Shown here in pieces: positions 1-33,988 of a stretch of 33,988 nt of DNA. Location of the stretch: assembly GCA_020444075.1 (NCBI GenBank), contig JAHLLR010000054.1:1-33988 (forward strand), in the 5' to 3' direction. The DNA comes from Deltaproteobacteria bacterium (lineage in GTDB: Bacteria; Desulfobacterota; Desulfobacteria; Desulfobacterales; Desulfosarcinaceae). How positions within the stretch are numbered: the stretch's first letter is position 1; each line of letters begins with the position of its first letter. Position numbers and translations under genes: made by a program. The notes under the pieces were generated by a model, which saw only the letters and a program-made list of their open reading frames with translations, made no database searches and was not told the origin of the DNA.

Positions 1-24
1 GTAACCCTCACTTTTTCAAGTGCG

Positions 25-1074
25 GTGTCAGATCAAATCGAAACTAATCCATTTTTAGCCTCGATACTTTTTTGTTTATACCTGACAATAACTGTTAACT
101 ATCTCCTCTTTCATAGCCTTGTCGAAATCTTCAGCATTGTTGTTGCCTTTTCCTTATTCATGATCACCTGGAATTCGAAAAGATACATTAAAAATCAGTA
201 TCTATTATTTATCGGAACTGCATACCTGTTTGTCGCTTTTCTTGATCTGCTACATACTTTGGCCTATAAAGGGATGCCCATATTTACCGACTATGATTAT
301 TACGCCAATCAATTGTGGATAGGTGCAAGGTATATGGAAAGCATAACACTGTTTATTGCTTTCTATTTTCTTGGAACCGGAAAACGAATTAATCCTAAAA
401 TTGTTTTAACAGTATATTCGGTATTCACCATTTTTATTGTCCTGAGCATCTTTTACTGGAAAATATTTCCAATTTGTTTTGTTGATGGAGTTGGCCTTAC
501 TGAATTCAAAAAGGTCAGCGAATTTGTCATTTGCCTGATTCTCATTGCCAGCATAGTACTTCTGAATAAAAACAGATATCGATTTGAAGCCAGAATTTTT
601 TACATTCTTTTGCTATCTATGGTATGCACCATCTTATCCGAACTTGCATTTACCTTCTATATTAACAATTATGGAATATCGAACATCATCGGCCATTATT
701 TCAAACTGATTTCGTTTTTTCTCATTTACAAAGATATAATTGAGACCGGTATTCAAAATCCATATGAAATGATATTTAAAGAACTTGAAAATACCAATAT
801 CAACCTTTCCAAAGAGATTGATGCACGAATCAAAGTTGAAGAGGAGAGAGAGAAGCTGATCAGCGATCTTAAGACGGCTCTCGCCGAGGTTAAAAAATTA
901 AGTGGTCTTCTTCCTATCTGTTCCCATTGTAAAAAAATTCGAGATGACAAAGGGTATTGGAATCAAATCGAGGACTATATCCATAAACACTCGGAGGCAA
1001 AATTCAGCCATAGTATTTGTCAAGAATGTGCCAAAATATATTATCCCGATTATGATATTTACGATCCTGCTTGA
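25..1074 (+). CDS. MASE3 membrane sensor with Cys-rich tail, no output domain
   Basis: Integral membrane protein that probably senses a signal at the inner membrane. Residues about 10-235 hold some seven hydrophobic segments with MASE3 hallmarks, including NYLLFHSLVE and FLDLLHTLAYKGM. A charged coiled coil follows at about 245-290. The C-terminus is the tail seen on many PAS sensors, with CxxC pairs in ICSHCKKIRDD and ICQECAK. MASE3 normally precedes a histidine kinase or GGDEF domain; none is present, and the frame stops right after the tail. The GTG at 25 leaves a normal N-terminus for the family, but no Shine-Dalgarno (SD) sequence is visible and the frame is open to the window edge, so the true start may lie upstream. 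The gene is AT-richer than the later operons. Family assignment is confident; function is not known. Confidence 0.8.
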   Translation: MSDQIETNPFLASILFCLYLTITVNYLLFHSLVEIFSIVVAFSLFMITWNSKRYIKNQYLLFIGTAYLFVAFLDLLHTLAYKGMPIFTDYDYYANQLWIGARYMESITLFIAFYFLGTGKRINPKIVLTVYSVFTIFIVLSIFYWKIFPICFVDGVGLTEFKKVSEFVICLILIASIVLLNKNRYRFEARIFYILLLSMVCTILSELAFTFYINNYGISNIIGHYFKLISFFLIYKDIIETGIQNPYEMIFKELENTNINLSKEIDARIKVEEEREKLISDLKTALAEVKKLSGLLPICSHCKKIRDDKGYWNQIEDYIHKHSEAKFSHSICQECAKIYYPDYDIYDPA

Positions 1075-1170
1075 TCTGGACGGAGAAAGATTTTGGAGGC
1101 CAATTCCATTTGGATAGCAGGACCTTTGTGGTATAATATATTTCTCTGGTCAGAGGCTCCCATAGAAAAG

Positions 1171-1203
1171 AGAAAGCCCTGCCGTCTTTAGATGGCAGGG
1201 CCT
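1171..1203 (-). terminator. Hairpin terminator after the zinc-ribbon gene
   Basis: GCCCTGCC (1176-1183) pairs with GGCAGGGC (1194-1201), with further inner pairing and a TTTA loop. Read on the minus strand it is followed by a T-rich tract (CTTTCTCTTTTC). It lies about 25 bases beyond the stop at 1227. Stem and loop resemble the hairpin at 1937-1974. Confidence 0.65.
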
Positions 1204-1226
1204 CCAAACGCACCTAAAAGCATCCT

Positions 1227-1703
1227 TCAGTCGAACAACCCCCCTCCCGTTTTTTCCAGAGTGAATCTATTACACTCGGGACAGAGATAATAGGTCATGT
1301 CAACTCCGCAGATGTAGCCTTCCCCTTCGATTTCGTCGCCGAGCAAATCGTCAATGTCCAGCACATCATCATCCAAATCTGGACTGTCTGGTTGGGCATC
1401 CTCGACGGGTTCTGGATGGTCATCAGGGACCGGATCTCTGTAAACCGGCCTCGATTTTACCACGGATTTTCGTCGCAACTGCCCAAGTTCAGGTTCGCTG
1501 TAGGGGATGACATTCAGGCCATCGCACTTGGAACATTTGAATGGAATGGCGTTTTCGTTGATGTTGACCAACTCCCGGCAATCCCGACAAAGGGCCGGGG
1601 CCAAACTGATTCCTTGCTCACGGTAAATCGGGTTCATCCCGATTCCCCATTTAGCGTATGCCTCATAACCACATTTGCACGTGAAATCTGAACAGATTCC
1701 CAT
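1227..1703 (-). CDS. Zinc-ribbon conserved hypothetical protein
   Basis: A 158-aa soluble protein of unknown function. It has four cysteine clusters: CKC near the N-terminus, CRDC at about 38-41, CSKC at about 56-59 and CPEC near residue 144. The layout is that of zinc-ribbon knuckles. Between the third and last clusters lies a very acidic, probably disordered linker rich in D, E and P. The N-terminus (MGICSDFTCKCGYEA) resembles a family of small zinc-ribbon hypotheticals. I chose the ATG at 1703 because GGAGG sits 8 bases upstream; an ATG at 1718 would add five residues but overlaps that SD. It lies 36 bases after the acidic 54-aa gene and likely shares its transcript, ending at the hairpin at 1171-1203. 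Confidence 0.65.
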   Translation of the reverse strand: MGICSDFTCKCGYEAYAKWGIGMNPIYREQGISLAPALCRDCRELVNINENAIPFKCSKCDGLNVIPYSEPELGQLRRKSVVKSRPVYRDPVPDDHPEPVEDAQPDSPDLDDDVLDIDDLLGDEIEGEGYICGVDMTYYLCPECNRFTLEKTGGGLFD

Positions 1704-1739
1704 AGTCAAATCCTCCATTAGTTATACGTTCTCAATCGG

Positions 1740-1904
1740 TCAAATTTTCGAAATGATGTTCCAATAATCACCGCCGGAATCGTCGTTTTCCCTTCTGATG
1801 CGGTCCTGTTCCCGTTTTTCCCTGGCTATGTCCTCGGACAAGGGGCCCATGATCATCCAGTCTTGCCAATCAATGCCGTCGGAATCATCAAAACAGTCGT
1901 CCAT
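1740..1904 (-). CDS. Small acidic hypothetical protein, 54 aa
   Basis: A 54-aa protein with an acidic N-terminal third (DDCFDDSDGIDWQDW), a charged helix-like middle and a short C-terminus. I recognise no family. The ATG at 1904 was chosen because AGAAAGGAG lies just upstream at optimal spacing; the longer reading frame to 1952 runs into the hairpin at 1937-1974 and is unlikely. It is the first gene of a two-gene minus-strand unit with the zinc-ribbon protein. Its charge suggests a partner-binding protein, but that is only a guess. Confidence 0.5.
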   Translation of the reverse strand: MDDCFDDSDGIDWQDWMIMGPLSEDIAREKREQDRIRRENDDSGGDYWNIISKI

Positions 1905-1930
1905 AATGTGCTCCTTTCTAAAGGTTCTCC

Positions 1931-1990
1931 AAAAAGTGAGGAGCCCCGCCACCTTTCGATGACAGGGCTCCTCATTGAATTATTTTTTTT
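1931..1990. terminator. Bidirectional hairpin terminator
   Basis: TGAGGAGCCC (1937-1946) pairs perfectly with GGGCTCCTCA (1965-1974). On the plus strand an ATTATTTTTTTT tract follows; on the minus strand CTTTTT follows directly. It could end transcripts from either side, for example the [2Fe-2S] gene at 2121-2276, and it insulates the gene pair below 1904. Confidence 0.65.
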
Positions 1991-2120
1991 GATTCTACCG
2001 GTCAGTTAAACCGCGTACTGGGGATGATCGCACGCAAGGTTTGACGAATGCCCATCAGAACAGAGGTCTTTTTTTCTTGAGCATCAATCGATCCACCACC
2101 TGGCGGACATCTGGGAGACA

Positions 2121-2276
2121 TCAACGGCCTTTGGGATTTTTAACCGCACACTGACATCCCCCAAGTTTTTTGGCTTCAATAATCTCTACCATTATTGTCG
2201 AATAGCCGTTTTGTTTAATATCATCAGCAATATCTGATTCTTCGTACTCAAAGCAATGGCATATAAAGTCGTTCAT
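2121..2276 (-). CDS. BFD-like [2Fe-2S]-binding small protein
   Basis: A 51-aa protein resembling stand-alone (2Fe-2S)-binding domains of the bacterioferritin-associated ferredoxin (BFD)/CopZ N-terminal type. Cluster ligands appear as CHC at residues 6-8 and CQC at 41-43, the C-x-C plus C-x-C spacing of this fold. The middle part NGYSTIMVEIIEAKKLGG and the ending AVKNPKGR match my memory of the small family. Such proteins transfer electrons or handle iron and redox signals. The start at 2276 has an AGGG-type SD about 9 bases upstream. The frame is short enough to be missed by gene finders with a 60-codon limit. No obvious partner gene is adjacent. Confidence 0.75.
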   Translation of the reverse strand: MNDFICHCFEYEESDIADDIKQNGYSTIMVEIIEAKKLGGCQCAVKNPKGR

Positions 2277-2349
2277 TTTGAATCCCTGAGAATGGTGCCT
2301 TTTATCCCCGCTGATTTTTTTCTATCAGCTGCATTTGCCTCCAATTATA

Positions 2350-2604
2350 TCAATAACCGCACTGGCTGCAAATGATTTTGTATTCCTTGCCGTTGCGAAT
2401 GGTCACGTCGTTACCCAGATTTGTCCCGAGGGTCACGTGGTGGCCACACAATGAAGCCGGAACTTTTTCCTGGCCAGCACTCGTTTCAGTATGTCGCCCA
2501 TGCATGTAGGGTCTCAGCATGGCCAATGCACGGGGGAGTGCCGGGGAGGGTTCACTGTCGGCCCTGTCCAAGCCCCCGCCGCTCACAATTGCCCGACCAT
2601 CCAC
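2350..2604 (-). CDS. Doubtful small ORF ending in a Cys pair
   Basis: An 84-codon frame. Only the C-terminal 35 residues look protein-like (SLCGHHVTLGTNLGN then KIICSQCGY). The N-terminal half is rich in R, P, G and A and reads like noncoding sequence, and no SD precedes the first ATG. It may be a gene remnant or a shorter gene with another start. From 2605 to 2874 I see no gene, only an inverted repeat (ATCTCCACC / GGTGGAGAT) near 2798-2840. Confidence 0.2.
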   Translation of the reverse strand: MDGRAIVSGGGLDRADSEPSPALPRALAMLRPYMHGRHTETSAGQEKVPASLCGHHVTLGTNLGNDVTIRNGKEYKIICSQCGY

Positions 2605-2874
2605 CTATGATTTGAAAAAAGACATCAATGTAATTGGGATAGATCTGACCAAAAGAGCAAGTTGATAGTTGAGGTACCATGTGACCATATTGTAAAACCC
2701 CCAAAGGTTCATGGCCGTTGGCTTCCCGGGTTCACTCCCAGGGACCTCGGAATCAATTCCGGACCGGGATTTGACGTTTCATTTGGGCATTAGCAATATC
2801 TCCACCAACGTTGTGCCGATATTTGGAAACCGGTGGAGATTCTTAACACCCAGGGACCTTCCGATTTCTCACCG

Positions 2875-4506
2875 TTAACAGCGGATAACTTTCCCGGCCA
2901 GTCTGCCTTCAACCATGCAACCCTTTTCAACAACATGTTGACCGTTGATGAAGACATGTTCAATGCCTTTGGGTCGGCCGGAGGGCAGCTTTCCAGCGCC
3001 AGGAGAATCGGAGATGGTATTGGGGTCGAAAACGACGATGTCGGCGCGCTTTCCCCGTTTCAGAATACCCCTGTCGGCAATTCCAAAACGCTGGGCGCTG
3101 GCATGGGTCATGCGATGAATGGCGGATTGCAGGTCAAAGAGTTTTCTCTTTCCTGAAAAGTCTCCCAGGATTTTGGGAAAGGTGCCTATCGCCGCAGGAT
3201 TGGGAAAGCCGGCCGCTTTGATGACCGCGTCGGTTTCAAACAGGCAATAGTCCAGAGAAAGGACCTTTTCAATTGGTTTTTCATTGCCGGGCTCGCCACT
3301 GTATGTATGGAACAGCATCAGTGTTGCGCCTCTGCTTTTCTCCGCCAGATCCACCATGGCCTTGAAAGGGCTGCAGTTCCATTCCTTGGCCACATCAGTG
3401 ATCCGCAATCCGTTCAGATGCTCCAGACCGTCGATCCCGACCTCCATGATCTGAAAATCCTTATAGGTGAACCCCACCAGCCGGAAACCGATTTCCAGCT
3501 CCAGTTTCAGGCGCGTCCGTGCTGTCAGACTTTTAAAACAATCAGGAATCCCGGCCAGGAACCAGTAGGGAAATGGCGCCATGATGGTTGTATTGCCACA
3601 CAGGAAGGGAAAGGCATCCACCATGATGTCCACACCCCGTCCACGGGCCTTTTCCACCAGTTCGATGCAGGTATCAGCCGTCGACCAGCTATGGCGGCCG
3701 ACAAAAATAAAATGGGATATCTGCAGGCGGACGCCGGTTTCTTCCGCAATTTCAATGGCTTCTTTTAATGCTCTTACATTATGGGCAGAAAACGATACCA
3801 GTGGGTAGCAAGGGGAAATTTTTGAAAACGCCTTCATGTGCATTGTCACCGGTTTGTTCCGGTCGGCGGCCACCCTGCAGAAGGCCTTCAACTCGTCCAG
3901 GCTGGCATACATTCCAGGATCATATCCCAATCCGAAACTGAGTCCGCAAGCTCCTTCATCCAGAGCTTTTGCGGCCTCATCCATGCAGCGCTTCCGTTCT
4001 TCCTCCGACAGTTCGGCCCTGCCGGCCTTGCTGAAGCTATATCGCAGCGTGGCATGCCCTGCCAGTTCCGCCATATTGACCAGCAGTGGGGAATCCTCCA
4101 TGTGTTTAAAAAAGTCGTCGAAGCCGGTCCACGTGTACGCGAAAGGACGGGCGATGGCGATGGTGGCCAGGGTCTCGACCTGTTCAATGGCTTCGGGAAC
4201 GATCGGAGCCGGAGAAATCCCGCAGTTTCCCCCGACAATCGTGGTTATGCCTTGCTCCACCAGCGGCTTCAACACCTCGGCATGGTTTTGAGCCGGCAGG
4301 ACAAAGTCCGCATGGGAATGCATGTCAATGAATCCGGGGGAGATGGCCATTCCATGAGCTTCTATCGACTTTTCTGCGGGCGGAAGTGTTCCGTTCCCTT
4401 TGAAAATCCCGGCGACACTATCATTTTCAATGAGGATGCTACCCTTGAAAGGCTTTTCGCCGCTGCCATCAAGCACCAAACCGTTTTTTAAAAGGATTGT
4501 GCTCAT
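2875..4506 (-). CDS. N-acyl-D-amino-acid deacylase (D-aminoacylase family amidohydrolase)
   Basis: A cytosolic metal-dependent amidohydrolase that probably cleaves N-acyl-D-amino acids to the free D-amino acid and a carboxylate. At 543 aa it is near the usual family length. The N-terminal beta-sandwich strand (LLKNGLVLDGSGEKPF) leads into the metal motif HSHAD at residues 63-67. NCGIS, a cysteine position typical of D-aminoacylases, follows near residue 95. ISHFIF and ETDA supply later metal and catalytic positions. The C-terminus returns to the sandwich with GILKRGKRADIVVFDP. The start at 4506 has GGAGG closely upstream. It stands alone, with repeat-rich DNA on its upstream side. The exact substrate (acyl-D-Glu, D-Asp or other) cannot be read from the sequence, and a related amidohydrolase activity is possible. 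Confidence 0.85.
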   Translation of the reverse strand: MSTILLKNGLVLDGSGEKPFKGSILIENDSVAGIFKGNGTLPPAEKSIEAHGMAISPGFIDMHSHADFVLPAQNHAEVLKPLVEQGITTIVGGNCGISPAPIVPEAIEQVETLATIAIARPFAYTWTGFDDFFKHMEDSPLLVNMAELAGHATLRYSFSKAGRAELSEEERKRCMDEAAKALDEGACGLSFGLGYDPGMYASLDELKAFCRVAADRNKPVTMHMKAFSKISPCYPLVSFSAHNVRALKEAIEIAEETGVRLQISHFIFVGRHSWSTADTCIELVEKARGRGVDIMVDAFPFLCGNTTIMAPFPYWFLAGIPDCFKSLTARTRLKLELEIGFRLVGFTYKDFQIMEVGIDGLEHLNGLRITDVAKEWNCSPFKAMVDLAEKSRGATLMLFHTYSGEPGNEKPIEKVLSLDYCLFETDAVIKAAGFPNPAAIGTFPKILGDFSGKRKLFDLQSAIHRMTHASAQRFGIADRGILKRGKRADIVVFDPNTISDSPGAGKLPSGRPKGIEHVFINGQHVVEKGCMVEGRLAGKVIRC

Positions 4507-4635
4507 TTTCCTCCATGGTTTAATATACTTGAAATTTTAGAGATATTGATTTCATCATTTTTTTTTCGATTGGGTGGGGAGTCGGTTACCGGATGGACCT
4601 TTACGGCGGCCGTTTGAAAATATTTTTAATTGAGA

Positions 4636-4655
4636 GAGCCGATTTCAAAACGCCC
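4636..4655. repeat. Solo end of a family B palindromic element
   Basis: GAGCCGATTTCAAAACGCCC closely matches the terminal arm of the 142-bp elements at 6015-6156 and 11545-11686, but no second arm follows. It is probably a decayed copy, 41 bases from the family A element. Confidence 0.5.
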
Positions 4656-4696
4656 TTGGCTTAACACTTCAAACGTAACACTTAAAACTGATAGCC

Positions 4697-4836
4697 TCGT
4701 AAAAAGTCCCCCAGGTGTCATTCCCGCGGAGGCGGGGCACGTAGTGAAGCTTTAGCGCTATCTATAACTATTTGAATCTTATGGATCCCCGTCTTCACGG
4801 GGATGACAAAAAACCTGAGATCTCGACTTTTTACGA
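4697..4836. repeat. MITE-like palindromic element (family A), 140 bp
   Basis: Perfect 12-bp terminal inverted repeats, TCGTAAAAAGTC (4697-4708) and GACTTTTTACGA (4825-4836). Just inside lie a second pair of related arms, GTCATTCCCGCGGAGGCGGG and its imperfect partner ending CGGGGATGAC, each able to form its own hairpin. The direct repeat TAAAACTGAT flanks the element at 4683-4692 and 4843-4852. There is no coding capacity. Apart from this element and the family B fragment, 4507-5046 shows nothing I can name. Confidence 0.7.
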
Positions 4837-5046
4837 TTCCAGTAAAACTGATCCGTAGACCATTTTAATTGTTCTACCATGACGAATCAGAATCCGGATG
4901 GAGCTTTCCAGAGAAGCGCGTAAAATTATTGACTCAATCCATCGACTTTCGATTTGATCGAAAACCGGAAATCTATACGGCCAAATTCGTTGGTATATGC
5001 ATCGTAAAATACGGCTCCGAAGGTTCCAATTAGGTGCCCGACCCCT

Positions 5047-5226
5047 TTATTTGTACCCGAGGAAGACAAGTTCCCAGTTAAGGACTCCAAAGATCAGCAT
5101 CAGGACGGAGAGTCCTCCCAACAGCCATGCCAGCGTCTCGACACTCGGTTTGCCCTTCCTGCGGCCCCATCTGAACAGTGCAAACAATCCGGAAAAGTAC
5201 AACACAATCAGAATCGCTTTCCACAT
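5047..5226 (-). CDS. Small membrane protein, 59 aa
   Basis: A 59-aa protein with two predicted transmembrane helices (about residues 3-19 and 33-54) joined by a basic loop (RWGRRKGKPS), so the loop should face the cytoplasm. I recognise no family. The start at 5226 is well supported by AAAGGAGG seven bases upstream; the longer frame to 5301 has no such signal. It lies 90 bases after the end of the DUF6946-like gene on the same strand, but with its own strong SD. Confidence 0.6.
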   Translation of the reverse strand: MWKAILIVLYFSGLFALFRWGRRKGKPSVETLAWLLGGLSVLMLIFGVLNWELVFLGYK

Positions 5227-5316
5227 ATCCAACCTCCTTTCAGAAGGTTCCATTTTTACGCCCGGATTATTGGTACTTCCTAAGGCGGGGTTCTTTGTCA
5301 AGGAATATGAACACGG

Positions 5317-5967
5317 CTACCCTTTGATCCAGGCCAGATAAAGGTGGATGTCACCAATTTTCCCGGCAGAATGGACTTGATCCATACTTGTATAGACCTC
5401 GAACAAATCCGCGAAAGCAGCGTAGTCTTCAAACCAATTGTATGTCGGGCTGAATGAATGAACGAGCATGGCGGCCGTTAATGCCTTGAACCGTTTCGCT
5501 TCCAATATGGCTGAAGCGGTTCGGTGCAGGAGTTGGTATCGGACTTCCTGAACCTGGTCCGGGTCCAGCCCCAGCGTCCTGCACAGAAAGCCCAATCTTT
5601 TAACCTTCCCCGGTGACGGGTCAACAAACCACTCCCTGACGAGCGGTCCGAAAGGTTCGTTGACTTTACCTTCAACCATGATGCTCACAAGGCCATGCCG
5701 GTCCCTTGCCAGGCAGAATATGTCGTTCTGTGAAGCAGCACCGCCTCCTGGAAGGCTAACCTTGTACTCCGGGATCGCCAGGAGCAACTCAACATCCTCA
5801 AGTGCGGGAACCGACTCCAAAGCCTCCTTGATCTCGCTGGGGAAACCCTCGGCCTGCTCCCAACGGTGAGCAAGAGCATATGCAGAATATCCCTCCTTCC
5901 AATGCAGATCGGGATCTGCCAGAAGGTGTTTCCAGTCATCGGGGCCTTTGGTTGGAATGAGTATCAT
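5317..5967 (-). CDS. DUF6946-like protein, possible PD-(D/E)XK fold
   Basis: A 216-aa soluble protein. The pattern TKGPDDWKHLLADP, then VSLPGGGAASQNDIFCLAR, then MVEGKVNEPFGP, then RYQLLHRTASAILEAKRF matches my memory of the family called DUF6946. The acidic residue in QND followed by the E-G-K in VEGK fits the catalytic layout of a PD-(D/E)XK nuclease-like core, so nucleic-acid cleavage is possible but unproven. The starting ATG at 5967 is preceded by GGAAGG. No methylase or toxin-antitoxin partner lies beside it. The family is usually an orphan gene. The family call is from memory and the nuclease idea is inference. Confidence 0.6.
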   Translation of the reverse strand: MILIPTKGPDDWKHLLADPDLHWKEGYSAYALAHRWEQAEGFPSEIKEALESVPALEDVELLLAIPEYKVSLPGGGAASQNDIFCLARDRHGLVSIMVEGKVNEPFGPLVREWFVDPSPGKVKRLGFLCRTLGLDPDQVQEVRYQLLHRTASAILEAKRFKALTAAMLVHSFSPTYNWFEDYAAFADLFEVYTSMDQVHSAGKIGDIHLYLAWIKG

Positions 5968-6014
5968 CGCAGTCCTTTCACCTTCCTTTGAGAATTGATT
6001 CAGCGATCTCTATT

Positions 6015-6156
6015 GAGCCTGTTTCAAATCGTCTGAGTTCGGTCAAGATCAAGGCGGGCGATCATTTCAACCGCAGGCGTAGCCGCGCTACGTTGAGGAT
6101 TGAAATGTGAGCCCAACGCCGATATTGGCCGAAATGGGGCGTTTTGAAATTGGCTC
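6015..6156. repeat. MITE-like palindromic element (family B), copy 1
   Basis: 142 bp bounded by GAGCCTGTTTCAAA and its imperfect inverse TTTTGAAATTGGCTC. The centre is a hairpin with arms GCGTAGC / GCTACG between TTTCAACCG and GATTGAAA. TATT flanks both sides, a possible 4-bp target duplication. By hand alignment it matches the reverse complement of 11545-11686 over the full 142 bp with about 15 mismatches and no gap. From 6157 to 6449 I see no further feature. Confidence 0.8.
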
Positions 6157-6449
6157 TATTGATTGAATTTTAGGAAAGCCAAGGCCGGACAGGATCTGCT
6201 CTAAGATGCCATATCTCGTCAGCTCCATAGATAAACTCCGTGAAGGTGATAGTGGAAATGAAAGTCGGAAATGGAATCACGTTCGCAAAGATTCGTATTC
6301 CTGTCAAGGGGTTGGTTCATTGTTGACAATCGGCCCAAGACCGGATTAATCTTGAATGACCATCCTGTTTGAGTGCCTTTTCCATCGGATCCATGGTTTC
6401 GCCGCATTAACCTGCTGGCCGCCAACTGTTGGGGTTAGCGTGTTGTCTC

Positions 6450-7133
6450 ATGAAAAATTTATTCACATTTTTTCTGACGCTATCCCTCATCACTTATTCA
6501 TCACCGGGCTGGGCATGGCACGATGAAACCCACCTGGCCGTTGCCAATGCCGCCGGCTATGAAAAATGGTTCAATGCCGCCGGGGCCGACATCACCAAGA
6601 TCAAGGCCGGAGACGTCGAAAATAAGAACCACTATGTGCACAATCCGCCAGGGACTGTCGTCACCGCCGCAATGGTCCTCGACCAGGCCGACCGTTACAA
6701 CCACTCCCATGACGCGAATGGTCATCTTTATGGTGCCATTATTGCTTCAATAAGGGAATACCGCACGACGACCCAAACGGGAAAATACGCCCAATACCAT
6801 CTGGCCTTCTGCGCGCACTATGTCGGAGATCTGTCCCAGCCGCTGCATAACATTTTACCCAACAATTACAACCAGCATAATCACGCCGCCACTGATGGCA
6901 TTATAAACGATGAAGTCCTTTATAATCTGTCCCTGATCGAAATTTATCCCATCAATATCCAGTCTGAAGGGGACCTTGCCCGAGAAATAGCCCGGATCGC
7001 CAATCTTTCGATAAATCTGGGATACCAGTTGGAAATGGAAGACCGGATGCTTTCCAGGCAGGAAGCTTATGAACAGATCAGCCACAGTGCGTCGCTGTTT
7101 CGGGCCATCTTAGAATATGTTGACAGGCAGTGA
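6450..7133 (+). CDS. Secreted S1/P1 nuclease / zinc phospholipase C-like protein
   Basis: A 227-aa exported zinc-dependent phosphodiesterase of the P1 nuclease/phospholipase C fold. A signal peptide covers residues 1-22, and cleavage after GWA would leave Trp23 as the mature N-terminus, which in this family coordinates zinc. The other ligand positions of P1 nuclease are visible at matching spacing: H28 (Trp1 to His6), D and H in AGDVENKNHYVH, H-x3-D in AHYVGD, H six residues on in PLHN, and H-x3-D in NHAATD. The mature length of about 205 aa is short for P1 nuclease (about 270). The ATG at 6450 is chosen over the TTG at 6429 because it begins the signal peptide. The substrate (nucleic acid or phospholipid) is open. 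The next gene is another secreted phosphodiesterase-like enzyme. Confidence 0.75.
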   Translation: MKNLFTFFLTLSLITYSSPGWAWHDETHLAVANAAGYEKWFNAAGADITKIKAGDVENKNHYVHNPPGTVVTAAMVLDQADRYNHSHDANGHLYGAIIASIREYRTTTQTGKYAQYHLAFCAHYVGDLSQPLHNILPNNYNQHNHAATDGIINDEVLYNLSLIEIYPINIQSEGDLAREIARIANLSINLGYQLEMEDRMLSRQEAYEQISHSASLFRAILEYVDRQ

Positions 7134-7380
7134 GGGGATTCCATGAATCATGGAATCAAAAGAAAGAGCAGATTATCGGAATCTTTGACATTGCAGAATC
7201 CTGCCAGGCCGTGCTAACAATTTAACAATCCCATTGTTCACATATTTTTCTCTTTCCACACTCCATGGATATTAGCGGGTTCATACTCGCTTAATGGTTT
7301 TGTATTTTATCAGGCGTTCAGGTTTGCCCAGTGGCGTTCACCATCTTTTTTTATCATCTAATGAAGGGGGAGGTATTGCC

Positions 7381-8598
7381 ATGAACATGATTTCGTCAAA
7401 AAAATGGAGACTATTTTTTATTTGGATGGTGGTCACGGTTTTTGTTTTTCCTTTATCATCTGCAATTGCAAAACGGGGTGGAAACCATAAAACTCAAGTA
7501 AAAGTCATGACCCGTAATCTCTATCTGGGTGCTGATATATTCAGGGTTGTAGAGGCTGCGCAAACAGATCCAAAGTCAATTCCTTTGGTTGTCGCAGATG
7601 TATTTGAAACCGTTCAGGCAACTAATTTTTATGATCGGGCCGAGGCGATTGCCGATGAGGTTCTCAAAACCAAACCCGATGTTGTCGGCATTCAAGAGGC
7701 CTCAACTTATTATATACAGACGCCGGGTGATTTTCTGGAAGGTAATCCCGTTCAGGCAGGTACTGTTTTCATCGATTTCTATTCGGTTCTGGATGATGCT
7801 TTGAAAGCACGGGGATTATATTATGACGCATATATCGTAACCAATGCAGATATTGAATTGCCCATGGTCGACCCGGGATCACCCACCACCTTTTCTGATG
7901 TCAGATTGGTGGACCACGACATGATTTTGGTTAAAAAGCCATTGAAATCATGGGAGGTTGCGGCCGGAAATTATATGAATCAACTCGCAATGGACATAGC
8001 GGGGACACCTGTCACCTTTTCTCGGGGTTACCTTGCAGTCGATGTAAAAATCAAAAGGGAAGAATATCGTTTCGTAAACACGCACCTTGAAGTCAGCAGT
8101 TCCCCGGATAGTGTTTTCCGACTCGTTCAGAGTGCACAGATGCAGGAGTTGTTGACCATCGTCGGAGAACTTTCGGTGGATGGCCCTCCCCAGGTGATAA
8201 TGGTTGGCGACTTCAACAGTTCGCCAGACGATGTTCCTGGTACAGTAATCCATCCTGTTTATGGCCCATTGCCTTACGTGCCACCATACCTGTTAGCAAC
8301 AGGTGCCGGATATTTCGACAGCTGGCTGCTGCAGAAAAGATACGATGAAGGCTATACCAGCGGATTCGATGAATATGTGAGTGATCCAAATGCCGAATTG
8401 ACCACGAGGATCGATCATATCTTCCTGGGACCCAATGGTTATAAAATCGAAAAGGTAAAATCAGTCGTGGTCGGCGATGACGTTAAAGACATGACACCCA
8501 ACGGGTTATGGCCCTCCGATCATGCGGGGGTGGTCGCTAAAATAAAGTTTTCACAAAAAAATTACCCCTGTCCAGCTAAAGGGAAAAAGGCAGGGTAA
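7381..8598 (+). CDS. Secreted endonuclease/exonuclease/phosphatase (EEP) family protein
   Basis: A 405-aa exported metal-dependent phosphoesterase of the EEP (DNase I-like) superfamily. A signal peptide of about 30 residues ends near SSAIA. The EEP motifs occur in order: TRNLYLG (Asn), VGIQEAS (metal Glu), NTHLEV (His), MVGDFNSSP (Asp and Asn), RIDHIF (Asp) and SDHAGV (Asp-His). All catalytic positions are intact. The ATG at 7381 follows a strong AAGGGGGAGG; the upstream in-frame start at 7294 would spoil the signal peptide. It is 247 bases after the P1/PLC-like gene, with a perfect GC-rich terminator just after the stop. DNase, sphingomyelinase or inositol-phosphatase activity are all possible. 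Confidence 0.8.
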   Translation: MNMISSKKWRLFFIWMVVTVFVFPLSSAIAKRGGNHKTQVKVMTRNLYLGADIFRVVEAAQTDPKSIPLVVADVFETVQATNFYDRAEAIADEVLKTKPDVVGIQEASTYYIQTPGDFLEGNPVQAGTVFIDFYSVLDDALKARGLYYDAYIVTNADIELPMVDPGSPTTFSDVRLVDHDMILVKKPLKSWEVAAGNYMNQLAMDIAGTPVTFSRGYLAVDVKIKREEYRFVNTHLEVSSSPDSVFRLVQSAQMQELLTIVGELSVDGPPQVIMVGDFNSSPDDVPGTVIHPVYGPLPYVPPYLLATGAGYFDSWLLQKRYDEGYTSGFDEYVSDPNAELTTRIDHIFLGPNGYKIEKVKSVVVGDDVKDMTPNGLWPSDHAGVVAKIKFSQKNYPCPAKGKKAG

Positions 8599-8605
8599 CA
8601 TTCAC

Positions 8606-8642
8606 ATAGCCCCCGCAGCCCATATCGCTGCGGGGGATTTCA
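8606..8642 (+). terminator. Intrinsic terminator of the EEP gene
   Basis: CCCCCGCAGC (8610-8619) pairs perfectly with GCTGCGGGGG (8627-8636), with a 7-base loop, followed by ATTTCATT. It starts 12 bases after the stop at 8598. From 8643 to 8852 I see nothing else. Confidence 0.8.
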
Positions 8643-8852
8643 TTAGGACAATCTACGGCATCCAATCTGACAATATTCGTGAAGTGAGAAAATCCCAGCT
8701 CCGGCTTAATAATCTAAAAATACCGATATAATAAGAAATAACGCTGATCATGATAGCCGGCATAAAAAATGCTATGCAATATACCTGTACCGGGAAAGGA
8801 GACCATTGCCGCATCCGCAATGATCAGGTCGAGTCATAAATTTTATTGATGG

Positions 8853-9065
8853 ATGATACTGACGATGAGCAGGGTTCAGGAACTGATAAGTCTGCTGGCT
8901 GAGAAAGAGGTCGTCGCCAGAGCCTCAATCGCTAAAGCCCATCGTATTTGTAAAATCTGTGGAGAGCCGGCCGATTATTTTTACACGCCACGAGCAGAGC
9001 TTGAATACAGCATCTCCATGATATGCCAATCCTGCCAGGATTATTTTTTCCCGAAAGAGCAGTGA
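8853..9065 (+). CDS. Small CxxC zinc-finger protein, 70 aa
   Basis: A 70-aa protein with an N-terminal helix (about 1-28) followed by a treble-clef-like zinc site, CKIC at about 33-36 and CQSC at about 58-61. The intervening RAELEYSIS and the ending CQDYFF match a group of small uncharacterised proteins that I recall from bacterial and phage genomes. The tail also resembles the Cys-rich tail of the MASE3 protein at the start of the window. The start is uncertain: ATGs at 8853 and 8865 are both weak in SD. No neighbour suggests a role. Confidence 0.55.
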   Translation: MILTMSRVQELISLLAEKEVVARASIAKAHRICKICGEPADYFYTPRAELEYSISMICQSCQDYFFPKEQ

Positions 9066-9250
9066 CCTAATTTTTCGAGCCTGCCGACGCGCAATGGACC
9101 TGTTCGTGGACGCTTTTTTTGACAGTCTTCGTCAATTGATCGAAAAAAATGACGCTCTCGGAAGTTGCCGGATCCTGAATTATTTTTAACCCCATAGAAT
9201 TCCTGAAAATAGCTGATTTAAGAACAAACGGCATGAAATATGCTTTATCA

Positions 9251-9323
9251 TCAGTCGTAGAGAAAATGCTTCTCTTTCATCCTCCTCTTTGACAAGGCCC
9301 CGGTCCGGGCCTTGTCTTTTTTT
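9251..9323 (+). ncRNA. Candidate small RNA with C-rich seed
   Basis: A short stem AGAGAA / TTCTCT (around 9259-9275) is followed by a single-stranded pyrimidine stretch, TTCATCCTCCTC, complementary to SD sequences, and then by a perfect intrinsic terminator. This is the usual shape of a bacterial regulatory RNA. A weak -10 (TATGCT) at 9239-9244 would start it near 9251; no good -35 is seen. Expression is unproven. The rest of 9066-9373 shows nothing else. Confidence 0.35.
9291..9323 (+). terminator. Perfect intrinsic terminator
   Basis: GACAAGGCCC (9291-9300), loop CGGTCC, GGGCCTTGTC (9307-9316), then seven T. The nearest upstream gene ends 226 bases away, so it may end a separate short transcript. 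Confidence 0.85.
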
Positions 9324-9373
9324 ATGGGTTCATCGTATTACAACAAGACCGCACTTATGCCGGATATATCCTT

Positions 9374-9766
9374 ATGAAGAACTTGCTGGTTTATGCTTTA
9401 AGCTGGATCGGGATGGTCGCTATCGCAATCCTGAACGGAGCCATACGCGAAAAAGCATATGGGCCATTCATGCGTGAACTGTCAGCCCATCAATTGTCGA
9501 CATTCATCGGAATCATACTGTTGGGTGCTTACCTATGGGTACTAACGGAAACCTGTCCGATTGAATCATCAACCCAGGCTCTGCTTATAGGCGGAATTTG
9601 GTTTTTCATGACCGTTACATTTGAATTCGTGTTCGGTCATTTCGTTATGGGGCATCCATGGAGCAGACTATTTCACGATTACAACCTGTTCAAAGGGCGG
9701 GTGTGGTCCTTGCTGCTGATCTGGACGGCTGTCGCTCCATATTTGTTCTATCGGATTCGATCCTGA
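9374..9766 (+). CDS. Conserved four-helix membrane protein
   Basis: A 130-aa inner-membrane protein with four hydrophobic segments (about 5-22, 41-59, 68-88 and 107-125). Conserved-looking stretches include AILNGAIREKAYGP, AHQLSTF, FEFVFGHFVMGHPW and DYNLFKGRVW. I recall this pattern from uncharacterised bacterial membrane proteins but no function is assigned to it. The ATG at 9374 is the natural N-terminus, although the SD is weak. It lies downstream of the terminator at 9291-9323 and is probably monocistronic. The two His in FGHFVMGH could bind a metal or cofactor; this is only a possibility. Confidence 0.65.
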   Translation: MKNLLVYALSWIGMVAIAILNGAIREKAYGPFMRELSAHQLSTFIGIILLGAYLWVLTETCPIESSTQALLIGGIWFFMTVTFEFVFGHFVMGHPWSRLFHDYNLFKGRVWSLLLIWTAVAPYLFYRIRS

Positions 9767-9926
9767 GAAGCTGACTGCATCAGGAGGCCGGGCAAGTTAT
9801 CTGCGTAAAGTGTTCCGGGAGGTACAACCATGATTGCAAAGGCTACCTCAGAAGCCTGTGAATCATGCCCTGTTTAAAACGATTGGAATTGTATATCTTA
9901 TGGGTGCAACGCGTATATGAAAAAGT

Positions 9927-10250
9927 CTATCCGGCAGCCGTCAGGCTCGCATGATATCGAGCGGCCCCGGGAATCCTCTCTTCAATCGGATGGTCAAACA
10001 TCACTGCGAAGCCCCTGTCCTGAGATCGGACGACCGTACCTATTATGCTGGTTCTTCTGTCGAAGGCAACAATCGGGAATCGAAGGCTGATCTTTTGTCC
10101 ATTTTTAATTCTCCGCCGGGTGTATATGTAAATGCCGCCCGCACTTACATTACCGATCAGATCTCGATACGTTCCTGACTTGACGGTGTATTTCGCACTG
10201 TACAGCGCGGTGTGGCGAGGATGACGGCGCAGATCCGGTTTTGTGTTCAT
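9927..10250 (-). CDS. PilZ domain protein
   Basis: A 107-aa single-domain PilZ protein expected to bind cyclic di-GMP. The two ligand motifs are present: RRHPR at residues 8-12 (RxxxR) and NVSAGG at 34-39 ([D/N]xSxxG), followed by the beta-barrel. The start ATG at 10250 overlaps the stop of the IHF-like gene as ATGA, so the two are probably translationally coupled. The longer frame to 10286 would overlap that gene more and is not needed. As a stand-alone PilZ it is probably an adaptor. Its partner is not evident, though a diguanylate cyclase is encoded at 26062. Confidence 0.85.
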   Translation of the reverse strand: MNTKPDLRRHPRHTALYSAKYTVKSGTYRDLIGNVSAGGIYIYTRRRIKNGQKISLRFPIVAFDRRTSIIGTVVRSQDRGFAVMFDHPIEERIPGAARYHASLTAAG

Positions 10251-10531
10251 TTTCCATTCACCTTTTCCCGTAAATTTCCCGAACACTTGAATGTCACCAC
10301 CCGTCTTGCCGGCAGGATTGCATCTTCGCCAGTGGCCGGATTTCGGCCTTTCCGTTCGTTCTTTTCCTTCACGCAGAATTTGCCAAAACCGGACACCAGG
10401 ACATCATCACCAGATCCCAGGGTGGATTTGACAAGTTCAAGAAGCGTCTCGACGATCTCAACCGATTCTTTTCTGAGAAAGCCGAGTTCATTCTGGATTT
10501 TTTCAGCGATATCTTTCTTCGTCAGGGCCAT
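10247..10531 (-). CDS. ihfA: Integration host factor alpha-like / HU-family DNA-binding protein
   Basis: A 94-aa nucleoid protein of the HU/IHF family that bends DNA as a dimer. It matches IHF-alpha in length and layout: MALTKKDIAEKI at the N-terminus, GDDVLVSGFGKF in the core, and GRNPATGED in the DNA-binding arm, where the proline intercalates. RRVVTFK follows. The start at 10531 has GGAG upstream. It is the first gene of a two-gene unit with a PilZ protein, an unusual partner; ihfA is more often beside pheT or a MerR gene. A paralogue elsewhere in the genome is likely. Confidence 0.85.
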   Translation of the reverse strand: MALTKKDIAEKIQNELGFLRKESVEIVETLLELVKSTLGSGDDVLVSGFGKFCVKEKNERKGRNPATGEDAILPARRVVTFKCSGNLREKVNGK

Positions 10532-10582
10532 GCGTGTGATCTCCGTTTCGGAAATAATTGAAATGAGAGGAAGGATAAAGAC

Positions 10583-10611
10583 AAGTTGGCAAAAAAACAG
10601 ATGCTTGTCAA
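10583..10611 (-). promoter_or_regulatory. Probable sigma-70 promoter of the ihfA-like gene
   Basis: On the minus strand a perfect -35 TTGACA (10606-10611) is followed after 17 bases by CAACTT, a weak -10. A second TTGTCA lies 17 bases further upstream. The start codon is about 50 bases downstream. From 10612 to 10925 I see no convincing gene. Confidence 0.4.
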
Positions 10612-10925
10612 GGGTTTGTTATTTCTTGACAATCTGCCTGTCGGGGGATATTGCTCAATTGTTCCATTGCCCTGAAGGAGTCATCCCGCATATTGAAGAT
10701 CCGCTATCGACTTCGAAGATGATTTTTTAGCGGGGAGATAAACGGATGCCCGAGGATTTCGATATGGATGGCTGTCTGTCATTTTATTTGCGGTCACTGG
10801 TGTCGGTGTCCGGATTGCTTTTTTTTTCATATGGTTTTTCGAACCCAACCGTTCAGCAGGGTGCAGGTGAATTTTAAATGGGGCTTTTCCAGGATGCCCA
10901 ATAACCAGAAGCAATATCAGGCCGC

Positions 10926-11471
10926 ATGATAACCCTTGATAAGGCAAAACAACAAAAAATCCATACTCGGCAGATCGATATCGCCACCTACGAAGGCACA
11001 TCCGGTTCCATTATCGTTGAGGGCCTTCTGCGTGACGAACGCCTGCTTGAATCCTATCGACCTACCGGGGTAATTCATCCTCCCGGCACCATTCACCACA
11101 TGATTATCAGGATTGAGATCGAGGGGCCCCAATTGGTCATCGAGGACATAGATGTCGAGATGCCAACGATTCCTCACGATGCATGTATCGAGACCCTTGA
11201 GTCTCTGGCCCCCATCAAGGGAATGTCGATCGTTTCCGGCTTTACGGCCAAGGTGAAGGATCTGGTGGGTGGGACAAAGGGATGCTGTCATCTTCTGGCC
11301 CTGCTGATGGCGATGGCCCCTGCGGCGGTTCAGGGGGCATGGAGTGCAATGGCACGAGAACCCATTGATCCGGACGTCTACCTGCCGATGGCCATGGCAA
11401 GGGTTAAAAACACCTGCTGGGTGTGGCGTGATGATGGACCGTTGATGAAGGAATGGAACGCAGAGATATGA
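10926..11471 (+). CDS. DUF2889 domain protein
   Basis: A 181-aa soluble protein covered almost entirely by the DUF2889 pattern: R-x-I-x2-Y-x3-D-like start, EGLLRDER, IHHMIIRIEIE, a central MPTIPHDACIETLESL, and GGTKGCCHLLALLMAMAPAAVQG (family version GC-T/C-HL). The function of the family is unknown; in other bacteria it sits among catabolic and acyl-CoA genes. The Cys-Cys-His could be a metal or catalytic site. The ATG at 10926 is in-frame with the domain start, with only a weak SD. A family B repeat lies between it and the next plus-strand gene, so they are probably separate transcripts. Confidence 0.75.
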   Translation: MITLDKAKQQKIHTRQIDIATYEGTSGSIIVEGLLRDERLLESYRPTGVIHPPGTIHHMIIRIEIEGPQLVIEDIDVEMPTIPHDACIETLESLAPIKGMSIVSGFTAKVKDLVGGTKGCCHLLALLMAMAPAAVQGAWSAMAREPIDPDVYLPMAMARVKNTCWVWRDDGPLMKEWNAEI

Positions 11472-11544
11472 GAAGAATTGCCAGGTGGCCGTCGGCAAGG
11501 TCGGCCTGTGCCTTCGCATACCTGGCATGGATCGATAACAAGAA

Positions 11545-11686
11545 GAGCCAATTTCAAAACGTCCCATTGCGGCCAATATCCGCGTTGGGCGATCATTTCA
11601 ATCCTCGACGTAGCGCTGCTACGCCTCCGGTTGAAATGATCGCCCGCCTTGATCTTGACCGCACTGCAAGGTTTTGAAACAGGCTC
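11545..11686. repeat. MITE-like palindromic element (family B), copy 2
   Basis: 142 bp with ends GAGCCAATTTCAAAAC and GTTTTGAAACAGGCTC, in the opposite orientation to copy 1 at 6015-6156. AAGAA flanks both sides, a possible 5-bp target duplication. The centre (11599-11633) has the core CAATCCTCGAC, a GTAGC/GCTAC hairpin, then GCCTCCGGTTG. Confidence 0.8.
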
Positions 11687-11710
11687 AAGAAGATAAAATA
11701 GGGGATTATA

Positions 11711-12625
11711 TTGAAACCAGATGCCAATATCTCCGGGGAATGGATTGAAAGTCTGATCCGGGACTTCATTGCCGCTTCTCCTTACAACACCATGCAGAAC
11801 GAAACGGGGGAGCCCGCTTGGGATTTTGCGTTGGTGGGCTTTGCCTCCGGTGCAGATCCGATTTGGCAGCAATACAAAGAGTATGTCGGGCCTTTCCACT
11901 GGACCCCGTGGGAGGTTTTCAGCCAGCATTGCCCGGGAAAGCCCGTCTTAGCCGAACAACTAACCGTCATTTCATGGGTGTTGCCGCAGAGAGAGGTGGT
12001 CCGCCAAGCCAACCGCCGGGCCAGGACCTATCCTTCCGAAGCATGGGCGCGGATCAGGGTATACGGTGAGGAGTTCAATGCCGCATTGCGCCGTCATGTG
12101 GTCAGGAGCCTCAAGGAAATGGGCCATGCTGCCGTCGCTCCAATGTTGGTCCCCAACTGGACCATCGTCAAATCGGAGCGGTTTTCCTATGCCTCTTCCT
12201 GGTCGGAACGCCATGTTGCCCACGCAGCCGGGCTGGGCACCTTCGGTCTGTGCGACGGGCTTATCACGGCAAAGGGTAAGGCCATGCGGGTCGGATCGGT
12301 CGTGGCCAGAATATCCATTGAACCGACTCGCCGGCCTTATAACGACCACCGGGCCTATTGTCTCTTTTTCGCGAATGGAACCTGCGGCAAATGTATTGAC
12401 CGCTGCCCCGTCCGCGCCATTACCGAAGCCGGCCACGACAAGGAGAAGTGTCGGCTGCACCTGGCCCGCTCCAGAGAGCACGTCAAAAAAACATATAAAT
12501 TCGAAGGCTATGGATGTGGCCTATGCCAGGTCGGGGTCCCCTGTGAGGCCGGAATACCGGTGAAGGCCGCTCGTGAAGCCCTGGAGCAAGGGAAGTTTCC
12601 GCCCCCACCGCCACCATTGGCCTGA
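11711..12625 (+). CDS. QueG/RdhA-like double [4Fe-4S] ferredoxin protein
   Basis: A 304-aa cytosolic iron-sulfur protein related to epoxyqueuosine reductase and to the C-terminal half of reductive dehalogenases. SERHVAHAAGLGTFG and KGKAMRVGSVV, at about 165-200, are the segment shared by those families. Cluster ligands follow: CGKCIDRCP at about 227-235, then a Cys at about 248, and CGLCQVGVPC near 274-283. The N-terminal half resembles the cobalamin-binding region only distantly. Translation seems to begin at TTG 11711, preceded by AGGGGA; no ATG fits. It lacks a tRNA-modification neighbour, so queuosine synthesis is not supported by context and another corrinoid or redox role is possible. 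The C-terminus ends in a run of prolines. Confidence 0.7.
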   Translation: MKPDANISGEWIESLIRDFIAASPYNTMQNETGEPAWDFALVGFASGADPIWQQYKEYVGPFHWTPWEVFSQHCPGKPVLAEQLTVISWVLPQREVVRQANRRARTYPSEAWARIRVYGEEFNAALRRHVVRSLKEMGHAAVAPMLVPNWTIVKSERFSYASSWSERHVAHAAGLGTFGLCDGLITAKGKAMRVGSVVARISIEPTRRPYNDHRAYCLFFANGTCGKCIDRCPVRAITEAGHDKEKCRLHLARSREHVKKTYKFEGYGCGLCQVGVPCEAGIPVKAAREALEQGKFPPPPPPLA

Positions 12626-12690
12626 TGAAGATAGGGCGATGGGGGTGGATGAAATCATCAAAATTGACCTGCCCCTTATCAGAATGTATC

Positions 12691-12860
12691 TTAAACCTAA
12701 ATTGAGCGATTTTTGACTCGCGCTGCACCCATCTATTGCCCATCAAGGGTCTGCGCCAATCCTCGACAGAACCATGGGGTATGCCTCCGGTTGTCGCAGA
12801 CCCTTGATGGGCAAGATCTCAGCACATCGCTTCCCCAAAAATCGCTCAACTTAGGTTAAA
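12691..12860. repeat. Nested palindromic element (family C), 170 bp
   Basis: Terminal arms of 25 bp (12691-12715 and 12836-12860) pair with two mismatches; the key sequence is CTAAATTGAGCGATTTTTG. Inside, a perfect 20-bp inverted repeat lies at 12736-12755 and 12795-12814 (arm TTGCCCATCAAGGGTCTGCG). The centre holds CAATCCTCGAC and GCCTCCGGTTG, the same core as the family B elements. There is no coding capacity. Confidence 0.75.
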
Positions 12861-13010
12861 ATAAGGATCAGTAGGCGATCATTTTTTTCTAAACCGCATT
12901 TAAATCGGCCCGGAATTATTTTGGGATTTCCCAGATACCCCCTTGGTCGCCTCACCCCGAAATTGTATCTCCCGACCCTCTCAGGTGTGTTTAAAAGTAA
13001 AAAGAAACTC

Positions 13011-13093
13011 AGCAGGTTGAGCCTTCCTGTCGTTCACCGGTGATCATTGAAATTGGGGCAAGTCCCCAATGAGAAATCGGCCTGCTTTTTTTT
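13011..13093 (+). promoter_or_regulatory. Structured RNA with terminator tail (unknown riboswitch or sRNA)
   Basis: AGCAGG (13011-13016) can pair with CCTGCT (13081-13086), which runs straight into eight T. The enclosed bases hold two local hairpins: TCACCGGTGA (13034-13043) and ATTGGGG/CCCCAAT (13052-13058 with 13064-13070). This multi-hairpin layout lies 129 bases before the Cache gene and could be an attenuator, or the end of a small RNA. It matches no riboswitch consensus that I remember. Confidence 0.4.
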
Positions 13094-13221
13094 CGTCAAA
13101 AGAGTGTTTCCCCCTAAAGTTTTCTCAAAAGATGCCGATAAAACACTCCTTGCCCCCGGAACGCATATTCCAGAAAAAGATATGAGCCACATCAACCTGC
13201 ATTGGAAACAAAGGAGGACGT

Positions 13222-13707
13222 ATGAAGGGAAAGCTTATTGGGGTGGTGGGAATTCTGTTTCTGTTATTCGGTCTGGCATCTACCGTTTGGTCAGGAACCA
13301 GGGATGAATGCATTTCAAAATGCAAGGATGCCGCGGAATTTTTGAAATCCAATGGTGTCGCAGCCGCCGTTAAGGAATTTTCAGGTCAAAAAAACCGCTT
13401 CGTCTGGAATAACGGCATCAGCTATGTTTTCCTTATGGATATGAACTGCAAGGTGCTTGCCCATCCTTTCAATCCGGAGTTGACGAAAATGAATTCGTTG
13501 ATAGACCTGAAGGATGTGAACGGCAAAGCATTTTTCGTGGATTTTATCAGTGCCGCGAAAAAGGGCAAAGGCTGGACCAAATATCATTGGACCGTTCCGG
13601 GCAAGGACGTCATCAAACCCAAGCACACCTTCATTTTCCGTGTGCCGGATACTGATTATTTTGTGGGTGCCGGGTTTTATGTCCTGGCTCCGGGCGAATT
13701 TTATTAA
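13222..13707 (+). CDS. Secreted single-Cache domain protein
   Basis: A 161-aa periplasmic or lipid-free secreted protein. A signal peptide covers residues about 1-24. The rest is one Cache_2-type ligand-binding domain, with SYVFLMDMNCKVLAHPFNPEL in the beta-sheet core, GKAFFVDFISAAKKGKGWTKYHW and the final strand YFVGAGFY. No transmembrane or signalling module follows, so it may be a free binding protein that presents a small organic acid to a receptor. Two cysteines (CISKC) follow the signal peptide. The start at 13222 has a near-perfect AAAGGAGG. It is preceded by the structured RNA at 13011-13093. Confidence 0.8.
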   Translation: MKGKLIGVVGILFLLFGLASTVWSGTRDECISKCKDAAEFLKSNGVAAAVKEFSGQKNRFVWNNGISYVFLMDMNCKVLAHPFNPELTKMNSLIDLKDVNGKAFFVDFISAAKKGKGWTKYHWTVPGKDVIKPKHTFIFRVPDTDYFVGAGFYVLAPGEFY

Positions 13708-13946
13708 CACCGGAGAAATAATGCCCTGATTGACGCCAATTCGGATCCAATCCATTGAAAGCCATAATTTTCCAGCTTGACGGCATCCCGGGAAGATTTG
13801 GGGATGCCGTCGACGCCATAAATATACAACTCAGCCTGTTCTAACCACGGCAACCAATCATACCCTCCCACGCATTCCAAATACTGAACCAATTGGCATA
13901 ATAAAACCTTCGGTCTGCAGCGTGACGTGGGCCCCGATCCCCGGCC

Positions 13947-14174
13947 TTGCTTAAATAGTTGCTGTCGTCCCGGGAGTGGTCCGAGGACTGGAAGCGCCAG
14001 CAGGACGCCGGCGGGCTGACCGACATCCGGCGGGCGGCCTGTTCCTATTATCTGCAGCGGATCTGTTTTGGTGGCAGGGTCAAGGGCGGGGGGTTCGGCA
14101 CGGTCCCCATGCACAACCCGAGGATCAATCTGCTGCGTATGGAGGAGGAACTGTCCGCGGTCCACCTGCGGCTG
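13947..14174 (+). pseudogene. DNA adenine methylase (Dam/D12 class) fragment
   Basis: About 75 codons match the middle of phage-type adenine methylases: LLSSREWSEDWKRQ, then LTDIRRAACSYYLQRICFGG, then FGTVPMHNPRINL and a final AVHLRL. The frame holds a TAG at 13956-13958 where family members often have Trp before LLSSRE. The catalytic motifs (FxGxG and DPPY) are missing, and after 14174 the similarity stops. It is more GC-rich than its surroundings. I read it as the remnant of a prophage or integrative element. The rest of 13708-14281 shows no intact gene. Confidence 0.7.
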
Positions 14175-14281
14175 ATTATTTTACGTCCAGAATTATCGAT
14201 AGGTTTGGCAATGATTATTTGACTTATACCTGGTAATCCCAATAGAGAGACGAATACACAGCCATTAAAACTATCAGTGCG

Positions 14282-15814
14282 ATGAACAAAGAAAAAACAG
14301 AAAAAAATCCCATCCGGCATCCCATCCGGTTCAAAATATTTTTGGTGAGCCTTGTGCCGACCATGGCTTTGTTGGCAGCCGCACTTATAAACAACCAATA
14401 TTTAGACGACTTAGGTTACAGCGCCGAACAAATCCTTTCCAAAAACTACAAAAGCATTCGTGCCGCCCAAGAAGCCCGAAAAACGCTCGAAGAGATACGC
14501 AATCCGTTGCTTGGGAAAGTTTACCAGAGCCAGAGTGGAGTCATTGTTTCTCGAGAAAAGCTGATAAAATTGTCCACCAATCTGAACGTTTGCCGGGAAA
14601 ACATAACTGAACCCGGTGAGGGTGAATTGATCGACCGCTTATTCCAAAGTTACGCCAAGTATGAACCGCTTGTAAATTCTCTCAAGACAAACCCCGACAG
14701 CTTATGGCCAAGAGATCGATTTGCTGATTTTCTTGCACTGACAGCCGAAATGGTTTTCCTCATTGACGACCTGGTAACAATCAATGAAACCGCCATGGAG
14801 CATGCTGAGCAGGAGACCCGCTCCTTGGCAAGCCAGGCGCAACGGAACGCTGCCGTGCTGTTTGGGATTATCATTACCGGCATATTGGTTTTGAGCTACT
14901 TTTTTTCCTATCGCATCGCCAAACCAATCATGACGCTTGCCGGTCAGCTATTAAATACCCAGGAGGGAAGCGGAGTATATCCTGCCGTTCAATCACGAAC
15001 CAACGATGAGATCGGGTATTTAACCCAATCCTTCAACCGACTGTTTAACCGTCTGAAACAATACGATCAGCATCGAGATGAGATCATCGCCAACGAAAGG
15101 GAAAAAGTTCGTCGCAGCGAGGAAGCCAAAGGTCGGTTCATTGCCGACATTTCCCATCAGCTCAAAACGCCAATGACATCACTGTCCATGAGTATAGGAA
15201 TGCTTAACAACCGCGGTGATGATTTCGGGCCTGAAAAAAGGGCCACGCTCATCACCACCGCACATGATGATTGCACCCGCCTGACAGCATTAATCAATGA
15301 GCTTGTGGATCTGTCCCGGCTTGAAGCCATGTCAAGACCGCGACCTAAGGAGACACTCGATATTGCCATTGTACTTCAAGAATGCCTGACGCCACTGATG
15401 AAACAGGCAGAAGGCAGGGGCATTGCGATTGATATCGACATCCCCGAAAATTTGCCCAAAGTTACCATCGATTCTTTCCGTTTTCCCTGGGTCATTACCA
15501 ATCTGGTCGGAAATTCCCTGCGTTATACAGACCGTGGCGGACGAATCGGTCTCAAGGTATACAGGCAGGGAACCCGGTTCTTTTTTCAATGCATGGATAC
15601 GGGCAGCGGCATCAACCCCCAATTTTTGCCGCATATCTTTGACCGCTTCACTCAATTCTCCGATCGAGGCAAGGGCGGCACGATCGGGCTCGGCCTGGCC
15701 ATCGTCAAGGATATCATTGAGCAACATGGCGGAGACATCGAGGTCGAAAGCACGGTCGGAAAGGGTACGTGCTTTACCTTCTGGATTCCCGACGAAAATG
15801 GAGGCCGAGCGTGA
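14282..15814 (+). CDS. HAMP-domain sensor histidine kinase (KinB-like)
   Basis: A 510-aa inner-membrane histidine kinase. A first transmembrane helix lies at about 20-37, a periplasmic helical domain at about 40-180, and a second helix at about 183-207. A HAMP linker (RIAKPIMTLAGQL) and the dimerisation domain follow, with the phosphorylated His at 292 in ISHQLKTP. The ATPase domain has VGNSLRYTD (N box), DTGSGI, RFTQF and GLGLAIVKD (G boxes). All catalytic parts are intact. Its GTGA overlap with the sigma-54 activator gene shows that the two form a cognate pair. The layout resembles Pseudomonas KinB with AlgB. The start at 14282 has a poor SD. The signal is unknown; the downstream genes suggest an osmotic or potassium cue. 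Confidence 0.9.
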   Translation: MNKEKTEKNPIRHPIRFKIFLVSLVPTMALLAAALINNQYLDDLGYSAEQILSKNYKSIRAAQEARKTLEEIRNPLLGKVYQSQSGVIVSREKLIKLSTNLNVCRENITEPGEGELIDRLFQSYAKYEPLVNSLKTNPDSLWPRDRFADFLALTAEMVFLIDDLVTINETAMEHAEQETRSLASQAQRNAAVLFGIIITGILVLSYFFSYRIAKPIMTLAGQLLNTQEGSGVYPAVQSRTNDEIGYLTQSFNRLFNRLKQYDQHRDEIIANEREKVRRSEEAKGRFIADISHQLKTPMTSLSMSIGMLNNRGDDFGPEKRATLITTAHDDCTRLTALINELVDLSRLEAMSRPRPKETLDIAIVLQECLTPLMKQAEGRGIAIDIDIPENLPKVTIDSFRFPWVITNLVGNSLRYTDRGGRIGLKVYRQGTRFFFQCMDTGSGINPQFLPHIFDRFTQFSDRGKGGTIGLGLAIVKDIIEQHGGDIEVESTVGKGTCFTFWIPDENGGRA

Positions 15815-17136
15815 AAAAAGCGCTGATCATTGACGATGATAAGAACATTTTGACCACACTGGAAATGTACCTCGAAGATAAAGGCTTCGACGTCCTCAAG
15901 GCAACCTCCGGTGAGGATGGCCTCCGGCATCTCCGCAACGTTTCGCCTGAACTGGTGCTGCTTGACATGAAACTGCCGGATCGCAATGGCCTGGATGTAC
16001 TGAAGGAGATTATGGCCAGTGGTATTAAAACCCAGGTCCTGATGATTACCGCCTACGCCACCATCGAGACGGCGGTCAGCGCAGTAAAAATGGGCGCTTT
16101 TGACTACCTCCCCAAACCATTTGTTCCCGGCCAACTCGATCTGGTGCTGGAAAGGCTGAAACGCTTCCATCACATGGAGATCGAGATCGCCACCCTTAAA
16201 GGTATTTTTTCCGAAGGAGGCATTCTGACCCGAAACCGCAGAATGCGAAAGATCCTGAAAACAGCACGCCAGGCAGCCGATTCGGAAGCAATTGTTTTAA
16301 TCAGCGGCGAAAGCGGCACCGGCAAAGGGCTGCTGGCACACTTAATCCATGATTGGAGTCCGAGAACAGGCAAACCATTTGTTACCGTCGACTGCGCCGC
16401 ACTCCAGGAAAGCCTCTTGGAAAGTGACTTGTTTGGCCACATCAAGGGTGCCTTCACCGGCGCTCTTCGTGATAAGGAAGGCAAACTCAAGTTGGCTGAA
16501 GGTGGTACTGTTTTCGTAGATGAGGTTTCTGAGATCCCGGTGACCGTGCAGGGTAAAATGCTTCGATTCATTCAACACCGCGAATATGAGCGTGTGGGAG
16601 ATCCTAAACCGTATACCGTGGATGTCCGCATTATCGCCGCCACGAACAAGGACCTGGAGGAGATGGTCCGTAATGGATCTTTTAGAGAGGATCTCTATTT
16701 CAGATTAAACGTCCTGGAGATCTTCTTGCCGCCTTTGAGAGAAAGGCCTGAAGATGTCACGCTGCTGGCCGATCATTATCTGAAACAATCCGCCCGCTTG
16801 AACGAAAAAGCGGTTCAACATATTTCAAGCGATGCAATGCAGCGGCTTCAGAACTATACCTGGCCAGGTAATATCCGGGAACTGATCAACGCCATTGAAC
16901 GGTCTGTTATCATAACACAGGATTCAGAGCTGAAGGCAAGCGATCTTCCCCCCCACATTGCAAATTTCAACCCTTCGGCTTCAGCCGCGACTGCTTTGAA
17001 AAGCCTGGTCGAAATTGAGAAAATGCATATACAAAACGTAATATCGCATTCCCCTTCGCTTGAAGAGGCTGCGAAGGTCCTGGAAATCGACCCGGCCACA
17101 TTATGGCGCAAGCGTAAAAAATATCAGTTGGATTGA
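15811..17136 (+). CDS. Sigma-54-dependent response regulator (NtrC/AlgB-like)
   Basis: A 441-aa cytosolic transcription activator. The receiver domain covers residues 1-120, with acidic pocket DDD near 8-10 and phospho-acceptor D52 in LLDMKLP. The AAA+ domain carries Walker A GESGTGKG (166-173), the sigma-54 contact loop GAFTGA (213-218), and Walker B in GGTVFVDE. The C-terminal Fis-type helix-turn-helix ends LWRKRKKYQL, very like AlgB. It starts at GTG 15811, overlapping the kinase stop. It must act with sigma-54 RNA polymerase; a -24/-12 promoter lies 115 bases beyond its stop codon, ahead of the potassium-transport genes, so that promoter is its likely target. Confidence 0.92.
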   Translation: MKKALIIDDDKNILTTLEMYLEDKGFDVLKATSGEDGLRHLRNVSPELVLLDMKLPDRNGLDVLKEIMASGIKTQVLMITAYATIETAVSAVKMGAFDYLPKPFVPGQLDLVLERLKRFHHMEIEIATLKGIFSEGGILTRNRRMRKILKTARQAADSEAIVLISGESGTGKGLLAHLIHDWSPRTGKPFVTVDCAALQESLLESDLFGHIKGAFTGALRDKEGKLKLAEGGTVFVDEVSEIPVTVQGKMLRFIQHREYERVGDPKPYTVDVRIIAATNKDLEEMVRNGSFREDLYFRLNVLEIFLPPLRERPEDVTLLADHYLKQSARLNEKAVQHISSDAMQRLQNYTWPGNIRELINAIERSVIITQDSELKASDLPPHIANFNPSASAATALKSLVEIEKMHIQNVISHSPSLEEAAKVLEIDPATLWRKRKKYQLD

Positions 17137-17137
17137 A

Positions 17138-17175
17138 CTTGCAGTTTGCAAGGTCAATTTCTTGCAGAATTCAAG
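17138..17175. promoter_or_regulatory. Candidate upstream activator binding sites
   Basis: CTTGCA-GTT-TGCAAG (17138-17152) is a perfect inverted repeat, and CTTGCA-GAA-TTCAAG (17161-17175) is a near copy 23 bases downstream, about two helical turns. They lie about 75-115 bases upstream of the sigma-54 promoter, the usual distance for an enhancer-binding protein. They start directly after the activator stop codon. Confidence 0.5.
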
Positions 17176-17250
17176 ATTCTTGGCCAATTCCACCTCAACA
17201 AACTTCCCTCCGGCAACTATTCTAATATCATAATAGATAGTTAAAAAATC

Positions 17251-17266
17251 AGGCACCCATATTGCT
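17251..17266 (+). promoter_or_regulatory. Sigma-54 (-24/-12) promoter
   Basis: AGGCACCCATATTGCT matches the consensus TGGCAC-N5-TTGCW at all but the first base, with exactly 10 bases between the invariant GG and GC. Transcription would start near 17277, about 55 bases before the gene at 17332. Confidence 0.75.
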
Positions 17267-17274
17267 CTTCAGGT

Positions 17275-17308
17275 GTGCAACACCACCCCCGTAAACGGGG
17301 GATTGCAC
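17275..17308 (+). other. 5-prime leader hairpin at the predicted transcript start
   Basis: GTGCAA (17275-17280) pairs with TTGCAC (17303-17308), enclosing a CCCCCG / CGGGGG stem (17286-17291 with 17296-17301) and a four-base loop. No T tract follows, so this is not a terminator. It begins almost at the predicted start site and may stabilise the mRNA or control access to the SD at about 17321. Confidence 0.45.
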
Positions 17309-17331
17309 GAAAAGAAAGACTTGGAGGTCTG

Positions 17332-17910
17332 ATGTTCCTTTCATCAATAGATGCACCGATACTGGTTTGCCAGCTTCATCGCAACCTGGAGATTGCCAAG
17401 ACCGGGGATGTGACAATAACCCCTGATTTGTTGACCAGTTTAAGTGAGGCAACGAGCAGGCATTTCAGTTTGATCATCATCGGTTTGACTACAAAGAGGA
17501 TCTCTCTCCGAAACGATATTATTGAACTGTGCCGATGTTTAAATACCCATCCGTTAACGAAAAACACCTCGGTTCTTGTTTTAGTTGAGCTTTCGCATCG
17601 GAACATGGCTGTAAGGTTGGCAGATGCCGGAGTGAGGTTCGTGAAAGTGGTCCATCCCGGAGAACCGATTGATCCTGAATACTTGTTGCGTCTTGTTCAT
17701 TTGGATGACCCATCGGTTAATATCAATCGAATCTTGGCCAGGCTATGCCCTTTTATTCATTACCGCCCGATTGACGATCAATGTGAATTGACCACCTGCA
17801 AAGCTTATAGAAACCGGATGGTTCTTGGAGGAAGCCGCCTGCATGACGTCTGTGAAACAGATACCCATGTACACTGTAAATATTTTATCAAACCGAGAGT
17901 TGATTCATGA
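17332..17910 (+). CDS. Uncharacterised receiver-like protein with Cys-rich C-terminus
   Basis: A 192-aa soluble protein. Residues about 1-125 have an alternating strand/helix pattern like a response-regulator receiver, but the phospho-acceptor Asp is absent (SLIIIGLTT at the expected strand end), so it would be a pseudo-receiver. The C-terminal part has five cysteines (139, 151, 156, 174 and 182) around CKAYRNRMVLGG, CETDTH and HCKYF. I recall this ending from unannotated Desulfobacterota proteins; it could bind zinc or an Fe-S cluster. The start at 17332 follows GGAGG. Its last codons overlap the TrkH gene as ATGA, which ties it to potassium transport. A regulatory or redox-sensing role is an inference. 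Confidence 0.65.
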   Translation: MFLSSIDAPILVCQLHRNLEIAKTGDVTITPDLLTSLSEATSRHFSLIIIGLTTKRISLRNDIIELCRCLNTHPLTKNTSVLVLVELSHRNMAVRLADAGVRFVKVVHPGEPIDPEYLLRLVHLDDPSVNINRILARLCPFIHYRPIDDQCELTTCKAYRNRMVLGGSRLHDVCETDTHVHCKYFIKPRVDS

Positions 17911-19277
17911 CGGTTAGCGGTCGAATCCTAAAAATGCATCCGGCATCCCTCGTTTTGGTCAGCTTCCTTTTGGCCATTTTTATGGGGACAATTCTGCTGC
18001 GGATGCCGATTTCTACAAAAATCGGCTATATTACATGGGTCAATGCCATGTTTACATCAACTTCCGCCGTGTGTGTCACCGGGTTGATCGTCGTTGACAC
18101 CGGCAGTTATTTCACCGTTTTCGGTCAATGTGTCATCCTTGCACTGATCCAGATCGGTGGATTGGGTCTGATGACCATTTCCGTGACACTCTTTCAGTGG
18201 ATAGGCAGAAGCATATCCATTCGTCATCGGATGGCCATGCAGGATCTGTTTGCACATACTCCTCGGGCGGATATCTTCAGCCTGGTCAAGAGTATCGTCC
18301 TGTTGACCTTTGGAGCAGAGTTCATTGGCGGTCTATTTCTGACCCTTCACTGGAGCCGCGAACTGCCTCTTTCTCAAGCCGCCTACACGGGCTTTTTTCA
18401 TTCGGTTTCGGCTTTCTGCAACGCCGGTTTTGCCCTGTATTCTGACAGTATGGTGCGTTACGGCGACAATTTTTTGTTTAATGCCGCTATATGCGGTTTG
18501 ATTGTTGTCGGTGGCATCGGCTTTCCAGTGCTCTACGACCTGCAATGCTGGGGTAGATTTCGCAAACGTCAACGATGCAGGTTGTCGATTCAAACCAAGA
18601 CTGTATTGTTGACAACCGTGATTCTGATTATTTCAGGAGCATTCATGTTCGCTGTTTTGGAACAGCTTCCGCTGAGAGAAGGTCAATCACTCTCGCATCG
18701 CATCATGACGCCGATATTCCAGTCCATTACATGTCGTACCGCAGGTTTTAATACGGTTGACATCGCTTCATTGAAAAGCGCCACGCTGGCTATGATGATT
18801 TTTCTCATGTTTTTCGGTGCATCCCCCGGTTCTTGCGGGGGCGGTGTAAAAACCACAACCCTGGCGTTGCTGGCGGCTTTTACCATGACCCGGTTACGGC
18901 GACGGCGGCGGGTTAACCTATTTAAGAAAAGCATCCCCAGCGAGACGGTTACCCGCAGTGTATCGCTGGTACTCGTTTCCATCGGCCTCATTTGCCTGGT
19001 CTTGTTTATGATCCTTGCAGGCAACGCCGTTGATGATCGTCTGGTCAATGATACGCAGGGGACTTTTCTTAAGTTTTTGTTCGAAACGGTATCCGCTTTC
19101 GGAACCGTCGGGTTGTCTATGGGAGTCACACCGGAGTTGAGCCTGTGGGGCAAATGCTGGATCATTGTGATGATGATAATCGGACGGGTAGGGGTACTCA
19201 CCTTCTCATATATTGTTGTCGGCAACGTTGCAGAAAATGGCATCGAGCATTCTGAAGAGAATTTGATGATCGGATAA
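17907..19277 (+). CDS. TrkH/KtrB-family potassium uptake channel subunit
   Basis: A 456-aa inner-membrane protein that forms the potassium-conducting pore. It has the four membrane-pore-membrane repeats of the family, and each selectivity-filter glycine can be seen: AVCVTGL (near residue 50), AFCNAGF (near 170), CRTAGF (near 280) and AFGTVGL (near 400). The gating-loop region with FFGASPGSCGGGVKTTT, typical of KtrB/TrkH, is intact. It overlaps the previous gene by ATGA and is followed 10 bases later by its cytosolic gating partner. The length (about 450) fits KtrB more than the longer TrkH of enterobacteria. It is probably under the sigma-54 promoter at 17251. Confidence 0.92.
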   Translation: MTVSGRILKMHPASLVLVSFLLAIFMGTILLRMPISTKIGYITWVNAMFTSTSAVCVTGLIVVDTGSYFTVFGQCVILALIQIGGLGLMTISVTLFQWIGRSISIRHRMAMQDLFAHTPRADIFSLVKSIVLLTFGAEFIGGLFLTLHWSRELPLSQAAYTGFFHSVSAFCNAGFALYSDSMVRYGDNFLFNAAICGLIVVGGIGFPVLYDLQCWGRFRKRQRCRLSIQTKTVLLTTVILIISGAFMFAVLEQLPLREGQSLSHRIMTPIFQSITCRTAGFNTVDIASLKSATLAMMIFLMFFGASPGSCGGGVKTTTLALLAAFTMTRLRRRRRVNLFKKSIPSETVTRSVSLVLVSIGLICLVLFMILAGNAVDDRLVNDTQGTFLKFLFETVSAFGTVGLSMGVTPELSLWGKCWIIVMMIIGRVGVLTFSYIVVGNVAENGIEHSEENLMIG

Positions 19278-19287
19278 AAGGCGGTTA

Positions 19288-19947
19288 ATGATGAAGCGAT
19301 TTGCAGTGATAGGATTGGGCAATTTTGGATTTCATGCAGCCAAAGCCTTATATGAAGATGGTAACGAGGTATTGGCAATTGACTCTGACAAAGGACGAGT
19401 ACAGGCCATCGATGCCCATTGCACGGAAGCGATTGTTCTCGACGCAACGGATAAAGATAGTTTAAAAGCTCTTGGACTGGAAAATCTGAATGGAGTCATT
19501 GTATCTACGGGCACCAAAATCAGCATCAGTATCCTGATTTGTCTGTATTTGCAGGAGATCGGAATCAAGAAAATCCTGGTAAAGGCACTTGACGAGGACC
19601 ATGCAAAAATTCTGAAACGCGTAGGAGCCACCGAGATCATTCATCCTGAACGTGACATGGCGGTACGTATTTCCAGAGGCTTATCAAGGCCAAATATCCT
19701 GGACTTCATCCCCTTATCGGAAGATTTCGATCTCGTTCAGGTTGGACCGCCCAGAGAGTTCATTGGAAAGAACCTCAAAGACCTGAATCTGAGAGCCAAG
19801 TATAATGTGCACGTTATTGCCATTAAAGAACTCGTTCCGGAAAATTTTGTTTTAGTGCCACCTGCGAGTTTTGTTATAAAGGACAGCGATATACTGATCA
19901 TGTTGGGAAAATCAGAGGATATTAGAGGGATAAAGGCATTGAAATAA
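19288..19947 (+). CDS. TrkA/KtrA-family potassium channel regulatory subunit
   Basis: A 219-aa cytosolic RCK protein that forms a ring on the TrkH/KtrB pore and gates it in response to nucleotide. RCK_N (about 1-135) has the Rossmann motif VIGLGNFG and the acidic strand end AIDSD. RCK_C (about 140-219) contains VQVGPPREFIGKNLKDLNL and ends DSDILIMLGK. One RCK unit of this length is KtrA-type; the enterobacterial TrkA is a duplication. Two adjacent ATGs (19288 and 19291) are possible, with AAAGGCGG upstream. It is the last gene of the unit. Confidence 0.92.
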   Translation: MMKRFAVIGLGNFGFHAAKALYEDGNEVLAIDSDKGRVQAIDAHCTEAIVLDATDKDSLKALGLENLNGVIVSTGTKISISILICLYLQEIGIKKILVKALDEDHAKILKRVGATEIIHPERDMAVRISRGLSRPNILDFIPLSEDFDLVQVGPPREFIGKNLKDLNLRAKYNVHVIAIKELVPENFVLVPPASFVIKDSDILIMLGKSEDIRGIKALK

Positions 19948-20012
19948 TAACCGGCCGATTTATGAGGTCTCAAACCGGGTGTCTGATCACACACTGGCCC
20001 GTAACCAAAGAA

Positions 20013-20046
20013 AAAGGGGTTAACCACTTGCATGGTTAACCCCTTT
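20013..20046 (-). terminator. Terminator of tRNA-Phe (possibly bidirectional)
   Basis: AAAGGGGTTAACCA (20013-20026) pairs perfectly with TGGTTAACCCCTTT (20033-20046), with a six-base loop. On the minus strand it is followed by TTCTTTGG after the stem, just beyond the tRNA end. It may also stop transcripts from the trkA side, though the plus-strand tail is not T-rich. Confidence 0.75.
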
Positions 20047-20064
20047 AACTCATTGAAAAATCAA

Positions 20065-20140
20065 TGGTGCCGAGGGACAGAATCGAACTGCCGACACGGG
20101 GATTTTCAGTCCCCTGCTCTACCGACTGAGCTACCTCGGC
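20065..20140 (-). tRNA. tRNA-Phe (GAA)
   Basis: The 76-base reverse strand folds as a cloverleaf. The acceptor GCCGAGG pairs with CCTCGGC, followed by A and an encoded CCA. The D arm has AGCTCAGTCGGTAGAGC, the anticodon loop is CTGAAAA with anticodon GAA between GGGGA-type arms, and the T arm has GTTCGATTC. The gene stands alone between its promoter and terminator. Confidence 0.97.
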
Positions 20141-20182
20141 GGGGCTCCTGAAAAGGCGGGCTGCCGTTTCAAGAAAGACCGC

Positions 20183-20211
20183 TTATAAACCCTTTTTCAA
20201 AGATAAGTCAA
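20183..20211 (-). promoter_or_regulatory. Sigma-70 promoter of tRNA-Phe
   Basis: On the minus strand TTGACT (20206-20211), a 17-base spacer and TTATAA (20183-20188). This places the transcript start about 36 bases before the tRNA. It is close to consensus, as expected for a stable RNA gene. Confidence 0.7.
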
Positions 20212-20294
20212 GGGCTTTTTTGTCCTGAATTGCCAGCTTCCAGGCTGTTATCGCCATGCCCATGTCCGTTCATACAGATTGAGAAAATCGTGTT

Positions 20295-22088
20295 CTAAAA
20301 CCGGTAGATCAGCGGTGTAAGAAAGATCGTCAGGGCAGCCACGATGAGGGTCATAACCGTCCCGATTTTGACGAAGTCGGTGAATTTGTACTCGCCCGGT
20401 CCCCAGACCATGAGGTTGGTCTGATAGCCGGTAGGAGTGATGAAGGCGCAGGAAGCAGATACCATCAGGGTGATGGCGAAGGGCATGAAACTCACGCCCA
20501 GTTGTCCCGCGGTGGAAAGGGCGATGGGGAACATGAATGCTGCCGCCGCGTTGTTGGTAATCACGTTGGTCATGAACGAGCAGCCGACAAAAATTACAGC
20601 CAGCGCCAGGTGCGGATTGTCGCCGCCCATGGCGGCGAGCAGACCGGCAATCCGCTCTGCCAGTCCGCTGCGGGTGACCGCTGACTCCAGGCCGATGGCG
20701 CAGGCAATCACCACCAGGGTCCCCCAGTCGATGCTGCGCGCGGCCGTGCGCAGGTTCAGGCAGCCGGTCAAAAGCATGGCCCCGCTGGCCAGCAAGCTGG
20801 CATTGAGCATGCTCATCCAGCCCATGGCCACCACACCGATCATTGTCAGAGTGATCAAACTGGCCTCCACCGCCCGATCCGTTCGCTGGAGGTGAAAGCC
20901 TTCCAACGCCTTGGTCAGTGCAAAGTCGTGGTCGATCTGGCAGGCATAGAAAAAGTCGTCGTTGACTTCCAGGACCGCATTGTCGCCGGCTTCGATGGTG
21001 ACTTCTTCAAGAGGTCCTGCAAGGGGTTGCCCGTCCCGGGAAAGGGCCACAAACTTGTACTGGCAGGCGTTGACATCCCGGGGGAGGTCGGGGATCTTTT
21101 TGCCCACCGCCGTGCTTTGCCGGGAGACCACGGCTTTTACCAGATGATGGGTGTGCCGCTCGGTTTCCATGGGGTTCAGCGTGAGATGCGGCACCAGTGC
21201 GTTGGTCCGCCACAGCTCGGTCATGGCGTGGACATCGGCAGAAAACGATAACAGATCGCCCGCTTCCAGCCGCTCGTGCATCAGGTCATTGGTCAGAATC
21301 GTGTCCGCCCGTCGAATGTAGAGCACTTCAAGGTTATCGCCGCTGGCAATCCCCAGGTCCTCCAGGGTTCGATCGACGATCCGCGACCCTTCACGGACCT
21401 CGAATTCCGCCGTGTAGCGCCGCATGACGGCGTCGACCGCCTTGTCTTCTTCTTGGTCGGCAAGAAAAAAGCGCCCCACCAGGATCATGAAGGCGATGCC
21501 GGTGACGGCAATGGGCATTCCCACCAGGGCCGGGTCGAACATCTTCAGCGCGCGGATATCCGGCAGGGCGGGATCGCCTTTGGCGATGGCATCAATAACC
21601 AGGCCGGCAATGACCAGGTTGGTGGACGTGCCGATGATCGTGCACATGCCGCCCAGGATCGAGGCAAAGCTCAAGGGGAGATACAACTGTTTTGCGGGCA
21701 GCCGGCTGGCGCGGGAAAGGTCCCGGATCACCGGGATCATCATGGCTACCAAAGGGGTGTTGTTGAGAAATGCGCTCCCCAAGGCGATGGGGGGCAGAAT
21801 TTTGACCTGGGCACCGGCAATGGATTTGGGCAGGCCGATGAGCTTGTCCATGATCATGGTGATGGCACCGGTGGCGTACATGCCGGCCGCGACCATGAAC
21901 AGGACGGCTACGGTGAGCATGCCCTGGTTGCTGAATCCCTTCAACAGTTCATGGGCAGGGGCCAGCTTCAGGGTCAAGGCGATGGTCAACGCCCCGACAA
22001 AGACTGCCGGTGCCGGGATCTTCGTTTTAACCAAAAGGACGAACAGCACCAGCAGCAGGGCAAGTGTCAGGTAGGCGGCAATCGTCAT
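20295..22088 (-). CDS. SLC13/DASS-type permease with central TrkA-C domains
   Basis: A 597-aa inner-membrane transporter. The N-terminal half has about five to six helices, including the motif SAFLNNTPLVAMMIPV, and the C-terminal half repeats it with SFMTNVITNNAAAAFMFPI. Between them, at about 215-395, lie two soluble RCK_C-like domains, with the first near REGSRIVDRTLEDLGI and the second near VVSRQSTAVGKKIPDLP. This layout is that of sodium-coupled sulfate or dicarboxylate permeases (the SAC1/CitT type). The anion cannot be told from the sequence. In a sulfate reducer, sulfate uptake would be natural, but that is a guess. It is separated from leuD by 185 bases without a recognisable feature and may have its own promoter. 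Confidence 0.85.
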   Translation of the reverse strand: MTIAAYLTLALLLVLFVLLVKTKIPAPAVFVGALTIALTLKLAPAHELLKGFSNQGMLTVAVLFMVAAGMYATGAITMIMDKLIGLPKSIAGAQVKILPPIALGSAFLNNTPLVAMMIPVIRDLSRASRLPAKQLYLPLSFASILGGMCTIIGTSTNLVIAGLVIDAIAKGDPALPDIRALKMFDPALVGMPIAVTGIAFMILVGRFFLADQEEDKAVDAVMRRYTAEFEVREGSRIVDRTLEDLGIASGDNLEVLYIRRADTILTNDLMHERLEAGDLLSFSADVHAMTELWRTNALVPHLTLNPMETERHTHHLVKAVVSRQSTAVGKKIPDLPRDVNACQYKFVALSRDGQPLAGPLEEVTIEAGDNAVLEVNDDFFYACQIDHDFALTKALEGFHLQRTDRAVEASLITLTMIGVVAMGWMSMLNASLLASGAMLLTGCLNLRTAARSIDWGTLVVIACAIGLESAVTRSGLAERIAGLLAAMGGDNPHLALAVIFVGCSFMTNVITNNAAAAFMFPIALSTAGQLGVSFMPFAITLMVSASCAFITPTGYQTNLMVWGPGEYKFTDFVKIGTVMTLIVAALTIFLTPLIYRF

Positions 22089-22273
22089 TTCAAACCACCC
22101 GTCATCTTTCGAAAGTCGGGTATCCGAGAGTCGACCACGGCTGGGATCGGCTGCGACAATTCTCAGACGTTAAAACCAAAACGCTGAACCCGGAGTCGAT
22201 AACCAGAAGCCAGGAACCCCGAACTCAGAATGCTGGATCCGGTCCTGAGACCTCAGCCTTCCGTCCTCCGGTT

Positions 22274-22798
22274 TCAGAACTTGGCATCCGCATATTCCAC
22301 CCATCCGCCGGCGGTGACCAGGTTCGCATCGAATCCGGAGATGGAGAAGGGGATGACCTCCTTCAAGCCATCGGCGGAGAAGGTGATGGTTCCCCCATCG
22401 ACATTCGTCTCCACAGTGGTTGCATGACCGGCAAAGGCGGAAAACAGACGGTCGATGGTGTCGGCAGGCAGTTCCACGGCCATCATGCCGCAGTTGAACA
22501 TATTCTGGCGAAAGATCCGGGCAAAGCTTTCGCCCACCACCAGGTTGATGCCGTTGCCCTCCAGCGCCCAGGGGGCATGCTCCCGGGAGGAGCCGCAGCC
22601 GAAGTTGGCCCGGGTGACGATGACGCGTTTGCCGGCGATATCCGTTGCCGGGTCGAATCCTTTCAGCTTAAGGTCTTCCAGCAAGCAGGGCGCCAGGGCA
22701 TCTCGTGAGATTTCCGTGAGGTATCTGGCCGGTATGATTTCGTCGGTGTTGATGTCCGATCGGTCCAGAAACAGGACCCTGCCATCAAATGATTTCAT
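22274..22798 (-). CDS. leuD: 3-isopropylmalate dehydratase small subunit
   Basis: A 174-aa small subunit of the aconitase-family enzyme that interconverts 2- and 3-isopropylmalate in leucine synthesis. It contains the swivel-domain signature NFGCGSSREHAPWAL, with NTDEIIPARYL near the N-terminus. The ATG at 22798 lies 14 bases inside the end of leuC, so translation is probably coupled. Its compact size and the partner type fit the LeuCD/HacAB-like subgroup common in anaerobes, so homoaconitase-type activity is a less likely alternative. It is third in the lepA-leuC-leuD series. Confidence 0.92.
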   Translation of the reverse strand: MKSFDGRVLFLDRSDINTDEIIPARYLTEISRDALAPCLLEDLKLKGFDPATDIAGKRVIVTRANFGCGSSREHAPWALEGNGINLVVGESFARIFRQNMFNCGMMAVELPADTIDRLFSAFAGHATTVETNVDGGTITFSADGLKEVIPFSISGFDANLVTAGGWVEYADAKF

Positions 22799-24089
22799 GC
22801 TCTTTTCCTTTGAACAGCGGGGAGTTGGCGATGCTGCCGGCAATGGCGGTGGCCGCGGCGGTGGCCGGGCTCATCAGGTGGACCATGCCCCCCTTGCCCA
22901 TGCGGCCGTTGAAATTCCGGTTGGTGGTGGCCGCGCAGACCTCGCCGCCGGCCAGCACCCCGTTGCTCATGCCCAGGCAGGCGCCGCAGGTGGGGTTGGT
23001 AAAGCAAACGCCTGCGTCCATGAAGGTTTTTACAAGACCTTCCTCCAGTGCCTGGCGGTAGACTTTCGGCGTGGCCGGCGAGACGATGGCCCGCACCGTG
23101 TCATTGACCCGCTTTCCCGCCAGCACCCGGGCGGCAATGCGCAGATCACTGATGCGGCCGTTGGTACAGGATCCGATATATACCTGATCCACCGGGGTAC
23201 CGGTCATTTCAGATACCGGTTTGACGTTGTCCGGCCGGAAACCGAAGGTGACCATGGGTGCCAGGCTGGAAACGTCATGGTCGATGGTCCGGTCGTAAGC
23301 GGCATCGGCATCCGGCCGGTAGCGGTTAAAGGCCGCCAACGCCGCTTCCGGGCTGTGGTAGTCGTCCTTGATAAACGGCCACAGGTAGTCAACGGTGACC
23401 CGGTCCGGTGCGCAGATGCCGCAGGTGCCGCCGGCTTCGACGGCCATGTTGCAAAGCGTCATGCGCGATTCCATATCCATGGCCGCGACCACGGGACCGG
23501 CAAACTCGATCACCTTGTTGGTGGCGCCGTCGACCCCGATGCGGCCGATGATCGACAGAATTACGTCTTTGGCAAAGACGCCCTGGGGCAGGTTCCCGGT
23601 GATGTTGATGCGAATGGTGTCCGGCGTCTTGAACGCGCAGACGCCCTTGAGGATGCCCACCTCCAGGTCGGTGGTGCCGACACCGGCGGCAAAGGCGCCG
23701 AAGGCTCCGTGGGTGCAGGTGTGCGAATCCCCCATGATCACGGTGTACCCGGGACGGACGAACCCTTTTTCTGGGAAGAGGGCATGGCAGACACCGTTGG
23801 CGCCGATGTCGAAAAAATCGACGATGCCGTGGCGCCGGGCCCAGTCTCGCAGGATCTTACCCTGCAGGGCGGTTTTGGAGTCTTTGGCCGGGGATACGTG
23901 ATCGATGACCACCTTGATGCGCGTCGGGTCGAATACCCGGTCTTTTCCTCGCCGCTCGAGGTCCACGATTGCCGGTGGCGTGGTGATTTCATGGCAGAAG
24001 ACGGCATCCAGGCGGATGACGTGAACGTCCGTATCCGGTGTGCCGACGCGATGTTCGTCGAAGATTTTCTGTGCGATGGTTTTTCCCAT
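22785..24089 (-). CDS. leuC: 3-isopropylmalate dehydratase large subunit
   Basis: A 434-aa large subunit carrying the catalytic [4Fe-4S] cluster. Cluster cysteines lie in YIGSCTNGR (about 300) and in NPTCGACLG (about 360-368). MGDSHTCTHGAFGAFAAGVGTTD is the usual substrate-binding region. The start at ATG 24089 gives MGKTIAQKI, the normal family N-terminus; the longer frame to 24635 reads into the lepA region antisense and is not real. It begins 11 bases after the lepA stop and overlaps leuD. With leuD it forms the heterodimer. Confidence 0.93.
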   Translation of the reverse strand: MGKTIAQKIFDEHRVGTPDTDVHVIRLDAVFCHEITTPPAIVDLERRGKDRVFDPTRIKVVIDHVSPAKDSKTALQGKILRDWARRHGIVDFFDIGANGVCHALFPEKGFVRPGYTVIMGDSHTCTHGAFGAFAAGVGTTDLEVGILKGVCAFKTPDTIRINITGNLPQGVFAKDVILSIIGRIGVDGATNKVIEFAGPVVAAMDMESRMTLCNMAVEAGGTCGICAPDRVTVDYLWPFIKDDYHSPEAALAAFNRYRPDADAAYDRTIDHDVSSLAPMVTFGFRPDNVKPVSEMTGTPVDQVYIGSCTNGRISDLRIAARVLAGKRVNDTVRAIVSPATPKVYRQALEEGLVKTFMDAGVCFTNPTCGACLGMSNGVLAGGEVCAATTNRNFNGRMGKGGMVHLMSPATAAATAIAGSIANSPLFKGKEHEII

Positions 24090-24100
24090 GGTTTTTCCCG

Positions 24101-25897
24101 TTAATCCGTGTCGGTCTTGAGCACAGCAAGAAAGGCGGACTGGGGCAGCATTACCTGGCCCACCATCTTCATGCGCTTCTTTCCTTTTTTCTGCTTCTCC
24201 AATAATTTGCGTTTGCGGGAGATGTCCCCGCCGTAGCACTTGGCCGTAACATCCTTGCGAAATGCCGATACGGTGGATCGGGAGATGATATTGCCGCCGA
24301 TGGCGCCCTGGATGGCGATCTTGAACATCTGGCGGGGGATCTCCTCTTTGAGCTTGTCGCAGGCGATACGGGCCCGGTTGACGGCGTTGTCCCGGTGGAT
24401 CAGCATGGACAAGGCGTCCACCCGCTCGCCGTTGATCAGAAAGTCCAGCTTCACCAGGTCGGTCCGGCGATAGTCGATCAGTTCGTAGTCGAAGGATCCG
24501 TAACCCTGGGTGATGGATTTGAGCCGGTCGTAAAAGTCGTAGATCACTTCCCCAAGGGGCAGTTCGAAGACCATTTCCAGGCGTTTGTTGGTCAGGTACT
24601 GGTAGTTCTTGTTGATGCCCCGGCGCTCCAGACACAGCTTCATCACGGCGCCCATGTAGCGGTCCGGGATGATGATGGCCGCCTTGATGTAAGGCTCCAT
24701 GGCATACTCGATGTTGGTCGGGTCAGGATAAAGGGCCGGATTGTCGATGACCCGTTCCTCCCCGTCGTTCATCATCAGGCGGTAGCGAACCGATGGGGCG
24801 GTGAGGATCAGGGAGAGATCGTATTCGCGCTCCAGGCGCTCCTGGACCACCTCCAGGTGAAGCAGGCCCAGGAAGCCGCAGCGGAAGCCGAATCCCAGGG
24901 CGGCGCTGCTGTCTTTTTCATAGATCAGCGAAGCGTCGTTGAGCTTGAGCTTCTCCATGGCCACGATCAGGTCTTCGTAGGCGTCGGATGCCACCGGGTA
25001 GATGGAGGAAAATACCACCGGTTTGGCTTCTTTAAAACCGGACAGGGCCTTATCGCAGGGTCGGCGGTGATGGGTGACCGTGTCGCCGCAGCGGGTATCG
25101 CTTACCGTTTTGATACCGGCGATCATGTATCCCACCTCTCCGGCGGTCAGTTCTTTTTTGGGTACCCGAACGATCTGAAAAACCCCCACTTCCTCAACCT
25201 TGTAGGTGGCGTTGTTGGACATGAAGCGGATACGATCCCCGCTGCGGATGGTTCCATCCTTGATGCGGAAATGAACAACGGTGCCTCTGAACGGGTCATA
25301 ATGGGAATCGAAGATCAGCGCCTTCAGCGGCGCGTCGGCATCGCCTACGGGTGGCGGAAGCTTCCGGACCACGGCTTCCATGATGGTATCGATCCCCACA
25401 CCGTCTTTAGCCGACGCCAGGATGGCCGTTTCCGGATCCAGCCCCAGATCCTCTTCGATCTGATTTTTTACCCGATCGATGTCCGCCGACGGCAGGTCGA
25501 TCTTATTGATCACCGGTATGATTTCCAGGTTGTGTTCCAGGGCCAGATAGAGATTGGCCAGTGTCTGGGCCTCCACGCCCTGGCTGGCATCGATCAGCAG
25601 GAGCGCCCCCTCGCAGGAGGCCAGCGCCCGGGAGACTTCGTAGGTAAAGTCCACGTGACCCGGCGTGTCGATCAGATTGAGGTCGTAGGTCTTGCCATCC
25701 TTGGATTTATATGGCAGACACACGGTCTGGCTCTTGATGGTGATGCCGCGCTCGCGCTCAATATCCATGGAGTCCAGAATCTGATCCTTGAAATCCCGGT
25801 CCGAGATGATTTTGCTGGACTGGATCATCCGGTCGGACAGGGTGGATTTGCCATGGTCGATGTGAGCGATGATGCTGAAGTTGCGTATGTTTTTCAT
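24101..25897 (-). CDS. lepA: Elongation factor 4 (LepA GTPase)
   Basis: A 598-aa translational GTPase that acts on the ribosome (back-translocation or initiation support). G motifs are present: AHIDHGKS (G1), DTPGHVDF (G3), NKIDLPSAD (G4) and ASAKDGVG (G5), with RERGITIK between them. Domain II, the EF-G-like domains and the LepA-specific C-terminal domain ([24 protein letters not shown]-like region) are complete and of standard length. The start at 25897 is the family start. It heads a minus-strand series with leuC and leuD, an unusual but simple arrangement. Confidence 0.97.
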
Positions 25898-25936
25898 ATA
25901 ATTACAGGTTCGATCAAAACGGGTATCATCTGCCGG

Positions 25937-25965
25937 TTGACACCGGATTTTAACATGGTTATAAT
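25937..25965 (+). promoter_or_regulatory. Perfect-consensus sigma-70 promoter
   Basis: TTGACA (25937-25942), a 17-base spacer and TATAAT (25960-25965). All 12 consensus bases are present. Transcription would begin near 25972, giving a 90-base leader before the gene at 26062. Confidence 0.8.
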
Positions 25966-26061
25966 CTTTTAATTTTATAAAATTTTTATTAATATCAGAC
26001 CGTTTTCGGGCATGTCAACCGATATCCGCGAGCGTTCTGCCGATAATGAAAAACGAGCTAA

Positions 26062-26976
26062 ATGACGCCACACATTCTTATTGTCGACGATGACCTCTCC
26101 ATCCGGGATGCGATGCACGAGTTTATCGAAATATCCGGATATGAGGCTTCGGTCGCATCCAGTGCCGAAGAGGCCCTGGATGTGCTTAACGGAGAGGTCG
26201 TAGAGGTGGTCATTACGGACATTCTGCTGCCCGGCATGGACGGCCTGGCTTTGACCGACAGGATCAAACGGGACCACGACATCGATGTCATCGTCATGAC
26301 CGGCTACAGTACGGAATACTCATACGAAGAGGCCATCAGCAAAGGGGCCAGTGACTTTGTTTTCAAGCCGGTGCGCTTCGAAGAACTGCTGTTGCGCCTG
26401 AAGCGGGTGCTCAACGAGCGCCGTCTCAACCAGGAGCGGATCCAGATGCTGGAGAAGTTGAAAAAACTCTCCATCACCGATGGCCTCACCCAGCTGTTCA
26501 ATTCCCGGCATTTTTACAGCCAGCTAAAAGGGGAGATCGAACGCTTCAACCGTTACGGGCACACGCTGAGCCTGCTGCTGCTGGATATCGATAATTTCAA
26601 GGACTTCAACGATACCTACGGCCATCTGGAGGGGGATAAAATCCTGGTGCGTCTCGGACGGATTATCAAATCCTGCCTCCGCAAGATGGACACCGCCTAT
26701 CGATACGGTGGCGAAGAGTTTACCATCATCCTGCCGGGAACCCATGGCGAAGAAGCCAGGACGGTTGCCGAGCGGCTTCGGACTGCCGTGGCCACCGAAG
26801 ATTTCACCGACGGCAAGGATTCCGATCTGAAAATCACTATCAGCATCGGTGTGACCCAGTATCGCCAGGAAGAAGAGATCTCCACCTTTGTGCAGCGGGC
26901 CGACCAGGCCATGTACCAGTCCAAACAGGCCGGCCGCAACCAGGTCTCCTGCCTCTTCGACAACCCCGCTGGATGA
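26062..26976 (+). CDS. Receiver-GGDEF response regulator (diguanylate cyclase)
   Basis: A 304-aa soluble enzyme that makes cyclic di-GMP from two GTP. The receiver domain (about 1-120) has DDD at 9-11 and the phospho-acceptor D53 in VITDILLPGMDG. A short coiled linker leads to the GGDEF domain (about 140-300), whose active site reads GGEEF at 216-220. The product-inhibition I-site RKMD (R207, D210) lies five residues upstream, so feedback control is likely intact. This is a PleD/WspR-like layout. No kinase gene is adjacent. It starts at ATG 26062 downstream of a perfect promoter and heads a series of four tightly packed genes. Confidence 0.93.
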   Translation: MTPHILIVDDDLSIRDAMHEFIEISGYEASVASSAEEALDVLNGEVVEVVITDILLPGMDGLALTDRIKRDHDIDVIVMTGYSTEYSYEEAISKGASDFVFKPVRFEELLLRLKRVLNERRLNQERIQMLEKLKKLSITDGLTQLFNSRHFYSQLKGEIERFNRYGHTLSLLLLDIDNFKDFNDTYGHLEGDKILVRLGRIIKSCLRKMDTAYRYGGEEFTIILPGTHGEEARTVAERLRTAVATEDFTDGKDSDLKITISIGVTQYRQEEEISTFVQRADQAMYQSKQAGRNQVSCLFDNPAG

Positions 26977-26985
26977 TCCTTGTTT

Positions 26986-27399
26986 ATGATTGATTATTCG
27001 TTTCTTGAAACACCGACCCGGATTGATATCGCCCGACTGACCGAACTTTACCGGCAGGCCGGCTGGTGGACGGACGAGGCGGACAACCCGTCACTCGTCG
27101 CCGGCATCGTTGCCGGCAGCCACTGTTTCCTGGTGGCCCGCCAGGCGGAGCGTATTATCGCCATGGGCCGCGCCATCAGCGACCGGATCAGCGACGCCTA
27201 CATTCAGGATGTGACCGTGGACCCAGCCTTCAGGAGGCAGGGCATCGGCTCCCGGATGGTGTCTGAACTGGTGGTTCGACTGGAAGCCGACGGTATCGGC
27301 TGGATAGGACTCATTGCAGAAAGGAAGACGCATCCATTTTATCGGCCCCTGGGATTTTCGCCCATGGCCGATTCCGTGCCCATGCTCAAGACATCATGA
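26986..27399 (+). CDS. GNAT-family N-acetyltransferase
   Basis: A 137-aa acetyltransferase. The acetyl-CoA-binding loop appears as VDPAFRRQGIGSRMVSEL (the Q/RxxGxG/A motif), preceded by the strand AYIQDVTV, and the C-terminal strand FYRPLGFSPM is typical. The substrate is unknown. The ATG at 26986 is preferred over the TTG at 26980; it lies 9 bases after the cyclase stop. It overlaps the next gene as ATGATGA, so it is translationally linked with the DUF2156 protein, itself a GNAT-fold protein. Confidence 0.85.
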   Translation: MIDYSFLETPTRIDIARLTELYRQAGWWTDEADNPSLVAGIVAGSHCFLVARQAERIIAMGRAISDRISDAYIQDVTVDPAFRRQGIGSRMVSELVVRLEADGIGWIGLIAERKTHPFYRPLGFSPMADSVPMLKTS

Positions 27400-28310
27400 T
27401 GAATTTTAAGCTACTGACTCCGCCGGACTATACGACCTATCTCCCCTATTTCGCCAACCAGCGTTATTCCCTGTGTGCTTACTCCCTGTCCTCCATCATT
27501 GCCTGGACCAACACGGAGTACAAACCTTTCGGTGCCGTATATGAAGATGCGTTGGTCGTGGCAGCCGAATTCGAAACCTGGAAAAAGAACCGGCATCTGC
27601 TGCTGCCGATCTCGCCTGACCGGATGTTTACCCCTGAGGAGCTGGTGACGGTGGCCAACCTGGCCGGGCACACGGAATACTGGTTCGTTCCCGAGGCGTA
27701 TGTGGACCATTTCGGCGAGGATGCCGTCGGTCGCCTTTTCACGATAAAGCACCAGGGCGCCTATGACGACTATGTCTACCGGGTCGAGGACCTGGCCGGG
27801 CTCAAAGGCAACCGCTATTCCAAAAAGCGCAACCTCATCAACCAGTTCCAGCGTGATTATGTGGACCCGGGAAAGGTGGCCATCGATTCCATTGACCGGG
27901 AAAATGCCGAGGAATGCCTGGTTTTCATAGAAGAATGGTGCCGGGAACGCGATTGTGACGCCGATGACCAGGTGGATCTTTCCTGCGAGAAGCAGGCGGC
28001 CATCAACACCCTGAACCACTTCGACGCCTTCGACCTCAAAGGCATCCTGCTGCGCATCGACGGCAAGGTCAGCGCCTTCGGTATTTCCGCCCCCTTGACC
28101 CGGGACATGGCGACCTTACAGTATGAAAAGGCTTTCGGCAGCATCAAGGGCCTTTACCAGTATTTCGACAACGCCTGCGCCCGCAGGCTTTTTGACGGAT
28201 ATACCTACCTGAACAAAGAGAGCGATATGGGTATTCCCGGGCTGGCCAAGGCCAAAAAATCGTATCATCCGTTCAAGATGGTGCGATCCGTTAAATTGAT
28301 CCTGAAATAG
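27396..28310 (+). CDS. DUF2156 (phosphatidylglycerol lysyltransferase C-terminal-like) protein
   Basis: A 304-aa soluble protein of the DUF2156/LPG_synthase_C family, which has a double GNAT-like fold. The typical segments are present: PYFANQRYSLCAYSLSSIIAW at the start, RYSKKRNLINQF in the middle, LRIDGKVSAFGIS, and the ending YLNKESDMGIPGLAKAKKSYHP. In MprF the related domain transfers aminoacyl groups from tRNA to lipid; here no membrane domain exists, so the acceptor is unknown. It overlaps the upstream GNAT gene and precedes the PfpI gene by 10 bases, so the three are probably cotranscribed. Confidence 0.85.
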   Translation: MMNFKLLTPPDYTTYLPYFANQRYSLCAYSLSSIIAWTNTEYKPFGAVYEDALVVAAEFETWKKNRHLLLPISPDRMFTPEELVTVANLAGHTEYWFVPEAYVDHFGEDAVGRLFTIKHQGAYDDYVYRVEDLAGLKGNRYSKKRNLINQFQRDYVDPGKVAIDSIDRENAEECLVFIEEWCRERDCDADDQVDLSCEKQAAINTLNHFDAFDLKGILLRIDGKVSAFGISAPLTRDMATLQYEKAFGSIKGLYQYFDNACARRLFDGYTYLNKESDMGIPGLAKAKKSYHPFKMVRSVKLILK

Positions 28311-28320
28311 AGGTGAGACA

Positions 28321-28851
28321 ATGGAACTCAAAGGCAAGAAAATCCTGATTCTGGTGGAAACCTTTTATAACGAGTTCGAGTTCTGGTACCCCTTCTACCG
28401 CCTCAAGGAGGCGGGTGCCCGGGTGACCGTAGTGGGATCGGGCAGTGCCGATGTTTATAAGAGCAAGGCCGGGCTTCCGGTAAAAGTCGATACCACGGCG
28501 GAGAAGGTTGCCGTTGCCGATTATGACGGCGTGGTCATTCCCGGGGGTTATGCCCCGGACCACATGCGCCGATACCCGGCCATGGTCGGCCTGGTGAAAG
28601 GATTTGCCGAAGCCGGCAAACTGGTGGCCGCTATCTGCCATGCCGGCTGGATGCTGGTGTCGGCGGATATCATCCGCGGCCGAACCGTCACTTCCTATTT
28701 CTCCATCAAGGACGACCTGGTCAACGCCGGGGGCAACTGGGTGGACAAGGAAGTAGCTGTGGATGGCTACCTGGTGACCAGCCGGACGCCGGACGATCTG
28801 CCGGCGTTTATGCGGGCTGTTATCGGGGTGCTGGGCGGTGACCGCCCATAA
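28321..28851 (+). CDS. DJ-1/PfpI family protein
   Basis: A 176-aa soluble protein of the DJ-1/PfpI superfamily (type 1 glutamine amidotransferase fold). The nucleophile elbow AICHAGWML puts the reactive Cys near residue 105, followed by His. The conserved Glu is in YNEFEFWYP near residue 18. VVIPGGYAPDHMRR is the usual glycine-rich strand turn. Family activities include protease/chaperone, deglycase and hydratase roles; none can be chosen here. The start follows a GAGGTGA-type SD. It is the last gene of the cyclase-led series. Confidence 0.9.
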   Translation: MELKGKKILILVETFYNEFEFWYPFYRLKEAGARVTVVGSGSADVYKSKAGLPVKVDTTAEKVAVADYDGVVIPGGYAPDHMRRYPAMVGLVKGFAEAGKLVAAICHAGWMLVSADIIRGRTVTSYFSIKDDLVNAGGNWVDKEVAVDGYLVTSRTPDDLPAFMRAVIGVLGGDRP

Positions 28852-28891
28852 AGGGCATCTTGCGGCCCGGGCCGGCGTCCTCACGTTTGCC

Positions 28892-28928
28892 CAATCCTCG
28901 ACGCAGCGCTGCGACGCCTGTGGTTGCG
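28892..28928. repeat. Core of a palindromic element in a different flank
   Basis: CAATCCTCGACGCAGCGCTG and CGACGCCTGTGGTTG reproduce the central hairpin core of the family B and C elements. The outer arms here differ and pair only weakly, suggesting a decayed or separate family. It lies between convergent genes. Confidence 0.5.
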
Positions 28929-28959
28929 AAAACGCTGCGGCCTTGGCCTGAACCAGAAA

Positions 28960-29868
28960 CTATCCCCTCCCTTTGAGAAAATCGGGCTGATGAAAATGGG
29001 GCGACGGGTAGGTGTAAAACCCCGCCCCGCTTTTGATACCCAGCCGACCGCCATCGATACGTGTTTTTAAAAACGCCGCATTGGCCGCCAGTTGGGCATC
29101 GTTGGTCACCTTGGCCCAATAATCGCTGATCTTCCACACGGTATCCAGTCCCACGCTGTCCATCATGCCGAAGGGGCCCATGGGCGCCTGAAGCACCCCC
29201 ATCCAGGCCCGATCGATGTCCTCGACGGCGGCGACCCCATTGGACGCCAGAGTCAGGGCCGATTTGAACAGATCGCTGAGCATGGCGTTGAACACGTAGC
29301 CGAAACTCTCCCGTTCCAGAACGATGACCGTCTGATTCAGCCGCTCGGCAAAAGCGCGGATCAAAGCCACCGATTCGACCGATGTTCCGGGATGGGGCAT
29401 CACATCGACCACATCGGTGAGCAGAATGTCGTGAAAATGAAAGGCCAGAAAACGATCGGGCCGGCCGGTCGCCTCGGCAAACATGGAAGGGACCAGCGTG
29501 GAGGTGTTGGTGGTGAATACCGTGCGCGACGGGCACAGACGGTTAAATTCCGCAAAAACCTTGCCTTTTAATTGGGGATCTTCCGGAACCGATTCGGTGA
29601 CGATGTCGACATCGGCCGCCGCTGCTTCGGCATCGGTGGTGAAGGTGATCCGGCTCAAGACCGCGGCCTTTTCACCGGCGGGCAGTCGTCCTTTTTTTAC
29701 GAATCGGTCCGCGATCTGCGCCAACCGCTTCCGGGTTGTTTCGAAAATGTCCGGAGCCACATCGTACACGACCACATCATATCCATTCATGGCGCAGAGA
29801 AATCCGATCTGATGCCCCATGGTTCCGGCACCGATGGTGAGAATACGCCTTACCTCGTCGATCTTCAT
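28960..29868 (-). CDS. 3-hydroxyacyl-CoA dehydrogenase
   Basis: A 302-aa NAD-dependent enzyme that oxidises 3-hydroxyacyl-CoA to 3-ketoacyl-CoA in beta-oxidation, or the reverse in butyrate-type synthesis. The Rossmann motif is GAGTMGHQIGFLCAMNGYDV at about 13-32. FTTNTSTLVPS and FHFHD (with catalytic His) follow, and the helical C-terminal domain has AWMGVLQAPMGPFGMMDSVGLD. The length is normal. The start overlaps the etfA stop as ATGA, placing it in an etfBA operon. Chain length specificity cannot be read. Confidence 0.92.
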   Translation of the reverse strand: MKIDEVRRILTIGAGTMGHQIGFLCAMNGYDVVVYDVAPDIFETTRKRLAQIADRFVKKGRLPAGEKAAVLSRITFTTDAEAAAADVDIVTESVPEDPQLKGKVFAEFNRLCPSRTVFTTNTSTLVPSMFAEATGRPDRFLAFHFHDILLTDVVDVMPHPGTSVESVALIRAFAERLNQTVIVLERESFGYVFNAMLSDLFKSALTLASNGVAAVEDIDRAWMGVLQAPMGPFGMMDSVGLDTVWKISDYWAKVTNDAQLAANAAFLKTRIDGGRLGIKSGAGFYTYPSPHFHQPDFLKGRG

Positions 29869-30884
29869 ACCGTCTCTCCTTTAATTGTCATTTTGTCATA
29901 TCTTTCCCGCAGTGTCGGCAGAAAAACGGTTAAATCCTCGATTACCGCATAGTGGGCCGCGTTGCAGATGGCCGCCTTCGGATCCGTATTCACCGCTACG
30001 ATGGTCCGGGATTCACGCATGCCGGCCAGATGCTGGGGGGCTCCGGAAATGCCGCAGGCCAGGTAAAGGGCCGGCGACACGGTGCGGCCCGTTTCACCGA
30101 TCTGGCGGGTGTGAGGCAGCCAGCCCTGGTCACATGCACCACGGGAACCGCCGACCGCCGCACTTTTGAACATGGCGGCAGCGGCATCGAGCAGGTCTCT
30201 ATGTTCAGGTCCCCCAAGGCCGCGTCCGGCCGCCACGACCACTTGAGCTCTTTCCAGCGCTTGATCCGTGTGCGATTGGCTATTGACGGCCTGGGGGATG
30301 AACCGTTGATCCGCATCCGTCACAAGCCTGGTTTCCACCGATAAAGAACGGTCGGGCCCATCCGGGGATGCCGAGCGGGAAAATATGCCCGGCATGATCG
30401 TAAGGATCATCGGCGTGTTGCCGGTAGACACGGTTTCGCACAGCTTGCCGCCAAGGATTGCCCGGTTGAGCGCAAAATGGCCGTTTTCTTTGAAAATGGC
30501 GTCAACGGCGGTGATGCAGGGGGCCTTGATGCGCCATGCCAGGGTAGCGGCGGCCTGGCAGGCGCGCATGCTGTGAGGAAAACAGACGGCCAGGGGTGAG
30601 CATTCGTCAGCCAATGCCTCAACCCCTGAAGCGGTCATGGGCGGGTTGGGATAACGACCCTGCGCATGATCCAAAACGATGACGGATATGCCGGCTGCCT
30701 TTGACCAGCTTTGTGCCGCCTGCTCGATTTTATGCCCGATCAGAACGCCGACAGGCTCACCGCCGATCTGTTCGGCAATCGACCGGGCCTGTTTGGCCAA
30801 ATCCCTGGAGCCGGCGGAAAGGCGGCCGTCAATGGTCTCGCCCACGATCAGAACGGTGCCGGGGTTATTTGTTTTTTTAAACAT
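29865..30884 (-). CDS. etfA: Electron transfer flavoprotein alpha subunit
   Basis: A 339-aa FAD-binding subunit that takes electrons from acyl-CoA dehydrogenases. The C-terminal FAD domain is clear: VAAGRGLGGPE, then VGGSRGACDQGW, then the family signature QIGETGRTVSPALYLACGISGAPQH, then VAVNTDPKAAI. The N-terminal domain is normal. The start at 30884 lies 11 bases after the etfB stop, and its end overlaps the dehydrogenase gene. Its partner is etfB just upstream, and the acyl-CoA dehydrogenase at 32645 is a likely donor. Confidence 0.95.
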   Translation of the reverse strand: MFKKTNNPGTVLIVGETIDGRLSAGSRDLAKQARSIAEQIGGEPVGVLIGHKIEQAAQSWSKAAGISVIVLDHAQGRYPNPPMTASGVEALADECSPLAVCFPHSMRACQAAATLAWRIKAPCITAVDAIFKENGHFALNRAILGGKLCETVSTGNTPMILTIMPGIFSRSASPDGPDRSLSVETRLVTDADQRFIPQAVNSQSHTDQALERAQVVVAAGRGLGGPEHRDLLDAAAAMFKSAAVGGSRGACDQGWLPHTRQIGETGRTVSPALYLACGISGAPQHLAGMRESRTIVAVNTDPKAAICNAAHYAVIEDLTVFLPTLRERYDKMTIKGETV

Positions 30885-30895
30885 TTGGAATCAGC

Positions 30896-31678
30896 CTATT
30901 TCAGCCATCCGTTGTCGTTAAACAGCCGCAACAGCGTGTCGGCCTTTTCAATCACGGTCCCCTCGATGAACCGGCAGGCGGATGTCCGTTGCGGAAACGC
31001 CACCCGGCGCGTCTCGGCTATTGGCATGTGGTCGGCAATCGGGGCCGGAACCACCTGCTCGATCAGTTGCCTGCGCGACCTGAGAGTGTTGGACAGGGAA
31101 GGGTAACGGGGGATCCGCCGACCGGTCTGCACCGTCACCAGGGCGGGGCAGGGGAGCCGAACGATTTCGGCCATCCCCCCTTCCATCTCGCAGGTTGCGG
31201 CAAGCGATCGATCCGACATATCCGGGAGAATTTCCACCGCTGCCGCTGCACAGGGCCGGTCGAGCGCAGCAGCGATTAGGGGGCCGGTGACCCCGTGCAT
31301 ATCGTCTTCGGACATGACGCCGGTCAGAATCAGATCGTAATTTCTTGTCCTGACATAGCTGGAAATGGCCATGGCGATGATCGCCGGGCTCAGCCGTCCG
31401 CCGGCGTTCATGGCCAGGTGGATTCCCGCATCGGCGCCCATGGCCACGGCCCGGCGAATCGTGTCCCGAACCCGGTCCGGCCCTGCCGATAGGGCATCGA
31501 CCCTGACATCTGGAGTCGCATCCTTGATGGCCAGGGCCGCTTCCAGCGCGTGGGTATCGTAATGATTCATGCACCAACCGATGGCCGTTTCATCGATCCA
31601 GCGGCCCGCAAGGATCAGTTCGCCGCCGGATGCCAGATCGGGTACCGCCTTGATGCAAACCAAAATCGAAAATGCCAT
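30896..31678 (-). CDS. etfB: Electron transfer flavoprotein beta subunit
   Basis: A 260-aa subunit of the EtfAB heterodimer. The N-terminus MAFSILVCIKAVPD and the segments WCMNHYDTHALEAALAIKD and GADAGIHL are typical; MEGGMAEIVRLPCPALVTVQTG is the domain III region. The ATG at 31678 is chosen over the upstream in-frame ATG because GAGGA is well placed before it and the family starts there. It is the first gene of etfB-etfA-dehydrogenase. A likely promoter (AGGCAA / CTATAA on the plus strand) lies at 31708-31736. Confidence 0.95.
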   Translation of the reverse strand: MAFSILVCIKAVPDLASGGELILAGRWIDETAIGWCMNHYDTHALEAALAIKDATPDVRVDALSAGPDRVRDTIRRAVAMGADAGIHLAMNAGGRLSPAIIAMAISSYVRTRNYDLILTGVMSEDDMHGVTGPLIAAALDRPCAAAAVEILPDMSDRSLAATCEMEGGMAEIVRLPCPALVTVQTGRRIPRYPSLSNTLRSRRQLIEQVVPAPIADHMPIAETRRVAFPQRTSACRFIEGTVIEKADTLLRLFNDNGWLK

Positions 31679-31707
31679 GGATTCCTCATCATGTTTGATT
31701 GGGGAAC

Positions 31708-31736
31708 CTATAATCATGAAACGCCTGCCAAGGCAA
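31708..31736 (-). promoter_or_regulatory. Probable promoter of etfB
   Basis: On the minus strand TTGCCT (31731-31736), a 17-base spacer and TTATAG (31708-31713). It lies about 30 bases before the etfB start. Moderate match to consensus. Confidence 0.4.
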
Positions 31737-31765
31737 TAAAAAAACGAGCGTTCGCTATATTTTTA

Positions 31766-31794
31766 TTGACACGGGATAGGGTCCACCCTATAGG
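31766..31794 (+). promoter_or_regulatory. Sigma-70 promoter overlapped by a palindrome
   Basis: TTGACA (31766-31771), 17 bases, TATAGG (31789-31794). The spacer and -10 are covered by the perfect inverted repeat ATAGGGT-CC-ACCCTAT (31776-31791), an apt place for a repressor site. It would drive the leader ORF, the phosphatase and perhaps the acyl-CoA dehydrogenase. Confidence 0.6.
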
Positions 31795-31807
31795 AAGGGG
31801 AGACGGC

Positions 31808-31867
31808 ATGAGATATTTCAGGCTTTTCAATAAATTTTCAACGAAAGCGGGGAAGCAATTGGGATGA
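31808..31867 (+). CDS. Possible 19-aa leader peptide
   Basis: MRYFRLFNKFSTKAGKQLG is encoded from ATG 31808 with AAGGGGAG seven bases upstream, a better SD than that of the next gene. Its TGA overlaps the phosphatase ATG (ATGA), so it could couple translation. It has no homology that I know of, and it may simply be a mark of the untranslated leader. Confidence 0.35.
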   Translation: MRYFRLFNKFSTKAGKQLG

Positions 31868-32574
31868 GCACCTTGTATCTGATTCGACACGGCCAGGCCT
31901 CATTCGGAACATCGGACTACGATGCGCTGTCGGACAGGGGGCGGCACCAGGCCCGCGTCCTGGGCGGTTTTTTTCTCAAGACCGGCATCCGCTTCGATGC
32001 ATGCTGGTCCGGCACTCTAAACCGGCAGCAGCAGACCCTCGGCGAAGTCCGGGACACTTATCTGGATGCAGGGCTTGACCTGCCGCTTCCGGCCGAAACG
32101 GCAGCGTTCGATGAATACGATTACGAAGCGGTTCTCCGGGCGCTGATACCGGTTATCGAAAAAGAAGATCCGGCATTCATCCGCGATGTAAACGGTATGC
32201 TCTCGGATCGGCAGGCTTTTCAAAAGGTATTCGGGCGGGTGATGACCCGTTGGGCCTCCGGCCGGGATACCGTGGACACTCTTCTCAGCTGGTCCTCATT
32301 TGCCGCAGGCGTGACCACCGGTATCCGGGACATCATCGAACGCAGCGACCGGGGCAGCCAGATAGCCGTTTTTACTTCAGGTGGACCCATCGCCGCCTCC
32401 GTCGGCAGTGTTCTGGGCCTGGACGCGGAAAAAACCATCTCCCTTTCATGGCAGTTGGTAAACGCCTCCCTTACCCGGTTCAAATTCAGCGACGGGCGAA
32501 TCAGCCTGGCCACCTTCAATGAACAGGGTCACCTGGAAGAGCAGGGTGGAAACAGCCTGGTGACCTACCGATAA
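31864..32574 (+). CDS. Histidine phosphatase family protein
   Basis: A 236-aa soluble phosphatase of the phosphoglycerate mutase-like superfamily. The catalytic RHG motif is in YLIRHGQASFG at about residues 6-16, with Arg in the WSGTLNRQQQT segment. The second catalytic His of the family, normally in a GH motif late in the protein, is not obvious; VFTSGGPIAASV sits where it would be, with Gly-Gly in place of Gly-His. That may lower or alter activity, as it does in some members of this family. The start ATG 31864 overlaps the leader ORF stop. It lies 70 bases before the acyl-CoA dehydrogenase gene. Confidence 0.85.
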   Translation: MSTLYLIRHGQASFGTSDYDALSDRGRHQARVLGGFFLKTGIRFDACWSGTLNRQQQTLGEVRDTYLDAGLDLPLPAETAAFDEYDYEAVLRALIPVIEKEDPAFIRDVNGMLSDRQAFQKVFGRVMTRWASGRDTVDTLLSWSSFAAGVTTGIRDIIERSDRGSQIAVFTSGGPIAASVGSVLGLDAEKTISLSWQLVNASLTRFKFSDGRISLATFNEQGHLEEQGGNSLVTYR

Positions 32575-32644
32575 ACGCATCAATCATTTTGACGGAGCAT
32601 GATGGCTGCGTAAAAAATCAACGTCCGGAAGGATACGGAAAAGG

Positions 32645-33883
32645 ATGGGAAAAATGGATTTTACGGTCTCGGAAAAAATGCAGGTGATCCTGGAGATGAT
32701 GAATGAGTTTGTGAACAAGGAACTCATCCCCCTGGAGCCGGAATTCCTGAATCGCGAATTTGTGGAACTTCTTCCGGTGCTGGCGGAGAAACGCAAGATG
32801 GTCAGGCAGATGGAGTTGTGGGCGCCCAACCATCCCAGGGAACTGGGGGGCATGGGTCTGGACCTGGTCGAGCACGGCCTGGTGTCCGAAGTGCTGGGGC
32901 GAACGCCCATCGGCCACTATGTATTCAACTGCCAGGCGCCCGATGCCGGCAATATCGAGATTCTGCATAAATACGGCAGCCAGGCCCAGCAGGAGCAGTA
33001 TTTAAAGCCTCTGGTGGACGGGAAAATCCGCAGCTGCTTTTCCATGACTGAGGTGGACATGCCGGGTTCCAATCCGGTGATGATGGAAACCACGGCCGTC
33101 AAGGACGGCGGCGACTACGTGATCAACGGCCAGAAATGGTATACCACCTCGGCGGATGGCGCCGCTTTCGCGATTGTCATGGCCGTCACCAATCCCGAGG
33201 CCTCCCCTTACATGCAGGCCAGTATGATTATCGTGCCCACCGACAACCCGGGTTTCAACCTGGTGCGCAATATTCCTGTCATGGGCCACCGGGGAACCGA
33301 TTACGCTTCACACGGGGAAATTCTCTACCAGAACTGCCGGGTTCCCCGGGAAAACCTGCTGGGGCCAGAAGGGCACGGCTTCGTGATCGCCCAGGAACGA
33401 CTGGGGCCCGGCCGCATCCACCACTGCATGCGCTGGATCGGCATCGCCCAGCGTGCCTTCGACCTCATGTGCCGGCGGGCCAACACCCGCAAAATCTCAC
33501 CGGACGGCAGAACCCTGGGATCGAAGCAGATCATCAAGGCCTGGATTGCGGAAAGCGCCGCCGAGATACAGGCCGCGCGGCTCATGACCCTGCACGCCGC
33601 CTGGAAAATCGAAAAGGAGGGCGCCAAAGCCGCGCGGCATGAGATTTCATTCATCAAATTCATGGTGGCCAACACCCTCCAGCGGGTCGTCGACCGGGCG
33701 CTCCAGGTGCACGGCGGCCTGGGGATGACCGACGACACGGTGCTGGCTTATTTCTTCCGTCACGAGCGGGCCGCCCGCATTTATGACGGGGCCGATGAGG
33801 TCCACAAGATGTCCGTAGCCCGCCATATCCTGCGTGCCCATGCCGGAGGGGGTTTACAAGCGGCCTTGAACCTGCCGGGATGA
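32645..33883 (+). CDS. Acyl-CoA dehydrogenase (ACAD10/11-like)
   Basis: A 412-aa FAD enzyme that introduces the alpha-beta double bond in acyl-CoA and passes electrons to Etf. The signature segments are CFSMTEVDMPGSNP, then WYTTSADGAAFAIVM, then LGPGRIHHCMRWIG, and QVHGGLGMTDD. The ending IYDGADEVHKMSVAR is characteristic of the ACAD10/11 subgroup. The start at 32645 has AAAAGG close by; the first residues (MGKMDFTVSEK) are in keeping with the family. It faces away from etfBA, with which it must work. Confidence 0.92.
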   Translation: MGKMDFTVSEKMQVILEMMNEFVNKELIPLEPEFLNREFVELLPVLAEKRKMVRQMELWAPNHPRELGGMGLDLVEHGLVSEVLGRTPIGHYVFNCQAPDAGNIEILHKYGSQAQQEQYLKPLVDGKIRSCFSMTEVDMPGSNPVMMETTAVKDGGDYVINGQKWYTTSADGAAFAIVMAVTNPEASPYMQASMIIVPTDNPGFNLVRNIPVMGHRGTDYASHGEILYQNCRVPRENLLGPEGHGFVIAQERLGPGRIHHCMRWIGIAQRAFDLMCRRANTRKISPDGRTLGSKQIIKAWIAESAAEIQAARLMTLHAAWKIEKEGAKAARHEISFIKFMVANTLQRVVDRALQVHGGLGMTDDTVLAYFFRHERAARIYDGADEVHKMSVARHILRAHAGGGLQAALNLPG

Positions 33884-33912
33884 GGCGGAGTTCATAGGAC
33901 TGAGGACTGCGG

Positions 33913-33988
33913 GTGAATAGTGAAGAGTGAAGGGTGAAGAGTGAAGGGTGAAGAGTGAAGGGTGAAGAGTGAAGGGTGAAGAGTGAAG
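33913..33988. repeat. 7-bp tandem repeat GTGAAGR
   Basis: About eleven copies of GTGAAGA alternating with GTGAAGG, running to the window edge, so the full extent is not seen. It starts 29 bases after the acyl-CoA dehydrogenase stop. Confidence 0.85.

Follow-up and report, generated by a model that had tools for sequence, protein, structure and literature searches.

A predicted two-component sigma-54 switch for Ktr potassium uptake in a sulfate-reducing bacterium

A membrane sensor histidine kinase (HK) and a sigma-54 activator are encoded directly upstream of a Ktr potassium uptake operon, and their sequences, together with those of the DNA between the two gene groups, suggest a dedicated two-component sigma-54 switch for this operon, with a probability of about 0.8. 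Relatives that have the genes keep their order, and palindrome and promoter are found at two main spacings. In the genomes sampled, the palindrome pair is restricted to loci of this kind.

Organization of the locus

The window, which is the whole stretch of 33,988 nucleotides that was analysed, belongs to a sulfate-reducing bacterium, and in it a sensor and an activator adjoin potassium transporter genes. The features of the locus are as follows.

14282–15814, + strand: membrane sensor histidine kinase (HK); HisKA and HATPase_c, weak HAMP, predicted helical sensor part
15811–17136, + strand: sigma-54 activator; response regulator, AAA+ with GAFTGA, HTH_8; GTG start
17138–17152, + strand: likely operator (UAS) unit 1, CTTGCAGTTTGCAAG; perfect 6-3-6 palindrome, kept in relatives
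17161–17175, + strand: likely operator (UAS) unit 2, CTTGCAGAATTCAAG; one mismatch, start 23 bp after that of unit 1
17251–17266, + strand: predicted sigma-54 (-24/-12) promoter, AGGCACCCATATTGCT; 113 and 90 bp past the starts of the operator units
17332–17910, + strand: Cys-rich protein; receiver-like (CheY/PleD-type) fold and C-terminal four-Cys part
17907–19277, + strand: KtrB, potassium transporter subunit (TrkH family); best solved relative Ktr uptake protein B
19288–19947, + strand: KtrA, cytoplasmic RCK subunit; TrkA_N and TrkA_C, best solved relative Ktr uptake protein A

The first-pass annotation had placed the kinase and activator ahead of the promoter, followed by the Cys-rich protein, KtrB and KtrA, and this order is confirmed by the open reading frames and their domains. 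All five genes are on the same strand. The kinase and activator genes overlap by 4 bases, as do the Cys gene and ktrB, and the gap between the activator and Cys genes is 195 bases.

Promoter and candidate operator

The predicted promoter has one mismatch to TGGCACN5TTGCW and retains GG and GC. The bare motif is at chance level in the window, with 11 sites of up to two mismatches, two of which have one mismatch, compared with a mean of 17.5 in shuffled sequences. Calling the promoter by motif search alone was therefore rejected, and the site was judged by its conservation instead. The sequence that follows the activator gene was scored in 35 regions, the window among them: 31 have a gene-strand site of 9/11 or better, compared with 1.32 expected from dinucleotide shuffles. 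A score of at least 10/11 is reached in 19 of the 35 (0.16 expected), and the reverse strand has no site of 9/11 or better in any of them. The four regions under 9/11 are L025 and L058, both with 8/11, and L027 and L093, which were shortened in this scoring and contain sites of 10 and 9/11, respectively, when inspected at full length. The genome encodes one RpoN (Sigma54_DBD match, E 4e-64).

The case for the promoter is lifted by a tandem palindrome, CTTGCAnnnTGCAAG, at 17138–17152 and 17161–17175, which was absent from the first-pass annotation. The earlier proposal that the kinase and activator control the genes that follow is supported by this tandem candidate operator and by the predicted sigma-54 site that follows the activator gene. 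The distance from a palindrome unit to the -24 element is 111–114 bp in 20 and 98–100 bp in 9 of the 33 regions that contain both elements, the exceptions being L024, L025, L067 and L105. When the 20 regions with the longer spacing are aligned, both units and the -24/-12 element are prominent against the other columns; these regions were selected for their spacing, and 13 of them had come from the palindrome search. A set of 20 regions, window excluded, had been retrieved through the Cys protein instead of the palindrome. All of these contain at least one unit with no more than 2/12 mismatches 3′ of the activator gene; a unit with at most one mismatch is present in 17 of the 20, as is a sigma-54 site of at least 9/11. 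With a -24/-12 element that contains GG-N10-GC and palindromic sites at a preferred distance upstream of it, the region has the features of a sigma-54 promoter with upstream activator sites, as far as sequence can indicate.

Transcription would start near 17277. The start codon at 17332 is preceded by GGAGG, and the mechanically assigned GTG start of the Cys gene reading frame, 17275, lies at or before this predicted transcription start. A leader hairpin at approximately 17277–17306 folds better than shuffled sequences (z -3.03). It has been left out of the claim because no common sequence or shape was seen by eye in the leaders of 32 relatives.

Distribution of the palindrome pair

A search of DNA alone, allowing up to three mismatches, found the palindrome pair in 21 of 389 genomes of the class, compared with 1 of 389 for a reversed-pattern control. 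Each of the 21 places was inspected and is an HK–activator, HK2–Trk or Cys–Ktr locus, HK2 being a second kinase. In a sample of 395 genomes of the phylum, which overlaps partly with the class set, the pair was found in the window and in three genomes outside the class, and the control gave none; the three places are again HK–activator or Trk/Ktr loci.

These searches bear on the possibility that the kinase and activator mainly control other genes, such as those of an osmotic or envelope response, and that the Ktr operon is one among several targets or a bystander. Multiple targets are common for sigma-54 activators of this class. In one relative (L150), the same palindrome–promoter unit precedes a Cys gene and a gene of the amino-acid-permease family, and no Trk gene was seen in the 9 kb covered; the permease is not called a potassium transporter because solved structures gave no hit to it at E 0.1. 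Four other places in the window's genome (L074–L077) also carry a single palindrome, each with one mismatch. However, the scan listed no sigma-54 site of one mismatch or fewer within 200 bp of these four, the pair in the window is the only one found in its genome, and in all 24 pair-bearing genomes of both samples the pair is at an HK–activator or Trk/Ktr locus, which makes a mainly different target improbable. The description of the regulon as self-contained thus holds for this genome. In another reading, a housekeeping promoter, or read-through from the kinase and activator genes, would account for most transcription of the Ktr operon, and the -24/-12 site would be a minor promoter. This would suit the 195-base gap and the common strand of the five genes, but is very improbable given that 31 of the 35 regions retain the sigma-54 site while the surrounding bases have mostly diverged.

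Kinase, activator and proposed mechanism

The activator has Response_reg, Sigma54_activat, AAA_lid_14 and HTH_8 domains, with the receiver motif LDMKLPDRNG and GAFTGA at residue 213, and its best solved relatives are NtrC-family regulators. With receiver, AAA+ domain and Fis-type helix-turn-helix all present, it is an NtrC-type two-component sigma-54 activator. HisKA and HATPase_c are the sole domains of the kinase shown at E 0.001; HAMP is a weak match (E 0.0081), and the H-box SHQLKTP is at residue 291. The sensor part is predicted to be helical in a structure model of modest confidence (pLDDT 69.7). The first-pass annotation had called the pair KinB/AlgB-type, of which a fold resemblance of the sensor remains: the KinB sensor domain is a weak Foldseek match to this modest-confidence model (E 0.028, TM 0.70 by target length) and is outscored by NarQ.

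The membrane kinase would sense a signal, most likely low potassium or osmotic or ionic stress, and phosphorylate the activator. The phosphorylated activator would bind the tandem palindromes at 17138–17175 and reach RNA polymerase with RpoN at 17251–17266 via DNA looping. The transcript would depend on RpoN and carry the Cys protein, ktrB and ktrA. A second activator (EBP2), approximately 44% identical to that of the window, precedes the same palindrome in 9 of the 35 regions; therefore, judged by sequence, either activator may be the one that binds.

Transporter subunits and the Cys-rich protein

The products of 17907–19277 and 19288–19947 have been named KtrB and KtrA because their best solved relatives are Ktr uptake proteins B (E 5e-80) and A (E 1.6e-64). 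Four motifs that we take to be pore loops were located in KtrB, and KtrA has N- and C-terminal RCK domains; together they have the sequence features of a Ktr potassium uptake system.

The Cys-rich protein has no Pfam match even at E 10 and no NCBIfam match at E 0.001. Its structure model has a CheY/PleD-like, that is receiver-like, fold; receiver matches in a PDB profile search are weak (best E 0.051), and Pfam matches across the family are scattered, with one member each. The C-terminal part contains four invariant cysteines (139, 156, 174 and 182). The conserved phospho-acceptor aspartate of response regulator receivers appears to be absent: at the end of strand 3, as placed by the model, the window protein has G-L-T-T, and among 25 sequences aspartate is found at position 51 in one, at 52 and 53 in none and at 54 in three. 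We tentatively propose, as less likely than not, that the protein adds a new accessory subunit to the potassium system, within an undescribed sigma-54 potassium regulon of sulfate reducers. A pseudo-receiver with a four-cysteine metal or redox centre may couple redox or metal state, or two-component signalling, to the activity of KtrB or of the kinase. The regulon would include a long form of the locus, with one kind of operator driving two different Trk/Ktr systems. The Cys pseudo-receiver represents a protein family tied to potassium transporters and outside assigned families.

Conservation among relatives

The 389 class genomes contain 33 close orthologues of the kinase, 26 of which share a stretch with HK2, Cys or Trk/Ktr genes; four meet contig ends, and three (G381, G143 and G349:C18) do not adjoin Trk/Ktr genes. 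Of 97 relatives, 13 have the Cys protein, as does one of the 12 further genomes assigned to the same genus. The gene order, whose conservation the first-pass annotation had set in advance as a test of its proposal, is kept wherever the genes occur; the locus itself is patchy. The conservation of the locus partly reflects shared ancestry. The long form adds the second kinase and a second Trk to the locus; one bearer is the cultivable relative Desulfosarcina widdelii (L092).

In a group of mostly sulfate reducers, Ktr/Trk uptake, and in the long form two such systems at once, seems to be under RpoN control through a sharply defined operator. With such an operator, regulons in this group become straightforward to predict, and the kinase's signal can be tested cleanly.

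Comparison with known systems

Discussions of potassium uptake usually centre on KdpDE and c-di-AMP. Kdp control was rejected because KdpA has no match in the window's genome, which is 95.75% complete (it was detected in 5 of 14 control genomes). Control by a c-di-AMP riboswitch was rejected because RF00379 was not found in the genome, or in the window at the gathering score (found in 2 of 14 control genomes). Most of the length of KtrB and KtrA aligns with the solved KtrAB proteins, which are presumably those of Bacillus subtilis and Vibrio; the difference is in control, no c-di-AMP riboswitch having been found in the present genome. KinB/AlgB of Pseudomonas likewise combines a membrane kinase that has a helical sensor with an NtrC-type response regulator; however, its target is alginate.

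Trk genes (trkA–trkH) also have a kinase and a sigma-54 regulator gene as neighbours in Acidihalobacter and Halothiobacillus neapolitanus. The pair is described there as ntrY and atoC/ntrX-like and predicted to be nitrogen-related; by contrast with the present locus, the neighbourhood as described in the accessible text includes no operator, promoter or Cys protein (PMC9062700). The accessible text of another report mentions KtrAB only as background (PMC10562621). No description of this operator or of the Cys protein was found in the accessible texts of the literature searched, which mostly excluded subscription journals.

The earlier view of the switch as unusual needs qualifying, because sigma-54 control of potassium uptake has a precedent: DVU3334 of D. 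vulgaris Hildenborough is described, in the accessible text, as a sigma-54-type regulator of its own operon with kdpFABC (PMC3333781, PMC4641369). Its kinase occupies two separate frames and includes a K+ sensor domain and a UspA domain (PMC3333781, PMC4641369), whereas HisKA and HATPase_c are all that the present kinase shows at E 0.001. Both systems, as far as DVU3334 is described there, combine a sigma-54-type regulator with potassium uptake genes in its own operon in a sulfate reducer; the target of DVU3334 is Kdp, and that of the present locus would be KtrAB and the Cys protein. New here are the operator architecture, the long form, and the pseudo-receiver protein next to KtrB, in which four cysteines are invariant.

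Organization of the locus

A membrane sensor histidine kinase and an NtrC-type sigma-54 activator are encoded ahead of an operon composed of a Cys gene, ktrB, and ktrA. Gene calls and domain matches in the window agree with the genes and coordinates given for them in the first-pass annotation, from which two palindromes directly 3′ of the activator stop codon were absent.

Elements of the locus in the window.
14282–15814, kinase gene, overlapping the activator gene by four bases
15811–17136, activator gene, its start within the kinase gene end
17138–17152, palindrome unit 1, CTTGCAGTTTGCAAG
17161–17175, palindrome unit 2, CTTGCAGAATTCAAG
17251–17266, putative sigma-54 promoter, AGGCACCCATATTGCT, one mismatch to the consensus used
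17332–17910, Cys gene, overlapping ktrB by four bases

The gap between ktrB and ktrA is ten bases; among proteins of solved structure, the best matches to the products of these two genes are KtrB and KtrA. The promoter was scored against the sigma-54 consensus. The window contains 11 sites with up to two mismatches to this motif, whereas 17.5 are expected, and the motif at 17251–17266 alone proves nothing about a promoter. The palindromes, whose starts are 23 bp apart, look like tandem sites for a Fis-type activator dimer at the usual enhancer distance and are predicted to be bound.

A GC-rich hairpin (17277–17306, z −3.03) is positioned at the inferred leader start; a common form of it was not seen in the leaders of relatives. 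A single Cache-domain protein (dCache_2, sCache_2) is encoded at 13222–13707, just 5′ of the kinase gene. On the minus strand 3′ of the Ktr operon are a tRNA-Phe (20065–20140) and a TrkA_C-domain transporter of the CitMHS/DASS type (20295–22088).

Conservation of the palindromes and promoter

The palindrome pair was searched for in DNA only, allowing three mismatches, with the reversed pattern as a control. The pair occurs in 21 of 389 genomes of the class, compared with one for the reversed pattern. All 21 places were inspected, and each is a kinase–activator locus, a Cys–Ktr locus, or a locus combining Trk with a second kinase, HK2. Among 395 genomes of the phylum, which partly overlap the class set, the pair was found in the window and in three genomes outside the class. 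The same kind of locus is present in all three, one of which (L155) is on a contig that stops after the promoter, with the downstream gene out of view. Independent support for the palindrome comes from 20 regions retrieved through the Cys protein, not from loci retrieved through the palindrome itself. All 20 contain at least one unit with two mismatches or fewer, and 17 contain one with a single mismatch at most.

The sigma-54 site was scored in 35 distinct regions as the best one after the activator gene that kept GG and GC. Sites scoring at least 9 of 11 are present in 31 regions; shuffled sequences would give 1.32, and the reverse strand has no such site in any region. When palindrome-fetched regions and the window are left out, such sites remain in 17 of 20. 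The distance from a palindrome unit to the −24 element is 111–114 bp in 20 of the 33 regions having both elements, 98–100 bp in nine, and different in four. A different activator, EBP2, about 44% identical to that of the window, is encoded in nine regions, eight of which belong to the 98–100 bp group (the exception is L105). Both units and the −24/−12 columns stand out in the alignment of the 20 regions with 111–114 bp spacing. Weakly conserved A/T positions are located about 31, 21, and 9 bases 5′ of the −24 element in the aligned regions (17220–17243 in the window); they are roughly one helical turn apart and possibly mark a bend or an IHF site.

Linkage to potassium transport genes

The Cys protein is encoded in 13 of 97 genomes, including that of the window, and a TrkH-family gene adjoins its gene in all 13. 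Within the genus, only one of the 12 other genomes (G005) has the protein, which makes the locus patchy. It exists in two forms. The short form, that of the window, contains the kinase, activator, palindromes, promoter, Cys gene, KtrB, and KtrA. In the long form, the interval from the promoter to the Cys gene encodes a PAS-containing second kinase, a receiver-TPR protein, two TrkA-like proteins, and an additional TrkH. One long-form locus includes a gene for a P-type cation-transporting ATPase (L018:10577–13327). A contig scan provided 27 loci, several on the same contigs as the earlier set, and 26 have a Trk/Ktr gene; the exception (L102) starts within the Cys gene and lacks a Trk gene in the following 5.4 kb. 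The locus L092 is from Desulfosarcina widdelii PP31.

When the sensor region of the kinase was used to search the 389 class genomes (E < 1e-30), 34 places were listed, or 33 when G349:C179 and C247 are counted as one gene split by a contig end. Of these orthologues, 26 have HK2, Cys, or Trk/Ktr genes on the same stretch, including that of G238, where the palindromes and Cys–Ktr genes are about 10 kb from the kinase. Four reach a contig end (G271, G382, G282, G175), and three are away from Trk (G381, G143, G349:C18). In G143, the palindrome pair precedes an HK2–TrkH2 operon on a different contig from the kinase. In G349:C18, the palindromes, promoter, and Cys gene precede an amino-acid permease family gene. 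There (L150:1286–7792), the tandem palindromes and sigma-54 site are followed by the Cys gene, a 596-residue AA_permease_2-family protein, a 300-residue protein, and the kinase–activator pair. No Trk gene lies within the 9 kb seen, and the same kind of switch stands before a different transporter.

Evidence stronger than the promoter itself supports the first-pass proposal that the kinase and activator would control the Ktr genes; activator binding and RpoN dependence are predicted from sequence.

The genome of the window contains one RpoN and three TrkH-family genes; neither KdpA nor a c-di-AMP riboswitch was found in the 95.75% complete assembly. At each of four further places there is a single palindrome with one mismatch, and no sigma-54 site with up to one mismatch is listed within 200 bp of them. 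Therefore, at the stringency used and in this 95.75% complete assembly, the switch appears to serve one operon only. Near the second KtrA–KtrB pair of this genome (L030:8757–15759) are genes for a sulfate permease-family protein and for a Lon protease that contains a receiver domain.

Sensor and Cys proteins

The sensor of the kinase is modeled with modest confidence (pLDDT 69.7) as a long helical bundle, for which NarQ is the top-scoring fold match and the sensor of KinB a weak one. The natural guess from the target is that the signal is potassium or osmotic state.

In the model of the Cys protein (pLDDT 82.1), the N-terminal part is receiver-like and matches the folds of PleD and CheY; the C-terminal part is less confident. 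All 25 sequences have cysteines at positions 139, 156, 174, and 182. Few have an aspartate close to where strand 3 ends (position 51 in one of 25, position 54 in three), and the protein of the window has none there. The Cys protein may have a metal or redox role. Two relatives retain the Cys-rich end and the Ktr locus but lack most of the receiver-like part (L027:1081–1458, L028:8799–9038), and in L065 the Cys gene was not found, though the Ktr locus remains. Therefore, the Cys protein is not strictly required for the arrangement.

Comparison with known systems

Passages of Rajeev et al. 2011 (PMC3333781) describe DVU3334 as regulating its own operon with kdpFABC, and an entry in Kazakov et al. 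2015 (PMC4641369) places it among sigma-54-dependent regulators with a function in potassium uptake. In Acidihalobacter, genes for a kinase and a sigma-54 regulator are described next to Trk genes (PMC9062700), and a tie of kdp to sigma-54 through PTSNtr is mentioned in PMC3162934. Therefore, the principle of linking sigma-54 to potassium is known. The operator, target, and protein set of the window, of which no description was found in the literature searched, represent a variant of it.
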